64,000 nt of DNA from Marmoricola sp. URHB0036. Its GTDB lineage: Bacteria > Actinomycetota > Actinomycetes > Propionibacteriales > Nocardioidaceae. Shown here piece by piece: positions 1 to 64,000 of the stretch. Position numbers and translations under genes: made by a program. Location of the stretch: NCBI RefSeq assembly GCF_000426045.1, contig NZ_AUEP01000006.1, forward strand, positions 1 through 64,000, given 5' to 3'. Position 1 is the first letter of the stretch, and each line of letters opens with the position of its first letter. The notes beneath the pieces were generated by a model, which worked only from the letters and a program-made list of their open reading frames with translations, had not been told where the DNA came from and ran no database searches.

Positions 1-1
1 G

Positions 2-421
2 GACGAGGTCGCCACCCCCGAACCGGCCGAACCCTCCACCGAGGACACCGGCGAAGGCGTCGACCGCAGCCAGGACGACGCCGACACCGACGTAGCCCAG
101 GACGAGGACCCGGAAGAGCCCGAGACCGAGACGAAGGACGAGTCCGAGGAGTCCGAGGCCGAGCCGCAGACCGAGTCCGACGACGCCGGCATCACCTCGC
201 TGAAGGACATCAAGGCGAAGTACTCCGGAGCGACCGAGGAGTCGACCGAGGCGCCCGAGCCCGAGCCCGAGCGGCAGGACGAGACCGACGAAGCCGACGA
301 GGCTCCGGCCGAGGACGAGGCCACGGACGAGGACAAGCCGAAGCCGGCGTCCGCGGGCGAGACCCACCAGCCCCGGACCGACGCCGAGATCGGCGAGGGC
401 GGCTCCCTCTTCGACCTCTGA
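2..421 (+). CDS. C-terminal part of an acidic low-complexity protein (5' end outside window)
   Basis: Only the last 139 codons are visible; the frame is open from base 2 to a TGA at 419-421. The segment is dominated by Glu, Asp, Pro and Ala (for example DEDPEEPETET and PEPEPERQDETDEADE). It has one less charged stretch, GITSLKDIKAKYSGA, near the middle and ends in GEGGSLFDL. I see no catalytic motif, membrane segment or fixed-length repeat, so this is probably a disordered acidic tail on a folded domain that lies upstream of the window. The strong G/C third-position bias supports coding. I do not recognise the family and infer no function. Confidence 0.75.
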   Translation, partial: DEVATPEPAEPSTEDTGEGVDRSQDDADTDVAQDEDPEEPETETKDESEESEAEPQTESDDAGITSLKDIKAKYSGATEESTEAPEPEPERQDETDEADEAPAEDEATDEDKPKPASAGETHQPRTDAEIGEGGSLFDL

Positions 422-587
422 GGCCCAGCCGACGCCGCTCGTGTCACACCAGTGCTGTTCCTGGGCGGCCGGGACGACTCTCCTGTGACGCATGGGACCA
501 CCCCGGCCCCCTGTGACCCGCGTCACCAGCTGTAACCGGTTCCACCTCCGGTCGTTGCACCCAGCAACAGCTACGGGAGGAACCTCG

Positions 588-2462
588 ATGTCGTCACGCC
601 CGCTCGTCCGAGTGCTGCTCGCCGCCGTCGCCGCAGGAGCCCTCGTGGCCGCTCCACTGGCGGTCACACCGGCCGAGGCGGCCTCGAGTACGGCGACCGT
701 GAGCACCTGGCAGCCACGTCCGGCGCAGTACACGCAGACCACCACGATCAAGGACCTCGCCATCCCGATGTCGGACGGCGTGAAGCTGCGCGGTGACCTG
801 ACGTTGCCCGCCAATGCCGACGGCACCCCGATCGGGGCGAAGGTGCCGGTCATCGTGACCATCACGGCCTACAACAAGACCGTCATCGCCGGCGGGTTCG
901 GCGGGACCCTGGCGGGCGCCGACCCGGCGTACCTCGTCAAGCGCGGCTACGCCCAGCTCACCGTCGACGCCCGCGGCACCGGCTCGAGCGAGGGCCAGTG
1001 GAACGCCTTCGACAAGCGCGAGGACCAGGACAGCGCCGAGGTGATGACCTGGGCGCACCAGCAGCCGTGGTCCAACGGCAACACCGCGATGACGGGTGCC
1101 TCCTACATGGGCATCGCCCAGATCTTCGCGGCGGCCGGGCGACCCGCCGGGCTCAAGGCGATCTTCCCGCAGGTCCCCGCTGCTGACGTCTACCGCGACG
1201 TGGTCGCCTCCGGCGGCCAGATCGACTCCGGCTTCATGCCCCTGTGGCTCGGCCTGGTCACGGCGACCAGCGTGATCCCGCCCGCGGTCGCGGGCACCGA
1301 CCCGCAGTCGGGCATCGGCGCGCTGGCCTCGCACATCGGTGCGGTCGGTACCTTCACCGGCCCCACGCTGGTCAAGGCGATCGCGGGCCAGGACACGGCG
1401 TACGACGGACCCTTCTACGCCGAGCGCTCACCGATCAACGTCATCTCCAAGGTCAACGTGCCGACGTTCCTGGTCAGCGGCGAGTACGACCTGTTCCAGC
1501 GCGGCACCCCCCTGCTGTTCGAGAACCTCCGCAAGCGCGGCATCCCGACCAAGCTGATCATCGGTCCCTGGGACCACCTCAAGGGCTCGTCGGGCGCCGA
1601 GGTCGGCAACGCCGGCTACGGGCCGCTCAACGAGCTGCAGCTGCGCTGGTTCGACCACTACGTCAAGGGCATGCCCGACAAGACCCTCGACTCCGACATC
1701 GCGCCGCTGACGTACTACGAGCAGGGCACCGACTCCTGGAAGAAGACGAGCAGCTGGGTCGGCAGCGACCGGGTCGCCTCGACCTGGAAGCTGTCGGGCA
1801 ACGCCAGCAACGGGACGCCCGGCAGCTTGACCACCGGCGCCACTCAGGACGGTACGGCGACGGTGCTCCCGATCCCGGTCGCCGGACTGTGCACCCGGTC
1901 CACCAACCAGTGGACCGCCGGCATCATGGGCCAGAGCCCGCTGCCGAACCCGTGCCTCGACGACAACCGCGTCAACGACCTGGCCGGCGTCACCTTCGAC
2001 TCGGCCCCGGTGACCAGGGCGGTCCGCTTCCAGGGCCCGATCAACGCCCACCTGTACGTCGACAGCGTCGGCGGCAACGGGATGCTCTCGGTCGCCGTCG
2101 AGGACGTCGCCCCGGACGGCACCGTCAAGCGCCTGACCGGTGGCTGGCAGGTCATCTCCGACCGTGCCCTGGACACCTCGAGGAGCCGCTACCTCGACGG
2201 CAAGCTGATCCAACCCTTCCACCCCTTCACCAAGGCAGCCGAGAAGCCCCTGGCCGCGGGCGCGGTCGAGCCGGTCGACGTCGAGGTGTTTCCGACGGGC
2301 GCATCCATCGAACCCGGGCACAAGCTCCGGATCGCCGTACAGGCCTTCGACGTACCTCACCTCGCGCCGACGCTGCCCCAGCTCCTCGGCTCGCTGACCG
2401 CGATCACCATCCACAGCTCGGCGAAGTACCCGTCGGTGCTGACGATCCCGGCCATCCGCTAG
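588..2462 (+). CDS. Secreted CocE/NonD (X-Pro dipeptidyl-peptidase S15 family) hydrolase
   Basis: This 624-residue alpha/beta hydrolase begins with a signal peptide (RPLVRVLLAAVAAGALVAAP, cleavage likely near AEA). The catalytic domain carries the S15-family nucleophile motif GASYMG (Ser172), a likely acid in GEYDLF (Asp301) and the histidine in PWDHL (His330). The C-terminal part, about residue 400 onward, matches the jelly-roll domain of CocE/PepX proteins. The start at 588 is chosen over an in-frame ATG at 492 because GGGAGGA lies just upstream and the signal peptide then sits at the N-terminus. The family cleaves acyl esters or X-Pro amides; the substrate here is unknown. It stands alone, with a convergent siderophore operon downstream. 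Confidence 0.92.
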   Translation: MSSRPLVRVLLAAVAAGALVAAPLAVTPAEAASSTATVSTWQPRPAQYTQTTTIKDLAIPMSDGVKLRGDLTLPANADGTPIGAKVPVIVTITAYNKTVIAGGFGGTLAGADPAYLVKRGYAQLTVDARGTGSSEGQWNAFDKREDQDSAEVMTWAHQQPWSNGNTAMTGASYMGIAQIFAAAGRPAGLKAIFPQVPAADVYRDVVASGGQIDSGFMPLWLGLVTATSVIPPAVAGTDPQSGIGALASHIGAVGTFTGPTLVKAIAGQDTAYDGPFYAERSPINVISKVNVPTFLVSGEYDLFQRGTPLLFENLRKRGIPTKLIIGPWDHLKGSSGAEVGNAGYGPLNELQLRWFDHYVKGMPDKTLDSDIAPLTYYEQGTDSWKKTSSWVGSDRVASTWKLSGNASNGTPGSLTTGATQDGTATVLPIPVAGLCTRSTNQWTAGIMGQSPLPNPCLDDNRVNDLAGVTFDSAPVTRAVRFQGPINAHLYVDSVGGNGMLSVAVEDVAPDGTVKRLTGGWQVISDRALDTSRSRYLDGKLIQPFHPFTKAAEKPLAAGAVEPVDVEVFPTGASIEPGHKLRIAVQAFDVPHLAPTLPQLLGSLTAITIHSSAKYPSVLTIPAIR

Positions 2463-2504
2463 GACAAAGCGCCCGGGGCTGGCGCGCAGAACTGAGGGGT
2501 GGCA

Positions 2505-2557
2505 GCCGAAGTACTGCCCGCCAGCCCCCAGTTTCCCCGGACGTCCGGGGAAACCGC
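2505..2557 (-). repeat. Palindromic repeat family B, copy 1 (53 bp)
   Basis: A perfect 24-bp palindrome (arm GTTTCCCCGGAC, 2531-2554) is embedded in a 53-bp unit that recurs in opposite orientation at 42263-42315. The two units match at 46 of 53 positions without gaps. The element lies between convergent genes and starts a few bases after the TAG stop of the siderophore-interacting protein gene. It could act as a terminator or mRNA 3' hairpin, but the conserved non-palindromic flank (GCCGAAGTA) shows it is a dispersed repeat, not a chance hairpin. Confidence 0.85.
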
Positions 2558-2563
2558 GGCCCC

Positions 2564-3526
2564 CTACGCCTTCATCGGCACACCCTCACGCCAGTACCCC
2601 ATGAAAGCCACCTGGGCGCGATCGAGGCCGAGCTCGGTGACCAGGGTCCGGCGCAGGGCCTTGACCATCCAGGACTCGCCGGCGATCCAGGCGTAGGTGT
2701 CCTCGAGGTCGTGGCCCACCGAGCGGGCGCGCAGCTGCTCCTCGAGGTCCTCGCCCGCGGCGGAGTAGCGCGGGGTCTCCCAGACGTCGATGTCGAGGTC
2801 GCTGGGGAGCTCCGGGAGCGCCTCGAAGTCGGTCGCCGGCGGCAGGCCGAGATGGCGGCGCACCTGTTGCACGATCCGTCGGCCGTACGCCGCGTCGTTG
2901 CGGGGGAACCACTGCATCTCGAAACCCTCGGGCGCCGGCAGGTCGAGGATGTCGGCGGCCGTCGGCACCTCCACGAACACCCCACCGGTGTGGCCGGGAC
3001 CGACGTCCGCGAGGATCCGACCCAGTGCGGGTACGGCGGTCTCGTCGCCGATCAGCAGCAGGTGCGTCCGCCCGGCCGGGTCGAACTCGGTGCCGCCGTA
3101 CGACGAACGCCGGTGCGGCGCGACCACCTGGATCACGTCACCGCGGCGGGCGGCGAGTGCCCAGCGACAGGCGGGCCCCGGGGCATGACCACCCACCTCC
3201 TCGTGCACGACGAAGTCGACCACCAGCCGGACGTCGTCTCCGTCGCGGACGACGTCGCGGATCGTGTAGGTGCGCATCGGCGAGCGGACGTCGCCGGCAG
3301 CCATCAGGGCCGAGTAGTACTCCTCCGGCACCGGCGGGATCGTCGGCAGCGCGCCGGTCGGTCCGGGGAGGACGACCTTGAACCGGGTGTCGTACCCGTC
3401 CTCGCCGAGGTCGACGAAGGCCGCGCTGGCCAGCTCGACCCGCACGAACGCCGGGCTGAGCCGCGTGACGGAGTGCACCTCGGCCTCGGTGATCAGCACA
3501 CTGGGAGCGATGGTCTCGGTGGTCAT
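2564..3526 (-). CDS. Siderophore-interacting protein (FAD-dependent ferric-siderophore reductase family)
   Basis: The 320-residue protein has the SIP layout. An FAD-binding domain carries RTYTIR at residues 85-90 and a nearby HEEVGGHAPGPACRW segment. A C-terminal NAD(P)H-binding/SIP domain contains HLLLIGDETAVPALGRIL. The family reduces ferric siderophores in the cytoplasm to release iron (known for ViuB/YqjH relatives). GGAGG precedes the ATG, which overlaps the stop of the upstream ATPase gene by 4 bases (ATGA, 3523-3526). It is therefore the last gene of the siderophore uptake operon. The TAG stop is immediately followed by a family B palindromic repeat. Confidence 0.93.
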   Translation of the reverse strand: MTTETIAPSVLITEAEVHSVTRLSPAFVRVELASAAFVDLGEDGYDTRFKVVLPGPTGALPTIPPVPEEYYSALMAAGDVRSPMRTYTIRDVVRDGDDVRLVVDFVVHEEVGGHAPGPACRWALAARRGDVIQVVAPHRRSSYGGTEFDPAGRTHLLLIGDETAVPALGRILADVGPGHTGGVFVEVPTAADILDLPAPEGFEMQWFPRNDAAYGRRIVQQVRRHLGLPPATDFEALPELPSDLDIDVWETPRYSAAGEDLEEQLRARSVGHDLEDTYAWIAGESWMVKALRRTLVTELGLDRAQVAFMGYWREGVPMKA

Positions 3527-4359
3527 GCAGTCCTCCGGTCGTGCAGGGTTCGGGAGCGGCGACCCAGCGGGATCACCATCGGGGTGGCGGTGACCGGGTC
3601 CTCGATGACCCGGCTCTCCATGCCGAAGATGTCGCGCACGCAGTCCTCGGTGATCACCTCGCGCGGCGGCCCGGCGGCCACGATCCGCCCGTCGCGCATC
3701 GCCACCAGGTGGCCGGCGTAGCGGGCGGCCAGGTTGAGGTCGTGCAGCACCATCACGATCGTCGTGCCGCGCGCCTCGTTGAGGTCTGCGAGCAGGTCGA
3801 GCACCTCGACCTGGTGGGCGACGTCGAGGTACGTCGTCGGCTCGTCCAGCAGCAACAGGTCGGTCTGCTGCGCCAGCGCCAGCGCGATCCACACCCGCTG
3901 GCGCTGTCCGCCCGAGAGCTCGTCGACCAGCCGGTCGGCGACATCGATGGTGTCGGTCAGCTCGAGTGCCTGGGCGACGGCCGCCTCGTCGCCGCGCGAC
4001 CAACGGCGGAAGGCGCCCTGGTGCGGATGGCGCCCGCGACCCACGAGGTCGACCACGCTCACACCGTCCGGCGTGACCGGGTTCTGCGGCAGCAGGCCGA
4101 GAGTGCGCGCGACCTGACGTGACGGCAGTGTCGCGATCTCCTGGCCGTCGAGCAGGATCGCTCCGCCACTCGGTCGCAGCAATCGGGCCATCCCGCGCAG
4201 CAGGGTGGACTTGCCGCAGGCGTTGGCGCCGACGATCACGGTCGTCTGCCCGTCGGGGAGGTCGGTGCTGAGGTCGACGACGACCGGCTTGTCGTCGTAC
4301 CCCAGGCTCACCTCGCGCGTGACGAGCCGGCTCGGCGGGGGGTGGGCTGGGTTGGTCAT
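3523..4359 (-). CDS. Ferric-siderophore ABC transporter ATP-binding protein (FepC-like)
   Basis: The 278-residue ATPase shows Walker A GANACGKST (residues 44-52), a Q-loop (LGLLPQNP), the signature LSGGQRQR, Walker B LLLLDEP, a D-loop (YLD) and the switch histidine in VLHDLN. Walker A has Ala-Cys where many relatives have Gly-Cys, a tolerated variation. The ATG at 4359 is preceded by AGGAGGT and overlaps the permease stop by one base (TGATG). An in-frame start farther upstream at 4398 would lie inside the permease gene without a ribosome site, so it is rejected. It energises import through the two FecCD permeases encoded upstream. Confidence 0.95.
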   Translation of the reverse strand: MTNPAHPPPSRLVTREVSLGYDDKPVVVDLSTDLPDGQTTVIVGANACGKSTLLRGMARLLRPSGGAILLDGQEIATLPSRQVARTLGLLPQNPVTPDGVSVVDLVGRGRHPHQGAFRRWSRGDEAAVAQALELTDTIDVADRLVDELSGGQRQRVWIALALAQQTDLLLLDEPTTYLDVAHQVEVLDLLADLNEARGTTIVMVLHDLNLAARYAGHLVAMRDGRIVAAGPPREVITEDCVRDIFGMESRVIEDPVTATPMVIPLGRRSRTLHDRRTA

Positions 4360-5393
4360 CACGACCTCCTGGGGGCGCGACCGGTGGCGAGCAGCCACAG
4401 CAGGAACGGGGCACCGAAGGCGCCGGTGACGACGCCGACGGGGTAGTTGACGTCAGGCACGAGGTACGTCGCGACGTAGTCGGCACCGACGACGATCACC
4501 GCTCCGACCAGGCCGGCCCCGATCAACGTGCTGCGACCGGCGTTCAGCGCTCGCGCGATCGGGCCGGCTAGGAACGACACGAACGCGATCGGCCCGGCAG
4601 CAGCGACCCCGGCCGCGACGAGCAGCACCGCCACGAGCAGCAGCGCGTCCGAGCGGCGTGGAGTCACGCCCAGTCCGGCGGCGGCGTCCTCGCCCAGCTC
4701 GGCCACCCGTGCCGAGCGGGCGAGCCAGACGAGGAGCGGCGCGAGCACGCCCAGGAGCACGGCGAGCAGGCGGATCGTGGGCCAGTCGACCCGGCTCAGG
4801 CTGCCGGTCAGCCACTGCAGCAGCAGCTGCACGTCCCACACGTCGGCCCGCGTGAACAGGTACTGGATCACCGACAACAGCGCCGCGCTGACGCCGACCC
4901 CCACCAGGACGAGCCGGTTGCCACCGCTGCTGCCGACCTGTGAGCGGACGAGCACCGCGACGAAGAGCGCACCCGCGACGGCCGCGACGGCGACCATCGG
5001 GCCGGACTGGTGGAGGGTCACGATGGAGAACACCGCGAAGGCACTCGCCCCGACGCTCACCCCGACGATGTCGGGGCTGGCCAGCGGGTTGCGCAGGGTG
5101 GTCTGGAAGATCGCGCCGGCCACCCCGAATGCCCCGCCGACCAGGACACCGAGCACGGCCCGCGGCAGCTTGCTCTCCATCAGGACGTAGCTGGCCCCGG
5201 GGATCTCGGTGCCGGTGACGATGCGGAGGAAGTCCGGGACGGTGATCAGGAAGTCGCCGAGCAGGGTGCGGGCCGCCACGACGCCGAGCAGGGCCAGCGA
5301 GAGTCCCCCGATCACCCATTGCGTACGACGGATCGGCCGACGCCGCGCCCGGCGTACCACCGCCACCGCCTCGGGTGACACCACCGCACTCAC
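4359..5393 (-). CDS. FecCD-family iron-siderophore permease (second permease)
   Basis: This 344-residue protein is highly hydrophobic, with about ten membrane segments. It carries the FecCD signatures PRAVLGVLVGGAFGVAGAIFQ and NPLASPDIVGVSVGA near the N-terminus and GPIAFVSFLAGPIAR in the C-terminal half, the region that contacts the ATPase. The start is GTG at 5393, overlapping the stop of the first permease by 4 bases (GTGA), which argues for translational coupling. With its partner it should form the heterodimeric membrane channel for a ferric siderophore. Confidence 0.94.
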   Translation of the reverse strand: MSAVVSPEAVAVVRRARRRPIRRTQWVIGGLSLALLGVVAARTLLGDFLITVPDFLRIVTGTEIPGASYVLMESKLPRAVLGVLVGGAFGVAGAIFQTTLRNPLASPDIVGVSVGASAFAVFSIVTLHQSGPMVAVAAVAGALFVAVLVRSQVGSSGGNRLVLVGVGVSAALLSVIQYLFTRADVWDVQLLLQWLTGSLSRVDWPTIRLLAVLLGVLAPLLVWLARSARVAELGEDAAAGLGVTPRRSDALLLVAVLLVAAGVAAAGPIAFVSFLAGPIARALNAGRSTLIGAGLVGAVIVVGADYVATYLVPDVNYPVGVVTGAFGAPFLLWLLATGRAPRRS

Positions 5394-6418
5394 AGCGCCC
5401 CGATCCGGCCGCGACGGACGAGCCGGAGGAACACCGGCACCCCGACGACGGCAGTCATGATGCCGACCTGCACCTCGGCCGGTGGCAGCACGACCCGGCC
5501 GACCACGTCGGCCACGAGGACGAGCACGGCGCCGTAGGCCAGGCTCAGCGGCAGCACCCGCCGGTAGTCGGGTCCCACCACGGCACGGACGCCGTGCGGC
5601 ACGATCAGCCCGACGAACGCGACCGGGCCGGCGAGCGCGGTCGCGGCGCCGGCGAGCAGTACCACCGCCACCCCGATGACCAACCGGTCGAGCGCCACCC
5701 GGCGCCCGAGTCCACGGGCGAGGTCGTCCCCGAGCGCCAGGGCGTTCAGGCTCCGCGCCGAGGTGAGGGCGAGCACGGCGCCGACGGCCAGGAACGGCAG
5801 TCCGACGAGGAGCACGTCGCTCGCCCGGCCGCCGATGGTGCCCACCTGCCAGAACCGGAACGACTCCATCGTCTGCCGGTCGGTGAGCAGCACGCCCGAC
5901 GTCCAGCTGCTCACCGCGGCGGTGAGCGCGGCGCCCGCGATCGCGACCTTCACCGGCGTGGCTCCGTCGCGCCCGGCGGAGGCGACCGCGTGCACCAGCA
6001 CCATGGCGACCGCGGCCCCGGCGAAGGCCCACCACACGTAGGAGTGCAGGTCGGTGACCCCGAAGGCCGAGATGGCCAGCACCATCGCGAACGAGGCCCC
6101 GGCGTTGACACCGAGGATTCCGGGATCGGCCAGGGGGTTGCGGGTCAGCCCCTGCATCAGGGCACCGACCAGCCCGAGCGCCCCACCGACAGTGAGCCCG
6201 AGCAGGGTGCGGTCGACGCGTGCCGCCGCGATCGCATGCAGCGGGTCCGAAGGGTCGAGCACGACACCGGGAGGGATGAGGCGCGCGCCCACGAGCACCG
6301 AGGCGACGCCGGCGGTGGCCAGGGCGAGGACTGCGAGCACCACGGCGGTTCGCGTCCCGGGCCGACCCGCGGGTGAGCGCGGGTCGGCCCGGACGCTGAT
6401 GGCCGTCTGGACGGTCAC
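5390..6418 (-). CDS. FecCD-family iron-siderophore permease (first permease)
   Basis: The 342-residue permease has about nine or ten hydrophobic segments. It carries the family motifs RTLLGLTVGGALGLVGALMQ, NPLADPGILGVNAGASF and GPVAFVGLIVPHGVR. The N-terminal 20 residues are polar and cytoplasmic. Its ATG overlaps the stop of the upstream binding-protein gene by 4 bases (6415-6418), and its own stop overlaps the second permease. It is expected to be co-regulated by the iron box upstream of the binding-protein gene. Confidence 0.94.
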   Translation of the reverse strand: MTVQTAISVRADPRSPAGRPGTRTAVVLAVLALATAGVASVLVGARLIPPGVVLDPSDPLHAIAAARVDRTLLGLTVGGALGLVGALMQGLTRNPLADPGILGVNAGASFAMVLAISAFGVTDLHSYVWWAFAGAAVAMVLVHAVASAGRDGATPVKVAIAGAALTAAVSSWTSGVLLTDRQTMESFRFWQVGTIGGRASDVLLVGLPFLAVGAVLALTSARSLNALALGDDLARGLGRRVALDRLVIGVAVVLLAGAATALAGPVAFVGLIVPHGVRAVVGPDYRRVLPLSLAYGAVLVLVADVVGRVVLPPAEVQVGIMTAVVGVPVFLRLVRRGRIGAL

Positions 6419-7440
6419 GAGCCTGCGACGGCCTTGGCGACCTCGGGCACGAAGTCCTTGATGATGACCGGGATCGACAGCGGTGTCGGGTTGGTGACGG
6501 CCAGGGCGATGGGCTTCTGGCCCTCGGCGTACGCGTGCCCGTCGGCGATCGCCGGGACCTTGCCGATCAGCCGGTCCCTGGCGAACGTCTTCATGTCGTC
6601 AGGCTTCTCCGACCAGGTCAGGAACACGTCGGAATCGAGGTCCGCTGCCTTCTCCGCCGAGACCGACCCGTAGAACTGGCCCGGCTTGATGGCGCTCGCC
6701 ACCGCCGGCGCGTCCTCCAGGCCGAGGTCGTGCATGAAGGAGACCCGCGGGTCCTGCGGCGCGTAGATGCCGATCTGCGAGAGGTCGGTCGTGGTCAGGT
6801 AGCCGAAGATCATCGACTTGCCGGCCAGGTCGGAGTACCTCGCCCTGGTGGCGTCGATCTCCTTCTCCGTCTTCTCCTCGACCTCCTCGGCCTGCTCGGA
6901 GCGGCCCAGTGCCTTGCCGACGGTCTCGAGCGAGGTCTGCCACGGGGTCACCCAGGGTGCCTCGGGGTAGGCGACGACCGGCGCGATCTTGCTGAGCTTG
7001 GTGTACTCCTGCCGGGTGATCCCGGAGTTGGTCGCGAGGATCACGTCGGGTCGCAGCTTGGCGATCTCGTCGATCGGGGCGCCGTCGGAGTCGTCGTACC
7101 GCACCGGCGCCTCGGCGCCCATCTTCTTCACCGCGGCGTCGAACCAGTCCGAGGAGCCGTTCGCGTTGCCGCCCCAGGTCAGCTCGGTGGCCCCGACCGG
7201 GACCACTCCCAGCGCCACGGCCTGGTCCTGGTCGCTCCAGCCCAGCGTCGCGACGCGGGTGGGCGCCTGGTCGATGGTGGTCTCGCCGAAGGCGGTCTTG
7301 ATGGTGACCGGGAAGGCGTCGGCCTCGGCCTTGGTGGTGGTGGTGCCGGCGGCGTCGTCGTCGGTCGAGCCGGTGCTGCACCCGGTCAACGCGAGCGCTC
7401 CGAGACTGACGGCGAGAGCGACGTGGCGCAGTCTTTTCAT
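6415..7440 (-). CDS. Iron-siderophore substrate-binding lipoprotein
   Basis: The 341-residue protein starts with a lipoprotein signal ending in the lipobox LTGC (Cys21). An acidic Ser/Thr/Asp linker follows, then a periplasmic-binding fold of the FepB/FhuD type. Typical blocks are ATLGWSDQDQAVALGVVPVG, KLRPDVILATNSG and a C-terminal NPTPLSIPVIIKDFVPEVAK. It is the first gene of the uptake operon, which then runs permease, permease, ATPase, SIP with 1-4 base overlaps. A DtxR/IdeR-type box about 30 bases upstream implies iron repression. No siderophore synthesis genes are seen in the window, so the ligand may be a xenosiderophore or made elsewhere. Confidence 0.95.
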   Translation of the reverse strand: MKRLRHVALAVSLGALALTGCSTGSTDDDAAGTTTTKAEADAFPVTIKTAFGETTIDQAPTRVATLGWSDQDQAVALGVVPVGATELTWGGNANGSSDWFDAAVKKMGAEAPVRYDDSDGAPIDEIAKLRPDVILATNSGITRQEYTKLSKIAPVVAYPEAPWVTPWQTSLETVGKALGRSEQAEEVEEKTEKEIDATRARYSDLAGKSMIFGYLTTTDLSQIGIYAPQDPRVSFMHDLGLEDAPAVASAIKPGQFYGSVSAEKAADLDSDVFLTWSEKPDDMKTFARDRLIGKVPAIADGHAYAEGQKPIALAVTNPTPLSIPVIIKDFVPEVAKAVAGS

Positions 7441-7469
7441 GGAGGGATCCTTGGGTCTGTGGGCGAAAG

Positions 7470-7488
7470 TTAGGTTAGCCTAACCTCA
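7470..7488 (-). promoter_or_regulatory. DtxR/IdeR-type iron box
   Basis: The sequence TTAGGTTAGCCTAACCTCA matches the established DtxR/IdeR consensus TTAGGTTAGSCTAACCTAA at 18 of 19 positions and contains a 15-bp dyad (7472-7486). It lies about 30 bases upstream of the siderophore-binding lipoprotein start. This is where a DtxR-family repressor would block transcription of the whole five-gene operon under iron-replete conditions. Regulation is inferred from the motif; the regulator gene is not in the window. Confidence 0.92.
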
Positions 7489-7536
7489 CAGAACCTGCTC
7501 CCGGCAAGAGGGTCCTAGGGACCGAACAGAGCTGGA

Positions 7537-8112
7537 TCAGATCTGGGTGCGCTGGAAGTTCGCGTAGGAGCGCGACGGCGTCGGGCCACGCTGACCCTGG
7601 TAGCGCGAGCCGTACTTGGCCGAGCCGTAGGGGTGCTCGGCCGGCGAGGACAGCCGGAAGAAGCAGAGCTGCCCGATCTTCATGCCGGGGTAGAGCTTGA
7701 TCGGCAGCGTGGCCACGTTGGCCAGCTCCAGGGTCACGTGGCCGCTGAAGCCGGGGTCCACGAAGCCGGCGGTGGCGTGGGTGAGCAGCCCGAGGCGTCC
7801 GAGCGACGACTTGCCCTCGACCCGGGCGGCCAGGTCGTCGGGGAGGGTCACGACCTCGAGCGTGGAACCCAGCACGAACTCGCCCGGGTGCAGGATGAAC
7901 GGCTCGTCCCCATTGGGCTCCACCTCACGGGTGAGGTCGGACTGGTCGGCGGCCGGGTCGATGTGCGGGTAGCGGTGGTTCTCGAAGACGCGGAAGTAGC
8001 GGTCCAGGCGGAAGTCGATGCTCGACGGCTGGATCATCGCCGGGTCGTAGGGCTCGACGACGACACGCTTCGACTCGATCTCGGCCAGGATGTCGCGGTC
8101 GGAGAGCAGCAC
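7537..8112 (-). CDS. dcd: dCTP deaminase
   Basis: The 191-residue protein is full length for the family and carries its hallmark blocks: [30 protein letters not shown] and the catalytic glutamate region SGHVTLEL. The C-terminal [11 protein letters not shown] closes over the active site in known structures. It deaminates dCTP toward dUMP or dUTP for thymidylate synthesis. Mycobacterial homologues are bifunctional (deaminase plus dUTPase), but which type this is cannot be told by eye. The start is GTG at 8112 (VLLSDRDI) with no clear ribosome site. The divergent neighbour is an SGNH hydrolase. Confidence 0.96.
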
Positions 8113-8169
8113 GCGGACAACTTACCCGCTGGCCACCCGCCAGCCGAGGCCTGCAGAAGGGGTCCCAGA

Positions 8170-8958
8170 ATGGCGCTCATGAAGTTTTCGCGGTACGTCG
8201 CGCTCGGCGACTCGTTCACCGAAGGAGTGGGCGACCCCGACCCCACCCGTCCCAACGGCCTGCGCGGCTGGGCCGACCGTGTCGCCGAGGTGCTATCGGA
8301 GCAGACCGACGACTTCGGCTACGCCAACCTCGCCGTCCGCGGACGCAAGCTGCGCCCGATCCTCGACGAGCAGCTCGAGCCGGCGCTGGCCCTCGGTCCC
8401 GACCTGGTGAGCATCCACGCCGGCGGCAACGACGTGCTGCGTCCCCGGGTCGACCTCGACGACCTCGCCTCGGCGTACGACGCAGGCATCGGTCGCATCG
8501 TCGAGACCGGCGCCCACGTCGTGATGTTCACGATCTTCGACCCGGGCAGCAGCGGGATCTACGCAGCGGTGCGCGGCCGGATGGCGATCTTCAACGAGTT
8601 CGCCCGCGAGATCAGCGAGCGCCACGGCGCCACCCTCGTCGACATGTGGCGGATGCGCGACCGCGCGATCCCCGAGGTGATGGACTCCGACCGGATGCAC
8701 CTCAACCCGGTCGGCCACCAGCACATCGCGCTCGCAGTGCTCGCCGGCCTCGGGGTGACGCACGACCAGGAGCCGCTGCCGCGGATCACCCCACCGGTGC
8801 TGACCCGAGGCGAGCGACTGCGCGAGAACGCCACCTGGACCCGCGACTTCCTCGGGCCGTGGGTGCACCGCCGCCTCACCGGCAGGTCCTCCGGCGACAG
8901 CATCTCGCCCAAGCGACCGACGCTGGCCCCGATCGAACCGGCCTCCCGGGTCGGGTAA
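8170..8958 (+). CDS. SGNH/GDSL-family hydrolase
   Basis: The 262-residue protein has all SGNH blocks: GDSFTEG with the nucleophile Ser15 (block I), GGNDVL (block III) and a C-terminal SDRMHLNPVGH, in which Asp and His complete the triad (block V). No signal peptide is present, so it should be a cytoplasmic esterase or lipase-like enzyme. The ATG at 8170 is preferred because AGAAGG lies at the right distance; a second ATG at 8179 is possible. It is divergent from dcd and is followed closely by tRNA-Gly. The substrate is unknown. Confidence 0.92.
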   Translation: MALMKFSRYVALGDSFTEGVGDPDPTRPNGLRGWADRVAEVLSEQTDDFGYANLAVRGRKLRPILDEQLEPALALGPDLVSIHAGGNDVLRPRVDLDDLASAYDAGIGRIVETGAHVVMFTIFDPGSSGIYAAVRGRMAIFNEFAREISERHGATLVDMWRMRDRAIPEVMDSDRMHLNPVGHQHIALAVLAGLGVTHDQEPLPRITPPVLTRGERLRENATWTRDFLGPWVHRRLTGRSSGDSISPKRPTLAPIEPASRVG

Positions 8959-8996
8959 CCTCTCCTGCGTCGGCAGGCCAACCGGTCCGACGACGC

Positions 8997-9072
8997 GCGG
9001 ATGTAGCTCAGTTGGTAGAGCGCGACCTTCCCAAGGTCGATGTCGCGAGTTCGAATCTCGTCATCCGCTCCA
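8997..9072 (+). tRNA. tRNA-Gly (anticodon CCC)
   Basis: The cloverleaf is complete. The acceptor stem GCGGATG/CATCCGC, D-arm GCTC/GAGC, anticodon stem CGACC/GGTCG with loop TTCCCAA (anticodon CCC, 9030-9032), and T-arm GCGAG-TTCGAAT-CTCGT (one G-T pair) are all present. The discriminator T at 9069 is followed by an encoded CCA (9070-9072). The final A is also the first base of the ATG of the next gene. Confidence 0.97.
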
Positions 9073-9707
9073 TGAGTTTCAACGGCTTTCCCGACGCAGC
9101 GCTCGACTTCTACGACGACCTCGAGCTCGACAACACCAAGTCGTTCTGGCAGGCGCACAAGCACGTCTACGAGTCGGCCGTCCGCGACCCGATGCTCGCG
9201 CTGACCGGGCTGCTCGCCGAGGAGTTCGGCACCGCCAAGGTGTTCCGCCCCTACCGGGACGTGCGCTTCGCGAAGGACAAGACGCCGTACAAGAACCACC
9301 AGGGTGCCTTCGTGGCGGTCGGTCCGGCGACGGGCTGGTACGTCGAGATCGGCTCGCCCGGCGTACGTGTCGGTGGTGGCTACTACCACGCCGGCGGACC
9401 CGACCTGGCCCGGATCCGCACCGCCATCGACACCCAGCACTCCGGCGAGGAGCTCGCGCGGATCGTGGCGCGGCTGGAGAAGGGCGGATTCGAGATCCGC
9501 GGCGAACAGCTCAAGACCACGCCCCGTGGGTATGCCGCCGACCACCCCCGGATCGACCTGCTGCGCTACAAGTCGATGGCGCTCGGCAAGGCCTACGGCT
9601 TCGAGAACCTGGACACCGCGGCCCTGGCCGACCGAGTCCGCGACGACTGGCGCGCCCTCCGCCCGCTCGTCGAGTGGGTCGCCGCCCGGGTCGACATCGT
9701 CGGCTGA
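9072..9707 (+). CDS. DUF2461 family protein
   Basis: The 211-residue protein matches the DUF2461 (TIGR02453) family: FNGFPDAALDFYDDLE at the start, then FWQAHKHVYE, the conserved VFRPYRDVRFAKDKTPYKNHQGAF block and GGGYYHAG. Function is unknown for the family. The start is forced to the ATG at 9072 because the conserved N-terminus begins there and upstream sequence is tRNA. The A of the ATG is the terminal A of the tRNA CCA, and no ribosome site is possible outside the tRNA. The TGA stop ends one base before the left arm of palindromic element A. Confidence 0.93.
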   Translation: MSFNGFPDAALDFYDDLELDNTKSFWQAHKHVYESAVRDPMLALTGLLAEEFGTAKVFRPYRDVRFAKDKTPYKNHQGAFVAVGPATGWYVEIGSPGVRVGGGYYHAGGPDLARIRTAIDTQHSGEELARIVARLEKGGFEIRGEQLKTTPRGYAADHPRIDLLRYKSMALGKAYGFENLDTAALADRVRDDWRALRPLVEWVAARVDIVG

Positions 9708-9708
9708 C

Positions 9709-9775
9709 CGGATAGTCCAGAACGAAAAGCCGGCCAGAGCACGTCGATGAGCGGTGAAACGTTCTGGACTATCCG
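9709..9775. repeat. Palindromic repeat family A, copy 1 (67 bp)
   Basis: Two 16-base arms (CGGATAGTCCAGAACG at 9709-9724 and its exact reverse complement at 9760-9775) flank a 35-base loop. The same arms with the same loop length recur at 57509-57577. This copy fills the space between two convergent genes. The left arm starts 2 bases after the DUF2461 stop, and the right arm supplies the TAG stop of the SnoaL-like gene on the other strand. It could work as a bidirectional terminator, but the recurrence shows it is a dispersed element. Confidence 0.9.
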
Positions 9776-10224
9776 TCTTCGGGCTTGCGCAGGGTGGCCA
9801 TCGTGCGCTCGACCTCCCAGTGGGCGGCCATCGAGACCATCTTGCCCTCGTCGTTGACGCGGTAGACCGCGATCAGGTCGGTGTCCGCGAGGCTGCCGTC
9901 CTCGAGCACGGTCGAGAAGGTGCCGATGTTGGCGCAGGCGTTGCCGTTGGCGAAGGAGTCGCGGATCGTGAAGTGGAACTCCTTGACCGGCGCGATCGCC
10001 ATGTCCCAGAAGGCACTGACGCCCTCGGGACCGTGGTGGCCCTTGCCCTCGGGATCGAAGAAGGACGGCCCGACGGGGTCCTCGATGACGCAGTCCTCGG
10101 CCCACAGGGTGAGCCACTCGTCCTTCTGCTTGCGTGAGACCAGGTCGTAGGAGCGTTGGGAGAGGCGGCGTACGGGGTGGTCACCGTCGGGTGCTTCCCA
10201 GGTGACGAACTCTGACTCGATCAT
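9769..10224 (-). CDS. SnoaL/NTF2-like protein (ketosteroid isomerase fold)
   Basis: The 151-residue protein has the NTF2-like pattern: an N-terminal helix region (LSQRSYDLVSRKQKDEWLTLWAED), then CVIEDPVGPSFFDPEGKGHHGPEGVSAFWD, and beta strands ending in MVSMAAHWEVERTM. Small proteins of this fold are isomerases or hydratases or have unknown roles. A KstR-type box lies 9 bases upstream of the ATG, which suggests membership of the cholesterol/steroid catabolism regulon (inference). The stop TAG lies inside the arm of palindromic element A, so the element defines the C-terminus (KPEDG). Confidence 0.88.
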   Translation of the reverse strand: MIESEFVTWEAPDGDHPVRRLSQRSYDLVSRKQKDEWLTLWAEDCVIEDPVGPSFFDPEGKGHHGPEGVSAFWDMAIAPVKEFHFTIRDSFANGNACANIGTFSTVLEDGSLADTDLIAVYRVNDEGKMVSMAAHWEVERTMATLRKPEDG

Positions 10225-10232
10225 CGCAGAAC

Positions 10233-10246
10233 TGTAACGTGTTTCA
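10233..10246 (-). promoter_or_regulatory. KstR-type operator upstream of the SnoaL-like gene
   Basis: TGTAACGTGTTTCA fits the established KstR consensus TNNAACNNGTTNNA. It lies 9 bases upstream of the SnoaL-like gene start. The extended sequence AACGTGTTTCAGTTT is repeated exactly at the second site near 20900, which strengthens the call. KstR is the TetR-family repressor of steroid degradation in mycobacteria and rhodococci; here the assignment is by motif only. Confidence 0.7.
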
Positions 10247-10310
10247 GTTTTCTTGGCGATGAGTTCCGCTGCTGACGCTGGTCTGATGTGGTGACCAACA
10301 GGAGGCAGTC

Positions 10311-10922
10311 ATGAGCCCAGGAACGAGCAAGGTGATCGCAGGCATCACGACATCGGTCGACGGCTACATCACCGGCCCCGACGACGGGCCGGAGCACGGC
10401 CTGGGGATCGGCGGCGAACGCCTGCACAACTGGGTGATGGGCGGACCCTGGACCTACGACGGCGAGCACGCGTTCGCGATGTCGGCCGAGGACCGGGAGT
10501 TCTACGACGAGTTCGTCGCCGGCATCGGCTCCGGGCTCTGCGGCCGCGGGATGTACGACGCGTCCGGGGCGTGGGGTGGCACGAACCCGTTCGGCGGCAC
10601 CCTGCACGTCGTCACCCATCGCACGGAGGACGCCCCCGACCCCTCGACCGGATTCCGCTTCGTGGACGGCTTCGAGCAGGCCCTGGCGCTGGCTCGCGAG
10701 GCGGCGGGCGAGCAGGACGTGGCGATCGCCGGCGGCGCCGACATGATCCGACAGGGCCTGGCCGGCGGACACGTCGACGTGCTGGAGATCTCGACCGCAC
10801 CGCTGATCCTCGGGAAGGGCAAGCGGCTCTTCGAGGGCTTCGAGCACGACATCGACCTCGAGAAGGTCACCGTGCACTCCTCACAGTGGGCGACGCACAC
10901 GACGTACGCCGTCAAGCGCTGA
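10311..10922 (+). CDS. Dihydrofolate reductase-like (RibD C-terminal domain) protein
   Basis: The 203-residue protein has the compact DHFR/RibD-C fold seen in many actinobacterial paralogues. It has an N-terminal strand VIAGITTSVDGYITGPDD, a central GRGMYDASGAWGG, and a nucleotide-binding GEQDVAIAGGADMIRQGLAGGHVD followed by LGKGKRLFE. These enzymes are presumed NAD(P)H reductases; true folate activity is unlikely. AGGAGG precedes the ATG. It is divergent from the SnoaL-like gene, with the KstR-type box in between, so shared control is possible but unproven. Confidence 0.9.
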   Translation: MSPGTSKVIAGITTSVDGYITGPDDGPEHGLGIGGERLHNWVMGGPWTYDGEHAFAMSAEDREFYDEFVAGIGSGLCGRGMYDASGAWGGTNPFGGTLHVVTHRTEDAPDPSTGFRFVDGFEQALALAREAAGEQDVAIAGGADMIRQGLAGGHVDVLEISTAPLILGKGKRLFEGFEHDIDLEKVTVHSSQWATHTTYAVKR

Positions 10923-10937
10923 GCTCCAGCGCCCTGA

Positions 10938-11999
10938 TCATCCTCGGGCCGCCTGCGCGCGGTGCTTCCACTTGCGTCGCTTCCGGTCGAGCCGCTCGCG
11001 CTCGTCCTCGAGCTCGGCCACGCGGGTGCGCAGGCCGGCATTCGTCACGAGCGCGTCGGCCAGGGCATCGACGGCGACGCCCAGCTGGTCGCGAGGTCCC
11101 GGCAGGGTCTGCTCGGCGGTCTGCTCGGCGAGCAGGCCGAGGTCACCGCGGACGTCGTACCCCGCGTGGGTGAGCGTCTCCTCCCACCGCTCGACCAGCG
11201 GCAGCAGGGACGACGTCGGCGCGACCGGCAGCGCGGTGCGCTCCGGATCGGAGCGCACCAGCAGGTCCACGGTGGCTCGACCGACGGGCTCGTCGAGCTG
11301 GCGGTTGACCTTGCGGAGCACCGCGACCCCGGCGGGATCGGCGTAGGGAGGTACGACGCCCGGCAGCTCGTCGACCGACAGCCCGGCCAGCGCCACGAAC
11401 TCGCGCCAGTGCGCGGTCACGTCCTGCTGGGCGATGACGTGCAGCCGGTCGGCGTGGAAGGTCCAGCCCCAGCGGGCCAGGATCGAGGCCAGCTCGTGGC
11501 CGGCCCAGAACTGCTCGGCCTGTGCGCGCTCACGGGTCCCCTCGACGGCATGGTCGAGCACACGGCCGACGTACTTGTCCCAACCGGTCGACCCGCCGGC
11601 ACGCAGCTCGGCCAGCCAGCCGCCGTACAGCTGCTGGGAGAAGGAGTCGAGGGTGACCACCAGGTGCACCTCGAGGCCGATCAGCGGGTCGAGGGCGAAC
11701 CGGAGCTGGTCCTTGTCGGCCGCGCACAGGTCAGGGGTGGAGAGCACCGAGACGCCCTTGTGCTCCCACACCCGGTCACAGACCCGCGCCCACCGGCCCT
11801 CGACGTCGTGGCGGGACAGGCCGGCCTGTCGGTGCGTGCGCAGGATCTCGTGGGTGGCGAGCCGGGCGTCCTCGGCGGTCGCGACCACCTGGACACCGGC
11901 CTCGTCGAGGACTTCGCCGTACTCGGTGAGGTTCGCCCCGATGACGGCGCGTGGCGCCTGGGCCAGCCCGATGTGCCAGATCAGCTTTCGTCGTGCCAT
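10938..11999 (-). CDS. Hypothetical protein, distantly sulfotransferase-like, with C-terminal coiled coil
   Basis: The 353-residue protein is not a clear member of a named family. The N-terminus KLIWHIGLAQAPRAVIGANL resembles the PAPS-binding strand-loop of the sulfotransferase-like proteins common in this group, but the usual KTGTT loop is absent. Other matching segments are LEVHLVVTLDSFSQQLYGGW and HVIAQQDVTAHWREFVALAGL. Residues 315-350 (TRVAELEDERERLDRKRRKWKHRA in part) are highly charged and likely form a coiled coil. GAGG lies upstream of the ATG. Catalysis is doubtful; a degenerate or repurposed sulfotransferase fold is the best guess. Confidence 0.8.
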   Translation of the reverse strand: MARRKLIWHIGLAQAPRAVIGANLTEYGEVLDEAGVQVVATAEDARLATHEILRTHRQAGLSRHDVEGRWARVCDRVWEHKGVSVLSTPDLCAADKDQLRFALDPLIGLEVHLVVTLDSFSQQLYGGWLAELRAGGSTGWDKYVGRVLDHAVEGTRERAQAEQFWAGHELASILARWGWTFHADRLHVIAQQDVTAHWREFVALAGLSVDELPGVVPPYADPAGVAVLRKVNRQLDEPVGRATVDLLVRSDPERTALPVAPTSSLLPLVERWEETLTHAGYDVRGDLGLLAEQTAEQTLPGPRDQLGVAVDALADALVTNAGLRTRVAELEDERERLDRKRRKWKHRAQAARG

Positions 12000-12070
12000 G
12001 GCACTGATCCTCAGTCAGGTCACCGACGCGACAGTGAACTGCGGGTGACCGGCAGGAGTCCTGCCCGGGA

Positions 12071-12529
12071 TCAGTGCGGCTTCCAGGCCTCGTCGTCGAC
12101 GGTGAGCTCGGCGACGGCCTTGGGCAGCTTGCGCCCGGCGAGCGCCTCGATCGAGACGTTCTCGAACACCTCCCGCAGCGCCGTGCGCGCCGCGATCCAG
12201 ACGTGCTGGAGGATCTCCGCCGACTCGTTGTAGGAGACGGCCTCCGGGCGCAGCCCGTAGACGCTGACCAGTGGGCCGTCGACGGCGCGGATCACGTCGG
12301 CGACCGTGACGTCGGCGGCCTTGGCAGCGAGGCGCCAGCCGCCGGACTGTCCGCGCTGGCTGACCACGATCCCGGCACGACGCATGTCGGCGAGGATCGC
12401 CTGCAGGAAGCCGTGCGGGATCTCCTGGAGCTTGCCGAGCTCCTCGGCGCTCACCGGCCGACCGTCGTCGCGGTTGGCGATCTCGATGAGCGCTCGAAGG
12501 GCGTAGTCGGCCTTGGCGGAGACGCGCAT
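12071..12529 (-). CDS. Rrf2-family transcriptional regulator lacking the Fe-S cysteines
   Basis: The 152-residue protein starts with the Rrf2 winged-helix block RVSAKADYALRALIEIA, continues with LQEIPHGFLQAILADMRRAGIV and the wing QRGQSGGWRLA, and then VTVADVIRAVDGPL. It contains no cysteine, so it cannot hold an Fe-S cluster as IscR, NsrR or RsrR do. It resembles cluster-free members such as CymR, which control sulfur genes. A sulfonate-use pair (ssuE-ssuD) lies 2.2 kb away. The target is unknown; a dyad just upstream is a possible autoregulatory site. Confidence 0.9.
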   Translation of the reverse strand: MRVSAKADYALRALIEIANRDDGRPVSAEELGKLQEIPHGFLQAILADMRRAGIVVSQRGQSGGWRLAAKAADVTVADVIRAVDGPLVSVYGLRPEAVSYNESAEILQHVWIAARTALREVFENVSIEALAGRKLPKAVAELTVDDEAWKPH

Positions 12530-12544
12530 GCCCGAAGTCTGTCA

Positions 12545-12570
12545 GATCAGTCGGATTTACTGACCTGATC
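12545..12570. promoter_or_regulatory. Candidate operator dyad upstream of the Rrf2 gene
   Basis: GATCAG (12545-12550) and its exact reverse complement CTGATC (12565-12570) are separated by 14 bases and sit 16 bases upstream of the Rrf2 start. Between them is TTACTGAC, which resembles a half-site. The site lies in the 237-base gap before the acyl-CoA dehydrogenase gene, so it could serve either. Farther on, TACTGGTTGT and TACTGGCTGG (12678-12697) form a 10-base direct repeat. The assignment is by symmetry only. Confidence 0.4.
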
Positions 12571-12766
12571 GACTCGCCGGATCCAGCCCCAACTCCGGTT
12601 TCGGCCCACGGTGGCGGGGGTTTGGCCTTCGTCACACACCTCCCCGAAATGCTTGCGTAGCGCGCATCCGGGGCAGATACTGGTTGTTACTGGCTGGTAG
12701 CACTCGTCAGTAGCACGTCCGCTTCCTGGTCGTGCCCCCTTCCCAGCGTCGAGAAAAGGTGGGTCT

Positions 12767-14641
12767 GTGAGCCACTACAAGAGCAACATCCGCGACATCG
12801 AGTTCAACCTCTTCGAGGTGCTCAAGCGCGACGAGATCCTCGGCGAGGGACCCTTCGCCGACGTCGACGCGGAGACTGCGAGGTCGATCCTGGGCGAGGT
12901 GGACCGGCTGGCCCGCGAGGACCTGGCCGAGTCGTTCGTCGACGCCGACCAGCACCCGCCGGTCTTCGACCCCCAGACCAGTACCGCTCCCCTGCCCGAG
13001 TCGTTCAAGAAGAGCTACGCCGCCTGGATGGACTCCGAGTACTGGCGCCTGGGCACCATGGCCGAGCTCGGCGGTACGCCGGCTCCCTCGAGCTTCAACT
13101 GGGCGCTGGGCGAGCTGGTGCTCGGCGCCAATCCCGCGCTGTGGATGTACGGCGCCGGCCCGATGTTCGCCGGGATCGTCTACCGCAACGGCAACGAGCG
13201 GGACAAGAAGATCGCCCAGCACATCGTCGACAAGGGCTGGAACACCACCATGGTGCTCACCGAGCCCGACGCCGGCTCCGACGTGGGGGCGGGCCGTACC
13301 AAGGCCACCCAGAACGACGACGGCACCTGGAACATCGAGGGCGTCAAGCGGTTCATCACCTCGGCCGAGAGCGACCTGTGCGACAACATCATCCACATGG
13401 TGCTGGCGCGGCCGGTCGGCGTCGAGGGCGTCGGTGGTCCCGGCACCAAGGGCCTGAGCCTGTTCATCGTGCCGAAGTACCACTTCGACGTGGAGACCGG
13501 TGAGCTCGGCGAGCGCAACGGTGCCTACGTGACCAACGTCGAGCACAAGATGGGCATCAAGGTGTCCAACACCTGCGAGCTCACCTTCGGCGACCCGGGT
13601 GTCGGCGGCGGCGAGCCGGCCGTCGGCTACCTGCTCGGCGAGGTGCACGACGGCATCGCGCAGATGTTCCAGGTCATCGAGAACGCCCGGATGATGGTCG
13701 GCACCAAGGCCATCGCCACGCTCTCGACCGGCTACCTCAACGCGCTCGACTTCGCGAAGACCCGCGTGCAGGGTTCGGACCTCTCGCAGGCCTCCGACAA
13801 GACGGCTCCGCGCGTCACGATCACCCACCACCCCGACGTACGTCGCTCGCTGATGGTGCAGAAGTCGTTCTCGGAGGCCATGCGCTCGCTGGTGCTCTAC
13901 ACGGCCTCGTGGCAGGACCGCGTCCAGATCGCCGAGCACAACGGCGAGACCGACGAGCTCGCGATGCGCGTCAACGACCTGCTGCTCCCGATCGTCAAGG
14001 GCTACGGCTCGGAGCGTTCGTGGGTGCTGCTCGGCACCGAGTCGCTGCAGACCTTCGGTGGCTCCGGCTTCCTCCAGGAGTACCCCATCGAGCAGTACGT
14101 CCGCGACGCCAAGATCGACACCCTCTACGAGGGCACCACCGCGATCCAGGGCCAGGACTTCTTCTTCCGCAAGATCGTCAAGGACCAGGCCAAGGCGCTC
14201 GGCTTCCTGGCCGCGGAGATCGAGCAGTTCCTCTCCAGCGAGGCCGGCAACGGTCGCCTCAAGGTGGAGCGCGACCTGCTCGCCAAGGCTCTCGAGGACG
14301 CCCAGGGGCTGGTCGGCCTGATGATCAACACCCTGATGAGCGCGGACGAGTCCGCCGAGGGTGGCGACATCAAGAACATCTACAAGGTCGGGCTGAACAC
14401 CTCTCGCCTGCTGATGATGCTCGGCGACGTGGTCTGCGCCTGGCTGCTCCTCCGCGGCGCCGAGGTGGCCCTGGAGAAGCTCGCCGGCGAGGTCTCGGCC
14501 AAGGACAAGGCGTTCTACGAGGGCAAGGTCGCGGCCGCGCAGTTCTTCGCGCACCACAACCTGCCCAAGCTGAGCGCCGAGCTGGCCATCGCCGAGGCGA
14601 CCGACCTGTCGCTGATGGACCTCGACGAGGCTTCCTTCTGA
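12767..14641 (+). CDS. Acyl-CoA dehydrogenase (large FadE5-like type)
   Basis: The 624-residue protein is longer than typical 380-residue enzymes because of an N-terminal helical extension and a C-terminal domain, as in FadE5-type dehydrogenases. Visible motifs are the FAD/substrate block [30 protein letters not shown], and the C-terminal [23 protein letters not shown] followed by [12 protein letters not shown], the usual region of the catalytic glutamate. It should catalyse the first oxidation of fatty acyl-CoA beta-oxidation. The start is GTG at 12767, preceded by AAAAGGTGG. The gene stands alone and ends in a strong hairpin. Confidence 0.93.
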
Positions 14642-14667
14642 CGGTTCCGCTCCGACGTACGACGCGT

Positions 14668-14697
14668 CCCCGGTCGGTCCTTCGGGATCGGCCGGGG
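14668..14697 (+). terminator. Hairpin terminator after the acyl-CoA dehydrogenase gene
   Basis: CCCCGGTCGGTCC (14668-14680) pairs with GGATCGGCCGGGG (14685-14697) across a TTCG tetraloop, with only two G-T type pairs. It begins 27 bases after the stop codon. There is no T-run, as is usual for terminators in this GC range. Confidence 0.65.
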
Positions 14698-14725
14698 CCG
14701 CGTTGCGTCGGGCCAACGCGTCCTG

Positions 14726-14751
14726 GGTTTCGCAACACCGGTTGTGAAACC
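14726..14751 (-). repeat. Palindromic repeat family C, copy 1
   Basis: GGTTTCGCAAC and GTTGTGAAACC form an 11-base inverted repeat with one mismatch around ACCG. Read on the minus strand, the central 24 bases match the copy at 24060-24083 at 20 of 24 positions. It sits 9 bases downstream of the TAG stop of ssuD and opposite the end of the acyl-CoA dehydrogenase gene. A terminator role for ssuD is plausible. Confidence 0.7.
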
Positions 14752-14759
14752 GACACCGC

Positions 14760-15905
14760 CTACGACGACGCCGCGAACGGAACCCCCATCGAGCCGTCCG
14801 ACGGGGCCTCGCGGTTGATCAGCCCGCGCCGCGCGAGCGTGGGTACGACGCCCTCGGCGAACTGCCAGGCCTCCTCGAGGTGGGGGTACCCGGACAGGAT
14901 GAAGTGGTCGATGCCGAGGTCGGCGTACTCGCTGATCCGCTCGGAGACTTCCTCGTGGGAGCCCACCAGCGCGGTGCCGGCGCCTCCGCGCACCAGGCCG
15001 ACTCCCGACCACAGGTTGGGCGCCACCTCGAGCGAGCGCAGGTCGCGAGACCTGCCGCGGTGCAGGTCGAGCATCCGCTTCTGGCCCTCGGACTCGCTCT
15101 TGGCCAGGCCGCCCTGGACGCGTTCGATCTCGCTCTCGTCGATGCCGCGGAGCAGGCGGTCGGCCTCGGCCCAGGCCTCCTCGCTGGTGTCGCGGGAGAT
15201 CACGTGCAGCCGGATGCCGAAGGAGAGCGAGCGGCCGGCCTGGGTGGCCAACTTGCGGATCCAGTCGACCTTCTCGGCGACTGCCGGGAGCGGTTCGCCC
15301 CAGGTCAGGTAGGTGTCGGCGTGCTCGGCCGCGACCACGCCGGCCTCGGGCGAGGAGCCACCGAAGTAGATGGGTGGCACCGGGTCGGGGCGCCGCTGCA
15401 GGGTGGCGTTCTCGACGAACACGTGGTCGCCGCGGAAGCTGACCGGGGCGTCATCGGCCCACAGCTGACGTACGACGCTCAGGAACTCGCCGCACCGTGC
15501 GTAACGGTCCGCCTTGTTCAGTGAGTCGCCGTACGCCAGCTGCTCCTGTGGCTCGCCGCCGGTCACGACGTTGAGCAGCAGTCGGCCCTCGGACTGCCAC
15601 TGGAACGTCGAGGCCATCTGCGCGGCGAGGGTCGGGCTCATCAGGCCGGGGCGCAGTGCCACCAGGAACTTCAGCTTCTCGGTCTCCTGCACGAGCATCG
15701 CGGTGGTCAGCCACGCGTCCTCGCACCAGGCTCCGGTCGGGGTGAGCACCGACTCGAAGCCCGCCTGCTCGGCGGCCGCGGCGACCTGGTTGAGGTACTG
15801 CAGGGTCGCGGGCCGGTCGCCGTGCATCGCGTTGCCGTGCCCGCCGGCGATCAGGTTGCGGGAGTCGCCGTAGGTCGGCAGGAACCAGTGGAAGGTGAGA
15901 CTCAT
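14760..15905 (-). CDS. ssuD: FMNH2-dependent alkanesulfonate monooxygenase
   Basis: The 381-residue protein matches SsuD in length and sequence: FHWFLPTYGDSR at the start, GFESVLTPTGAWCEDAWL with the conserved cysteine, FLVALRPGLMSPTLAAQMA, NVVTGGEPQEQLAYGD, and GSSPEAGVVAAEHADTYLTWGEP. It belongs to the bacterial luciferase-like superfamily and releases sulfite from alkanesulfonates using FMNH2 supplied by SsuE. It overlaps the upstream FMN reductase gene by 4 bases (ATGA at 15902-15905). No sulfonate ABC transporter genes are adjacent. Confidence 0.95.
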   Translation of the reverse strand: MSLTFHWFLPTYGDSRNLIAGGHGNAMHGDRPATLQYLNQVAAAAEQAGFESVLTPTGAWCEDAWLTTAMLVQETEKLKFLVALRPGLMSPTLAAQMASTFQWQSEGRLLLNVVTGGEPQEQLAYGDSLNKADRYARCGEFLSVVRQLWADDAPVSFRGDHVFVENATLQRRPDPVPPIYFGGSSPEAGVVAAEHADTYLTWGEPLPAVAEKVDWIRKLATQAGRSLSFGIRLHVISRDTSEEAWAEADRLLRGIDESEIERVQGGLAKSESEGQKRMLDLHRGRSRDLRSLEVAPNLWSGVGLVRGGAGTALVGSHEEVSERISEYADLGIDHFILSGYPHLEEAWQFAEGVVPTLARRGLINREAPSDGSMGVPFAASS

Positions 15906-16449
15906 GCCGCCACCACCTTCACGACCTGGAGGCCCTCGAGGAAGCCCTCGACGATCTTGCCGAGGGCGGGCTCGGCGTCCTCGTGGATGGCGGAGAGGTG
16001 GCCGGTCGTCGGGGACTCGATGAACTGGTCGAGGACCAGGAAGCCGTTGACCACGTGCCGCGCCTGCATCGAGGTGAGCACCGGCCGCAGCGCGTAGTCG
16101 AGGGCCAGCGCGTGCGCGACGCTCCCACCCGTGGCCAGCGGCAGCACCACCTTGCCGTCCAGCCCGAACTGCGGCAGCAGGTCGAGCCAGGTCTTGAGCA
16201 GCCCCGAGAAGGCCGCCTTGTAGACCGGTGTCGCGACGATCAGGCCGTCGGCCTTCTCCAGCCGCGCAGCGGCGTCGACGATGGCCGGGTCGTCGAAGTC
16301 GGCGTGCATCAGCGCCTCGGCCGGCAGGTCGCGCAGGGTGAGCGTGTCGACGGTGTGGCCGTGCTCCTCGAGGATCCCGGTGACGTGGCCCAGCAGTACG
16401 GCGCTGCGACCTTCATCGGACTGCCGGAGACGGCGAGTACGTGGGACAA
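15902..16449 (-). pseudogene. ssuE: NAD(P)H-dependent FMN reductase SsuE, apparent frameshift near the N-terminus
   Basis: The C-terminal frame reads as a good SsuE: LLGHVTGILEEHGH, ADGLIVATPVYKAAFSGLLK, DLLPQFGLDGKVVLPLATGG. The N-terminal FMN-binding segment LSHVLAVSGSP is in another frame. It starts at TTG (16449), preceded by GAGGAG. The frames meet at about 16417-16419, where SGSP (frame one) should run into DEGRSAVLLGHV (frame two). One extra base would restore a single protein of about 182 residues. As it stands, translation from the TTG stops at 16309-16311 after 46 codons. This could be a sequencing error, a true pseudogene or rescued expression. The next gene is ssuD. Confidence 0.75.
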
Positions 16450-16609
16450 GGTGCGGCTCCTCGGTGGTGGACTCAGATAACTCTATCAAGTCACTAGGTT
16501 TTACACATTTAATGCCGTTCCGTGTCCGCCTCGTGGGAGAGGCATGGACCACACCCGGTTGGGGAACACTCGGGACAGCCCACCAGGGGCCATTGAAGGG
16601 AGCACTGCC

Positions 16610-16834
16610 ATGGGAATCGGACTCGGAGTCGTCCTCCTGCTGCTCGGCCTCATCTTCGCCTTCGGCGTGATCGACCTGCCGGCGAGCATCGATGACGTCG
16701 TGGCGACCAACACGCTCGGCTGGATCCTGATCATCGTCGGGGCCTTGGCGATCGTCCTCGCCCTCGTGATGAACAGCCAGCGCACCCGCAGCACCCGGGT
16801 CGTCGAGGAACGGCGCGTCGACCCGCCCGTCTGA
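16610..16834 (+). CDS. Small two-TM membrane protein (DUF6458-like)
   Basis: The 74-residue protein has two hydrophobic segments, MGIGLGVVLLLLGLIFAFGV and LGWILIIVGALAIVLALVM, separated by a short loop (DLPASIDDVVATN). It ends in a basic, charged tail. This is the layout of the small actinobacterial DUF6458-type proteins of unknown role. The ATG at 16610 follows GGGAG; an upstream in-frame ATG at 16544 would add 22 polar residues before the first helix and is rejected. It is divergent from ssuE. Confidence 0.82.
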   Translation: MGIGLGVVLLLLGLIFAFGVIDLPASIDDVVATNTLGWILIIVGALAIVLALVMNSQRTRSTRVVEERRVDPPV

Positions 16835-16920
16835 GACACCAGCTGGACCTCCGTACGGCGGTCCGTCCGCTCTCCTGACTCCGTCAACGAGGGTGGCCGG
16901 GCCGCCGTACGCTGTCCGCC

Positions 16921-17751
16921 ATGACTGCCGTTGACCAGCCCGCCGACGCGCGCCTGGCCGAGCTCGTCGAGACCTGGCACGGAGCCTGCACCCGGTTCGT
17001 GGCCCTGGCCCGCGAGATCCCGCGCAAGGAGTGGGACCTGCCGACCGACCTCGACGGCTGGAGCGTCAAGGACAACGTCGCCCACACCGCCCACCTCGAG
17101 GCCGTCCTGGCCGGCACTCCCGAGGAGACGATCGAGGTCGCGGAGGCGCCGCACCTGAAGAGCCTGATGAGCTACTACACCGAGCAGGGCGTGCTCGCGC
17201 GCCGCGACCGCGACATGGCCGCGCTCGCCGACGAGATCGAGGAGGCAGTCGCCTCCCGCTACGCCGCCCTGCAGGCCGAGCCGCCCAGTGACCCGAGGGC
17301 CGCACCGCCGAAGACGCCCGGTGACGTCCCCTGGGACTTCCAGACCCTGCTGAACAACCGACCACTCGACGTCTGGATGCACGAGCAGGACATCCGTCGC
17401 GCCACCGGCCGACCCGGTGGCTACGACTGTGCCGCAGCGGCCCACGTGCTGCGCACCTTCGGTCGCGGCCTGCCCATGGTGGTGGGCAAGCGGGTGGCCC
17501 CGCCGCCGGGCACCACCGTCCGGCTCGAGATCCCCGAGGCAGGGCTGGCCTGGAGCGTTCGAGTCGGCGACGACGGCCGCGGGGCCCTGGTGGAGGACGG
17601 TGCGAAACCCTCGGCCACGGTGGCACTGCGTCCGGAGGACTACGTCGTCCTCGCCGGAGGTCGCCGTACGGTCGCTGAGACGGAACCCCGCGTGACCGGC
17701 GACGAGAAGCTCGCCCACCGCGTGCTCGAGGCACTGGCGGTCACCCCGTGA
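16921..17751 (+). CDS. MDMPI/DinB-like (TIGR03083) mycothiol-type metal-binding protein
   Basis: The 276-residue protein has the maleylpyruvate-isomerase N-terminal four-helix domain. It shows WDLPTDLDGWSVKDNVAHTAHLEAV with the first metal-ligand histidines and PLDVWMHEQDIRRATGRPGG with the third, then a C-terminal SCP2-like sheet (RLEIPEAGLAWSVRV). Family members use mycothiol as cofactor or are of unknown function. Its stop overlaps the GTG of the following SDR gene (GTGA), starting a three-gene operon (MDMPI, SDR, GNAT). No clear ribosome site precedes the ATG at 16921. Confidence 0.88.
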   Translation: MTAVDQPADARLAELVETWHGACTRFVALAREIPRKEWDLPTDLDGWSVKDNVAHTAHLEAVLAGTPEETIEVAEAPHLKSLMSYYTEQGVLARRDRDMAALADEIEEAVASRYAALQAEPPSDPRAAPPKTPGDVPWDFQTLLNNRPLDVWMHEQDIRRATGRPGGYDCAAAAHVLRTFGRGLPMVVGKRVAPPPGTTVRLEIPEAGLAWSVRVGDDGRGALVEDGAKPSATVALRPEDYVVLAGGRRTVAETEPRVTGDEKLAHRVLEALAVTP

Positions 17752-18707
17752 CCGGGCGGGCCGACTGGACCATCGACGACATCCCGGACCTCACCGGCAG
17801 GCGCGCCCTGGTCACGGGAGTGACGAGCGGGATCGGCGAGTCCACCGTGCTCGAGCTGGCCCGCCACGGCGCCGAGGTCATCCTCGGAGCGCGCAACCCG
17901 GCCAAGCTCGAGGCCACCATCGCCCGGATCGAGAAGGAGGTCCCGGGGGCAGCCCTGCGCCCGCTGGCCATCGACGTCTCCGACCTCTCCTCCGTACGAC
18001 GAGCCGCCGCCGAGGTCACCGAGCCGCTGCACCTGCTGGTCAACAACGCCGGCGTGATGGCCACGCCGCACCAGCGCACCTCCGACGGACTCGAGCTCCA
18101 GATGGCCACCAACTACTTCGGACCGTTCGCACTCACCGGGCTCCTGCTCCCCCGGCTGGCCGACTCCGGCGACGCCCGCGTGGTCGCCGTCAGCTCCCAG
18201 GGCAGCAGGATGGCTCGCCGCGCACCGCTCGACGACCCGCGCGACCAGTCGCGCCGTTACGGCAAGTGGCAGGCGTACTTCGCCTCCAAGCTCGCCGACC
18301 TCCTGTTCATCTTCGAGCTCGACCGCCGCTGCCGCGAGCAGGGCGTGCCCGTCAAGGGACTCGCCGCCCACCCGGGGTACTCCGCCACGGGCCTCATGGG
18401 CACCGGACGCAACACCGGCAACACCCGGGAGAAGATGCGGTTCACCGCGACGATCCTGCAGGCGGTGTTCGCCGCGGTCGGCCAGCCGGCCTCCCTCGGC
18501 GCGCTGCCGACCCTGATGGCGGCCACGGCCGACCTGCCCGGCTCGACGTACGTCGGACCCGACGGGCTGCTCCAGTTCAAGGGCCATCCGCAGATCGTCA
18601 ACGCCCGCCGACTCGCACACGACCGGGAGGCCCAGCGCGAGCTGTGGGAGCTCAGCGAGAAGACCACGGGCGTCACGTTCCTGGACGAGAAGGCCCGCGA
18701 GCGGTGA
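17748..18707 (+). CDS. Short-chain dehydrogenase/reductase (retinol-dehydrogenase-like)
   Basis: The 319-residue SDR has the cofactor motif TGVTSGIG, the NNAGVM block, a Ser in VVAVSSQGSRM and the catalytic YFASK. It has an extended C-terminus with GLAAHPGYSATGL, as in retinol-dehydrogenase/WW-oxidoreductase-like enzymes. The start GTG at 17748 overlaps the previous stop, and its stop overlaps the GTG of the acetyltransferase gene, so the three genes are coupled. Arg in LGARN suggests NADP(H) preference. The substrate is unknown. Confidence 0.93.
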   Translation: MTGRADWTIDDIPDLTGRRALVTGVTSGIGESTVLELARHGAEVILGARNPAKLEATIARIEKEVPGAALRPLAIDVSDLSSVRRAAAEVTEPLHLLVNNAGVMATPHQRTSDGLELQMATNYFGPFALTGLLLPRLADSGDARVVAVSSQGSRMARRAPLDDPRDQSRRYGKWQAYFASKLADLLFIFELDRRCREQGVPVKGLAAHPGYSATGLMGTGRNTGNTREKMRFTATILQAVFAAVGQPASLGALPTLMAATADLPGSTYVGPDGLLQFKGHPQIVNARRLAHDREAQRELWELSEKTTGVTFLDEKARER

Positions 18708-19180
18708 GCGCCCGGTTGCGTCCGATCACCCCCGACGACCACGCCGCCGTGGTGGCGCTCAACGACCGACACGTCGAGCTGACCGCGCCGATGGATGAGG
18801 CCCGGCTCGCCGAGCTCGCGGCCGCCGCCGAGCACGCTGACGTCATCGACGTGGACGGGCAGTTCGCCGGCTTCGTGATCACCTTCGCCGCCGGCGCGGC
18901 GTACGACGGGGCGCACTTCGCCTGGTTCGGCGAACGCTACGAGGACTACTGCTACCTCGACCGGATCGTGATCCACGAGGAGTTCCAGCGTCGCGGCCTC
19001 GGCACCTTCGCCTACGACGAGCTCGAGGGCAGCTGCGACCGACCGGCGTTCGCGCTCGAGGTCAACATCGACCCGCCCAACGAGCCGTCCCTGGCGTTCC
19101 ACCGGGCGCGCGGCTTCACCGAGGTGGGCCAGAGCGATGCCAGCGGCCACCTGGTCGCGCTGATGGTCAAGCAGCTCTAG
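18704..19180 (+). CDS. GNAT-family N-acetyltransferase
   Basis: The 158-residue protein has the GNAT fold: RLRPITPDDHAAVVALN at the start, YCYLDRIVIHEEFQRRGLGTFAYDEL with the acetyl-CoA loop (QRRGLGT), and NEPSLAFHRARGFTEVGQ at motif B. Its GTG start at 18704 overlaps the SDR stop by 4 bases (GTGA). The TAG stop lies in CTAG (19177-19180), which also provides the TAG stop of the convergent gene. The acceptor substrate is unknown. Confidence 0.9.
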   Translation: MSARLRPITPDDHAAVVALNDRHVELTAPMDEARLAELAAAAEHADVIDVDGQFAGFVITFAAGAAYDGAHFAWFGERYEDYCYLDRIVIHEEFQRRGLGTFAYDELEGSCDRPAFALEVNIDPPNEPSLAFHRARGFTEVGQSDASGHLVALMVKQL

Positions 19181-19785
19181 CTGATGACCCGCAGCACCAC
19201 GCGGCCCTTGGGGTAGCGCACGCCGGCGCCGAAGTGCTGGTGGTAGAGCCGGACCAGCTCGGCGAGGTCACGAGGCGCCATCTTGATGCAGCCGTAGGAC
19301 TTGTAGTCGTTGATCCTCGGGTACTCCCAGCGGCACGGCTGGTCGCCCTTGCGGTCGGTGCACTGGCGGTTGCCGGCGCCCTGCTCGGTGTGGATGAAGA
19401 GGTCGTGCCGGACGTGACCGCTCGAGCAGGCCTTGTCGTCGAGCCGGAAGGCCCGACCCTTGATCACGTTGCCGTGGTAGTTGTCGTACTGCCTCATCTG
19501 GTAGGTGCCGTTGGGCAGCCAGCCCTTCGAGGTCGCGCACGAGTTGCGGCCCACCTTGCCGGGCAGACCCGACCCGGCCCGCCAGCTCTTCGTCTGCACC
19601 AGCTTCCAGGCGCCGGCCTGCCGCTGGTAGAGCCGCCAGATCACCCGCGAGTAGAACTGGTTGTGCGGGTTCTTGTCGAAGGTCACCACTGCCTTCCACG
19701 GCGGCGTGGCGGACGAGGCTGGCGCGGCGGGTGCGGCCAGGAGCACGGACCCGAGGAGTAGTAGAACCGCCAACCATCTCTTCAC
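19177..19785 (-). CDS. Secreted L,D-transpeptidase-like (YkuD-type) protein
   Basis: The 202-residue protein has a signal peptide (VKRWLAVLLLLGSVLLAAPA). A domain follows with the YkuD-type pattern: histidine in HDLFIHTEQGAG and nucleophile cysteine in SYGCIKMAPRDL. The usual SHGC is SYGC here. Four further cysteines (CATSKG, KACSSG, QCTDRK, QPCRWE) could form disulfides outside the cell. The GTG at 19785 is chosen because AGGG lies 8 bases upstream and it starts the signal peptide cleanly; the longer frame to 19821 lacks a ribosome site. A role in peptidoglycan cross-linking or cleavage is inferred. Confidence 0.82.
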   Translation of the reverse strand: MKRWLAVLLLLGSVLLAAPAAPASSATPPWKAVVTFDKNPHNQFYSRVIWRLYQRQAGAWKLVQTKSWRAGSGLPGKVGRNSCATSKGWLPNGTYQMRQYDNYHGNVIKGRAFRLDDKACSSGHVRHDLFIHTEQGAGNRQCTDRKGDQPCRWEYPRINDYKSYGCIKMAPRDLAELVRLYHQHFGAGVRYPKGRVVLRVIS

Positions 19786-19877
19786 GAGCGAAACCCTAGG
19801 GTGCGAACGCACTCCGCGCACAGCGCTTGTCCCAACCGTGGCTTGCCTGACGGGCGGGATGGGGTCAGGTTGGGGGA

Positions 19878-20855
19878 ATGCGGATTCTCGTTCTCGGCGG
19901 CACCATGTTCCTGTCCCGTGCAGTGGCGGCCGACGCGGTCGCGCGCGGCCACGACGTCACCTGTGCGGCCCGCGGGGAGTCCGGCACCGTGCCGGACGGT
20001 GCCCACTTCGTGCACCTGGACCGCACCGCCCCCGACTGGACGGCGCTCGAGGGCGAGTGGGACGCCGTCGTGGACGTCGCCCGCACCCCGAGCTGGGTGG
20101 CCGCGGCACTCGACCACCTGGCCGAAGCCCACTGGACGTTCGTCTCGACGATCAGCGTGTACGCCGACCACTCCACTCCCGGCGGTACCCCCGAGACGCT
20201 GCCGCTCCTCCCGCCGATCACCGAAGACGTCGAGCAGGACTCGGCCGAGGCCTACGGATCCAGCAAGGTGGCGTGCGAGCAGGACGTGCAGGCCCGGGCC
20301 CGGGAGGCGTTCATCGTGCGACCGGGGCTGATCATCGGGCCCGAAGACCCGAGCGGCCGGTTCAGCTACTGGCCCGAGCGGCTCGCGGAGGGCGGGGAGG
20401 TGCTCGCGCCGGAGTCTCCTGACCGGGACACCCAGGCGATCGACGTACGCGACCTGGCGGCGTGGATCGTCACCGGCGCCGAGAACCGGCTGACCGGCGT
20501 GTACGACGCGACCGGTCGCGTCCAGCGGCTCGGCGACCTCGTCGACGAGGTGAGCAAGGCCGTCGGCGGGGACGCCACGGTCATCTGGGCCCCGGCCGAC
20601 TTCCTGCTCGAGCGGGAGGTCACCTACTGGGCCGGTCCGCGGGCACTCCCGCTGTGGCTGCCCGACGACGCCCGCGGGATGACCTCGCACGACGTGAGCG
20701 CCGCCTTCGACGCCGGCCTCACCACTCGCCCGGTCGGCGAGACCGCCGCCGACACGCTGGCCTGGCTGCGCGAGAACCCCGACGCTCCCCGCACCGGCCT
20801 CAGCAGGGCGGAGGAGCAGGACCTGCTCGACGACTGGTACACGGTCAACGGCTAG
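19878..20855 (+). CDS. NAD-dependent epimerase/dehydratase family reductase
   Basis: The 325-residue protein begins with the Rossmann motif MRILVLGGTMFLSRAVA. It carries the extended-SDR features FVSTISVYAD and EAYGSSKVACEQ (catalytic YxxxK) and IVRPGLIIGPEDPSGR. The GGTxF form of the glycine motif is typical of the isoflavone-reductase-like and CSP41-like branch rather than classic GalE. GGGGG lies just before the ATG. It is monocistronic, and the substrate is unknown. Confidence 0.92.
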   Translation: MRILVLGGTMFLSRAVAADAVARGHDVTCAARGESGTVPDGAHFVHLDRTAPDWTALEGEWDAVVDVARTPSWVAAALDHLAEAHWTFVSTISVYADHSTPGGTPETLPLLPPITEDVEQDSAEAYGSSKVACEQDVQARAREAFIVRPGLIIGPEDPSGRFSYWPERLAEGGEVLAPESPDRDTQAIDVRDLAAWIVTGAENRLTGVYDATGRVQRLGDLVDEVSKAVGGDATVIWAPADFLLEREVTYWAGPRALPLWLPDDARGMTSHDVSAAFDAGLTTRPVGETAADTLAWLRENPDAPRTGLSRAEEQDLLDDWYTVNG

Positions 20856-20893
20856 GGCCCTCGAGTCACGGCTGCCTCACACTCGCTCGACAC

Positions 20894-20907
20894 TAGAACG
20901 TGTTTCA
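20894..20907 (+). promoter_or_regulatory. KstR-type operator upstream of the LLM/SDR operon
   Basis: TAGAACGTGTTTCA fits the KstR consensus TNNAACNNGTTNNA. It shares the longer string AACGTGTTTCAGTTT with the site at 10236-10250. It ends 6 bases before the ATG at 20914, a position that would cover the transcription start. The downstream SDR resembles 3-alpha-hydroxysteroid dehydrogenase, consistent with a steroid regulon. Confidence 0.8.
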
Positions 20908-20913
20908 GTTTGA

Positions 20914-21774
20914 ATGACCCCCATGGATCTCTCCGTGGTGCTGTTCACGAGCGACCGGGGCATCACCCCGGCAGACGCGGCGAAGGCTGCCGAGGACGCG
21001 GGCTTCCACGCCTTCTACGTGCCCGAGCACTCGCACATCCCGACCAGTCGTGACTCGGCGCACCCGGGGACCGGCGGTGAGATCCCCGACGACCGCTACC
21101 TGCGCATCCTCGACCCCTGGGTCTCGCTGGCGACCGCGGCCGCCGTCACGAGCACCATCCGGTTGGGCACCGCGGTGGCACTGCCGATGGAGCACGACCC
21201 GATCACGCTGGCCAAGACGCTGGCCACCCTCGACCACCTCTCCGGCGGGCGGGTGACGCTCGGCGTCGGGTTCGGGTGGAACGTCGAGGAGCTCGAGGAC
21301 CACGGCGTACCGGGCAAGAAGCGTCGCACCGTGCTGCGCGAGTACCTCGAGCTGATGGGCGAGCTCTGGAGCAAGGAGGTGGCGTCGTACGACGGGGAGT
21401 TCGCGCACCTCAAGCCGAGCTGGGCCTACCCCAAGCCGGTGCAGCAGCCGCGCATCCCGATCCTGGTCGGGGCCGGCGGCACCCCGAAGAACTTCGACTG
21501 GATCTCCGCCAACGCCGACGGCTGGATCACCACCCCGATCGAGACCGACATCGAGGAGCGCGTGGCCGGCCTCACCGAGACATGGTCGGCCAAGGGTCGC
21601 GAGGGCAAGCCACGGGTCGTCGTACTCCTCACCAGCCGGCTCGAGCCGGGCCAGCTCGAGCGCTGGCAGGAGCTCGGGGTGGACGAGGTGATGATGGGCC
21701 TGCCGGACAAGGGCGCCGAGGAGGTCCGCGCGTTCATCGGCAAGATGGGCGCGCGGCTGACCGCGACGGCATGA
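20914..21774 (+). CDS. LLM-class F420-dependent oxidoreductase (TIGR03619-like)
   Basis: The 286-residue luciferase-like monooxygenase starts with a beta strand (DLSVVLFTSD). It has the family blocks AFYVPEHSHIPTSRDS, IRLGTAVALPMEHDPITLAKTLATLDHLSGGRVTLGVGFGWNVEE and PRIPILVGAGGTPKNFDW. Actinobacterial members of this branch usually bind F420 rather than FMN. Two in-frame ATGs (20914 and 20923) are possible; neither has a strong ribosome site. The KstR-type box directly upstream and the overlapping SDR gene downstream suggest a steroid-related oxidation step (inference). Confidence 0.92.
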   Translation: MTPMDLSVVLFTSDRGITPADAAKAAEDAGFHAFYVPEHSHIPTSRDSAHPGTGGEIPDDRYLRILDPWVSLATAAAVTSTIRLGTAVALPMEHDPITLAKTLATLDHLSGGRVTLGVGFGWNVEELEDHGVPGKKRRTVLREYLELMGELWSKEVASYDGEFAHLKPSWAYPKPVQQPRIPILVGAGGTPKNFDWISANADGWITTPIETDIEERVAGLTETWSAKGREGKPRVVVLLTSRLEPGQLERWQELGVDEVMMGLPDKGAEEVRAFIGKMGARLTATA

Positions 21775-22544
21775 GCAGCTACGTCGTCAGCGGCGCCGCC
21801 TCGGGCATCGGAGCCGCCCTCACCGCCCGGCTGCGCTCGGACGGGCACACCGTGATCACCGTCGACCTGCACGACGCGGACGTCGTCGGCGACCTGGCCA
21901 CCACGTCAGGACGTGAGTCGGCCGTCGCCGCCATCGGGCAGCTGACCGACCGGGTCGACGGCGTGGTCCCGTGCGCCGGGGTGGCCGGGCTCACCGACAC
22001 CGATCCAGGGCTGGTCGTCTCGCTGAACTACTTCGGCGCGCTCGCGCTGGTGACCGGGCTGAGACGGTTGATGGTCGAGGGCTCCTCGGTGGTGCTGGTC
22101 AGCTCCAACTCGGTGACCTGCCAGCCGGGGTGGAGCACCGAGGTCGCCGCTGCCTGCCTGGACGACGACGAGGAGAAGGCGCGCCGACTCGCGGCCACCG
22201 AGGCCGCCGTACAGATCTACCCGGCGACCAAGGCGGCGCTGGCCTACTGGGCCCGTCGCGAGGGCATCAAGCCCGAGTGGGCCGGCGCCGGGATCCGCGT
22301 GAACGCGGTGGCACCCGGACTGATTGCGACCCCGATGACCGATCGGCTGCGCGAGGACCCCGAGCTCGGCGTGTTCGCCGACGCCTACCCCACGGCGCTC
22401 AACCGGCCCGGACGCCCCGAAGAGGTGGCGGCGCTGGTCGCGTTCCTGCTCTCCGAGGACGCCAGCCTGCTGGTCGGTTCGGTCGTCTTCGCCGACGGCG
22501 GCACCGACGCTTTGCTGCACCCGCACCGCCCGGAGGGCATGTAA
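21771..22544 (+). CDS. SDR oxidoreductase resembling 3-alpha-hydroxysteroid dehydrogenase
   Basis: The 257-residue SDR shows SGAASGIGAAL (cofactor), TVDLHDADVVGDLAT, VVPCAGVAG, SLNYFGALALVTGL, serine in VVLVSSNSV, YPATKAALAYWAR (YxxxK) and VRVNAVAPGLIATP-type sequence. The short N-terminus, the DLHDADV pattern and the acidic insert before the catalytic tyrosine recall the 3-alpha-HSD/carbonyl reductase of Comamonas. Its ATG overlaps the LLM gene stop (ATGA, 21771-21774). With the KstR-type box ahead of the pair, steroid or bile-acid hydroxyl oxidation is a reasonable hypothesis. Confidence 0.92.
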   Translation: MSSYVVSGAASGIGAALTARLRSDGHTVITVDLHDADVVGDLATTSGRESAVAAIGQLTDRVDGVVPCAGVAGLTDTDPGLVVSLNYFGALALVTGLRRLMVEGSSVVLVSSNSVTCQPGWSTEVAAACLDDDEEKARRLAATEAAVQIYPATKAALAYWARREGIKPEWAGAGIRVNAVAPGLIATPMTDRLREDPELGVFADAYPTALNRPGRPEEVAALVAFLLSEDASLLVGSVVFADGGTDALLHPHRPEGM

Positions 22545-22573
22545 CCCCCGACCGTTCGCTTCGTTGACCGGGC

Positions 22574-24049
22574 ATGCGCCGAACTCGAGTGATCGTGTCG
22601 ACATTGGTGGCCGTGGCCGCCCTGCTGCTGCCGACCACGGTGCACGCCGACCCCGCGCCGGCGCCACCGATCCCGCCGCTGCCGACCGACCTGCTCAGCG
22701 AGTCGTTCACCGGCACGCCGGCCGTCAAGCAGCCGATCGCGCACCCGACGATCCCGTCGCACCCGTACCTGTCGGCCAACGGCACCAGCTCGATGCACGA
22801 CGACGCCTACGCCTCGGACGCCTACACGGTCAGCGGCCCGCTCGGCCGCGACCTGCAGGTGCGCTCGGCGAGCTACGGCGTCTCGGAGTGCGCCACCATG
22901 GGCTTCGACGCCGGCCACCGGATCGTCGGGCTCTGTGGCGGCGCCCAGGGCTTCACCATGCGGCTGATCGACCCGACCACCCTGGCCCAGATCGCCTCCC
23001 TGGACATGCCGGCTCGTGACCTGACCTCGGGAGCGAACCCGCTCAGCGACCTGTGCGGCGGCACCTACTTCTACCTCGACCGGCACCACCACGCCTACGT
23101 GCTCACCACCGGCAACCAGCTGTGGGAGGTGACGATCGGGGCGACCGCGCTGTCGCACACGAAGACGTACGCGCCGACGATCCCCGACGGCGACTGCATG
23201 ATCGCGACCATGCCCGACTGGAAGGGCCGCATCTTCTTCGCCACCAAGGGCGGCCGGGTCGGCACCATCGACCCTGCCACCGGCGCCTCGAAGCTCCGGA
23301 CGTTCCCCGGCGAGGCGATCTTCAACTCGATGGCGACCGACGAGACCGGTGCTGTCTACATCGTCACCGACCACCGGTTGCTCGCCCTCGCGGCGGACCG
23401 GAGTGGCATGCCGCAGGTGCGGTGGGCAGCGCCGTACGACCGGGGCACGCGGCAGAAGCCCGGGCAGCTCTCGCAGGGGTCGGGTACGACGCCCACCCTG
23501 ATCGGCAAGGACCTGGTCGCGATCACCGACAACGCCGAGCCGCGGATGAACGTCCTCTTCTACAAGCGCGACGGCAACCCGAAGAACCGGCTGATCTGCA
23601 AGGCGCCGGTGTTCGGCGCCGGCGCCTCGGCCACCGAGAACAGCCTGGTCGCTGCCGGCCGCTCGGTGATCGTGGAGAACAACTACGGCTACGAGGGACC
23701 GCAGTCGACCATCGGCGGAAGGACCACGTCACCAGGCGTCGCCCGCGTGGTCCTGGACGGCACCAGGTGCCGCGTCGCCTGGACCTCGCCGGTGACCGCC
23801 CCGACGTCGGTGCCGAAGGTCTCGCTGGGCAACGGACTGGTCTACGTGTACGCCAAGAAGGCGTCGACCCTCCTCGACGACAGCTGGTACTTCACCGCGA
23901 TCGACGTCCGCACCGGGCGTACCCAGTGGCAGCAGCGCACCGGCAACGGCATCCAGTGGAACAACCACTACGCCTCGATCTACCTCGGTCCCGACGGTGC
24001 GGCGTACATGCCCACGATGGCTGGGCTGGTGCGGTTCGCGGACGGTTGA
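22574..24049 (+). CDS. Secreted PQQ-like beta-propeller repeat protein
   Basis: The 491-residue protein has a signal peptide (RVIVSTLVAVAALLLPTTVHA) and a proline-rich linker. Repeated blade-like segments follow, such as MRLIDPTTLAQIASLDMP, GRVGTIDPATGASKLRTFPG, VYIVTDHRLLALAADRSGMP and TAIDVRTGRTQWQQRTGNG. This is the pattern of PQQ-binding-like beta-propellers. No PQQ-dehydrogenase catalytic motif is evident, so it may be a scaffold or sugar-binding protein. A family C palindrome follows its stop, between it and the convergent gene. Confidence 0.85.
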   Translation: MRRTRVIVSTLVAVAALLLPTTVHADPAPAPPIPPLPTDLLSESFTGTPAVKQPIAHPTIPSHPYLSANGTSSMHDDAYASDAYTVSGPLGRDLQVRSASYGVSECATMGFDAGHRIVGLCGGAQGFTMRLIDPTTLAQIASLDMPARDLTSGANPLSDLCGGTYFYLDRHHHAYVLTTGNQLWEVTIGATALSHTKTYAPTIPDGDCMIATMPDWKGRIFFATKGGRVGTIDPATGASKLRTFPGEAIFNSMATDETGAVYIVTDHRLLALAADRSGMPQVRWAAPYDRGTRQKPGQLSQGSGTTPTLIGKDLVAITDNAEPRMNVLFYKRDGNPKNRLICKAPVFGAGASATENSLVAAGRSVIVENNYGYEGPQSTIGGRTTSPGVARVVLDGTRCRVAWTSPVTAPTSVPKVSLGNGLVYVYAKKASTLLDDSWYFTAIDVRTGRTQWQQRTGNGIQWNNHYASIYLGPDGAAYMPTMAGLVRFADG

Positions 24050-24059
24050 GCGGACTGCA

Positions 24060-24083
24060 GTTTCACAACACGTGTCGTGAAAC
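24060..24083 (-). repeat. Palindromic repeat family C, copy 2
   Basis: The near-perfect 24-bp palindrome (left half GTTTCACAACAC, right half GTGTCGTGAAAC) lies between convergent stops. On the minus strand it starts directly after the TAG stop of the VTT-domain gene. It matches copy 1 (14726-14751) at 20 of 24 core positions. It may serve as a transcription terminator for both neighbours. Confidence 0.7.
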
Positions 24084-24560
24084 CTAGAACCACGTCTGGA
24101 ACAGGTGGATGAACCAGTCCGCCGCACCCAGGATCACCAGGAAGCGGATGTAGCGGCCGACCAGGCAGGTGGTCACGAACAGCCAGATGTTCACCTTGAG
24201 CTGGCCGGCCAGCACGGCGATGACGTAGAGCGGGGGGAAGCCGAGGGAGGCGGAGGCGAACAGCAAGAGGGCGGTCTGGTTGGGGTGCTCGTGGATCCGC
24301 CTGGACCAGCGGGCGTAGGACTCGGCCCACTTCGGCGTCGCCATCTTCTTCCGGATCCACGGCAGCCGCATCGCCCAGTCCGCCGCGTAGTAGAGGCCCA
24401 CCTTGCCGGTGGTCTGGCCGATGGCGGCCGCCGCCGCGACGTACCAGACACCGACGTCCTGGATGGCCGCAGCCACCGCGGCCAGGTAGGCCTCGATGTT
24501 GATGAACGGGATCATGGCGGAGCCGAACGCGACGACTAACGTCGTCAGGATCAGCTTCAC
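24084..24560 (-). CDS. VTT-domain (DedA/SNARE-associated-like) small membrane protein
   Basis: The 158-residue membrane protein begins KLILTTLVVAFGSAMIPFIN. It has the VTT-type segments AAAAAIGQTTGKVGLYYAAD and LLLFASASLGFPPLYVIAVLAGQ, then NIWLFVTTCLVGRYIRFLVI. The amphipathic half-helices and G-x-P motifs match the YqaA/DedA group, thought to act in phospholipid translocation or membrane homeostasis. The start is GTG at 24560, overlapping the stop of the CDP-alcohol phosphatidyltransferase gene (GTGA). That coupling supports a joint role in lipid metabolism. Confidence 0.85.
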   Translation of the reverse strand: MKLILTTLVVAFGSAMIPFINIEAYLAAVAAAIQDVGVWYVAAAAAIGQTTGKVGLYYAADWAMRLPWIRKKMATPKWAESYARWSRRIHEHPNQTALLLFASASLGFPPLYVIAVLAGQLKVNIWLFVTTCLVGRYIRFLVILGAADWFIHLFQTWF

Positions 24561-25243
24561 GGGCGAACCGGAGCGCCCTCGGCCAGCGATGCTGAGCCGA
24601 GGTCCATCCCGAACCGTTCCTCGGCCTCGACGAGGTGCGGCAGCGGGGCGCCGGAGAGCGGCATCCCCAGCTTCATCAGGTGCGACAGCGAGATGATCTT
24701 GTGCGTCAGCAGCACGAGCGCGATCGCCAGCCCGACCCACATCCAGCCGGTGACCAGCAGCAGGATCGCGAACAGGCCCGAGTTCACGGCCTTGCCGGGG
24801 TGGGACCAGTTCAGCAGCCAGAGCCGGCGGTCGATGACGTAGAAGTAGTTGGGGCTGGTGATCGGCCACGCCAGGAAGCAGATCGACAGGAAGCCGTCGA
24901 TGACCATGAACTCGGCGAGGTAGACGAAGATCGCCGGCGAGAGGCTGGGGTCGAGCCAGGCCAGCCCGATGTAGAACGCCGCCGCGCACAGCCGGTCGCT
25001 GAGGATGTCGAGGACGGCGCCGGTGCGGGTTTCGCAGTCGAACATCCGGGCGATCTGGCCGTCGAGGGAGTCACCGACCCAGTGCACCAGCAGCGCGACG
25101 ACCAGCAGGGTCTTGCTCCCCTGGCTGGCGGCGTACGCCGAGAGCGTGATCGAGGCCGCCGTGCGGATGAAGGTGACGATGGTCGCGGGCGTGCCGATGC
25201 GTTCGCGCGCAGGGTCCGCCAGGACCCGACCGGGTTTCACCAT
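24557..25243 (-). CDS. CDP-alcohol phosphatidyltransferase family membrane enzyme
   Basis: The 228-residue protein carries the full family signature DG-x2-AR-x8-G-x3-D-x3-D, seen as DGQIAR, then G, AVLDILSD. Several hydrophobic helices surround it (TLLVVALLVHWVGD, AIFVYLAEFMVID, GLFAILLLVTGWMWVGLAIALVLL). These enzymes move a phosphoalcohol from CDP-diacylglycerol or a CDP-alcohol to make phospholipids. The product cannot be told from sequence. A CDS for a VTT-domain protein overlaps its stop, and the BCKDH operon ends just upstream. Confidence 0.92.
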   Translation of the reverse strand: MVKPGRVLADPARERIGTPATIVTFIRTAASITLSAYAASQGSKTLLVVALLVHWVGDSLDGQIARMFDCETRTGAVLDILSDRLCAAAFYIGLAWLDPSLSPAIFVYLAEFMVIDGFLSICFLAWPITSPNYFYVIDRRLWLLNWSHPGKAVNSGLFAILLLVTGWMWVGLAIALVLLTHKIISLSHLMKLGMPLSGAPLPHLVEAEERFGMDLGSASLAEGAPVRP

Positions 25244-25318
25244 GTCTGCAGGCTATCGGCGCCAGCCCGGGACCCGCGTCAGGCATCCCCCTGACGCACC
25301 CCCAGTCCCGACCCTTGG

Positions 25319-26749
25319 TCAGAAGAGCAGCGCCGCAGCGGGGTCTTCCATGATCGCGGCGACGTCGGAGAGGAACCGGGAGCCCTTCTCGCCGTCGACG
25401 TGCCGGTGGTCGAAGGAGAGCGCGAGCTGGGTGACCTGGCGTACGACGATCTCCTCCCCAGAGTCGGTGGAGACCACCCACGGCTGCTTCTTCACCGCGC
25501 CGAAGCACAGGATGGCCGACTCACCGGGGTTGATGATCGGCGTGCCGGCATCGACGCCGAAGACCCCGACGTTGGTGATCGTGAAGCTGCCACCGCTCAT
25601 CTCGGCCGGCTGGGTCTTCCCCTCGCGGGCGGTCGCGGCGAGCTGGTTGAGCGCGCCGGCGAGCTCGAGCAGGGAGAGACGCTCGGCGTCCTTGATGTTG
25701 GGTACGACGAGCCCACGGGGCGTGGCCGCGGCGATGCCGAGGTTGACGTAGCTCTTGAAGACGATCTCCTGGGCCGGCTCGTCCCAGAACGAGTTGATCT
25801 CCGGCGTACGCCGCATCGCGAGCATGCACGCCCGGGCCAGCACCAGCAACGGCGAGACCTTGACGTCGCGGAACTCACGCCGGCTCTTCAGCCGCTCGAC
25901 GAACTCCATCGTGCGGGTGACGTCGATCGTGACCCACTCGGTGACGTGCGGCGCGGAGAAGGCCGAGTCGACCATCGCCTGCCCCATCATCTTGCGGACA
26001 CCCTTGATCGGCTCGCGGCGTTCGCGCTCGGCAGCGTCATACGAAGTGGTCGCCACAGCAGCCGATTCGTATGACGTCCTGGTGGAACCGACCGCCGCCT
26101 GCACGTCTTCACGGCTGATGGAGCCGTTGGGACCGGTGGCGGTGACGGTCGAGAGGTCGACGCCGAGGTCCTTGGCCAGCTTGCGCACCGGTGGCTTGGC
26201 GAGCGCCCGGGCGTCACCGACGGGAGCCGGCTCGTCGGTCACGGTGTGGGCGGGGACGGCGGGCTCGTCGGACTCGACCACGGCCTGAGACTGTGCACCG
26301 CCGGGCGCGAAGGCACCCTGGAGCTGCATCTGGGTGGCCGCGGCTGCTTCGGTGGTCGGTGACGCTAATCCCTTGCGGGGACGGCGGATCGGCCCGCGGT
26401 CGGCCTTGTTGCGGCCGACCAGGCTCTCGCCCTCACCGCCGCCGGAGGCGGCCGGGTTGGACAGGTCGATCTCGCCGATGTCGGCCGGGGCAGGGGCGCC
26501 CGCGGGCTTCTCGGACGGGTCGCCGATCGAGATGATCGCGGTGCCGACCGGGACGGTCTCGCCCTCGGGCACCAGCAGGGCCGTCACCACGCCGGCGTAC
26601 GGCGAGGGCAGCTCCACCAGCGACTTCGCGGTCTCGATCTCGACCACGATGTCGTTGATCTGGACGGTGTCGCCCTCCTTGACCCGCCAGGCCACGATCT
26701 CGGCCTCGGTCAGGCCCTCTCCGACGTCGGGGAGCAGGTAGTCAGCCAC
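25319..26749 (-). CDS. bkdC: Dihydrolipoamide acyltransferase E2 of branched-chain 2-oxoacid dehydrogenase
   Basis: The 476-residue protein has one N-terminal lipoyl domain (ADYLLPDVGEGL; lipoylated Lys in EIETAKSLVEL) and a Pro/Ala linker. A peripheral-subunit-binding domain (VRKLAKDLGVDLSTVTATGPNG) and a C-terminal catalytic domain follow, with FTITNVGVFG and the active-site DHRHVDG. The GTG at 26749 is chosen because GAGGAG precedes it and the lipoyl domain starts there; it lies 10 bases after the E1-beta stop. Assignment to branched-chain rather than pyruvate substrates rests on the separate E1-alpha/E1-beta genes and is an inference. No E3 is adjacent. Confidence 0.94.
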   Translation of the reverse strand: MADYLLPDVGEGLTEAEIVAWRVKEGDTVQINDIVVEIETAKSLVELPSPYAGVVTALLVPEGETVPVGTAIISIGDPSEKPAGAPAPADIGEIDLSNPAASGGGEGESLVGRNKADRGPIRRPRKGLASPTTEAAAATQMQLQGAFAPGGAQSQAVVESDEPAVPAHTVTDEPAPVGDARALAKPPVRKLAKDLGVDLSTVTATGPNGSISREDVQAAVGSTRTSYESAAVATTSYDAAERERREPIKGVRKMMGQAMVDSAFSAPHVTEWVTIDVTRTMEFVERLKSRREFRDVKVSPLLVLARACMLAMRRTPEINSFWDEPAQEIVFKSYVNLGIAAATPRGLVVPNIKDAERLSLLELAGALNQLAATAREGKTQPAEMSGGSFTITNVGVFGVDAGTPIINPGESAILCFGAVKKQPWVVSTDSGEEIVVRQVTQLALSFDHRHVDGEKGSRFLSDVAAIMEDPAAALLF

Positions 26750-26759
26750 GCGCTTCTCC

Positions 26760-27755
26760 TCAGAACTCGAGCGATCGGTCGACGGCATCGAGCAGCCGGT
26801 CGAGGTCGGGCAGGTAGTCCTCCTCGATCCGGGAGGCGGGGTACGGCGTGTCGAACCCGCCGACCCGGAGCACCGGCGACTCCAGCGAGTAGAAGCACTG
26901 CTCCTGGATGCGCGCGGTCACCTCGGACCCGATGCCGAGGTTGACGTGGGCCTCGTGGGTGATGATCGCGCGGCCGGTGCGGCGTACGGACTCGAAGACC
27001 GGACCCATGTCGAGCGGGCTCAGCGTGCGCAGGTCGATCACCTCGAGCGAGGTGCCCTCGGTCGCCGCCGCCTCGGCCGCCTTCATCGCGGTCTTCACGG
27101 TCGGGCCGTAGGCGAGCACGGTCGCATCGGTGCCGCGCCGGACCACGCGGCTGGTGAACAGCGGCTCGGGCGTCTCGGCCTCGTCGAGGTCGGCCTTGTC
27201 GGCGTGGTACTGGCGCTTCGGCTCGAGGAAGATCACCGGGTCGTCGGAGGCGATCGCCTGCTGGATCATCCAGTAGCCGTCGATCGGGTTCGAGCAGGCC
27301 ACCACCTTCAACCCCGGGGTGTGCGCGAACTGCGCCTCGGGGCTCTCGGAGTGGTGCTCGACCGCGCCGATGCCGCCACCGAACGGGATCCGGATGACCA
27401 TCGGCATCGGGGAGCGACCCTTGGAGCGGTAGTGCATCTTCGCGACCTGGCACACGATCTGGTCGTACGCCGGGTAGACGAACCCGTCGAACTGGATCTC
27501 GACCACGGGCCGGTAGCCACGCAGCGCGAGCCCGACCGCGGTGCCGACGATGCCGGACTCGGCGAGCGGCGAGTCGATGACCCGGTCCTCACCGAAGTCC
27601 TTCTGCAGGCCGTCGGTGATGCGGAAGACGCCGCCGAGCTTGCCGACGTCCTCGCCCATGATGAGGACCTTGGGGTCGTCCTCCATCGCCTTGCGCAGGC
27701 CCATGTTGAGGCCCTTGGCCAAGGTGATCTTCTGCGTGGTCGTGCCGGTGCTCAT
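26760..27755 (-). CDS. bkdB: 2-oxoacid dehydrogenase E1 component, beta subunit
   Basis: The 331-residue protein has the transketolase-like pyrimidine-binding domain with MGEDVGKLGGVFRITDGL, DSPLAESGIVGTAVGLAL and EIQFDGFVYPAYDQI. A C-terminal domain contains EVIDLRTLSPLD and ITHEAHVNLGIGSE. It forms the alpha2-beta2 E1 with the upstream gene product and decarboxylates branched-chain 2-oxo acids from Val, Leu and Ile. The ATG overlaps the E1-alpha stop by 4 bases (27752-27755). Confidence 0.95.
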   Translation of the reverse strand: MSTGTTTQKITLAKGLNMGLRKAMEDDPKVLIMGEDVGKLGGVFRITDGLQKDFGEDRVIDSPLAESGIVGTAVGLALRGYRPVVEIQFDGFVYPAYDQIVCQVAKMHYRSKGRSPMPMVIRIPFGGGIGAVEHHSESPEAQFAHTPGLKVVACSNPIDGYWMIQQAIASDDPVIFLEPKRQYHADKADLDEAETPEPLFTSRVVRRGTDATVLAYGPTVKTAMKAAEAAATEGTSLEVIDLRTLSPLDMGPVFESVRRTGRAIITHEAHVNLGIGSEVTARIQEQCFYSLESPVLRVGGFDTPYPASRIEEDYLPDLDRLLDAVDRSLEF

Positions 27756-28900
27756 CGCTGGGCCCCCTCGAAGGTCTCGAGGTACGCCGCATAACCCTCG
27801 CGCTGCACCCGCAGCTCCTCGGTCTCCTCGGCGTAGACGTGCGCGAACATGTCCAGCGGCTGGGGGTCGGGCAGCGCCTTGACGCCCTCGCGCAGGTGGT
27901 GGCCGAGCTCGTCGGCCTCCTGCTTGAGCGCGTCGATGAAGCCGTCGTCGACGAGGCCGTTGCGGCGCAGGTAGACCTCCAGCCGCGCGATCGGGTCCTT
28001 CAGCTTCCAGTGCTCGACGTCGTCGGAGAGCCGGTAGCGGGTCGGGTCGTCGGTCGTGGTGTGTGCGCCCATCCGGTAGGTGTAGGCCTCCACCAGGGTG
28101 GGACCACTGCCCTCACGGGCCCGGTTGAGCGCCGCCTGCGTCACGGCGTACGTCGCGAGCACGTCGTTGCCGTCGACCCGGACTCCCGGGAAGCCGAAGC
28201 CGAGCGCGCGCTGGTAGAGCGGGATGCGGGTCTGGCGCTCGATCGGCTCGGAGATGGCCCACTGGTTGTTCTGGCAGAAGAACACGACCGGGGCGTTGTA
28301 GGAGGCCGCGAAGATGAACGCCTCGTTGACGTCGCCCTGGCTGCTGGCGCCGTCGCCGAAGTGGGCGATCACCGCGGCGTCACGCTCGGTGTCACCGGTG
28401 CCGACGGCACCGTCGCGCTGGATGCCCATCGCGTAGCCCGTCGCGTGCAGGGCCTGGGCCCCGATGACGATCGTGTAGAGCCCGAAGTTGAAGTCCTTGG
28501 GGTCCCAGGCGCCGTGGTCGACGCCCCGGAACAGCCCGAGGAGGTTGAGCGGGTCGACCCCGCGGCAGTAGGCGACGCCGTGCTCGCGGTAGGTCGGGAA
28601 GACGTAGTCCTGGGTGCGCAGGGCGCGGCCGGCGCCGATCTGTGCGGCCTCCTGGCCGAGGAGCTGGGCCCAGATGCCGAGCTCGCCGTGGCGCTGCAAC
28701 GCGGTGGCCTCGGTGTCGATCCTCCGGGTGAGGACCATGTCGCGGTAGAAACCGCGCAGCTGCTCCGCACTGAAGTCGAGGTCGAACTCGGGGTGGTGGA
28801 CGCGCTCGCCCTCCGGCGTCAGCAGCTGGATCAGCTCGGGGCCGCCGTCGGCTTGCGAGGGGCCGAAGACCTCGACGAGGTCAGGACCGAAATCGGGCAT
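27752..28900 (-). CDS. bkdA: 2-oxoacid dehydrogenase E1 component, alpha subunit
   Basis: The 382-residue protein carries the thiamine diphosphate motif from GDGASSQGD through FFCQNN. It also has YREHGVAYCRGVDP, the phosphorylation-loop-like region YRMGAHTTTDDPTRYR and ALNRAREGSGPTLVEAYTYR. It is the first gene of the E1-alpha, E1-beta, E2 operon. AGGGAG precedes the ATG. The 198 bases upstream (28901-29098) should hold the promoter, but no regulator box could be recognised there. Confidence 0.95.
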   Translation of the reverse strand: MPDFGPDLVEVFGPSQADGGPELIQLLTPEGERVHHPEFDLDFSAEQLRGFYRDMVLTRRIDTEATALQRHGELGIWAQLLGQEAAQIGAGRALRTQDYVFPTYREHGVAYCRGVDPLNLLGLFRGVDHGAWDPKDFNFGLYTIVIGAQALHATGYAMGIQRDGAVGTGDTERDAAVIAHFGDGASSQGDVNEAFIFAASYNAPVVFFCQNNQWAISEPIERQTRIPLYQRALGFGFPGVRVDGNDVLATYAVTQAALNRAREGSGPTLVEAYTYRMGAHTTTDDPTRYRLSDDVEHWKLKDPIARLEVYLRRNGLVDDGFIDALKQEADELGHHLREGVKALPDPQPLDMFAHVYAEETEELRVQREGYAAYLETFEGAQR

Positions 28901-29098
28901 TCAACACTCCCTGTGTCCGGGCGAATGCGGGGTCTCCGCGTCGCGTGGCATGCAGTGGGCCTCCAGGTCGCAGGGGTGGCGCGATCGGGAGACTCGATGG
29001 TCGAAACACCTTGTGACGGAGGCCACAGGTCTCAGGCAAAAGGTAGCGGACGAGGACCACCTGCGCCCAATCGAGCGCGGTGTCCGCGCCCGCCGGGC

Positions 29099-29374
29099 TC
29101 ACCAGGAGAACAGGGTGACCAGGCGCTCGACCAGGGCGCGCTCCGCCGCCCGGCCGGCGAGGTGGTGGGAGTCGAAGGAGCCCGTGCGGTGCAGCACCTG
29201 ACCGGCCAGCACGACCTCGCCGTGCCACATCGGTGGGGTGGCCTCGTCGCAGACCGTGAAGAACGAGAACGACAACCGCTCGTGGTTGGAGTCCCACGGG
29301 ATCCGTAGGCCCGCACGCACCTGGTAGCCGTCGATGAAGGCGGTGCTGCGAGGGCTGGTCGTCGAGGCCATCAT
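29099..29374 (-). CDS. Small hypothetical protein (91 residues)
   Basis: The frame encodes a compact, mostly polar protein with a single conserved-looking core: VRAGLRIPWDSNHERLSFSFFTVCDEATPPMWHG in part, then VVLAGQVLHRTGSFDSHHLAGRAAERALVERLVTLF. There are no membrane segments or known motifs. Codon bias is coding-like on this strand. It is codirectional with, but 198 bases upstream of, the BCKDH operon. I do not recognise the family; a second ATG one codon in is equally possible as start. Confidence 0.65.
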   Translation of the reverse strand: MMASTTSPRSTAFIDGYQVRAGLRIPWDSNHERLSFSFFTVCDEATPPMWHGEVVLAGQVLHRTGSFDSHHLAGRAAERALVERLVTLFSW

Positions 29375-29439
29375 GGGTCGACACTAGGGCCGAGCACCGA
29401 CAGTTTCTGCCGGCGCTCGGCCCTCCCCCGACCGGGTGC

Positions 29440-30006
29440 TCAGAGGGCGGCGCGGTCCACGCGGTCGTGGTAGCGGCGCCCGACGATTCCCCCCGCGATC
29501 GCAGCGAACAAGGTGCCCAGCAGCACGAGGATGCCGGTCACGATGCCGCCCAGGGTCACGTCGTCGGTCGGGATCGGGATGCGGGGTACGTCGACGCGGT
29601 CCAGCAGGTTGTACTGGTCGCCGGCGATCCAGCCGAGCACAGCGGCAGCCACCGTCACGAGCAGCCCGACGAACCACACGGCCACCCCCTGACGGCCGCC
29701 GTCGAAGCGCGACATCCGTCCGGCGACGTACCCGCCTGCGTAGTACGCCACGAGGAGGACGGCCAGCAGTACCAGGGCGATCACGAGGGTCACCGACCCT
29801 GCGGCGCGCTGTACGTCGGACTGGGTGACGTTCCCGCTGTAGTCGAGAGCGGTGGCGATGACCGCCAGGACTCCCGTGAGCAGCGCGGTCATGCCGACCG
29901 CCACCAGCCAGCCGAAGCACGCGGCGCCCAGGTTGGCCCCGCCGAACTTCGCGCGAGCGCGGTCCTCGCGGTAGACGGTGGTGGTCTCAGTCGTTTCCGG
30001 TTCCAT
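29440..30006 (-). CDS. Four-TM membrane protein of unknown function
   Basis: The 188-residue protein has a polar N-terminus (MEPETTETTTVYREDRARAKFGG in part). Four long hydrophobic segments follow: LGAACFGWLVAVGMTALLTG, SVTLVIALVLLAVLLVAYYA, VWFVGLLVTVAAAVLGWIAG and IVTGILVLLGTLFAAIAGGI. It ends in a basic tail, VGRRYHDRVDRAAL. GGYVAGRMSR between helices two and three resembles the signature seen in TIGR04086-type membrane proteins. GGGAGGA precedes the ATG. No function is inferred. Confidence 0.82.
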   Translation of the reverse strand: MEPETTETTTVYREDRARAKFGGANLGAACFGWLVAVGMTALLTGVLAVIATALDYSGNVTQSDVQRAAGSVTLVIALVLLAVLLVAYYAGGYVAGRMSRFDGGRQGVAVWFVGLLVTVAAAVLGWIAGDQYNLLDRVDVPRIPIPTDDVTLGGIVTGILVLLGTLFAAIAGGIVGRRYHDRVDRAAL

Positions 30007-30146
30007 GGTTCCTCCCTCGGTTCATGGCCACCAGATCTCGTACCCCGCGTCGGAGCCCGTTATTCGCGAACCAAACGGAACTCCTCAGTCCGTATCCCTG
30101 TCGCCGCCTGCGACCTGCTGGGGCGGGTGGGACTGGTTGTGCCAGC

Positions 30147-30719
30147 ATGCGACGCATGTGGGAGGAGCGACGGATCCGGCCGCGGACGCCGGAGTGGCGA
30201 ACTCTCTACGAGCGCATCCAGATCGCGATGGCGCTGACCTCGCGACTGAACGTGCTGCCGTTCGGCGACCACGACGCCCGCAACGCGCTGCTCACCGAGC
30301 TGTTCGGCAAGCCGCTCCCGGACCGGGCGATCGTGCACCCGCCGTTCTACTGCACCTACGGCCTCGGCACCGAGCTCGGCGAGCGGACGTCGGTCGGCCA
30401 GGCCTGCTCGTTCCTCGATCTCGGCGGCATCACCATCGGCGCCCGGACGATGATCTCGCCGAAGGTCACGCTCGTGACCGAGGGGCACCCGGTCGAGCTC
30501 GCCGAGCGCTACGACTTCCTCACCGTGGCGCCCATCGTCATCGAGGAGGACGTGTGGGTCGGTGCGGCGGCCACCGTCCTGCCCGGGGTCACGATCGGCC
30601 GGGGCTCGGTCATCGGGGCCGGCACGGTGGTGGCCAAGGACGTCCCGCCGATGACCGTCGTGACGGGTGCCGGTCACGTCGTACGCAAGCAGCTGGAGTG
30701 GGGCGACTCAGAGCCCTGA
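30147..30719 (+). CDS. Hexapeptide-repeat O-acetyltransferase (maltose/galactoside acetyltransferase-like)
   Basis: The 190-residue protein has an N-terminal helical cap ending FGKPLPDRAIVHPPFYCTYG. A left-handed beta-helix of hexapeptide repeats follows (ITIGARTMISPKVTLVTEGHP, with the catalytic histidine in EGHP, then PIVIEEDVWVGAAATVLPGVTIGRGSVIGAGTVV). This is the NodL/LacA/Maa layout, acetylating a sugar hydroxyl with acetyl-CoA. Start choice is uncertain: ATGs at 30147 and 30156 both lack a strong ribosome site. The 3' end overlaps the convergent zinc-ribbon gene by 12 bases. Confidence 0.87.
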   Translation: MRRMWEERRIRPRTPEWRTLYERIQIAMALTSRLNVLPFGDHDARNALLTELFGKPLPDRAIVHPPFYCTYGLGTELGERTSVGQACSFLDLGGITIGARTMISPKVTLVTEGHPVELAERYDFLTVAPIVIEEDVWVGAAATVLPGVTIGRGSVIGAGTVVAKDVPPMTVVTGAGHVVRKQLEWGDSEP

Positions 30720-30932
30720 GGTCGAGCGACCGGGGATGACGACCGTCCCGCAGGAGTCACAGCGCAGCGCCTCGACGCTGTGGTTGAAGAAGCCACGGGT
30801 GAGCGCGATCCCGGTGAGGTCGCCGGCCAACCCACGGGCCCTCTTGAACTTGACCCCGGGAGAGCGTCCGACCACCACCCCGGCGCTCATCTCGCCCTGG
30901 CACTGCGGACACGGCATCGGCTGCGCTTGCAT
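30708..30932 (-). CDS. Small zinc-ribbon protein (DUF6487-like)
   Basis: The 74-residue protein has two knuckles, CPQCQGEM near the N-terminus and CDSCGTVVIP near the C-terminus. They are separated by a basic middle containing RSPGVKFKRARG, as in small PF20097-type zinc-ribbon proteins of unknown role. The start ATG at 30932 is taken because the first knuckle lies just after it; the longer open frame upstream is the shadow of sixA. It overlaps the convergent acetyltransferase gene by 12 bases. Confidence 0.7.
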   Translation of the reverse strand: MQAQPMPCPQCQGEMSAGVVVGRSPGVKFKRARGLAGDLTGIALTRGFFNHSVEALRCDSCGTVVIPGRSTSGL

Positions 30933-30990
30933 GGGGCGATCTTGGCAGAGCCGCAACCTGGGAGCGCGCCGACCGGGCACCTCCGGACGG

Positions 30991-31476
30991 TTAGCCCGGC
31001 GGCCGTCCGGAAGTCCGTAGGTGCGCCTCGAGGATGCCAGCCGTCCTCCAGTCACCGGCCAGGTCGAGGACGGCCAGTGCGGACGTCGGCATCGGGACCG
31101 GCTGGCCGCTGAGCGCCGTCGCCAGGTCCTCGAAACCGGGGTTGTGCCCGACCATGACCACGGTGCCGACCTCGTCAGGGAGGTCACGCACGACGTCGAG
31201 CAGCTCGCCGACCGACGCGGCGTACACGCCGTCCTCGGTGCGCACCGGCGGCGGGTCGGCCAGCTCGGCCGACGCGAGCTGCCAGGTCTGCTGGGCCCTC
31301 GTCGCGCTCGACACGAGGGCGAGGTCGAGACGACCTCCGCAATCGGCCAGCCAGCGTCCGGCCTCGGGTGCTTGGCGTCGACCTCGCGGCGCGAGCGGTC
31401 GGAGTCGGTCCGGCTCGTCGCCGGACCAGTCCGACTTCGCGTGCCGCAGCAGGATCAGCGTGTGACGCGTGGTCAG
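30991..31476 (-). CDS. sixA: Phosphohistidine phosphatase SixA-like, apparent CTG start
   Basis: The 161-residue histidine phosphatase reads TTRHTLILLRHAKSDWSGDE (catalytic RHA), SSATRAQQTWQLAS and VGHNPGFEDLA (second catalytic histidine). Upstream in this frame there is no ATG, GTG or TTG before a stop. The only plausible start is CTG at 31476, with GAAGGA just before it. CTG overlaps the stop of the APC permease gene as CTGA (31473-31476), copying the ATGA/GTGA couplings used elsewhere in the window. ORF callers that ignore CTG would miss or truncate the gene. SixA removes phosphate from phosphohistidine; the target here is unknown. Confidence 0.85.
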   Translation of the reverse strand: MTTRHTLILLRHAKSDWSGDEPDRLRPLAPRGRRQAPEAGRWLADCGGRLDLALVSSATRAQQTWQLASAELADPPPVRTEDGVYAASVGELLDVVRDLPDEVGTVVMVGHNPGFEDLATALSGQPVPMPTSALAVLDLAGDWRTAGILEAHLRTSGRPPG

Positions 31477-33152
31477 TCGTCCTTCGAGTCGTCGGGCCGG
31501 TGGATGCGTTCACCGGTGGCCGGGTCGATGGCCTCCTGGCCGGGCGGCAGGTTCGACAGGTCGGGAGCGATCACGGTCTGCTCACGACTGTCCGGGAGGC
31601 GTACGCCGACCGGGTGATCGCCACCGCCGACCAGGACGAGGTCGCCGGAGTCGCGCTTGGGCAGGGTCTCGCCACGGAAGTACGCCGGCGCCATTGCCTG
31701 GTAGACGAACATCAGCACGAGGCCGAGGAGGAGCGACCCGACCCCGATCAGGAACACCCCGCCGATGCTGCCGATGCTGGTGTAGCCGTAGTCGGGATCG
31801 GCGTAGGTGTAGCAGGCCTTGAAGAAGAAGCCCACGAGCAGGATCCCGCCGAGGATCGGGAGCAGCCCCTGCATCAGTATGTCGCGCGGCTTGGCCCACA
31901 TGGTCTTGCGGTAGAACCAGACGCAGGCGAAGCCGGTGAGCCCGTAGTAGAAGGCGATCATCAGGCCGACCGCCGCGATCGTGTCGGCGAGGATGTCGTT
32001 GCTGATCAGGGTGAGACCGACGTAGAAGATGATCGAGACCCCGCCCATCCAGAGCGTCGAGTCCGAGGGCGTGAGGTACTTCGGGTGGATCCGCGCGAAC
32101 CGCTTGGGGATCGCCCCGAACGCCGCCATCGACAGGCTGGTCCGGGCGGTCGGCAGGATCGTGGTCTGGGTCGACGCGGACGCCGAGGTGAGCACGCAGA
32201 TCGCGAGCAGGTGGACCATGATCCAGCCGATAGCACCGCCGCCGAAGACCTGGTGCCCCATGGCCGCGAACACGTCGTCGGCGTTGTTGACGTTGCCCAG
32301 GCCGATGCCGTGCTCGCTGATGCCGGCGAAGGCGATCGTGGCCACCGACACGAGGGCGTAGATCAGGAGCAGCAGCACGGTCGAGATCACGGCCGCACGG
32401 CCGGGCGTCCTGGCCGGGTCGTCGGACTCCTCGTTGGTGGCGACGGCGGTGTCCCAGCCCCAGTAGATGAAGACGGCGATCAGGGTCGCGGTCACGATCG
32501 CCGTACCGCTCATCCCTGCGGGGGAGAGCCAGCTCAGCGAGGGCTTGATCCCGCCGGGCGCGTCGCCGGAGTAGACCTTGACCAGGGCGAACAGCGCGAA
32601 CGCCACCAGGGTGACGATCTCGACCCCGAGCAGGGCGTACTGCAACCGCACGGAGACCTCGATCCCGCGGTAGCAGATGTAGGTCATGACGATGATCCAG
32701 ATGATCCCGGCGACGGTGCTCCAGAAGACGCTCGCCGCCAGGGTGTCGAAGCCGAACAGCGCAAACGTGTAGGACCCCGCGATCTGCGAGAGGTTCGCCA
32801 TCACGATGACGTCAGCGGCGATGATCCCCCAGCCGCCGAGCCAGCCGGTGCGGGTGCCGAACGCGCGCGCCGCCCAGGTGAAGGTGGTGCCGCAGTCGGG
32901 CTCGGCCTTGTTGAGCTCGGAGTAGGCGACCGCGATGAAGTACATCGGGATGAAGGCCAGCACCATGATCAACGGCGCCTTGACCCCGACGATGCCGTCG
33001 CCGTTCTGGACGATGACGACGTAGCCGAGGCTGGCGGCGAGGCTGTACGCCGGCGCGGTCGATGCGATACCGACCACGACGCTGCCGACCAGCCCGATGG
33101 CCCCTGCACGCAGGCCCTTGCTCTCCCGTTCCTCCTGCTGGGTGGCCGTCAT
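31473..33152 (-). CDS. APC-family amino acid/polyamine permease
   Basis: The 559-residue protein has about 12 membrane segments. It carries the APC-family start LRAGAIGLVGSVVVGIASTAPAYSLAASL in part, then FIPMYFIAVAYSELN, GTTFTWAARAFGTRTGWLGGW and FIYWGWDTAVATNEES. Polar N- and C-termini are cytoplasmic. Such proteins import amino acids or amines by proton or substrate exchange; the ligand is unknown. The stop overlaps the CTG of sixA. GGAACGGAGC lies upstream of the ATG. Confidence 0.92.
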   Translation of the reverse strand: MTATQQEERESKGLRAGAIGLVGSVVVGIASTAPAYSLAASLGYVVIVQNGDGIVGVKAPLIMVLAFIPMYFIAVAYSELNKAEPDCGTTFTWAARAFGTRTGWLGGWGIIAADVIVMANLSQIAGSYTFALFGFDTLAASVFWSTVAGIIWIIVMTYICYRGIEVSVRLQYALLGVEIVTLVAFALFALVKVYSGDAPGGIKPSLSWLSPAGMSGTAIVTATLIAVFIYWGWDTAVATNEESDDPARTPGRAAVISTVLLLLIYALVSVATIAFAGISEHGIGLGNVNNADDVFAAMGHQVFGGGAIGWIMVHLLAICVLTSASASTQTTILPTARTSLSMAAFGAIPKRFARIHPKYLTPSDSTLWMGGVSIIFYVGLTLISNDILADTIAAVGLMIAFYYGLTGFACVWFYRKTMWAKPRDILMQGLLPILGGILLVGFFFKACYTYADPDYGYTSIGSIGGVFLIGVGSLLLGLVLMFVYQAMAPAYFRGETLPKRDSGDLVLVGGGDHPVGVRLPDSREQTVIAPDLSNLPPGQEAIDPATGERIHRPDDSKDD

Positions 33153-33229
33153 GACGTTGCTCCGTTCCCCGGCCCGAGAGATCTGCGACCAGACTAGGGC
33201 GCAGGGATCGGGGATACGAGCAACGCGCG

Positions 33230-34132
33230 TCAGCTACTGTTGCGCGACTCAGTAGCGGGTGCCGTCACGAAGCGCTGCAGCAGCACGACCAGGCGCTTCA
33301 TGCGAGCCTTCGACAGGCCACCGAACATGGTGCCGATCAGGTCGCCGGCCAGGCGGCCGGCCGCGGCCAGGACGTCGGGGACCTCCGGCATCAGGTGCAG
33401 CACCTGGGTCCGTCGGTCGGCGGGGAGCCGGCGACGCTCGAGCAGTCCGCGCTTCTCGAGGTCGTCCACGATCTGCACCATGCTGGCGCCGCTGACCCCG
33501 AGGTGGCGGGCCAGCTCCGCCTGGGAGACCGGACCCGTCGCCTGCAGCGCGGTCAGGGCGCCGAAGTCCCGGGGTTCGATCCGAAGCGGCTCCAGGGCAG
33601 CCATGTACTCGCGGTGCATCCGGGTGTGGATGCGGGTGATCAGGAAGCCGATGCTCTCGCGGAGGGGCTCGGGAACGTCGGGCGCCAGGTCGGTCTCGGC
33701 CACGCGCAACAGCAGGGTGCGCAGCTCCTCACGCTCCTCCAGCGTGAAGCTGCCGGTGATCGAGTCCTCCAGGTCCTCCGCGTGCCGACGCCAGCGCCGG
33801 GCGGCGGCCGCCCCCTCCGGCGTCCGCGTCAAGGCGTAGGAGCGCCGGTCCTCCGGGTTGCGGACCCGCGCAACCAGGCCCTGGGCCGAGAGGTCGGCGG
33901 CCACGCGCACCATGGTCGTGCGGCTGACGCTGATCGTCTGTGACAGCGACTGCTGCGAGCGGGTGGCTCCGCCGGACAGGGCCAGCAGGACGGCGTACGC
34001 GTGGATGTCCACACCGGCGGGAAGTACCTCGCCGAGGGCCACCGCGACGCGGGCGTGGGCACGCCAGAACAGGTGGCCGGGCAGGGCGGCGAGCGCCGGC
34101 AGCAGCTCCCTGCTGTCACTGGCTTCACCCAC
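33230..34132 (-). CDS. Tandem MarR-family regulator (two winged-helix domains in one chain)
   Basis: The 300-residue protein contains two MarR units. The first, residues 1 to about 140, has YAVLLALSGGATRSQQSLSQ, then SRTTMVRVAADLSAQGLVARVRNPEDRRSYALT in part. The second, about 150-300, has FGALTALQATGPVSQAELARHLGVSGASMVQ and RRLPADRRTQVLHL. MarR proteins are usually 140-160-residue dimers, so this is a fused pseudo-dimer. The GTG at 34132 follows GGGAGGGG. Divergent to it is an MFS exporter, with two 20-bp operator-like dyads between them; local repression relieved by a drug-like ligand is likely. Confidence 0.9.
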   Translation of the reverse strand: MGEASDSRELLPALAALPGHLFWRAHARVAVALGEVLPAGVDIHAYAVLLALSGGATRSQQSLSQTISVSRTTMVRVAADLSAQGLVARVRNPEDRRSYALTRTPEGAAAARRWRRHAEDLEDSITGSFTLEEREELRTLLLRVAETDLAPDVPEPLRESIGFLITRIHTRMHREYMAALEPLRIEPRDFGALTALQATGPVSQAELARHLGVSGASMVQIVDDLEKRGLLERRRLPADRRTQVLHLMPEVPDVLAAAGRLAGDLIGTMFGGLSKARMKRLVVLLQRFVTAPATESRNSS

Positions 34133-34148
34133 TGTTCGCCCCTCCCTA

Positions 34149-34168
34149 ATCGTTAGCCACTTGACGAT
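34149..34168. promoter_or_regulatory. Operator dyad 1 in the MarR/MFS divergent promoter
   Basis: ATCGTTAGCCACTTGACGAT is an imperfect 20-bp dyad that matches the second site at 34199-34218 in 15 of 20 positions by eye. It lies 17 bases upstream of the MarR start and would block that promoter. The 50-bp centre-to-centre spacing places the two sites on nearly the same helix face. Confidence 0.7.
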
Positions 34169-34198
34169 AGCGCCTGTCCGCGTATCGTACAGAAGGTA

Positions 34199-34218
34199 AT
34201 CGTTAACCTGTTGATGAT
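34199..34218. promoter_or_regulatory. Operator dyad 2 in the MarR/MFS divergent promoter
   Basis: ATCGTTAACCTGTTGATGAT is a 20-bp dyad (arms ATCGTTAAC and GTTGATGAT, two mismatches). It lies 24 bases upstream of the MFS exporter start. Its similarity to dyad 1 and its position make it the likely MarR binding site for the exporter promoter. Confidence 0.72.
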
Positions 34219-34242
34219 TGTCGACGAGTGAGAAGGACAGCC

Positions 34243-35910
34243 ATGGCCGACCAGCCGACTCCCGCACACGCCGCCACCACGACCGAGGCGCCAGGACGGG
34301 ACCCGAAGTGGTGGACGCTCACGGCCGTCTGCCTCGGCGTCTTCATGCTGCTGCTCGACATCACGATCGTGAACGTCGCGCTCCCCGACATCCAGACCGA
34401 GCTCGACGCCTCGCTCTCCGACCTCCAGTGGGTGATCGACGCCTACGCGCTCAGCCTCGCCGCCCTGCTGCTGACCGCCGGCTCGCTGGCCGACCTCTTC
34501 GGACGCCGCCGGGTCTTCGTGATCGGCACGGTGCTCTTCACCCTCGGGTCGATCGCGTGTGGTTCGGCGCAGGACATCTTCTTCCTCACGATCTCGCGTG
34601 CCTTCCAGGGCATCGGCGGAGCGGCCATGTTCGCCACCGCCCTGGCCCTGCTGGCCAGCGCCTTCCATGGCAAGGACAGGGGCACCGCGTTCGGCGTGTT
34701 CGGCGCGACCACCGGTGTGGCCGTGGCGATCGGGCCGGTGCTCGGCGGGGTGCTGACCAGCGGCCTCTCGTGGCGCTGGATCTTCTTCGTGAACATCCCG
34801 ATCTGCATCGTCGCGATCGCGGTGTCCATGATCAAGGTGCAGGAGTCGCACGACCCGCGCGCCGGCCGACCCGACTGGTTCGGCTTCGTCTCCTTCTCAC
34901 TGGCGCTCGGCGCCCTGGTCTACGGACTGATCGAGGCGGGCCAGAAGAGCTGGGGCGAGCAGAAGGTGGTCCTCTCGCTGGCAGTCTCGGCCGTGCTGCT
35001 GGTCGTCTTCGTCGTCAGCCAGGCGCTGCAGCGCGACCCGATGTTCGACCTGGGTCTCCTGCGCAAGCCGACCTTCACCGGCGGCCTGATCGCCGCCTTC
35101 GGGGTCTCGGCCTCGATCTTCTCGCTCCTGACCTACCTGGTGATCTACGTGCAGAACGTGCTCGGCTACTCCGCCGTCCAGACAGGTGTCCGCTTCCTGT
35201 TCCTCTCGGGGGCCTCGTTCTTCGCCGCAGCGTTCGCCGGGCGCCTGACCGAGAAGATGCCCGTGAAGTGGCTGATCGCCCCGGGCTTCGTGCTCGTGGG
35301 CGCTGGCCTGCTGCTGATCCACGGCATCCAGGACGACTCGTCGTGGACCCACCTGATCCCGGGTCTGCTGGTCGCCGGTGTCGGGATCGGGCTGATCAAC
35401 CCGCCCCTGGCCTCGACCGCCGTCGGCGTCGTACCCGTCGAGCGGTCCGGCATGGCCAGCGGCGCCAACTCCACCCTGCGGCAGGTGGGCATCGCGACCG
35501 GCATCGCGGCCCTCGGGTCGATCTTCAGCCAGCAGGTGGCCGCCGCCGTACGCCCCGACCTGTCCGGCAAGGTGCCCTCCTCCGCTCTGGACGGCCTGAC
35601 CGCCGCCCTGTCCGGAGGCCAGGTGCACGCCGCGGCCGAGGGTGCCCAGCAGGCTGCGTCGGCCGCGGGGGGACAGACCGCCGGCCAGCAGGCGTTCGAC
35701 CTCGTCAACCAGGTCGGCACCAGCGGCGTCGTCGACGCCCTCAACCACGTGACGCTGATCGGTTCCGGGATCGCGTTCGTCTCGGCCGTGCTCTGCTTGT
35801 TCCTGATTCGCCAGAAGGACTTCGTCGTGCGAGGTGGCCCGCCCCCCGAGGAGGCCGCAGCGCCGCGCGGCCCCGGCGGCAAGCACGCCGCCGAGGTCCC
35901 GGCCGGCTGA
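34243..35910 (+). CDS. DHA2-family (14-TM) MFS multidrug exporter
   Basis: The 555-residue transporter has about 14 hydrophobic segments. It shows the DHA2 motifs LDITIVNVALPDIQ (motif D1), GSLADLFGRRRVF (motif A) and GATTGVAVAIGPVLGGVL (motif C, the drug-antiport signature). Relatives are EmrB and QacA, which export drugs using the proton gradient. The ATG at 34243 follows AAGGA; an ATG 15 bases upstream is less well placed. Control by the divergent double-MarR protein is likely. The C-terminal 80 residues are Ala/Gln-rich around one last helix. Confidence 0.94.
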   Translation: MADQPTPAHAATTTEAPGRDPKWWTLTAVCLGVFMLLLDITIVNVALPDIQTELDASLSDLQWVIDAYALSLAALLLTAGSLADLFGRRRVFVIGTVLFTLGSIACGSAQDIFFLTISRAFQGIGGAAMFATALALLASAFHGKDRGTAFGVFGATTGVAVAIGPVLGGVLTSGLSWRWIFFVNIPICIVAIAVSMIKVQESHDPRAGRPDWFGFVSFSLALGALVYGLIEAGQKSWGEQKVVLSLAVSAVLLVVFVVSQALQRDPMFDLGLLRKPTFTGGLIAAFGVSASIFSLLTYLVIYVQNVLGYSAVQTGVRFLFLSGASFFAAAFAGRLTEKMPVKWLIAPGFVLVGAGLLLIHGIQDDSSWTHLIPGLLVAGVGIGLINPPLASTAVGVVPVERSGMASGANSTLRQVGIATGIAALGSIFSQQVAAAVRPDLSGKVPSSALDGLTAALSGGQVHAAAEGAQQAASAAGGQTAGQQAFDLVNQVGTSGVVDALNHVTLIGSGIAFVSAVLCLFLIRQKDFVVRGGPPPEEAAAPRGPGGKHAAEVPAG

Positions 35911-35912
35911 CC

Positions 35913-36851
35913 TCAGCCCAGGCGGGCGCGGTCGTGCAGCTGCAGCCAGACGTCGGTGTCCGGGCCCTTGGGCACGATGCCCGACGGGTTCACGTCACTG
36001 TGCACGACGTAGTAGTGCTGCTTGATCTGCTCGAAGTCGATGGTCTCCCCGAAGCTGGGCGTCTGGTAGAGGTCGCGGGCGTAGCCCCACAGGTTCGGCA
36101 GCTCGGTCAGCTTGTTGCGGTTGCACTTGAAGTGGCCGTGGTAGACGGCGTCGAAGCGCGCCAGCGTGGTGAACAGGCGTACGTCGGCCTCGGTGATCGT
36201 GGATCCCATCAGGTAGCGGCGATCGGCCAGCCGTTCCTCGAGCCAGTCCATGGTCGCCCAGAGGCGGTCGTAGGCCTCGTCGTACGCCTCCTGCGAGCCG
36301 GCGAAGCCACAGCGGTAGACGCCGTTGTTGACCTCGGTGAACACCCGCTGCATCACCTCGTCCATCTCCTCGCGGCACTCCTCGGGCCACAGGTTCGGCG
36401 CGTCGGGGCGGTGGAACTCCTGCCACTCGAAGAACAGGTCGTGGGTGATCCAGGGGAAGTCGTTGGTGACCACCTGTCCGGTCGGGATGTCGATCATCGC
36501 CGGCACGGTGATGCCGCGGGGGTAGCCGGGCACCCGCTCGTCATAGGCCTCCTTGAGGCGGTGGATGCCGAGCACCGGGTCGACGCCGTCGGGGTCGAGG
36601 TCGAAGGTCCAGCTGTCCTCGTCGTGCACGGGCGCACACAGGCCCATCGAGATCACGTCCTCGAGCCCGAGCAGCTTGCGCACGATGATCGAGCGGTTGG
36701 CCCAGGGGCAGGCCCGCGCGGCCACCAGTCGGTAGCGGCCGGGCTCGACCGGCCAGGTGGTGCTGTCACGGGTGATCCGGTCGGGGATGTAGTCCATGTC
36801 GCGGTCGAAGGACTCGCCCTGCTCCACGTACGTCGAGTTGCGCTGTGCCAT
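35913..36851 (-). CDS. Xi-class GST-like reductase (glutathionyl-hydroquinone reductase family)
   Basis: The 312-residue protein has the Xi-class layout. The active-site ACPWANRS near residue 48 is followed by MGLCAPVHDEDSWTFDLD, the cis-proline region TVPAMIDIPTGQVVTNDF and C-terminal FTTLARFDAVYHGHFKCN. The family reduces glutathionyl-hydroquinones; in glutathione-free actinobacteria homologues are thought to work on mycothiol adducts (inference). Its stop lies only 2 bases from the convergent exporter stop, so transcripts must terminate inside each other's coding sequence. Confidence 0.92.
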   Translation of the reverse strand: MAQRNSTYVEQGESFDRDMDYIPDRITRDSTTWPVEPGRYRLVAARACPWANRSIIVRKLLGLEDVISMGLCAPVHDEDSWTFDLDPDGVDPVLGIHRLKEAYDERVPGYPRGITVPAMIDIPTGQVVTNDFPWITHDLFFEWQEFHRPDAPNLWPEECREEMDEVMQRVFTEVNNGVYRCGFAGSQEAYDEAYDRLWATMDWLEERLADRRYLMGSTITEADVRLFTTLARFDAVYHGHFKCNRNKLTELPNLWGYARDLYQTPSFGETIDFEQIKQHYYVVHSDVNPSGIVPKGPDTDVWLQLHDRARLG

Positions 36852-36901
36852 GCCAGGAGGGTGCCCGCACGGACCGGCTTCAATCCTGCGCGGCCCGTGG
36901 G

Positions 36902-37981
36902 TCAGCCGAGCTGGAAGCTCTCCGCGACCGCGAGGAAGATGTCGTTGGCGTCGGGTTCGCCGATGCTCACGCGCACGCCCTCCCCCACGAACGGACGCAC
37001 CGTGATACCGGCCTCCTCGGCCAGGGCGACGAGCTCCTCCGTCCGCTCACCGAGCGGCAGCCAGACGAAGTTGCCCTGCGGCTCGGGGAAGACCCAGCCG
37101 CGGTCCCTCAGCCCGGCAACGACGCGGTCACGCTCGGCGACGATCGCGTCGACGCGCTCCAGCAGCTCCTCCTCGGCATCGAGGCTCGCCACGGCGGCGG
37201 CCTGGGCGACGCTGGAGACCCCGAAGGGCAGGGCGCAGGCACGCACGGCCGCGGCCACGTCCTCGTGGGCGATCGCGTAGCCGACCCGGAAGCCGGCCAG
37301 CCCGTAGGCCTTGGCGAAGGTGCGCATCACCGTGACGTTGGCGTGGTCGCCCGCGAGCGCGAGCGCGTCGACCGGGTCCTCCTCGCGGACGAACTCGCGG
37401 TAGGCCTCGTCGACGACCACCAGCACGTGGTCGGGCACCCGCTCCACGAAGGCGCGCAGCTCGGCGTCGGTTACGGAGGGACCGGTCGGGTTGTTCGGCG
37501 TACACACGATGACGACCTTGGTGCGGTCGGTCACCGCCGCGGCCATCGCGTCGAGGTCGTGGCGGCCGTCGGCGTCGACCGGGACCTGGACCGACATGGC
37601 ACCGGCCGCGGAGACCGCGATCGGGTAGGCCTCGAAGGAGCGCCACGCGTAGACGACCTCGTCGCCGGGGTCGCAGAACGCCTGGAGCAGGTGGTAGAGC
37701 ACGGCCACCGACCCGGTGCCGGCGGCCAGCCGCTCCTGGGGTACGCCGAGCCGCTCGGCCAGCGCGGCGTACAACGCGCTGTTGCCCATGTCGGGATAGC
37801 GGTTCATCTGCCCGACGGCCTTCATCGCCGCCTCCACGACGCCGGGCAGGGGGTCGTGCGGGTTCTCGTTGGAGGACAACTTGTAGACCTGCTGACCAGG
37901 CCTGGGGGTCGGCGGCTTGCCCGCCACGTAGGCCGGGATGGCGGCGATGGTGTCGCGAGGACGAGGTGGTGTGCTGCTCAC
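36902..37981 (-). CDS. PLP-dependent aminotransferase, histidinol-phosphate/aromatic type
   Basis: The 359-residue fold-type I aminotransferase shows YKLSSNENPHDP, GTGSVAVLYHLLQAF, TPNNPTGP, VVVDEAYREF, the PLP lysine in TFAKAYGLAGFRVGY and C-terminal FVGEGVRVSIGEP. This is the HisC/Pat branch that handles histidinol phosphate or aromatic amino acids. The start is GTG at 37981, 16 bases after the amidinohydrolase stop, so both are probably in one GntR-controlled transcript. Isolation from other his genes favours the aromatic (Pat) role. Confidence 0.9.
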   Translation of the reverse strand: MSSTPPRPRDTIAAIPAYVAGKPPTPRPGQQVYKLSSNENPHDPLPGVVEAAMKAVGQMNRYPDMGNSALYAALAERLGVPQERLAAGTGSVAVLYHLLQAFCDPGDEVVYAWRSFEAYPIAVSAAGAMSVQVPVDADGRHDLDAMAAAVTDRTKVVIVCTPNNPTGPSVTDAELRAFVERVPDHVLVVVDEAYREFVREEDPVDALALAGDHANVTVMRTFAKAYGLAGFRVGYAIAHEDVAAAVRACALPFGVSSVAQAAAVASLDAEEELLERVDAIVAERDRVVAGLRDRGWVFPEPQGNFVWLPLGERTEELVALAEEAGITVRPFVGEGVRVSIGEPDANDIFLAVAESFQLG

Positions 37982-37997
37982 CGGGCCACCCTAGGAC

Positions 37998-38885
37998 TCA
38001 CGGAAGCAGGACCCGGCTCCCGGTGAGGGCGAGGTCGCGGCCGAGGCGTACGTCGAGCGGGTTGGTCATGCAGCGCACGGCGCCACCGCCCTTGAGGAAC
38101 TCGCCCACCTCGACGACCACGACGTCGAAGCCCCACTCCTCCAGCTGGGCGCGGACCCGGTCGGAGCACGCGGGCATCAGGACGGTGCGGCCGATGACGA
38201 TCGAGTTGGCGCAGAAGGCCAGGCCCTCCTCCTCGGTGAGGACGAGCGGCTCGGGGACCAGGGCGAGCAGGGCCGCAGCTGAGGCCTCGTCGTACGCCGC
38301 CGGGCAGACCATCGCGCGCGACTCGTCGAGCGGGCAGAAGCCGATGTCCATGTGGTACATGCCGGGGTGGGTGATCCGGATGCCGCGCACGCTCACCCCG
38401 AGGTCGGTGGCGAGGTGCTTGAGCGCCAGCTCCTCGGTGCGCGGGCCGTAGCCCACCACCAGCTCGCCGCGCCAAGCGAAGGCGTCGCCGGCCTCGAAGT
38501 GGGCACCGACCCCGTCGCGACCGATGCCCCGTCGGGCGAAGCCGTGGCCGGCGAACCACGTGTCCGCCTCGGGCGTCTCCATCCGGCGCTGCGGGTAGCG
38601 CATGTGCGAGAGCACGACGCGCGAGCCGTGGCCATCGGTCTCCTCGAGGGCGAGGCCGAGGTTCATCGCGTAGACCATGTCGGGGGCGTCGGGCAGCTGG
38701 GGCAGGACCTCGACGGTGCCGCCGGCGGCCTCGATCGCCGCCACCAGCCCGAGCCACTGCTCGCGGGCCCGGATCGGGTCCGGCTGGTCGTCGAGGTGCA
38801 TGAACGGGTTGATCGCGTAGTCGACCCGGAAGTGGTTGGGCTCGACCATCAGGTAGTGACGGCCCCACGTCAGTGCGTCGTTCAT
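37998..38885 (-). CDS. Dimethylarginine dimethylaminohydrolase / amidinotransferase family protein
   Basis: The 295-residue protein has the DDAH/arginine-deiminase-like fold: VEPNHFRVDYAINPFMH at the start, MVYAMNLGLALE, FEAGDAFAWRGELVVGYGPR, GMYHMDIGFCPL with the catalytic histidine, and FLKGGGAVRCMTNPL with the nucleophile cysteine near the C-terminus. It probably hydrolyses a guanidino compound to a citrulline-type product. GAGGAGG precedes the ATG at 38885. A 15-bp palindrome 41 bases upstream, shared with the divergent GntR gene, suggests substrate-responsive control. Confidence 0.9.
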   Translation of the reverse strand: MNDALTWGRHYLMVEPNHFRVDYAINPFMHLDDQPDPIRAREQWLGLVAAIEAAGGTVEVLPQLPDAPDMVYAMNLGLALEETDGHGSRVVLSHMRYPQRRMETPEADTWFAGHGFARRGIGRDGVGAHFEAGDAFAWRGELVVGYGPRTEELALKHLATDLGVSVRGIRITHPGMYHMDIGFCPLDESRAMVCPAAYDEASAAALLALVPEPLVLTEEEGLAFCANSIVIGRTVLMPACSDRVRAQLEEWGFDVVVVEVGEFLKGGGAVRCMTNPLDVRLGRDLALTGSRVLLP

Positions 38886-38925
38886 GTTCGCCTCCTCGGA
38901 TTGACCCGCTCCCACAGAACTGTCG

Positions 38926-38940
38926 GATTGTCGGACAATC
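38926..38940. promoter_or_regulatory. GntR (FCD) operator 1
   Basis: GATTGTCGGACAATC is a perfect 15-bp palindrome (7-base arms, central G). Its core TTGTC-N-GACAA recurs at 38975-38989, and the short odd-length form is typical for FadR/FCD-type GntR regulators. It lies in the promoter region of the amidinohydrolase gene. Confidence 0.82.
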
Positions 38941-38974
38941 CCAGTGTGCGTCATCAACCGTGCCGCAGGCAAAG

Positions 38975-38989
38975 AATTGTCTGACAATC
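38975..38989. promoter_or_regulatory. GntR (FCD) operator 2
   Basis: AATTGTCTGACAATC contains the perfect 13-bp palindrome ATTGTC-T-GACAAT (38976-38988). It ends 8 bases before the GTG of the GntR gene. This suggests autorepression, with cooperative use of both sites across the divergent promoter. Confidence 0.82.
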
Positions 38990-38996
38990 TGGTGTT

Positions 38997-39677
38997 GTGT
39001 CGAACACCCCCTTCTCCGCCCTCCACCTCGAACCGGTCTCCACCGTCGACCGCGTGGCCGAGGAGCTGCGGCGATCGCTGTTCGAGGGTGAGCTCGCACC
39101 GGGTACGGCGCTGCGCGAGATGGCGCTGGCCGAGGCGCTCGGCGTCTCCCGCTCGACCGTGCGCGAGGCGCTCGGGATCTTGGTCGCCGAGGGCATCGCG
39201 GTCCGCGTCCCCAACAAGGGCACCCAGGTACGCCGCCTCGACGCCGAGCAGGTGCGCGACGTGTGCCGCGCCCGCACCGTCATCGAGACGGCCGGGGTGC
39301 GCGGCTGGGACGAGGCCGGCGAGCAGGCCCGGGACGACGTACGACGGGCGCTGGCGGCGTACTCCGAGCTCCGCGGCAGCGACTGCACCACGGCGGAGTT
39401 CACCGCTGCCCACCTCGAGATCCACCGTGCCTTCGCCGGCCTCACCGGCTCGGCCCGTCTGGTCGCCGCCGTCGAAGGACTGCACTCCGAGGTGCGGCTC
39501 GCGCTCGCGGAGGTCGACCGGGCCCGGGGCAACGCCGCCGAGCAGGTGCACTCGCACAGCCACCTGCTCGACCTGATGGAGGACGGGCGGCTGGACGAAG
39601 CGGCGGAGGAGCTGACCGCGCACCTCGCGGAGGCCGAGGAATCGATGATCGAGGAGGTCGGGCGCCGCAGCCGCTGA
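38997..39677 (+). CDS. GntR-family (FCD/FadR-type) transcriptional regulator
   Basis: The 226-residue protein has an N-terminal winged helix (VDRVAEELRRSLFEGELAPGTALREMALAEAL in part, then GVSRSTVREALGILVAEGIAV). A C-terminal all-helical FCD domain holds metal- or ligand-binding histidines in FTAAHLEIHRAFAG, AAVEGLHSEVRLAL and VHSHSHLLDLM. The GTG at 38997 is taken because two operator palindromes end directly upstream and the DNA-binding domain follows. It is likely to control itself and the divergent amidinohydrolase-aminotransferase genes. Confidence 0.93.
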   Translation: MSNTPFSALHLEPVSTVDRVAEELRRSLFEGELAPGTALREMALAEALGVSRSTVREALGILVAEGIAVRVPNKGTQVRRLDAEQVRDVCRARTVIETAGVRGWDEAGEQARDDVRRALAAYSELRGSDCTTAEFTAAHLEIHRAFAGLTGSARLVAAVEGLHSEVRLALAEVDRARGNAAEQVHSHSHLLDLMEDGRLDEAAEELTAHLAEAEESMIEEVGRRSR

Positions 39678-39701
39678 CGACTGGATGACTACCCTGCTCG
39701 C

Positions 39702-40082
39702 ATGAGGATCATCGTCTGGCTGGCGGTCAACGCACTGGCTCTCGGTGTCGCCGTCTGGTTGTTCGACGGCATCACCCTGACCGGTGACAGCGACACCGAC
39801 AAGGTCGTGCAGCTGGTGATCGTGGGCGCGATCTTCGGGGCGATCAACATGATCGTGCGGCCGATCGTGAACCTGTTGTCGCTGCCGCTGATCATCCTCA
39901 CCCTCGGTCTGATGCTGATCGTGGTGAACGCCCTGATGCTCCTCCTCACCAGCAAGATCGCCGAGTCGACCGACCTCGGCTTCCACGTCGACGGCTTCTG
40001 GACGGCGGTGTGGGGCTCGATCGTCATCTCGATCGCCTCGATGGTGCTCAACGCCGTCTTCCCCAGCCCGTCGCGCCGATGA
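39702..40082 (+). CDS. Phage-holin family 4-like (PF04020) small membrane protein
   Basis: The 126-residue protein has four hydrophobic segments: IIVWLAVNALALGVAVWLF, VVQLVIVGAIFGAINMIV, IILTLGLMLIVVNALMLLL and a C-terminal WTAVWGSIVISIASMVLNAV. RPIVNLLSLPLIILTLG is the core motif of the family. Despite the name, these are chromosomal housekeeping membrane proteins and no phage genes are near. Its stop overlaps the ATG of the tyrosine phosphatase gene (ATGA). Confidence 0.9.
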   Translation: MRIIVWLAVNALALGVAVWLFDGITLTGDSDTDKVVQLVIVGAIFGAINMIVRPIVNLLSLPLIILTLGLMLIVVNALMLLLTSKIAESTDLGFHVDGFWTAVWGSIVISIASMVLNAVFPSPSRR

Positions 40083-40594
40083 CGACCGACCTGCCGGCGC
40101 CGACGGGTACGCCGTACCGGATCGCGTTCGTGTGCCTCGGCAACATCTGCCGCTCGCCGATGGCCGACGTGATCCTCTCCCAGCTGGTCGACGACGCGGG
40201 CCTGGCCTCGAAGGTCGAGGTGTCCAGCTCCGGCACCGGCACCTGGCACCTTGGTGAGCCGATGGACCCGCGGGCCGCCGTACAGCTGATGGCGGAGGGG
40301 TACGACGCGTCGGCCCACCGGGCGAAGAAGTTCGACCCCGACTGGCTCGAGCAGGACCTCGTGCTCGCCATGGATGCCAAGAACCTGGCCGACATCACCG
40401 AGGGCCGCGGGGTCAGCGACCGGGTGCGGATGTTCCGTTCCTTCGACCCGCTCGTCGACGACTCCGAGGACCCGGCCGACCTCGACGTGCCGGACCCGTT
40501 CTACGGCGGCGACGAGGGCTTCGTCGACGTCATCCGCATCGTCGAACGCACCTCTCGACGCATCCTGACCGGGCTCCAGGCACTCGATCTCTAG
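40079..40594 (+). CDS. Low-molecular-weight protein tyrosine phosphatase
   Basis: The 171-residue protein has the signature VCLGNICRSPMADVIL with catalytic Cys19 and Arg25 (C-x5-R). It continues with the expected SSSGTGTWHLGEPMDPRA, HRAKKFD and an acid in VPDPFYGGDEGF. The enzyme hydrolyses phosphotyrosine in the cytoplasm or, in some actinobacteria, after export. Its ATG overlaps the stop of the holin-like gene (40079-40082), so the two are coupled. Confidence 0.95.
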   Translation: MTTDLPAPTGTPYRIAFVCLGNICRSPMADVILSQLVDDAGLASKVEVSSSGTGTWHLGEPMDPRAAVQLMAEGYDASAHRAKKFDPDWLEQDLVLAMDAKNLADITEGRGVSDRVRMFRSFDPLVDDSEDPADLDVPDPFYGGDEGFVDVIRIVERTSRRILTGLQALDL

Positions 40595-40663
40595 GACACC
40601 GATGAGTTCTGTGCTCGCCCGAGGTCACTACCTGTGCCTACCCTTGGACCCGGAGGAGCACCC

Positions 40664-41680
40664 ATGACGACGCTCGACAACCAGACCCCGGCGACCGCCA
40701 CCGCCGACTTCCCGCAGGTGGCCGACCAGTACCGTCGCGAGCTCACCGCGCACTGCTACCGGATGACCGGTTCGGTCTACGACGCCGAGGACATGGTGCA
40801 GGAGACCTACCTGCGGGCCTGGCGGGCCTACGACGACTTCGAGGGGCGCTCCTCGGTGCGCACCTGGCTCTACCGGATCGCCACCAACGTCTGCCTGACC
40901 AACCTGGAGAACAAGGGTCGTCGTCCCCTGCCGACCGGGCTCGGCATGCCCGGAGCCCAGGCCGGCGACGAGCTGGTCGAGGCCACCGAGGTGCCGTGGC
41001 TCGAGCCGGTGCCCGACGTGATGGTCGACGTGGCCAACGTCGACCCGGCGCAGGTGGTCGGCAACCGCGACTCCATCCGGCTCGCGTTCGTCGCCGCGCT
41101 GCAGCACCTGCCTCCCCGCCAGCGGGCGGTGCTGGTCCTCCGCGACGTGCTGCGCTGGTCGGCCAAGGAGACGGCCACGGCGCTGGACACCACGGTCGCC
41201 GCCGTGAACAGCGCGCTCCAGCGGGCCCACGCCCAGCTGGCCGAGAAGCAGCTCACCCAGGGCACCGTCGAGGACGACCTGACCCCTGAGCTCGAGTCGA
41301 TGCTCGACCGCTACGTGCAGGCGTTCTGGGACAAGGACGTCAACGCCCTGGTGACGATGCTGGCGCACGACGCGATCTGGGAGATGCCGCCGTTCACCGG
41401 GTGGTACGCCGGCGCGGAGAACATCGTCGCGCTGATCGACCACCAGTGCCCGGGCGGTGCCCACGACATGCCGATGATCCGGACCTCGGCCAACGGGCAG
41501 CCGGCGTACGGCCTCTACATGCGGCAGTCCGACGGTCACTTCGAGCCGTTCCAGCTGCAGGTGCTGCAGGTCGTCGACGGGCGCGTGCAGCACGTGATCG
41601 CGTTCTTCGAGACCGAGCTGTTCGAGACCTTCGGACTGCCGGCCTCGCTGCCCGCGTCGTACGCACTCGCGCCGGCCTGA
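40664..41680 (+). CDS. ECF sigma factor with C-terminal SnoaL-like domain (SigG/SigJ-like)
   Basis: The 338-residue protein has sigma region 2 (ELTAHCYRMTGSVYDAEDMVQETYLRAWRAYDDF in part), region 4 (ALQHLPPRQRAVLVLRDVLRWSAKETATALDTTV in part), and from about residue 210 an NTF2/SnoaL-type domain (YVQAFWDKDVNALVTMLAHD, PPFTGWYAGAENI). Such sigma factors lack a classical anti-sigma; the SnoaL tail is thought to regulate them in cis. GGAGG precedes the ATG at 40664. A TIGR03086-type gene begins 3 bases after its stop. Confidence 0.92.
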   Translation: MTTLDNQTPATATADFPQVADQYRRELTAHCYRMTGSVYDAEDMVQETYLRAWRAYDDFEGRSSVRTWLYRIATNVCLTNLENKGRRPLPTGLGMPGAQAGDELVEATEVPWLEPVPDVMVDVANVDPAQVVGNRDSIRLAFVAALQHLPPRQRAVLVLRDVLRWSAKETATALDTTVAAVNSALQRAHAQLAEKQLTQGTVEDDLTPELESMLDRYVQAFWDKDVNALVTMLAHDAIWEMPPFTGWYAGAENIVALIDHQCPGGAHDMPMIRTSANGQPAYGLYMRQSDGHFEPFQLQVLQVVDGRVQHVIAFFETELFETFGLPASLPASYALAPA

Positions 41681-41683
41681 GAC

Positions 41684-42256
41684 ATGTCCACGACCTCGCC
41701 GCCGGCGTCGGTGGCGGTGCTCGACAGTGCCGTCACCTGGACGCACAGCTGCCTGCAGCTCGCCCGCACCAGCGACCTGACGCTGCCCACGCCGTGCTCG
41801 GGCTGGAACCTCGGCGACCTCCTCGCCCACATGGAGGACTCACTCGAGGCACTCGGCGAAGCGGCCGAGGTGGGTCGGATCCGCGTCACGGATCTGGCCG
41901 GGGTGCAGGATCCGGGTCGCACGATCAACCGTCTGGTGCAGCGCGCCTGCACGATGCGGGCCGCCTGGCTGCACCGGCTCACCTCGGCGCCCATCACCGT
42001 CGGTGACCTGACCCTCGGTCGCGACACCCTCGCGATGGTGGGAGCCCTGGAGATCGCGGTGCACGGCTGGGACGTCGCCCAGACGGTCGGCGTCGACCGG
42101 CCGATTCCCGAGGACCTGGCCGCCCGGTTGTATCCCGTCGCGACGGTCGTGGTCACCCCCGACGAGCGCGGCACCCGCTTCGGACCACCCGTCCCCGTGC
42201 CCGGGAACGCCTCGGCCAGCACCCGGTTGCTGGGGCACCTGGGGCGGGCTGGGTAG
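41684..42256 (+). CDS. TIGR03086-type MDMPI/DinB-like metal-binding protein
   Basis: The 190-residue protein has the four-helix DinB-like fold with WTHSCLQLARTSDLTLPTPCSGWNLGDLLAHMEDSLEAL in part and a C-terminal ALEIAVHGWDVAQTVG, the expected metal-binding histidines. It begins 3 bases after the sigma factor stop and is surely cotranscribed with it. This raises the possibility that it modulates or senses for the sigma factor (inference). Mycothiol-linked chemistry is known for relatives. The TAG stop is followed directly by a family B palindromic repeat. Confidence 0.85.
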   Translation: MSTTSPPASVAVLDSAVTWTHSCLQLARTSDLTLPTPCSGWNLGDLLAHMEDSLEALGEAAEVGRIRVTDLAGVQDPGRTINRLVQRACTMRAAWLHRLTSAPITVGDLTLGRDTLAMVGALEIAVHGWDVAQTVGVDRPIPEDLAARLYPVATVVVTPDERGTRFGPPVPVPGNASASTRLLGHLGRAG

Positions 42257-42262
42257 GGGCCG

Positions 42263-42315
42263 GCGGTTTCCCCGGGCGCCCGGGGAAACTGGAGGCGGTC
42301 GGGCGATACTTCGGC
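42263..42315 (+). repeat. Palindromic repeat family B, copy 2 (53 bp)
   Basis: The unit contains a perfect 24-bp palindrome (arm GTTTCCCCGGGC, 42266-42289) and the conserved flank TACTTCGGC. Compared with 2505-2557 in reverse orientation, 46 of 53 positions agree without gaps. As with copy 1, it starts just after the TAG stop of the gene whose sense strand it follows. The centre of the palindrome differs by compensating changes (GAC/GTC versus GGC/GCC), which suggests selection for the hairpin. Confidence 0.85.
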
Positions 42316-42437
42316 CCCCCGCCTCCAGAATCACCCGCCAGCCCCGCCCGTTTCGTTCCGTACGCCGACCCGGTCGGCCTGCCAGCCGAATCGAGACCAC
42401 TCTGGACCGGCACCCCAGAGCACGGCAGTCTGGGGCG

Positions 42438-43292
42438 ATGGCGCGGATGCGTGGGATCGCCGAGCGGGTCGAGCACCTTCTCGGCCAGGCGGTCGTCGCC
42501 ACCACTCCCGTCGCCGGCGGGGACATCTGCACCTCCACCCGGGTCCGGCTCAGTGACGGGACCTCCGCACTCGTGAAGACCCGCGCGGGCGCGCCGGAGG
42601 GGTTCTTCGAGGCCGAGGCGCGCGGACTCCGCTGGCTGGCCGAGCCGGGTGCCGTCGACGTCGCCGAGGTACTCGCCGTCGAGCACGACTGCCTGGTGCT
42701 GCGGTGGATCGAGCCGGCGCGACCGACGGCGGAGACCGCCGCCGCGCTGGGCCGGTCGCTGGCGCGGCTGCACGCCAGCGGGGCCGACCAATTCGGCGCC
42801 GAGGAGGACGGGTTCATCGCCTCGCTTCCCCTGCCGAACAAGACCGCACCGACCTGGCCGGAGTTCTACGCGACCCGTCGAGTGCTGCCGTACCTCAAGC
42901 TGGCCGCCGACCGCGGACACGTCGAGCCCGCCGAGGTCGAGGCCGTCGAGGGCGTGGTCGGGAAGATCGTGGACCTCGCCGGCCCGGACGAGCCGCCGGC
43001 CCGGCTGCACGGCGACCTGTGGTCGGGCAACGTCGTCTGGTCCAGCGAGCACGGCACGTTGATCGACCCGGCCGCGCACGGCGGCCACCGGGAGACCGAC
43101 CTGGCCATGCTCGCGCTGTTCGGGCTACCGCACCTGCAACGGCTCGTCGACGCCTACCGCGACGAGCAGCCGCTCGCCGACGGGTGGGAGGAGCGGCAAC
43201 CGCTGCACCAGCTGTTCCCCCTGCTCGTGCACGCCGCTCTCTTCGGCGGCCACTACGGCCACCGCGCCGCCGAGGCCGCCGCGCGGCTCTGA
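42438..43292 (+). CDS. Fructosamine kinase family protein
   Basis: The 284-residue protein has the ketosamine-3-kinase/aminoglycoside phosphotransferase fold. It has a [22 protein letters not shown]-lobe in part, the hinge VLRWIEP, the catalytic loop [12 protein letters not shown] and the metal-binding [17 protein letters not shown]. The family phosphorylates fructosamines on glycated proteins or free amines, starting their repair. It is followed 50 bases later by the mprA-like gene, but functional linkage is not evident. Confidence 0.93.
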
Positions 43293-43342
43293 GAGGCGCC
43301 ACGTCTCAGCCATTGCTCAGCCGTCGGTGGCACCCTTGTCCC

Positions 43343-44053
43343 GTGAACCCCGAAGCAGCCCAGCGCCAGCACGTCCTCGTCGTCGAGGACGACCGTGCTG
43401 TCCGCGAGTCCCTGCGGCGGTCCCTGGAGTTCAACGGCTACCACGTCTCGACGGCCTCCGACGGGGCCGAGGCCCTCGCCGGCATCAGCGGCATCAACCC
43501 CGACGCCGTGGTGATGGACGTGATGATGCCGCGGCTCGACGGCCTCGAGACCACCCGCGCCCTGCGCAAGGTCGGCAACAGCGTCCCGATCCTGGTGCTC
43601 ACCGCGCGTGACGCCGTCGGCGACCGGGTCGAGGGTCTCGATGCCGGCGCCGACGACTACCTGACCAAGCCGTTCGCCCTCGAGGAGCTCCTCGCGCGCC
43701 TCCGGGCGCTGCTGCGTCGGGTCTCCCCCGAGGCCGGTGACCCCGACGAGCATCTGGCGTTCTCCGACCTGAGCATGGACCTCGCCTCCCGGGAGGTGCG
43801 CCGCGGCGACCGGCTGATGGAGCTGACCCGCACCGAGTTCACCCTGCTCGAGCTCTTCCTCCGTCGACCGCGCCGTGTGCTCGAGCGCTCGTTCATCCTG
43901 GAGGAGGTCTGGGGCTTCGACTTCCCCACGACGGCCAACAGCCTCGAGGTGTACGTCGGCTACCTGCGCCGCAAGACCGAGGCCGAGGGCGAGCCGCGAC
44001 TGATCCACACCGTGCGCGGCGTCGGCTACGTGCTGCGAGAGACGCCGGCGTAG
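43343..44053 (+). CDS. mprA: OmpR-family response regulator (MprA-like)
   Basis: The 236-residue protein has a receiver domain ([10 protein letters not shown], phosphoacceptor Asp59 in [19 protein letters not shown], conserved lysine in YLTKPF). An OmpR-type winged helix follows ([22 protein letters not shown], then [16 protein letters not shown]-type sequence and [12 protein letters not shown]). The start is GTG at 43343 with no ribosome site. Gene order response regulator, kinase, HtrA-like protease matches the mycobacterial mprA-mprB-pepD envelope-stress module (established there), so the same role is inferred. Confidence 0.92.
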
Positions 44054-45447
44054 TGGGTCGCTGGGCGCCTCCGCACTACCGGCGGTCGTTGGCCAGTCGC
44101 GTCACCTTGCTCACCACGATGGCGGTGGGCATCGCCGTCACGGCGGTCGCGTTCGCGGCGTACGCGACGGTGCGGATGCAGAGCATGGAGAGCATCGACC
44201 GTTCGCTGCACACCCGGGCGCTGGCGGCCGCCAACCCCGATACCCTGGCCGCCCTGCAGAGCCAGCAGCTGCCCGCCTGGGCCCTCGGCGCGGGCGACGT
44301 CAAGCTGGTGCTGATCGACGCCAGCGCCCGCCAGGCCGTCGGCTGGACCGACGGAGCCGCAGCGGGGGTGGTCGGTGGCACGGACTTCCTCGTGGCCACG
44401 GGCGCGCGGTCCTGGTCCGCGCACAGCGTGATCATCAGGGGGGTGCGCTACCGCGCAGTGGCGGTGCCGGTCGGCGACGACCAGGCACTGATCCTCTCCC
44501 AGTCCCTCAAGCCGACCGACCAGATGCTCGACCGTCTCGGCCTGGTGATGCTGCTCTTCGGCCTGGCCGGCATGATCAGCGCCGGCCTGGCGGGCTGGGC
44601 AGTGGCGCGCAACGGACTGCGTCCCGTACGCCGCCTCACGACTGCCGTCGAGGACATCGCCCGCACCGAGCGCCTCGACCCGATCCCCGTCGAGGGCAAC
44701 GACGAGGTGGCCCGGCTGGCCCAGGCGTTCAACGCCATGCTGACCGCGCTCTCCGCGTCGCAGGCGCGACAGCGCCAGCTGGTCGCGGATGCCGGTCACG
44801 AGCTGCGCACGCCACTCACCTCGCTGCGCACCAACCTCGACCTGCTCGCCCAGGCCGATGCCTCGGCGCAGCTCTCCGAGGCGTCGCGCAAGGAGCTGCT
44901 CGACGACGTGCGCGCCCAGATCACCGAGATGACCACGCTGATCGGCGACCTGGTCGAGCTGGCCCGCGAGGACCCGGCGACGCCCTCGGTCGAGCCCGTC
45001 GAGCTGGCCGCCGTCGTGTCCCAGGCCGTCACCCGCGTCCGGCGACGGACGACCACCGTCGAGTTCGTCGTACACACCGAGCCGTGGTGGGTCACCGGCG
45101 ACTCGGCCGCCCTGGAGCGGGCGATCACCAACCTGCTCGACAACGCCGCCAAGTGGAGCCCGCAGGGTGGCTGCGTCACCGTGGAGCTGAAGCAGGGCAC
45201 CGTGATGGTCTCCGACCAGGGCCGGGGCATCTCCGATGCCGACCTGCCCCGTGTCTTCGACCGTTTCTACCGGTCCGCGGAGTCGCGCGGCATGCCCGGT
45301 TCGGGGCTCGGACTCTCCATCGTCAAGGCCGTCGCCGACCGCCACGGCGGCAACGTGCGGGCCGGCACCGGTCCCGAGGGCGGGGCCGCCTTCTGGTTCC
45401 ACGTGCCCGGCACGATGGCTCCTCCCGAGGTCTTGGCACGGTCGTAG
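44053..45447 (+). CDS. mprB: Sensor histidine kinase (MprB-like)
   Basis: The 464-residue kinase has two membrane segments (about residues 15-36 and 170-192) flanking an extracytoplasmic sensor region. A HAMP linker (GLRPVRRLTTAVEDIARTE) and the phosphoacceptor His249 in DAGHELRTPLTSL follow. The ATP-binding domain has N-box NLLDNAAKWSP and G-boxes DQGRGISDADLPRVFDRF and SGLGLSIVK. Its GTG start shares one base with the TAG stop of mprA. It should autophosphorylate on envelope stress and activate the upstream regulator. Confidence 0.94.
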   Translation: MGRWAPPHYRRSLASRVTLLTTMAVGIAVTAVAFAAYATVRMQSMESIDRSLHTRALAAANPDTLAALQSQQLPAWALGAGDVKLVLIDASARQAVGWTDGAAAGVVGGTDFLVATGARSWSAHSVIIRGVRYRAVAVPVGDDQALILSQSLKPTDQMLDRLGLVMLLFGLAGMISAGLAGWAVARNGLRPVRRLTTAVEDIARTERLDPIPVEGNDEVARLAQAFNAMLTALSASQARQRQLVADAGHELRTPLTSLRTNLDLLAQADASAQLSEASRKELLDDVRAQITEMTTLIGDLVELAREDPATPSVEPVELAAVVSQAVTRVRRRTTTVEFVVHTEPWWVTGDSAALERAITNLLDNAAKWSPQGGCVTVELKQGTVMVSDQGRGISDADLPRVFDRFYRSAESRGMPGSGLGLSIVKAVADRHGGNVRAGTGPEGGAAFWFHVPGTMAPPEVLARS

Positions 45448-45492
45448 CGGGTTCAAAGGTCGCTCTCAGGATGATTCCCCAGAATCGGAGTC

Positions 45493-46908
45493 ATGGACGA
45501 GCAGAACCAGTACCCACACGACTCCCAGGGCGACCGCGACGACAACACGCAGCCCCAGACGCCCGTCGGCTCGGGCCCGGCGCCCGACTCGGCACCCGAC
45601 TCGAGCTCCGCTGACACCTCGCAGAGCTGGTTCGGCGACTACGGCCAGCGGAGCCCCGAGCCGACCCGCCCCATCCCCTCCTACCAGCAGCCGCCGGCAC
45701 CGTGGGCCCCCGGCTACGCCCCCACCCCGGCGCCGTCGAAGACCTCGCGCGGCCGCGGCCTGACCGCCGCAGTGCTCGCGGGTGCGCTCGTCCTCGGCGG
45801 TGCCGCGGGAGTCGGCGGGTCGGCCATCTTCCACGCCTTCAACGACGACGGCACCACCGGTACGCCGAGCAACTCCTCCAGCCCGTTCCAGGCCACCAAG
45901 ACCACCGTCGTGCAGGACGGCACGGTGGAGAAGGTCGCCCAGTCGGTGCTGCCCTCGGTCGTCAAGGTCAACGTGACCAGCAGCTCGGGTGCCGGCTCCG
46001 GCTCGGGGATCATCCTGAGCAAGGACGGCAAGATCCTGACCAACAACCACGTGGTCACGGGTGCCGGCGACAACGGCACGATCACCGTCAACTTCAACGA
46101 CGGCACCACGAAGAAGGCCAAGGTCATCGGCACCGACCCGGTCACCGACGTCGCCGTGATCCAGGCCGAGGGCGCCTCCGGCCTCACCCCCGCTGCTCTC
46201 GGCAACTCCGGCGGCCTCAAGGTGGGTCAGACCGTGGTGGCCGTCGGGTCGCCGTACGGCCTGAACGCGACCGTGACCACCGGCATCGTCAGCGCGCTGA
46301 ACCGTCCGGTCTCGGTCTCCCAGTCGGAGGAGACCCCGCAGCAGCTGCCCTTCGGTGCCCCCGAGCAGCAGCAACAGCAGGGCCAGCAGGACCTGAGCAC
46401 GACGTACCCCGCCATCCAGACCGACGCTGCGATCAACCCCGGCAACTCCGGCGGCCCGCTCGTCGACATGTCCGGGCGGGTGGTGGGCATCAACTCCTCC
46501 ATCCGTACGGCGAGCGACAACAGCACCGCCCAGGGCGGATCCATCGGCCTGGGCTTCTCGATCCCGATCGACGAGGTGCTGCCGATCGTCAACCAGATCA
46601 CCGACCACCAGGACCCCACGCACGCCCGCCTCGGAGTCTCGGTGAGCGACGTCAGCGGCAACACCCTCACCCAGGGAGCCCAGCTGCGCTCGATCGAGAA
46701 CAGCGGTGCGGCGGCCAAGGCCGGGCTCAAGGTCGGCGACGTGATCACCAAGGTCGACGACCAGGTCATCGACGGCTCGGAGTCGCTGGTCGCCACCATC
46801 CGCGGCCACCGGCCCGGTGACAGCGTCCAGGTCACCTACCTGCGCGACGGCAAGAGCCACACCGTCAGCACCGACCTCGGGTCCGACGCCACCACCAAGG
46901 ACTCCTGA
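45493..46908 (+). CDS. pepD: Membrane-anchored HtrA-like serine protease (PepD-like)
   Basis: The 471-residue protein has a long Pro/Ser/Gln-rich cytoplasmic N-terminus and one membrane segment (GLTAAVLAGALVLGGAAGVG). A trypsin-like domain carries the triad His186 (ILTNNHVVTG), Asp219 (TDVAVI) and Ser319 (GNSGGP), and a C-terminal PDZ domain (AQLRSIENSGAAAKAGLKVGD in part) follows. A low-complexity EQQQQQGQQD insert lies before the catalytic serine. GGAG precedes the ATG. It degrades or chaperones misfolded proteins outside the membrane and is expected to be an MprA target. Confidence 0.95.
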   Translation: MDEQNQYPHDSQGDRDDNTQPQTPVGSGPAPDSAPDSSSADTSQSWFGDYGQRSPEPTRPIPSYQQPPAPWAPGYAPTPAPSKTSRGRGLTAAVLAGALVLGGAAGVGGSAIFHAFNDDGTTGTPSNSSSPFQATKTTVVQDGTVEKVAQSVLPSVVKVNVTSSSGAGSGSGIILSKDGKILTNNHVVTGAGDNGTITVNFNDGTTKKAKVIGTDPVTDVAVIQAEGASGLTPAALGNSGGLKVGQTVVAVGSPYGLNATVTTGIVSALNRPVSVSQSEETPQQLPFGAPEQQQQQGQQDLSTTYPAIQTDAAINPGNSGGPLVDMSGRVVGINSSIRTASDNSTAQGGSIGLGFSIPIDEVLPIVNQITDHQDPTHARLGVSVSDVSGNTLTQGAQLRSIENSGAAAKAGLKVGDVITKVDDQVIDGSESLVATIRGHRPGDSVQVTYLRDGKSHTVSTDLGSDATTKDS

Positions 46909-46932
46909 CCGGCCTGGGACCGGGAGGGGAAT

Positions 46933-46970
46933 CGGGCCGGTCCGCTGGGGCGAATGAGCGGGCCGGCCCG
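46933..46970 (+). terminator. GC-rich hairpin terminator after the mprAB-pepD operon
   Basis: CGGGCCGGTCCGCT (46933-46946) pairs with AGCGGGCCGGCCCG (46957-46970) at 13 of 14 positions around a 10-base loop. It begins 24 bases after the pepD stop. There is no long T-run, but stem strength and position fit a terminator. Confidence 0.7.
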
Positions 46971-47092
46971 TCCTCGTTCCCCCCATACCGGACCGGTCTG
47001 CACCAGCCCGTGCCGGATCCGCGGTCTCGGCGTAACGTCACTCCCGCACCGCCCAGCAGGGGGCGGCCTCTCGGGGGAGAGAGGGTTTCGCC

Positions 47093-47716
47093 ATGTTCAT
47101 CCAGGTCATCCAGGGTCGGTGCCGCGACGCGGACCGGCTCCACCAGCTCAGTGATGAATGGCGCGACACCCTCGGCTCCTCCGCAGCAGGCTGGCTGGGC
47201 GGTACCTACGGCGTGACCGACGACGGACAGTTCGTGGCCGTCGTACGGTTCGAGTCGCGGGAGGCCGCGATGCAGAACTCCACGCGACCCGAGCAGGGCG
47301 CGTGGTGGAGCAAGATGCAGGAGTGCTTCGAGGGTGAGGTCACCTTCCACGACTGCGACGACGCGATGCTGTTCCTCGGCGGCGGTTCGGACGACGCCGG
47401 CTTCGTGCAGGTGATCCAGGGCAGGCTCAGCGATGCCGACCGCTTCCGGCGGTTCATGTCACAGCCGATGGACGCGCTCCACGAGGCCCGCCCTGAGATC
47501 CTCGGCGGCACCATCGCCATCGAGCCCGACGGCACCTTCACCGAGACCATCGCGTTCACGAGCGAGGAGGCCGCCCGCAAGGGCGAGTCGACTGCCATGC
47601 CCGAGGACATGCGCGCCCAGGTCGAGGAGGAGTTCTCGGTGATGCAGGACGTCACCTACCTCGACCTGCGTCACCCGTGGTTCTCCTCGCGGGCGGCCGG
47701 GGCCGGGAGGGCCTGA
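47093..47716 (+). CDS. Tandem-duplicated small-domain protein (ABM/Dabb-like), unknown function
   Basis: The 207-residue protein is an internal duplication. FIQVIQGRCRDADRLHQLSD at the start is repeated as FVQVIQGRLSDADRFRRFMS at about residue 103, and each half continues with GGTYGVTDDGQFVAVVRFES and GGTIAIEPDGTFTETIAFTS. The beta-alpha-beta-beta pattern resembles the ferredoxin-like fold of antibiotic-biosynthesis-monooxygenase or Dabb domains. No cofactor motif is visible. GAGAGGG precedes the ATG. It is monocistronic and I infer no reaction. Confidence 0.8.
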   Translation: MFIQVIQGRCRDADRLHQLSDEWRDTLGSSAAGWLGGTYGVTDDGQFVAVVRFESREAAMQNSTRPEQGAWWSKMQECFEGEVTFHDCDDAMLFLGGGSDDAGFVQVIQGRLSDADRFRRFMSQPMDALHEARPEILGGTIAIEPDGTFTETIAFTSEEAARKGESTAMPEDMRAQVEEEFSVMQDVTYLDLRHPWFSSRAAGAGRA

Positions 47717-47734
47717 GGACCAGGGCGGAGACTC

Positions 47735-48976
47735 TTACCGAGGGCGTTCCACGGGGGCGGCTGCTCGCAGCCGGAGCGCCTTCAGCAGGGTCTCCGCCCA
47801 TTCCTCGTCCACGTCCGAGCGCACCGTTATCCCCCCACCGGTGCCGAGCCACCAGCTGCGGTCGGGGGCGCCGTACAGCGAGCGGATCACCACACCGAGG
47901 TCGGCCCGTCCGTCGGCGCAGACCCAGCCGAACGCGCCGGCGTACAGCCCTCGCGGTGTCGCCTCCACGTCGTCGATGACCTGCATGGTGCGCAGCTTGG
48001 GCGCGCCGGTCATCGATCCCGCCGGGAACAGCGCCCACAAGGCGCCGAGCGTGCTGACGTCCCCGCGCAGCCGTCCCCGCACCGTCGACACGAGCTGGTG
48101 CACGCTCGGGTAGGACTCCACCGCCATCAGGCTGGGCACGGTCACCGAGCCGACCTCGCAGACCATGGAGAGGTCGTTGCGCAGCAGGTCCACGATCATC
48201 AGGTTCTCGGCGCGGTACTTCGGGTCGGTGGCCAGCTCGTGGGCCCGCTGGTCGTCCTCGACCTCGGTCTCGCCACGGGGAGTGGTGCCCTTGATGGGCT
48301 TGGTCTCGATCCAGCCGTCGCGGTCGATGGTGGCGTAGCGCTCGGGTGAGCTGCTCAGGAGGTGCGTGCCGCGGTGGCTCAGCAGTCCGGCGTACGGCGC
48401 CGGGTTGGTGGCGCGGAGCCGGAGGTACGCCGTCAGCGGGTCGACCGTGCCCGCCCGCTCGCGGTAGGTCAGGTTCACCTCGTAGGAGTTGCCGGCGTGC
48501 AGCTGCTCCTGCACCTCGGCGAAGGCAGTGCGGTACCAGCTCGGAGCCGGCCCGTCCGAGCCGCTCACCTCGACCGGTTCGGGAGGCGGCGGCGGGTCGT
48601 GGGTGAAGAACCGCACGTCGCGCGAGCGCATCCAGATCGCGTCGGGACCGATCCCCCACGGTGTGGCACCGAGATCGGGCCGGGAGGCGTAGCCGAAGCA
48701 GCCGACCCAGTGCACGTCGGTGTCGCCGGCGTCGACGGCGATCTCGCTCTCGAGGACGGCGAAGATGTCGTTCCCCACGACCTCGTCACGGTCGCCCTGG
48801 TGGCGGGTCACCTCGCGCCGGGCAGCGTCGAAGCTGAGCGAGACGTCGTCGTCATCGAGTACGCCGACCAGCGAGCGGCGTCCCGACCACTCGCGCGAGC
48901 CGCCCCCGTCGAGCCAGAACACCCTGTCGCTGCGGGCGAAACCCTCCCGCACGGCGTCGAGGGCGGGGTCGTTCAT
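47735..48976 (-). CDS. pabB: Aminodeoxychorismate synthase component I
   Basis: The 413-residue chorismate-using enzyme shows AGNSYEVNLTYRERA, HLLSSSPERYATIDRDGWIETKPIKGT in part, RAENLMIVDLLRNDLS, VHQLVSTVRGRL, LFPAGSMTGAPKLR and AGAFGWVCADGRADLGVVIR in part. PIKGT with lysine is the PabB-type signature (TrpE has PIAGT), so 4-amino-4-deoxychorismate for folate is the likely product. The ATG at 48976 overlaps the pabA stop by 4 bases. The N-terminal 100 residues are reduced compared with TrpE. Confidence 0.93.
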   Translation of the reverse strand: MNDPALDAVREGFARSDRVFWLDGGGSREWSGRRSLVGVLDDDDVSLSFDAARREVTRHQGDRDEVVGNDIFAVLESEIAVDAGDTDVHWVGCFGYASRPDLGATPWGIGPDAIWMRSRDVRFFTHDPPPPPEPVEVSGSDGPAPSWYRTAFAEVQEQLHAGNSYEVNLTYRERAGTVDPLTAYLRLRATNPAPYAGLLSHRGTHLLSSSPERYATIDRDGWIETKPIKGTTPRGETEVEDDQRAHELATDPKYRAENLMIVDLLRNDLSMVCEVGSVTVPSLMAVESYPSVHQLVSTVRGRLRGDVSTLGALWALFPAGSMTGAPKLRTMQVIDDVEATPRGLYAGAFGWVCADGRADLGVVIRSLYGAPDRSWWLGTGGGITVRSDVDEEWAETLLKALRLRAAAPVERPR

Positions 48977-49533
48977 CTGAGGAAGTTGTCGATCAGCTCG
49001 GCGCCGTGGCGCGACAGGATCGACTCGGGGTGGAACTGCACGCCCTGGTGCGGGAGGTCCTTGTGGCGCACCGCCATCACCACGCCGTCGGACGTGGCCG
49101 TGACCTCGAGCCCGTCGGGCACCTCGGTGGCGGCCAGCGAGTGGTAGCGCACGGCGTCGAAGGGCGACGGGATGCCCCGCAGGACGCCGACCGACTCGTG
49201 GGTCACGCTCGCCACCTCGCCGTGGGCCGGTTCGATCCGCTCCACCGTCCCGCCGTACGACGTCACGAGCGCCTGCATGCCGAGACACACGCCGAGGACG
49301 GGTACGTCGAGCTCGAACACCTCGCTGCCGAGGGCGAAGTCGTCCGGGTCCGACGGGTGCCCGGGACCGGGCGACAGCACGACGTGGGTGGCAGCGGCCG
49401 CCCGGTCGAGGACGCCGGCAGCGTCGTGCTCGACCACGTCGGGCAGCTCGCCGGTGACGGAGGCGACGAGGTGCACGAGGTTCCAGGTGTAGGAGTCGTA
49501 GTGGTCGACCACCAGCACCCGAAGGAAACTCAC
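48973..49533 (-). CDS. pabA: Glutamine amidotransferase component II (PabA/TrpG type)
   Basis: The 186-residue class I amidotransferase has VVDHYDSYTWNLVHLV, LSPGPGHPSDP, the nucleophile cysteine in VLGVCLGMQAL, and the His/Glu pair in GVQFHPESILS. It supplies ammonia to PabB, encoded next and overlapping by 4 bases. It is itself overlapped by the stop of the PhzE-like gene (49530-49533). PabA and TrpG cannot be separated by sequence alone; the pabB neighbour decides the name. Confidence 0.93.
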   Translation of the reverse strand: MSFLRVLVVDHYDSYTWNLVHLVASVTGELPDVVEHDAAGVLDRAAAATHVVLSPGPGHPSDPDDFALGSEVFELDVPVLGVCLGMQALVTSYGGTVERIEPAHGEVASVTHESVGVLRGIPSPFDAVRYHSLAATEVPDGLEVTATSDGVVMAVRHKDLPHQGVQFHPESILSRHGAELIDNFLR

Positions 49534-51422
49534 CCGACGAGCTCCAGCAACAAGCCCCGGAGCAGTGCGAACCCGTTCTCGGTGAGGATCGACTCGGCGT
49601 GGAACTGCACCCCGCGGTAGTGCGGGCCCGCCACCACGTGGATGTCGCCGGTGGCCGTGTCGGCGTCGACCTTCACCCCGGCCGGGACGTCGCCCTCACC
49701 GGCGCGACCGACGAAGGTGTTGTAGAAGCCCACCCGTTCCTGACGCCCGTCGATCTCGACGGAGGACTGGGTGCCCTGGAAGACGATGTCCTTGTAGGCA
49801 AGGGGAATCCCGAGCCGGTCGCACAGTACCTGGTGGCCGAGGCACACCGCGAGGAAGGGCTTGCCCGACTCGAGCAGCGCATCGATCACCCGGCGGTAGG
49901 CAGCGATCTTCGGGTGGTCGTGCTCGCGCGGGTCACCGGGCCCGGGACCGACGACCACGAGGTCGACGTCGTCGAAGACCCCCTCCTCGTAGTCCTCGTG
50001 GCGTACGACGCGTGAGCCCATGCCGAGCACGGAGAACACGTGGGCCAGCATGTTCACGAAGTCGTCCTCGCCGTGCAGGATCCCGATCGTGCGACCGGCC
50101 AGCGTGGGTGCCGGCGGTGCACCGGCCTGGTCGGTCAGCCAGAACTTGGCGAGCCGCTGGTTGCGCGAGTTCAGCGCGATCAGCACGTCCTCGTCGGAGG
50201 TGAGGTCGGCGATCGGGGTCGGCGTACCCGAGGCTCCGGCGGTCAGCCCGAAGGCCGAGAGGATGCCGCCGGCCTTGGCCAGCGTCTCGGCCACCTCGTA
50301 CTCCGGGTTCGAGTCGCGCACCAGCGTCGCCCCCGCGGTCACCTTCATCGCACCCTCGGGGCTGACGTCGGCGGTGCGGATGACGATGGGCGAGTCGGCG
50401 GTCGGAGCGCCTTGCTCGTCGCGCCCGATGAGGGCGAGGGCGCCGGCGTAGTAGCCGCGACCCTCGGACTCGTACTCGTGGATCAGGCGGCAGGCGTTCT
50501 CCACCGGCGCGCCGGTGACCGTCGCGGCAAACATCGTGTCGCGCAGCACGTCGCGGACGTCGGAGCGGGTGCGGCCGGCCAGGAGGTACTCGGTGTGCAC
50601 CAGGTGGGTCATCGGCTTGAGGAACGGTCCGAGCACCTGGCCACCCTCGTGGCAGATGTCGCACATCATCTTCAGCTCCTCGTCGACCACCATGAAGAGC
50701 TCGAAGATCTCCTTCTCGTCGGCGAGGAACTCCAGCAGCCGCTCCTTGCGCTCGGCCGGGTCGAGTCCGCGCAGGCGGAAGGTCCCGGAGATCGGGTTCA
50801 TCCGCACGTCACCGCCGTGCACGCTGACGTGCCGCTCGGGGCTCGCGCCGATCAGGAAGCGGTCGCCGGTCCAGAAGCAGTAGGTCCAGTAGGCACCGCG
50901 CTCGGCGGTCAGCAGCCGCCTCAGCACGGTCAGTGCCTTGGCCGCGTTCCAGTCGTTGAGCTGGGCCCGGTAGTGACGACCGACGACCAGGTTGGCGCCC
51001 TCGCCGTTGCCGATCTCGTCCCGGATGATCCGCTCGACGACGGCGGCGTAGTCCTCGTCGCTGGTCTCGAACCCGCCCTCGTCCGCGAAGTTCACCGGCT
51101 CGTCGGGCAGCGCCTCCACGAGCTCCTCGAGGGGGACTTCCCTCTCCGTGGCGATGTCGACCACGGCCAGCGGAGTGCCGTCGTCGTGGGCCAGGAACCC
51201 GCGCTCGGTGACCTGCCGGAAAGGTACGGCGACCAGCCGGTCGAACCTCCGCCCGTTCTCCGGCACCCCCTCCTCCAGCGGGATGTCCGCGAGCCGGTCG
51301 AGCCGGCTCAACGCCCCACCCACCAGCGTGACGGTCGGGCTGTCCCGCAGCCGGATCACCGCCCACGCCTCGTGCCCCATCAGCTCCTCGAGGGCTGCGG
51401 TGGCGGAGGGGGTCTCAGGCAT
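49530..51422 (-). CDS. Fused anthranilate/ADIC synthase-like enzyme (PhzE-type, chorismate-binding plus amidotransferase)
   Basis: The 630-residue protein joins a chorismate-binding domain (residues 1 to about 420: FLIGASPERHVSVHGGDVRMNPISGTFRLRG in part, FAATVTGAPVENACRLIHEY, GYYAGALALIGRD) to a class I amidotransferase domain (about 430-630: VVGPGPGDPREHD, cysteine in LAVCLGHQVL, GVQFHAES). PISGT and the overall sequence resemble PhzE, which makes 2-amino-2-deoxyisochorismate for phenazines, more than TrpE. No other phz genes are in the window. Overlap with pabA places three chorismate-amidating proteins in one operon. Confidence 0.9.
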   Translation of the reverse strand: MPETPSATAALEELMGHEAWAVIRLRDSPTVTLVGGALSRLDRLADIPLEEGVPENGRRFDRLVAVPFRQVTERGFLAHDDGTPLAVVDIATEREVPLEELVEALPDEPVNFADEGGFETSDEDYAAVVERIIRDEIGNGEGANLVVGRHYRAQLNDWNAAKALTVLRRLLTAERGAYWTYCFWTGDRFLIGASPERHVSVHGGDVRMNPISGTFRLRGLDPAERKERLLEFLADEKEIFELFMVVDEELKMMCDICHEGGQVLGPFLKPMTHLVHTEYLLAGRTRSDVRDVLRDTMFAATVTGAPVENACRLIHEYESEGRGYYAGALALIGRDEQGAPTADSPIVIRTADVSPEGAMKVTAGATLVRDSNPEYEVAETLAKAGGILSAFGLTAGASGTPTPIADLTSDEDVLIALNSRNQRLAKFWLTDQAGAPPAPTLAGRTIGILHGEDDFVNMLAHVFSVLGMGSRVVRHEDYEEGVFDDVDLVVVGPGPGDPREHDHPKIAAYRRVIDALLESGKPFLAVCLGHQVLCDRLGIPLAYKDIVFQGTQSSVEIDGRQERVGFYNTFVGRAGEGDVPAGVKVDADTATGDIHVVAGPHYRGVQFHAESILTENGFALLRGLLLELVG

Positions 51423-51435
51423 GTCGGGAACGCTA

Positions 51436-52053
51436 CTAGAGCGCGTGGGGTTGGTCGTTCGCCCGTCGTACGAGCGCGACCGCCGACCACGCCATCTGCT
51501 CGACGGCCTGCTCCCGGCTCAGGCCGGCGATGTCGGTCAGCCACACCAGCGCTTCCACCCCGCAGACGGCGCGGATCGCGACGGCGAGACGACGCACCCC
51601 GTCCGCGCCGAGCCGGTCGGCCAACGGATCGAGAGCCTCGGTGAACCAGCCGATGGCGCGTCCCTGCCGCAGCGGCAGCTCGCGCGACGCCGCGTCGCGC
51701 TGGAGGGAGAGACGGAGCATCGTGCGCTGCTGCTCTTCGGTGTCGACCACCATGGCCATGAAGCTGCGGACAGCCGCCTCGATCCGGGTCTCGGGATCGC
51801 TGCCCACCTCCGCCGGCAGCATCGAGGTCGTCTCGATCTCGGGATGGGCTGCGACGAGGAGCGCGTGCTGGGTCGGGAAGTAGCGATAGGCCGTGGTGCG
51901 CGAGACGGCCGCTGCCTCGGCGGCCTCGGCGACGGTGGGGGGCCTCCCGCCCTCGGCCACGAGCTGTCGCGCGGCTGCCACCAGTGCGGCGCGGGTGCGT
52001 TGCTTCTGCCGGGAACGCCCGGTCTCCTCGTACGCCGTTGACATCGCCTTCAC
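51436..52053 (-). CDS. TetR-family transcriptional regulator
   Basis: The 205-residue protein has the N-terminal TetR helix-turn-helix (RQKQRTRAALVAAARQLVAEGG in part, then TVAEAAEAAAVSRTTAYRYFPTQHALL). A helical ligand domain follows, with TRIEAAVRSFMAMVVDTEEQQRTMLRLSL in part. It is divergent from a cupin gene with a strong dyad between them, so local autoregulation and control of the cupin are likely. A second ATG four codons in (MSTAYEE) is a possible alternative start. Confidence 0.92.
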   Translation of the reverse strand: MKAMSTAYEETGRSRQKQRTRAALVAAARQLVAEGGRPPTVAEAAEAAAVSRTTAYRYFPTQHALLVAAHPEIETTSMLPAEVGSDPETRIEAAVRSFMAMVVDTEEQQRTMLRLSLQRDAASRELPLRQGRAIGWFTEALDPLADRLGADGVRRLAVAIRAVCGVEALVWLTDIAGLSREQAVEQMAWSAVALVRRANDQPHAL

Positions 52054-52071
52054 GGTACCCTAGTTTCGTCA

Positions 52072-52087
52072 TGGGACTTGAGTCCCA
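52072..52087. promoter_or_regulatory. TetR operator dyad between the TetR and cupin genes
   Basis: TGGGACT-TG-AGTCCCA is a perfect inverted repeat; with one mismatch the arms extend to 9 bases. It sits 19 bases upstream of the TetR start and 24 bases upstream of the cupin start, an ideal place to control both promoters. Confidence 0.82.
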
Positions 52088-52110
52088 CGAACGGTCGGGA
52101 AGGAACTCCC

Positions 52111-52587
52111 ATGACCACGAGCACCTGCCTCGTCCGCAATGCCGAGGATGCCGAGAAGCGCTGGTTCTACGGGGGCGGCCTGCACAGCTGGCTGGTCCGC
52201 GAGCACGAGGTCGGCGACGGGTTCCTGCTCTTCGAGGACACCGTCGATCCGGGGAAGCGCACCCCGCTGCACGCCCATCCCGATGCCGACGAGACCTTCT
52301 ACCTGCTGGCAGGCTCGATGCTGCTGCACGTCGACGGGGTCGAGCACCAGGTCCGCACTGGCGGGGTCGCCGTGGTCCCGCGCGGCGTGCCGCACGCGTT
52401 CATGGCGCAGGACCACGGCGCGCGAATGCTGTGCCTGCACACACCTGGTGGCGGCGAGTCCTTCTACCGGACCGCGAGCGAACCGGTGGTGACCGGGGAG
52501 CCGGCCCTGCCCGTCGACTTCGACAGGATCCGACAGGCTGCCGCCGCGACGGGGACCATGACGATCGTCGGTCCGCCGCCGTTCTGA
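52111..52587 (+). CDS. Cupin-domain protein
   Basis: The 158-residue protein has a single cupin barrel. Motif 1 is PLHAHPDADETFYLLAGSM with the metal-binding His, His and Glu, and motif 2 is VPRGVPHAFMA with the last histidine. This suggests a metal-dependent dioxygenase, isomerase or binding protein; quercetinase-like small cupins look similar. GAAGGA precedes the ATG at 52111. Likely repressed by the divergent TetR protein. The substrate is unknown. Confidence 0.9.
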   Translation: MTTSTCLVRNAEDAEKRWFYGGGLHSWLVREHEVGDGFLLFEDTVDPGKRTPLHAHPDADETFYLLAGSMLLHVDGVEHQVRTGGVAVVPRGVPHAFMAQDHGARMLCLHTPGGGESFYRTASEPVVTGEPALPVDFDRIRQAAAATGTMTIVGPPPF

Positions 52588-52596
52588 TCGATCGCG

Positions 52597-53226
52597 CTAC
52601 TCCTCCAACCGACGAAGCAGGTGGTCCCGGGCGGCGGCGTCCATGGGGCCGTTGCGTTCGGTCAGGTGGTCGGCGATCTCGAGTCGGTGCTCGGGGGGCT
52701 TGTTGCCGCCGTACTTCATCTTGGCGCGGACACCCTCGACGTGCAGGCGCAGGCCGCGGATGCCGGGGAGCTGGCGGCGGTCGCTCTCGTCATCCGCGCT
52801 GGGGGTGGCACGGGTGGAGTCGGGCGGCTCGAAGTGGGTGAGCTGCTCGGCGAGGATCGCGGCCTTCTCGTCGGGGTCGTCGACGACTTCGGCCCGGCAG
52901 AGCAGCTGCACGGCGGTGTAGTACGACGTGGGCACGCCGCGGTCGGGGTCGGTGTCGGGGGTGGCGTTCCAGGCCGCCTCGACGTAGGCGTAGTCACCGG
53001 TGAGGGCGAGCACGACGTGTTCGTCGGCGGCGAGGGCCTTCCAGACCGGGTTTGGTCGCGCCAGGTGGAGGAGGACGGTGGAGTCGCCGTCGTACAGGAA
53101 GTGGGTGGGTACGACGACCGGGTACCCGTCGACGTGGCCCGCGGTGATGAGCTGGCCGAAGTCCGCTCGAGCGAGCACCCCCTGCCACTCCTCGCGGGTC
53201 GCCTCGTCCCAGGGATGGATCAGCAC
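52597..53226 (-). CDS. FMN-binding negative transcriptional regulator family protein (PaiB-like)
   Basis: The 209-residue protein matches the PaiB/FMN-binding split-barrel family: LIHPWDEATREEWQGVL, ITAGHVDGYPVVVPTHFLYDG, HLARPNPVWKALA, ALTGDYAYVEAAW and the C-terminal LPGIRGLRLHVEGVRAKMKYGGNK in part. Despite the family name, many members are heme- or flavin-binding oxidoreductases. The GTG at 53226 lies 2 bases after the stop of the HelD-like gene, so the pair is likely cotranscribed and coupled. The start has no ribosome site of its own. Confidence 0.88.
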   Translation of the reverse strand: MLIHPWDEATREEWQGVLARADFGQLITAGHVDGYPVVVPTHFLYDGDSTVLLHLARPNPVWKALAADEHVVLALTGDYAYVEAAWNATPDTDPDRGVPTSYYTAVQLLCRAEVVDDPDEKAAILAEQLTHFEPPDSTRATPSADDESDRRQLPGIRGLRLHVEGVRAKMKYGGNKPPEHRLEIADHLTERNGPMDAAARDHLLRRLEE

Positions 53227-53228
53227 GG

Positions 53229-55358
53229 TCAGCTCGTGAGCGTGATCATGCGCTGGGTGGCTCGGGTGTAGACGACGTACAGGGTGGCCCGACCGGTCGG
53301 TGACTCGTCCTCGATCTCCTGCGGCTCGACCACGACGATGCCGTCGAACTCGAGGCCCTTGGTGTCCAGCCCCGTGAGTACGACGAGCCGCGACTCGAGG
53401 GTCCCGAAGTCGGAGGCGAACTCCGGCCACGACGAGACCCAGCGACTCACCTCGCCGTGGCGAGCGACCGGCACGACCACACCGACCGTGCCCTCCACCG
53501 AACCGGCCAGCTCCGAGAGCGCGGACCGGACGGCCGACTCGAGCTCGTCGACGTGCCGCTCCTCCGGTGATACCCCGGTCGAGCGCACCGCGTCGGGGAG
53601 GTCGGCGTCGAGACCGACCCGGGAGGCGTAGGCGGCCGCGAAGTCGTAGATCTCCGAGCTGTTGCGGTAGTTGGTGGAGAGGTGGAAGTCGTGGCGCGGC
53701 TTGTCCGCGAGCGCCTCGGCCCTCGCCCGCGCAGCCTCAGCCGGGACCGGCCAGGAGGACTGGGCGGGGTCGCCGACGATGGTCCAGGTCGCCGCCCGCC
53801 CGCGGCGCCCGACCATCCGCCACTGCATCGGCGTCAGGTCCTGGGCCTCGTCGACGAGCACGTGGGCGAACCCGTCGTCCTCGACCCGGTTGGTGGGCGG
53901 GGACCAGCCACGCGGGCCGGCGTACTCCCGGTCGGAAGCGGTGAACACCTCGTGGAGCGAGGCGTCCTCGGCCGCGAGGTACTCGTCGTCGACCGAGCCG
54001 GTGTTGACGATCGGCGGGTCGCCGAGCAAGTAGCGCAGCTCGTCGAGCAGCGCGATATCGTCGACCGAGAGCTGGTCGCCCCACGACTTGGCGAGCAGAC
54101 GCACCGACTCGTCGTCCAGCACTCCCTCGCTCACCCGGGTCAGCAGGTCGGGGTCACGCAGCCAGCCGAGCACCGTCGCGGCGTCGAGCACCGGCCACCA
54201 GGCGGCGGCGAACTCGAGGAACTCGTCGCTGGTGCGCATCTCCGCGGCGAAGTCCTCCTTGGTGCGCTCGCGTCCGCGCTCGCTCGTGACCTGTCGCCAC
54301 ATGGCGTCGATCAGGGTCGAGGCGACCTTGGTGGTCGAGCGGTTGCGGCGGCCCATGGTCAGCAGCTGGCGCCGGATGGAGCCGAGCTCGCGAGGCCCGA
54401 GGTGGATCACGTCGTCGCGGTAGAAGACCCGGAACTCGCGGGGCGCGTCGGGTACTGCCTGGCGCGACGTACGACGCAGCAGCTCGGCCATCGCGAGCGA
54501 GCCCTTGACCTCCGCGACCGCCGGGTCGTCGCGCCGGCTGGCGCGGACGCCGTCGACGACCTCGCCCAGCGAGCGGAGGGCGACCGCGGTCTCACCCAGC
54601 GAGGGCAGCACCCGCTCGATGTAGCGCATGAACACGCCCGACGGGCCGACGACCAGGACGCCGCCGGTCTCGTAGCGACGTCGGTCGGCGTAGAGCAGGT
54701 AGGCCGCGCGGTGCAGCGCCACCACCGTCTTGCCGGTGCCTGGGCCTCCTGAGATCGAGACGACGCCCTTGTTGGGGGCCCGGATCGCGCGGTCCTGCTC
54801 GGCCTGGATGGTGGCCACGATCGAGTGCATCGAGCGGTCACGGGCGCGGGTCAGCTGGGCGAGCAGCGCACCCTCGCCGACGATCGGCAGGTCGGTCTCG
54901 GCCTCGGCGTCGAGCAGGTCGTCCTCGACACCGAGCACGTGCACGCCCTTGCTGCGCAGGATCCGGCGACGGATGACGCCCTGCGGGTCGGCCTGCGTGG
55001 CCTGGTAGAAGACGGCCGCGGCGGGGGCGCGCCAGTCGATCAGCATCACGTCGTAGTTGTCGTCGCGCAGCCCGATGCGGCCGATGTAGCGCGGGATGCC
55101 ACTGACGTCCGGGCGGAGGTCGAGACGGCCGAAGACGAGGCCCTCGTGGGCGGCGTCGAGGGTGGCCATCCGGCGGGCCGCCTGGAAGACCATCGCGTCG
55201 CGCTCGACGAGACCGCCCTCGTTGCCGATCCGGCCGCGGGCCAGCCCCTCCTTCGCCAGCTCCTGGGCGGAGACAGACGCCTTCTCGAGCTGCGCGTAGA
55301 CGGTGTCGACGTACTCCTGCTCGCTCGCGATCTCGCGTGCGGCCACGTCATTGTTCAA
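53229..55358 (-). CDS. helD: HelD/HelR-type RNA polymerase-recycling ATPase (superfamily 1)
   Basis: The 709-residue protein has an N-terminal coiled-coil arm (EQEYVDTVYAQLEKASVSAQELAKEGLARG in part). Two halves of a UvrD/Rep-type ATPase follow: Walker A GGPGTGKT near residue 205, HVLVDEAQDLTPMQWRM, TIVGDPAQSSW, STNYRNSSEIYDFA and C-terminal VVYTRATQRMITL. This matches actinobacterial HelD/HelR, which dislodge RNA polymerase from DNA and can protect it from rifamycins. The start is TTG at 55358 with AAGGG upstream. No rifamycin-associated palindrome was seen in its promoter. PaiB-like gene follows. Confidence 0.88.
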   Translation of the reverse strand: MNNDVAAREIASEQEYVDTVYAQLEKASVSAQELAKEGLARGRIGNEGGLVERDAMVFQAARRMATLDAAHEGLVFGRLDLRPDVSGIPRYIGRIGLRDDNYDVMLIDWRAPAAAVFYQATQADPQGVIRRRILRSKGVHVLGVEDDLLDAEAETDLPIVGEGALLAQLTRARDRSMHSIVATIQAEQDRAIRAPNKGVVSISGGPGTGKTVVALHRAAYLLYADRRRYETGGVLVVGPSGVFMRYIERVLPSLGETAVALRSLGEVVDGVRASRRDDPAVAEVKGSLAMAELLRRTSRQAVPDAPREFRVFYRDDVIHLGPRELGSIRRQLLTMGRRNRSTTKVASTLIDAMWRQVTSERGRERTKEDFAAEMRTSDEFLEFAAAWWPVLDAATVLGWLRDPDLLTRVSEGVLDDESVRLLAKSWGDQLSVDDIALLDELRYLLGDPPIVNTGSVDDEYLAAEDASLHEVFTASDREYAGPRGWSPPTNRVEDDGFAHVLVDEAQDLTPMQWRMVGRRGRAATWTIVGDPAQSSWPVPAEAARARAEALADKPRHDFHLSTNYRNSSEIYDFAAAYASRVGLDADLPDAVRSTGVSPEERHVDELESAVRSALSELAGSVEGTVGVVVPVARHGEVSRWVSSWPEFASDFGTLESRLVVLTGLDTKGLEFDGIVVVEPQEIEDESPTGRATLYVVYTRATQRMITLTS

Positions 55359-55451
55359 CGCCGGGTGCCCTTCGATGGGGAACGAACAAAGCGAAGAACT
55401 GATTCTACTGGTGCCTCCGAGCCCTCGTGGGACGAACCCGGCGAACGGCCC

Positions 55452-56384
55452 TCACAAGCAGGTGCGAGACCCCGAGTCGAGCACCTGACCGTTGGTCGCG
55501 CGGAAGGCGAAGGAGTACGTGCGCGGGTGCAGGTTCAGCTGGAGCACCCCGAAGCGGGTGTCCTGGTAGCGCGCGGAACCGAGCTTGCGGGTGCCGAGGT
55601 GGTAGAGGTTGACGCCGCCGGTGCCCACGACGAACTCGAGCATCCCGCGGTAGGGGCGCAGGTGACCCACGGCGTCCATCCGCTTGAACCGCTCGTAGTC
55701 GTGCTCGTGCCCGGTCAGGACCAGGTCTGTGTGGTGCTTGTACGCCGCCCGCCAGAGCGGGATCACCGCCGGATCGTTGCCGTGCTCCGCGCCCGAGCTG
55801 TAGCGGGGGTGGTGCATGGTGATCATCGAGCACCGCGACGGGTGCGCCTTCATCTGCCGGTCGAGCCAAGTGGCCTCACGGGAGCAGTTGATCTTGTCGC
55901 AGTTGCTGTTCAGCACGAACACCTGCCAGGCGCCGGCCTGCACGCGGTAGTAGCCGGGTGGGCCGGGCTGCCGGTAGCGGAAGTAGGTGTAGTAGCCCTC
56001 CGCGCCCGGCGTGAGGTACTCATGGTTGCCGATCGCCGGCCGCGTCCTGGACCGGAGTGCACCCCAGGACTTCGCGTAGGAGCCCTGGAACTGCGCCAGC
56101 GAGCTCTCCTGGTACTGGTGGTCGCCGAGGGTGAGGACCAGGTTCGGCTTCAGCCTGCTGGCCAGGGCGGCCGTCGCGCCCTGCTGGCACCGAGTGGGGG
56201 TGACCGCCTCGCCGGGCGGGCAGGAGATGTCACCGGCGGCGACGACGCGGAAGGTGCTCACCCGCGCGGCCGCGGGGGTCGCGGTGCCCTCCGACGGTGG
56301 TGCCGCAGGAGCCGAGCCGAAGGAGGTGAGGGCGAGCGTGAGCACGACAAGGGCCGGGAGGGTGACGAGCCGAGAGGGAGCCAT
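55452..56384 (-). CDS. Secreted metallophosphoesterase
   Basis: The 310-residue protein has a signal peptide (LVTLPALVVLTLALTSFGSA) and the calcineurin-like metal motifs: GDIS, LGDHQY, AIGNHEYLTPG, MHHPRYSSG and TGHEHDYERF. The order and spacing match purple-acid-phosphatase-like enzymes. Four cysteines (CPPGEA, RCQQGA, NSNCDKINCS) suggest disulfides in the exported protein. It may release phosphate from extracellular esters. No phosphate-box was recognised upstream. Confidence 0.92.
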   Translation of the reverse strand: MAPSRLVTLPALVVLTLALTSFGSAPAAPPSEGTATPAAARVSTFRVVAAGDISCPPGEAVTPTRCQQGATAALASRLKPNLVLTLGDHQYQESSLAQFQGSYAKSWGALRSRTRPAIGNHEYLTPGAEGYYTYFRYRQPGPPGYYRVQAGAWQVFVLNSNCDKINCSREATWLDRQMKAHPSRCSMITMHHPRYSSGAEHGNDPAVIPLWRAAYKHHTDLVLTGHEHDYERFKRMDAVGHLRPYRGMLEFVVGTGGVNLYHLGTRKLGSARYQDTRFGVLQLNLHPRTYSFAFRATNGQVLDSGSRTCL

Positions 56385-56406
56385 GCCTCACCGTACGACG
56401 ACTGGC

Positions 56407-57819
56407 TCACGCCAGGTCGTGCACGAACTCCCCGAGCTGGGTCAGGTTGCGGCACTCGACCATGGGCATCACCAGGCCGTACTCGCGGGCCGCGGAGTCG
56501 CCGGTGTTCCAGTTGCGGGTGTGCTCGGGGTTGAGCCACCAGCTGTGCCGGGCGGCGTGCACGAGGTCCTTCACGACCGGCAGGGCGAGATCGGTGTGGT
56601 TCGAGCGCGCGTCGCCCAGCACCAGCAGGTTGGTCTTGGGAGTCAGTGCGTCGGCGTACTCCTCGGAGAAGCGGGTGAACGCCCGGCCGTAGTTGGTGCG
56701 GCCCCACAACGACGTGTAGCGCGCACTCGCGGCGAGGTCGGCCATCGTCTGCGCCGGGTCGCCACGGGTGTCGAACCGGCCGGTGACCTCGTGGATCTCG
56801 TCGACGAACGTGAACGCGCGGACCCGGTTGAACTGCTCGCGCAGCGCGAAGACCAGCATCAGCGTGAAGCTGGCGAAGTTGGCGACCGAGCCACTCACGT
56901 CGCACAGCACGACGAGATCGGTGCGCCCCGGGCGCTTCGGCTTGTGCCGGGTGTCCATCGGCACGCCACCGCTCGACATCGAGGCGCGCACGGTCCGGCG
57001 GAAGTCGAGGGGCCGGCCGCGACGGGAGTGCTGCTCGCGGCTGACCCGGGTCGCCAGGCGCCTCGCCAGCGGCTGGATCTCGCGGCGCATCAGCTCGAGG
57101 TCGGCCTTGCGGGCCGAGGTGAACTCGACCTGCTCGATGGCCGGGCGCACGGTGTGGCGGGCGACGTGCTCCGGGCCACGGACCTCGGCCGCGCGACGGC
57201 GTACCTCCGAGTCGACCAGCCCTTCGAACGCCCGCGCCTGCGCCTCGATCAGCCGCCGCATCGACGGATCCTGCCCGGTGTCGGCACCGAGCAGCCCGGC
57301 CAGCGCCCGGTCGACGAGCTCGTCGGGTGAGACCCGGTTCATCACGTTGTACGACGACCACCGCTGCTCCCCCGGCCCGCGCCCCCGGATCAGCCCGAAC
57401 CGCTGCACCGCCTCCCGCGCCAGCATCGCCAGCGCGTCGGGATCCCCCATCGCCATCGCCGTCGCCAGCGCCTCGCGGAAGTCGGCCAGCGCCTGGGGAC
57501 CGTCGTTTCCGGATAGTCCAGAACGCTCTGCCGCTTCACCAGCGTCCTCAGGCGGCGTTTCGTTCTGGACTATCCGGTCCGTCGAGTGCCCCTCCCCGAT
57601 CAGCGCCGGGAAGTAGAGGTCGAAGACCTGGTCGAAGCCGGGGCGGTGGTTCTGGCGCTTGACCAGCGTCGCGGCGTACGCCGCCCGCAACGACTCGCGC
57701 TCCCCGATCCCGAGGGCATCGATCGCCTCGACGGCGTCCAGGCCCTCGGCGAGCGAGACCGGCAACCCCGCGCTGCGCAGCGCCTCGACGAACTCGATGT
57801 GCCGGTCGAGAAGGCTCAC
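56407..57819 (-). CDS. CoxE-like VWA-domain protein with an in-frame palindromic insert
   Basis: The 470-residue protein has an N-terminal helical region and a C-terminal von Willebrand A domain with the MIDAS motif DVSGSVANF. Later VWA elements include TFVDEIHEV, TNYGRAFTRF and LVLGDARSN. It pairs with the MoxR ATPase, overlapping its stop by 4 bases (GTGA at 57816-57819); such pairs remodel or insert metal centres, as CoxD/CoxE do for CO dehydrogenase. Residues about 81-104 (DRIVQNETPPEDAGE to RSGLSG) are encoded by the 69-bp palindromic element A, which keeps frame, in a linker where it is tolerated. Confidence 0.92.
   Translation of the reverse strand: MSLLDRHIEFVEALRSAGLPVSLAEGLDAVEAIDALGIGERESLRAAYAATLVKRQNHRPGFDQVFDLYFPALIGEGHSTDRIVQNETPPEDAGEAAERSGLSGNDGPQALADFREALATAMAMGDPDALAMLAREAVQRFGLIRGRGPGEQRWSSYNVMNRVSPDELVDRALAGLLGADTGQDPSMRRLIEAQARAFEGLVDSEVRRRAAEVRGPEHVARHTVRPAIEQVEFTSARKADLELMRREIQPLARRLATRVSREQHSRRGRPLDFRRTVRASMSSGGVPMDTRHKPKRPGRTDLVVLCDVSGSVANFASFTLMLVFALREQFNRVRAFTFVDEIHEVTGRFDTRGDPAQTMADLAASARYTSLWGRTNYGRAFTRFSEEYADALTPKTNLLVLGDARSNHTDLALPVVKDLVHAARHSWWLNPEHTRNWNTGDSAAREYGLVMPMVECRNLTQLGEFVHDLA
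57509..57577. repeat. Palindromic repeat family A, copy 2 (69 bp), inside the CoxE-like coding region
   Basis: Two perfect 17-base arms, CCGGATAGTCCAGAACG (57509-57525) and its reverse complement (57561-57577), flank a 35-base loop, the same loop length as copy 1 at 9709-9775. The loop is about half identical to the reverse complement of the copy 1 loop by eye (shared AAA-GCCG and AGCGG ends). At 69 bases it equals 23 codons and keeps the CoxE-like frame open. It would form a strong hairpin in the middle of the mRNA. Confidence 0.93.
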
Positions 57820-58691
57820 TTGGAGCGCAGCCTCAGCTCGCGGATCGCCCGCTCGTGGTCGCTGGCGTGCTTGAGCACCACCCCGAGCGTCTGGTCGATC
57901 GCCTTCTCGTCGAGGGTGCCGGTGCCGAGGGCGACGAGGGTGCGTGCCCAGTCGATGGTCTCCGCGATCGACGGTGCCTTGCGCAGCTCGAGGTCGCGCA
58001 GCCTGCCGACCACCTCGACGATCTGGCCGGCGAGCTGCTCCTCGATCTCGGGCACCTGCGAGACCACGATCTCGCGCTCGCGCTCGGCCTCGGGGTAGTC
58101 GATGTGCAGGAACAGGCAGCGACGCTTGATGGCCTCGGAGAGCTCGCGCGTCGCGTTGGAGGTGAGTACGACGAGGGGCCGTCGGCTCGCCGAGACGGTG
58201 CCCATCTCGGGGATGGTCACCTGGAAGTCGCTGAGCACCTCGAGCAGCAGCCCCTCCACCTCGACGTCGGTCTTGTCGACCTCGTCGATGAGCAGCACGG
58301 TCGGGTCCTCGCGCCGGATCGCGGTCAGCAGCGGCCGGGTCAGCAGGAACTCGTCGGTGAAGATGTCGTCGTGGGTCTCGTCCCACGACTGATCCCCTGC
58401 AGCCTGGATGCGGAGCAGCTGCTTCTTGTAGTTCCACTCGTAGAGCGCCCGCGCCTCGTCGAGGCCCTCGTAGCACTGCAGCCGCACCAGCTCGGCACCC
58501 GTCGCCCGCGCCACCGCCTTGGCCAGCTCGGTCTTCCCGACACCCGCCGGCCCCTCGATCAGCAGCGGCTTCTCCAGGGCTCCGGCCAGGTAGGTCGTCG
58601 TGGAGGTGGCGTTGTCGGAGAGGTAGCCGGCGGACGCCAGCTGCTTCTCGGCGTCGGCCGGGGACTCGAACCACGCGGACTTCTGGGTCAC
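57816..58691 (-). CDS. MoxR-family AAA ATPase
   Basis: The 291-residue protein has Walker A GPAGVGKT (residues 47-54), Walker B VLLIDEVDKTD, sensor 1 VLTSNATRELSEA, and RRCLFLHIDYP with the arginine finger region, as in the CoxD/MoxR branch. The GTG at 58691 (VTQKSAWFES) is chosen as the family start; an upstream in-frame start at 58754 adds 21 unlikely residues. It works with the downstream CoxE-like VWA protein, overlapped by 4 bases, in a chaperone-like complex whose client is not in this window. Confidence 0.92.
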   Translation of the reverse strand: MTQKSAWFESPADAEKQLASAGYLSDNATSTTTYLAGALEKPLLIEGPAGVGKTELAKAVARATGAELVRLQCYEGLDEARALYEWNYKKQLLRIQAAGDQSWDETHDDIFTDEFLLTRPLLTAIRREDPTVLLIDEVDKTDVEVEGLLLEVLSDFQVTIPEMGTVSASRRPLVVLTSNATRELSEAIKRRCLFLHIDYPEAEREREIVVSQVPEIEEQLAGQIVEVVGRLRDLELRKAPSIAETIDWARTLVALGTGTLDEKAIDQTLGVVLKHASDHERAIRELRLRSK

Positions 58692-58754
58692 CCGGTCATT
58701 GTGCCCGTCGCCCGACCGGCACGGCGGGAGTGTGCCCGACGACATAGCCCGCAC

Positions 58755-59750
58755 TCACCAGCGGTCGTGCACCAGCGCCCGGACCCGCTCGTCGTAGATG
58801 CGGCCCACCCCGGCCAGGAACTCGTCGCCCAGCGGCGGCACCCGTCCGGCAGCGGCGTTGGACCGCGCCTGGGCCTCGCTGCGGGCACCTGGGATGACGG
58901 TGGTCACGCCCGGCAGCTGCCAGACCCACGCGATCGCCGCCTGGGCGGAGGTCAGGCCGTCCGGGGCGGTCTCCTCGACGAGGCGGCCGAAGTCGGCGGC
59001 AGCCTCGAGCCCGACGTCGAACGGCACGCCCGAGAAGGTCTCCCCGACATCGAAGGCGCTCCCGTCGCGGTTGTAGCTGCGGTGGTCGTCGTCGGCGAAG
59101 GTGGTGCTCGCGTCGTACTTGCCCGACAGCAGTCCGGAGGCCAACGGCACCCGGGCGATGATGCCGGTCGAGGTCTCGATCGCGGTCGGCAGCACCTTCT
59201 CGAGTGGCTTGAGGCGCAGCGCGTTCAGGATGATCTGCACGCTTGCGAGGTTCGGTCGGGTCATGGCGCTCAGCGCCTGGTCGACGGTCTCCACGCTGAC
59301 GCCGTACGCCGCGATGGTGCCGTCCTCGACCAGTGCGTCGAGGGCGTCGTAGGTCGCGTCGTCGTCGATCGTGGCCGACGGCGGGCAGTGCAGCTGGACG
59401 AGGTCGAGCCGGTCGACGCCGAGGTTGCGCCGCGACCGGTCGGTCCACGCGCGGAAGTTCTCCGGGTTGTAGTTCTCCGGCTCCTGGTCGACGCGCCGGC
59501 CCATCTTGGTGGCGACGAAGAAGCCGTCGTCGGCGTGGTCGGCCAGGAAGGCGCCGACCACCCGCTCGCTGCGTCCGTCGCCGTAGACGTCGGCGGTGTC
59601 GTAGAAGGTGACCCCCTCCTCGGCGGACGCCTCGAGCACCGCCCGCGCGTCGGCCTCGGAGACCTCGCCCCAGTCGGCACCCAGCTGCCAGGTGCCCAAC
59701 CCGACCGCCGACACCGTCCGCCCTGTCCTGTCCAGCTCGCGTTGCTCCAT
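58755..59750 (-). CDS. Aldo/keto reductase
   Basis: The 331-residue TIM-barrel reductase has VSAVGLGTWQLGADW, FYDTADVYGDGRSERVVG with the catalytic Asp and Tyr, VATKMGRR with the catalytic lysine, LVQLHCPPS with the histidine, and C-terminal TVIPGARSEAQARSN for NADPH. This is the YghZ/Tas-type subgroup. AAGGGAC precedes the ATG. It lies 4 bases after... the aldose epimerase stop is 9 bases upstream, so the two genes (and possibly carbohydrate metabolism) are probably cotranscribed. The substrate is unknown. Confidence 0.93.
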   Translation of the reverse strand: MEQRELDRTGRTVSAVGLGTWQLGADWGEVSEADARAVLEASAEEGVTFYDTADVYGDGRSERVVGAFLADHADDGFFVATKMGRRVDQEPENYNPENFRAWTDRSRRNLGVDRLDLVQLHCPPSATIDDDATYDALDALVEDGTIAAYGVSVETVDQALSAMTRPNLASVQIILNALRLKPLEKVLPTAIETSTGIIARVPLASGLLSGKYDASTTFADDDHRSYNRDGSAFDVGETFSGVPFDVGLEAAADFGRLVEETAPDGLTSAQAAIAWVWQLPGVTTVIPGARSEAQARSNAAAGRVPPLGDEFLAGVGRIYDERVRALVHDRW

Positions 59751-59759
59751 GTGTCCCTT

Positions 59760-60758
59760 CTACAGGGTCGGTCCGAACCGCCACTCGATGGTCGACCGGT
59801 AGGTCTCACCCGGCCGCAGCACGGCCGAGCCGAACTCGGGCCGGTTGGGCGTGTCCGGGAACGGCCCCGGCTCGAGCGCGACCCCAGCACCCGGGCCGTA
59901 CGCCGTCCCGGCCGTCGAGCTGGTCGAGCCGTCGAAACCCTTGCCGGCGTAGACCTGCAGACCCGTCTGGTCGGCGACCAGGGTGGCCCGGATGCGGGTG
60001 GCCGGCGAGTCGAGCGCAGCGACGACCCGAGAGCCGTCACCGGTGATCGCGAAGCAGTGGTCGACGTCCGCGACCTCGCCCAGCGGCCGCGGCTCGCGCA
60101 GGTCGAACGGGCTGCCCTCGACGGGCGTGAGCTCCCCGGGGATTCCCGCGTCGTCGACCGACACGAACTCGTGCGCGGCCACCCGCAGCAGCTGGTCGGT
60201 GACCGGGCCGGAGCCGTCGCCGTCCAGGTTGAGGTAGGCGTGGCTGGTCAGGCCGACGACCGTGGGTGCATCGGTGGTGGCCTCGAGCACGATCCTCACG
60301 GCGTCGTCGATCACCACGAAGCGCGCGAGCACCGTGACGGTGCCCGGGAAGCCCTGGTCGCCGTCGGGACTGACCAGCCGCAGGGTCGCGGTGCCGCGAG
60401 CGTGCTCCACGACTTCCCACAGCTGCTTGTCGAAGCCGACGGGGCCACCGTGCAGCTGGTTGTCACCCTCGTTGGGCACCAGCTGGACGCTCTCGCCATC
60501 CAGCTCGAAGCGGGCGCCACCGATCCGGTTGGCGTAGCGACCGACGGTGGCACCGACGTAGTCCTTGGAGGTGAGGTACTCCTCCGCCGTCGCGTGGCCC
60601 AGCACCACGTTGCGGCGTACGCCGTCGCCGCCGGTCAGCCAGAGCCGGTGCACGGTCGCCCCGAGGTCGAGCACCTCCAGCACCGGACCGGGCGGAGACC
60701 CGAGCACGATCTTCTGCACGGGTCCCCGCGAGGAGGGACCGAAGGACTCGACCGGCAT
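59760..60758 (-). CDS. Aldose 1-epimerase (galactose mutarotase) family protein
   Basis: The 332-residue protein has the mutarotase motifs: LGATVHRLWLTGGDG, YVGATVGRYANRIGGARF with the substrate arginine, NQLHGGPVGFDKQLWEV with the first catalytic histidine, GLTSHAYLNLDG with the second, and ALEPGPFPDTPNRPEF with the catalytic glutamate. It interconverts sugar anomers in the cytoplasm. The ATG at 60758 is taken by family N-terminus; a longer open frame upstream overlaps the cysteine-dioxygenase-like gene and is rejected. Aldo/keto reductase follows. Confidence 0.92.
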   Translation of the reverse strand: MPVESFGPSSRGPVQKIVLGSPPGPVLEVLDLGATVHRLWLTGGDGVRRNVVLGHATAEEYLTSKDYVGATVGRYANRIGGARFELDGESVQLVPNEGDNQLHGGPVGFDKQLWEVVEHARGTATLRLVSPDGDQGFPGTVTVLARFVVIDDAVRIVLEATTDAPTVVGLTSHAYLNLDGDGSGPVTDQLLRVAAHEFVSVDDAGIPGELTPVEGSPFDLREPRPLGEVADVDHCFAITGDGSRVVAALDSPATRIRATLVADQTGLQVYAGKGFDGSTSSTAGTAYGPGAGVALEPGPFPDTPNRPEFGSAVLRPGETYRSTIEWRFGPTL

Positions 60759-60774
60759 GGGCCGAAGCCTAGGA

Positions 60775-61395
60775 CTAGCGCGACGGCTCCGGGTCGTCGA
60801 TCGGACGCAGCTCGTCGGCGTACGACAGCGAGATGCGGCGCAGCACACCGGCGTCACTGACGGCGTACTGACCCATCCGCCACAGCGGCGGGCTGTAGGC
60901 GTGCACGCTGATCGAGCCGTGCACGGCACCGTTGAGTCGGTGGATGTGGTCGGGCCCGAAGGAGAACACCCGGCCGGCGGGCACGCGGGTCTCGCGAGCG
61001 CCGTGGGCCAGGGTCAGGTTGTTCTCGACCAGCTCACCGGCCACCACCGCCACGGCGCCCGAGGACACGTCGTGGTCGTGCCAGCCGGTGTCGTTCTCCG
61101 GGGTCCAGCACAGCAGCCAGACGTCGACGTGGGCGTCACGGTGCAGCGACACGTAGACGCGCTCCTCGCCGTCGAAGGCGACGTGGTGCGCCCACGACTC
61201 CGGCTGGTGGGCGATGCCGGCGGCCAGTGCCTCGAGCTCGGTCTTGGTGAGGTCGCGGTCGGGGAGCCGCCGCAGCAGGTGCGCGACGGTCACGTTGTCG
61301 GGGTACGTCGCCAGCGGGGCGGCGTGCTCGGCGGGAACTCCTGCTCCCCCGAGGCTGGCCTCCTCGGCCAGCGCGGTCAGCTCGCTACCGCCCAT
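60775..61395 (-). CDS. Cysteine dioxygenase-like cupin protein
   Basis: The 206-residue protein has a cupin core: LLCWTPENDTGWHDHDVSSGAVAVVAGELVE in part with two metal histidines, and FSFGPDHIHRLNG with the third. This is the thiol-dioxygenase (CDO) pattern in actinobacteria, oxidising cysteine or a related thiol to a sulfinic acid. A strong GGAGGTGA precedes the ATG, which lies 19 bases inside the end of the amidohydrolase gene, so the two are coupled. Ring-cleaving or other cupin chemistry cannot be excluded. Confidence 0.88.
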   Translation of the reverse strand: MGGSELTALAEEASLGGAGVPAEHAAPLATYPDNVTVAHLLRRLPDRDLTKTELEALAAGIAHQPESWAHHVAFDGEERVYVSLHRDAHVDVWLLCWTPENDTGWHDHDVSSGAVAVVAGELVENNLTLAHGARETRVPAGRVFSFGPDHIHRLNGAVHGSISVHAYSPPLWRMGQYAVSDAGVLRRISLSYADELRPIDDPEPSR

Positions 61396-62345
61396 TCCCG
61401 GTCACCTCCCTGCTCGTGGGTGCGGGTCCCGAGCAGCCGGGCCGGGTTGGCCACGCGCACCGCATGGGTGGCGGCATCGCCGAGGAACTCCTCGAGCGGG
61501 TCGCCGTAGGGACGGTCGCTGCCGAGCACGAGCGCGTCGATGCCGAGCACGCGCACGATCGCCTCCAGCGCACGGACTCCGGTGCCGGAGGTGTCCACGA
61601 AGACGTCCGGGTCGACCGTCGTACGGCCGCCGCCGCGCAGCGCATGACGCTCCACCAGCACCGGTGCGAGCCCGGCGCCCGCCCCGAAGAGCAGCTTCAG
61701 GCGCGGGAACAGGCGACGGCCGCCGAAGGCCTGCCAGCCCCACCACGCGGCCTGCAGCTGCGCGGTGTAGCCGACGACCGGTGCCCACCACTCGGGCAGC
61801 CGACCGGCCAGCACCCGACGTGGCTCGGGTCCGGGATGCACGAAGACCGGCTTGCCGGACAGCTCGGCCGCCAGGAGCAGCTTGGCCGCACGCTCCCAGG
61901 CGAAGGGCGTGAGCAGGTCGGTGGCCGGCAGCTGGAGACCGACGAAGCGGTCCTCCTCCAGCAGGCGGCGCACGTCGGGGACGCACGGGTCCTCGGCCGG
62001 GACCGAGACCCAGGCACGGTAGTGGTCGGGGAGCTCGCGGACCCCGCGGTGCCAGGCGTCGATCAACGGTTGTGCCTCGGGACGCAGCAGGCTCTCGATG
62101 CCGAGCGGAGCAGAGAGGCTCAGGCAGGCCGAGCCCACCCCCGCGTCTCGGTCCGCCGCGACCCGGGTCGCGACGTCATGTCCTGCCGGGTCCACGTCGT
62201 ACGGCGGCTCGCCGTCGGTGTGCAGCGTCCAGCCGCGCAGGTACGGCGCCTTGGAGCGCGCGCGCAGCCGGTCGACGAGCTCGTCGGGCCACAGGTGCTG
62301 GTGCACGTCGATGGCGCCGGTGCTCGGTGTGTGGTGCTCGGTCAT
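61377..62345 (-). CDS. Amidohydrolase_2-family protein
   Basis: The 322-residue TIM-barrel protein has the N-terminal metal motif IDVHQHLWP (HxH), the histidine in KPVFVHPGPEP, RLKLLFGAGAGLAPVLVERHAL in part, and the C-terminal aspartate in LVLGSDRPYGDP. It belongs to the ACMSD/amidohydrolase_2 group of decarboxylases and hydrolases. GGGAGG precedes the ATG. Coupling to the thiol-dioxygenase-like gene suggests a joint pathway for a sulfur-containing or aromatic compound (inference). Confidence 0.9.
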   Translation of the reverse strand: MTEHHTPSTGAIDVHQHLWPDELVDRLRARSKAPYLRGWTLHTDGEPPYDVDPAGHDVATRVAADRDAGVGSACLSLSAPLGIESLLRPEAQPLIDAWHRGVRELPDHYRAWVSVPAEDPCVPDVRRLLEEDRFVGLQLPATDLLTPFAWERAAKLLLAAELSGKPVFVHPGPEPRRVLAGRLPEWWAPVVGYTAQLQAAWWGWQAFGGRRLFPRLKLLFGAGAGLAPVLVERHALRGGGRTTVDPDVFVDTSGTGVRALEAIVRVLGIDALVLGSDRPYGDPLEEFLGDAATHAVRVANPARLLGTRTHEQGGDREWAVAS

Positions 62346-62515
62346 CAGTCTCAGCCTCCCTTCTCTATCTCTGTAGTAAGTGCAGTGACTTTATCCTATT
62401 AATACGAGAGCGGCCCGGATGTCCGGTGAGGGTGTGTCACCGGTCTGGTCCGGGAACACCACCAGGTGTGGGTTGGTTGGCCCCAGGAGTGGCGCCACCG
62501 AACGAGGAGGATCGA

Positions 62516-63586
62516 GTGTCGAAGCTGTTCGAGCCGATCACGTTGCGCGGGATGACTGCCCGCAACCGGGTCTGGCTGGCCCCGATGTGCCAGTACTCCT
62601 CGGTCGACGGAGTCCCGGACGACTGGCACCTCGTGCACCTCGGCGCGCGTGCCACCGGCGGGTTCGGGCTGGTCATGACGGAGGCTTCGGCGGTGGTGCC
62701 CGAGGGCCGCATCTCCCCGCAGGACGCCGGCATCTGGAACGACGAGCAGGCCGAGGCCTGGCGACGCGTCGTCGAGTTCGTGCACGGCCAGGGCGCGCCG
62801 ATCGGCGCGCAGCTGGCGCACGCCGGGCGCAAGGCGTCGACCTACCGCCCCTGGGACCCGCGCACCGGCACCGTGCCGAGCGTCGACGGCGGGTGGGAGA
62901 CCGTGGCGCCCTCGGACCTCCCCTTCGAGGGGTACGCCGCACCGGCCGCCCTCACCGTCGACCAGGTAGCGGAGGTCGTGCGGGCCTTCGCCGAGGCCGC
63001 CCGACGGGCCGTGTCGGTCGGCTTCGACACCGTCGAGATCCACGCGGCCCACGGCTACCTGTTGCACCAGTTCCTCTCCCCGCTGTCCAACCGTCGCGAC
63101 GACGACTACGGCGGCTCGTTCGAGAACCGCACCCGTCTCGTGCTCGAGGTGGTCGACGCCGTCCGCGCGGAGCTGCCCGACTCGGCTCCCCTGCTGGTAC
63201 GCATCTCCGGCACCGACTGGATCGACGGCGGGTGGGACCTCGAGCAGAGTCGGCGGCTCGGCGTACTGCTGAAGGAGCACGGGGTCGACCTCGTCGACGT
63301 CTCCTCCGGCGGCAACGCCCCGGCCTCGATCCCGCTCGAGCCCGGCTACCAGGTGCCGCTCTCGGCCGGCGTACGCGCGGGCGGCATCGCCACCGGCGCG
63401 GTCGGGCTGATCACCGACCCCGAGCAGGCCGAGAAGATCCTCGCCAACGGCGAGGCCGACGTCGTCCTCCTCGCCCGGGCCGCCCTCCGCGAGCCGGCCT
63501 GGCCGTTGCGCGCCGCCCACGAGCTCGGCGTGCCGTTCGAGGACGCGCCGTGGCCCGACCAGTACCTCCGCGGCCGCTGGCGCTGA
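62516..63586 (+). CDS. NADH:flavin oxidoreductase (Old Yellow Enzyme, YqjM-like)
   Basis: The 356-residue TIM-barrel flavoenzyme has ITLRGMTARNRVWLAPMCQYSS (FMN-binding with the YqjM-type Cys), GAQLAHAGRKAS, EIHAAHGYLLHQFLSPLSNRRDDDYGGSFENR in part with the catalytic His-His pair and tyrosine, VDVSSGGNAP and VLLARAALREPAWPL. It reduces activated C=C bonds with NAD(P)H. The GTG at 62516 is preceded by GAGGAGG. It is divergent from the amidohydrolase gene; the AT-richer 62350-62410 stretch between them is the likely promoter region. Confidence 0.95.
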   Translation: MSKLFEPITLRGMTARNRVWLAPMCQYSSVDGVPDDWHLVHLGARATGGFGLVMTEASAVVPEGRISPQDAGIWNDEQAEAWRRVVEFVHGQGAPIGAQLAHAGRKASTYRPWDPRTGTVPSVDGGWETVAPSDLPFEGYAAPAALTVDQVAEVVRAFAEAARRAVSVGFDTVEIHAAHGYLLHQFLSPLSNRRDDDYGGSFENRTRLVLEVVDAVRAELPDSAPLLVRISGTDWIDGGWDLEQSRRLGVLLKEHGVDLVDVSSGGNAPASIPLEPGYQVPLSAGVRAGGIATGAVGLITDPEQAEKILANGEADVVLLARAALREPAWPLRAAHELGVPFEDAPWPDQYLRGRWR

Positions 63587-64000
63587 GGCTCGCCCGACCC
63601 TCTCCGGAGCGGAGCGCACTCATCTGCCGATGTGCGTTGTGGCGACTACGACAGCGGGCGGTCGGCCGCGACCAGCAGACCTCCCACCCTCCGGTGGAAC
63701 CCGTCTCTGTCTCTGACCTGCAGGGATGGCCTAACGTCTGATGCAACGTGCGAACCGCCCGCTCTGACGCGATCCGGGGCGAACACTCCGTCTGCGTTGA
63801 CGGAACGTTCCAGCAAACACGCGGTTGTTGGAACGTTCCGTCAAGGCGCCTGGGTCACCTGCCAGCTGGTCCGGCCCAGAGTGCGCGCCCGTTCGACGTC
63901 CGGACATGCCGAGATCCGGACCTTGGGAAGACCGTGCCTGCCCCGATGGCATGGGGCGTTGAGCCACCGCTACCCGGGTCGGGGTTCTACGCTTGCGCGA
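63587..64000. other. 414-base tail without a credible gene
   Basis: No frame here has a coding-like start, ribosome site or recognised protein. A weak hairpin (CGCACTCATC/GATGTGCG, 63615-63636) could end the Old Yellow Enzyme transcript. A large perfect inverted repeat at 63797-63844 is listed separately. A 78-codon minus-strand frame (63731-63967) reads straight through that repeat and is considered spurious. Confidence 0.6.
63797..63844. repeat. 48-bp inverted repeat built from two GGAACGTTCC palindromes
   Basis: TTGACGGAACGTTCCA (63797-63812) and its exact reverse complement (63829-63844) flank a 16-base spacer that is itself partly self-complementary (GCAA/TTGT ends). Each arm contains the 10-bp palindrome GGAACGTTCC, so the unit reads as both a direct and an inverted repeat. 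It lies in a gene-free stretch 210 bases after the last gene. Terminator, twin operator or element end are all possible. Confidence 0.75.

Follow-up and report, generated by a model that had tools for sequence, protein, structure and literature searches.

The window analysed here is the whole 64,000-nucleotide stretch of Marmoricola sp. URHB0036 (contig NZ_AUEP01000006.1, positions 1 to 64,000). It carries two copies of a 69-bp hairpin element, one in frame inside a gene for a CoxE-like VWA protein and one between convergent genes:

57,509–57,577, no strand assigned: 69-bp hairpin element, in-frame copy in the CoxE-like VWA gene (exact 17-bp arms; fold; family member).
57,509–57,525, plus strand: left arm CCGGATAGTCCAGAACG, consisting of the RTAGTCC core and the tag AGAACG (sequence).
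57,561–57,577, minus strand: right arm, exact reverse complement of the left arm (sequence).
57,530–57,535, plus strand: left half of the inner stem, GCCGCT (fold; pair counts over 30 copies).
57,551–57,556, plus strand: right half of the inner stem, GGCGGC (fold; pair counts over 30 copies).
56,410–57,819, minus strand: gene of the CoxE-like VWA protein hosting the element, 470 amino acids (stop codon excluded), with the insert reading RIVQNETPPEDAGEAAERSGLSG.
9,708–9,776, no strand assigned: 69-bp hairpin element, intergenic, with convergent genes on either side and 16 of 17 arm pairs.
9,012–9,707, plus strand: gene ending directly at the left edge of the intergenic element, its stop codon at distance 0 (our own codon-usage gene caller).
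9,769–10,224, minus strand: gene that takes its TAG stop codon from the element's right arm (same gene caller; CTA at 9,769–9,771).

A sequence-only reading had described the first copy as an in-frame palindrome of 23 codons, and it was correct: positions 57,509–57,577 comprise CCGGATAGTCCAGAACG, 35 nt and CGTTCTGGACTATCCGG, giving perfect 17-bp arms and 69 bp in frame. The insert falls at approximately residues 81–104 of the host protein, well ahead of the VWA domain as had been noted (VWA_CoxE, PF05762, residues 244–462, E 5.2e-45). The second copy is present outside genes as claimed; it spans 9,708–9,776, one base more at each end than the 9,709–9,775 given before, with 16 of 17 arm pairs. 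At gathering scores, the sole Rfam match in the window is one tRNA; a tRNA gene at 8,997–9,069 lies about 640 bp from the intergenic element. Identification as an integron attC site or a CRISPR was set aside on inspection of the element.

Folded as single-stranded DNA, the element has a z-score of −7.7, and none of 200 shuffles was equally stable. Across 30 copies, the 17-bp arms (CCGGATAGTCC(A/C)GA...) are followed by 3–4 mostly unpaired positions, an inner stem of 6–7 bp of the GCCGCT or GGACCC type, and roughly 15 nt of loop. Conservation covers the arms and the inner stem, the loop is unrelated from copy to copy, and the length is nearly constant, all 30 copies measuring 69–70 bp. Paired cells amount to 88.3%, compared with 83.7% after shuffling and 27–43% when the pairing is slid. 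Two-sided pair changes occupy 33 cells versus 16.2 in shuffles, with 0 of 500 shuffles as high, although two subfamilies explain much of this; the number of pairs with such changes (7 versus 8.2 in shuffles) shows no excess. RTAG sits within the paired arm, i.e. it is not an unpaired 5' tag, and the consensus arm holds a stop codon in just one of three frames per strand.

In the organism's own genome (G000, 4.83 Mb in 22 contigs; G, C and L designate genomes, contigs and loci), a DNA search with the 69-mer led to many related places. Allowing up to 3 mismatches, the arm occurs 36 times forward and 34 times in reverse, against 7 and 8 for the reversed control. A covariance model of the 30 copies places at least 36 full-length elements in this genome (72 rows over both strands, 69 or 70 bp each, E ≤ 1.4e-5), a lower bound with 150 of about 5,900 first-look candidates scored. 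Three weak candidates of 33 were left out of the model (C19:67364, C14:72737, C9:171864), and C19:67364 returned as a weak match. Of 24 genus genomes, 16 also have model matches. The loose pattern TAGTCCN{46,48}GGACTA likewise occurs in 16 of the 24, with 4–31 places each and 0–2 for the reversed-pattern control; the exception in this count is G005, whose single match is not hairpin-like. The arms are thus not confined to the two places in the window, and the earlier suspicion that this palindromic element proliferates and contributes in-frame segments to proteins, in the fashion of the Rickettsia palindromic elements, looks right. The tag following RTAGTCC varies among genomes (e.g. GAGACG, GGCACG, CTGACG, GGAGCA): some have one in common and others, such as G004, carry several. 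As a separate observation, two adjacent elements with an identical loop at G150:C3:32072-32243 look like a recent tandem duplication.

Homologues of the CoxE host occur in 23 of 24 genus genomes. An alignment of the 21 sequences spanning the region (two fragments omitted) has a palindrome at the same linker in eight, judged by eye (G000, G002, G003, G004, G008, G009, G013, G015), and none in 13, so the segment is not universal among orthologues. Nor is the CoxE copy private to this species: it is common to eight lineages with differing arms. Further in-frame copies lie in an 846-residue protein with radical-SAM and CofH_C domains, which we infer to be FbiC (also in G002 and G009), in a TPP enzyme of MenD-like appearance (also in G013 and G014), in an MFS transporter (also in G002), and in an M20 peptidase of G004. 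The M20 copy has a counterpart at the matching place in G015, outside genes according to our gene caller. At the CoxE linker of L107, L109, L110 and L115 (G007, G020, G006 and G005), another inverted repeat or a single arm of the GGTTGAGCC...TGTCGAAACC type appears by eye to be present, as if this linker were tolerant of several hairpin families. The GGTTGAGCC...GAAACC-type repeat pattern was found in 3 of 365 loci and at 0 places in the window.

An all-against-all comparison of element loci revealed, in several genomes, a gene placed between two elements. Our seed set holds seven such partner proteins of 342–396 amino acids, one of the seven loci showing a single element; the typical protein has about 345 residues, and in seed loci a single ORF takes up the interval from one hairpin to the other. 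Partner homologues exist in 23 of 24 genus genomes, the strongest having on their flanks hairpins that bear one of their genome's tags. Synteny of the bracketed gene was seen in four genomes (L139, L145, L168, L182). In G004 the arms around one gene (L216) are of the AGACCAAGTAGCACC type and those around a second (L235) are TAGTCAGAGACGAAATGGC, the second bracket resembling the CoxE element of that genome.

A wider genome scan gave 77 partner loci, nearly all from Nocardioides or Marmoricola and including five seed genes again (L260, L268, L271, L278, L282). Bracketing was assessed at the 73 loci with at least 330 bp on each side, four being dropped. Hairpins with matching arms lie both upstream and downstream at 55 of the 73, versus 15–23 (mean 19) when flanks are mixed between loci, these chance matches arising because many loci have the TAGTCC core in common. 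The other 18 have no matched bracket by our criteria, of which at least one (L276) is a miss of the criteria with hairpins present on both sides. Half-stem similarity over 24 nt has a median of 22 within a locus versus 13 between loci; 18 or more matches are reached by all 54 bracketed loci in the alignment, versus 218 of 2862 between-locus pairs. Arm distance tracks protein distance as well (Mantel 0.384 over 54 loci; largest of 2000 permutations 0.238), a correlation that may be due in part to shared ancestry.

Other bracket cores exist, e.g. GTATCTAGGGAC or GATCGTCCCTAACAG, and a number of brackets have no RTAG. In genomes lacking a hairpin-like TAGTCC match, the gene can be accompanied by different hairpins, to its left and right in G005, G018 and G019 and less clearly in G001. 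At E ≤ 1e-20, homologues are found in 130 of 149 family genomes and 174 of 293 order-sample genomes, bracketing being known for the named loci alone. There were none in 50,697 phage or 72,556 plasmid records, and a phage or plasmid origin of the partner was rejected on this ground.

Several single loci deserve description. The longest partner ORF of the own genome begins inside the right arm of its upstream hairpin (L045:4041-4070), so that the bracket could overlap the translation start. In G003, 9 of 13 listed elements join two unlike arms, TCCAGGACG with TCCCTGACG, leaving a constant mismatch, and at L221 of that genome the hairpin next to the partner gene sits between the half-tags TCCAGGACG and TCCCTGACG. 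The strongest partner homologue of G007 is split over two frames (G007:C46:43238-44099) while 13 pattern copies persist, perhaps as an orphan population. G020 has four pattern copies and distant partner homologues only.

Profile searches with the partner returned few matches, and no Pfam family covers it convincingly. Pfam matched none of the seven seed proteins at E ≤ 1 and one of 71 proteins, weakly (DUF4283, 0.004); three C-terminal domains searched at E ≤ 10 gave one ENOD40 match at 0.32. One NCBIfam match at 0.18 is far under its cut-off, PHROGs gave one match at 0.23, and a sequence search of the PDB gave none at E ≤ 1. Assignment of the partner as DUF559, being without Pfam support, was replaced by the fold result. 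Predicted with AlphaFold2, the full-length protein reaches a pLDDT of 95.2 and the C-terminal domain 90.3. Among the Foldseek matches to this domain, a Toxoplasma mitoribosomal protein comes first (E 0.012) and I-Bth0305I, a homing endonuclease, second (3r3p_A, probability 0.99, TM-scores 0.60 and 0.71, E 0.05), followed at lower ranks by further mitoribosomal proteins, PvuRts1I and other nucleases; nothing reached E 0.001 or better. Residues S204, E207, N226, D241, G248, H258 and D267 are invariant in 71 of 71 proteins. EDxHD is the signature of the I-Bth0305I family, and the order of E207, D241, H258 and D267 presumably fits it, as judged from the order of these residues in the sequence. The spacing of D241 and H258 is similar to that of D51 and H69, given as the Vsr active-site pair in the FASTKD4 paper (PMC11879112).

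Towards the middle of the protein, PADLOC models of AbiEi match three of four partner proteins (E 1.2e-6, 1.7e-6 and 0.0047; the fourth has none), the match to the Nocardioides speluncae protein at L261:3025-4062 covering residues 112–184 at E 1.2e-6. AbiEi is reported as an inverted-repeat binder (PMC7319586). The partner is accordingly predicted to combine an AbiEi-like middle with a C-terminal Vsr/EDxHD-type nuclease-like domain.

Could the partner nevertheless be a RAYT too divergent for Pfam, serving genuine REPINs? The anatomy would agree: a REPIN consists of two inverted REPs, and both the length and the pairing of the spacer between them matter (PMC3116915), and a gene plus its repeats resembles the REPtrons of PMC8266576. 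However, PF01797 (Y1_Tnp) has no match in the 24 genus genomes at E ≤ 0.01, with controls positive in 6 of 14 including E. coli; a RAYT/Y1 transposase was rejected as driver for that reason. The best C-terminal Foldseek matches are moreover of PD-(D/E)XK type, with no HUH/Y1 protein among the best 50, and we hold a hidden RAYT to be extremely unlikely.

The bracket also tends to match the elements dispersed through its genome. In ten genomes with a readable bracket (G003 left out), 74 of 92 dispersed elements match the bracket of their own genome best or tied, while that of another genome fits better in 18 of 92. Mean bracket similarity is 17.8 of 20 versus 14.6 under label permutation (0 of 5000 as high). 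The tag TATCTAGGGAC, read from the brackets of L309, L330 and L291, occurs at 6, 9 and 11 places in those genomes (counts that include two, two and one bracket copies by exact match) and at 0 in five genomes with other brackets. In G018 (C44:40909-42156), bracket arms are matched but the exact core is found nowhere else in the genome. Altogether, gene and hairpin are strongly associated, as supported by bracketing, arm–protein tracking, the TATCTAGGGAC tag and the fit of dispersed arms, and weakened by G018.

For signs of movement, element sites were compared between G002 and G009, which are about 94% identical around CoxE. Four of the 11 sites compared are occupied in one genome only (L163 and L167 in G002; L143 and L144 in G009) and seven are in common: L142, L165, L169, the FbiC-like site, two bracket copies and CoxE. 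The G002 elements L162 and L166 were fetched but not located in tiles, and stand outside the 11. Site-sharing counts lean towards sharing, since most loci were fetched around elements, and the element finder missed variant CoxE copies of G004 and G013 seen in the alignment. No target-site duplication is visible at the G002/G009 and FbiC-like sites, where the flanks are too diverged to define one.

Two further explanations meet these data. The hairpins might be old, static operators of the bracketed regulator, their arms changing through regulator–operator co-evolution alone. Orthologous sites such as the CoxE, MenD-like and FbiC-like genes and the bracket itself speak for this, as does the inverted-repeat binding reported for AbiEi (PMC7319586). 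The sites present in G002 or G009 only argue against it, protein linkers and convergent-gene gaps are odd operator places, and the shared sites are over-represented by the way loci were fetched; we regard this explanation as very improbable. Alternatively, an ordinary DDE insertion sequence could have left the elements behind as MITE-like relics, with its terminal inverted repeats as the 17-bp ends and the bracketed gene as a passenger. Short, inverted, dispersed ends, near-constant length and positions that differ between close genomes would all be expected of such relics. But their loops are unrelated among copies while arms and inner stem are conserved, which is unlike the copies of one transposon, and the partner gene is bracketed in many species by arms that vary in step with it; no duplication of the target site came to light at the diverged flanks. 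An ordinary MITE was rejected because the copies have no common internal sequence of one source, and relics of the DDE kind are quite unlikely overall.

The stems themselves appear to change in concert. After the GAGACG tag, the next four bases of the arms are TTTG or TTCG in 18 of 22 cases in G002 versus 0 of 20 in G009, whose most frequent sequence here is AAAA (11 of 20, with the shared sites counted in); the p-value of 2e-8 counts both arms of one element as independent. Since these bases are genome-specific even at shared sites, and since the CoxE stems differ around a retained loop centre, the stems change together genome-wide. Conversion, re-insertion and selection for protein specificity cannot be separated as the cause.

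Distances between elements and genes were taken from our simple codon-usage gene caller, not from an annotation. Of 30 copies in G000, 26 lie outside called genes: 14 between convergent, 10 between tandem and 2 between divergent genes; 4 are intragenic. The convergent share of 14 in 26 compares with 31 of 191 baseline gene pairs at the same loci (Fisher p 1.3e-6). Relatives behave alike, with 83 of 89 copies outside called genes (33 convergent, 45 tandem, 5 divergent, 6 intragenic) and 33 of 83 convergent against a baseline of 75 of 446 pairs (p 1.3e-8). Among element-facing gene 3' ends in relatives, 72 of 111 fall within −10 to +5 of the element. The element's own TAG is the exact gene end in 37 of 111, no more than the one third that random frames alone predict once a gene enters the arm.

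This preference for 3' ends, with its convergent excess, raises an RNA-level explanation, in which the partner would be an RNA-binding or RNA-cutting regulator, the hairpins signals for 3'-end processing, stability or termination, and arm divergence a product of RNA–protein co-evolution. It would also accommodate the compensating changes in the hairpins, the mitoribosomal proteins among the top fold matches, and FASTKD4, which has a Vsr-like cavity and works on RNA (PMC11879112). Against it stand the in-frame copies within coding regions; in addition, copy positions that differ in close genomes need a copying mechanism beyond plain regulation. We judge it unlikely.

Our preferred explanation, which we think probable, is instead a non-autonomous, REPIN-like hairpin population serviced by an unrelated, bracketed nuclease-like protein. 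The population comprises roughly 4 to 36 copies per positive genome counted. The protein would most likely recognise the arms, either in duplex DNA, where they form an inverted repeat, or as a single-stranded hairpin at the replication fork, and would then nick or cut at the hairpin. Such a cut could allow a copy to be inserted at another place, or copies already there to be rewritten. Copies would persist where they are harmless, at stop codons, above all between convergent genes, and rarely in in-frame protein linkers; later, the loop would drift whereas the arms would keep their match to the protein. Binding and cutting of the hairpin by the protein, and a role of the protein in driving copying or mobilisation, are what we infer. 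Weighing against this explanation are the 18 loci lacking a matched bracket, G018, the split or distant homologues of G007 and G020, the 18 dispersed elements closer to a foreign bracket, the one protein with no AbiEi match, the absence of Foldseek matches at E 0.001 and of a visible target-site duplication, the number of pairs with two-sided changes, which does not exceed shuffles, and the share of TAG gene ends, which random frames alone would give. A bolder proposal, to which we give somewhat less than even credence, is that these non-autonomous hairpins form a new class of mobile DNA in bacteria, with a domesticated AbiEi–Vsr/EDxHD nuclease as their copier in place of a transposase; they would be rewritten in concert as its specificity shifts, and would give stop codons and occasional in-frame segments. 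The data suggest spreading DNA of a kind not yet described. Searches of an open-access library, in which subscription papers are largely missing, yielded no report of this element family in Nocardioides and none of a hairpin-bracketed Vsr-like gene.

The closest parallel is the REPIN/RAYT system. RAYTs that service REPINs are single-copy and vertically inherited (PMC8049555), gene and repeats together are termed REPtrons (PMC8266576), and HUH-type RAYTs are described as duplicating REPINs (PMC8049555, PMC8266576). Our elements share with that system dispersed, inverted, conserved ends around a spacer of constant length able to pair, a gene flanked by cognate copies (here an unrelated gene, at 55 of 73 loci), a mostly extragenic location (26 of 30 and 83 of 89) and arms that vary in step with the protein; in four genomes the gene inside the bracket keeps its synteny, like vertically inherited RAYTs. 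They differ in that the 24 genus genomes have no Y1/HUH match, the partner being AbiEi-like and Vsr/EDxHD-like; in that there is no unpaired 5' GTAG tag, RTAG being stem-paired and usable as a stop codon; and in that other brackets carry other cores (GTATCTAGGGAC, GATCGTCCCTAACAG). With the same layout and a different enzyme, the system works like a REPIN system without being a member.

Other likenesses are more partial. Rickettsia palindromic elements are also small palindromic repeats, many of them in frame inside ORFs (PMC3733652), and our in-frame copies in CoxE, FbiC-like, MenD-like, MFS and M20 genes recall them by description. They belong however to another phylum, whereas in our case genes harbour just 4 of 30 and 6 of 89 copies, and there is a candidate partner gene; the word Actinobacteria is absent from the main text of that survey. 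The EDxHD/Vsr-like homing endonuclease I-Bth0305I resembles the partner in its predicted C-terminal fold (Foldseek E 0.05), but here the gene is hairpin-bracketed, has an extra AbiEi-like part and gave no phage or plasmid match. Finally, AbiEi of the AbiE type IV toxin–antitoxin systems is matched by model at residues 112–184 of the L261 protein, whereas the partner has a nuclease-like C-terminal domain and one ORF fills the bracket in seed loci.

We thus describe a REPIN-like layout in actinobacteria whose genus gave no RAYT-family match, built with a protein of another superfamily. The same layout with an unrelated protein suggests that hairpin-population systems evolved convergently. Homologues of the partner are widespread in the family and in the order sample, and the element also furnishes conserved enzymes with in-frame segments. 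The questions of who copies such hairpins and what keeps them become testable here on a single gene and a well-defined substrate of 69 bp.
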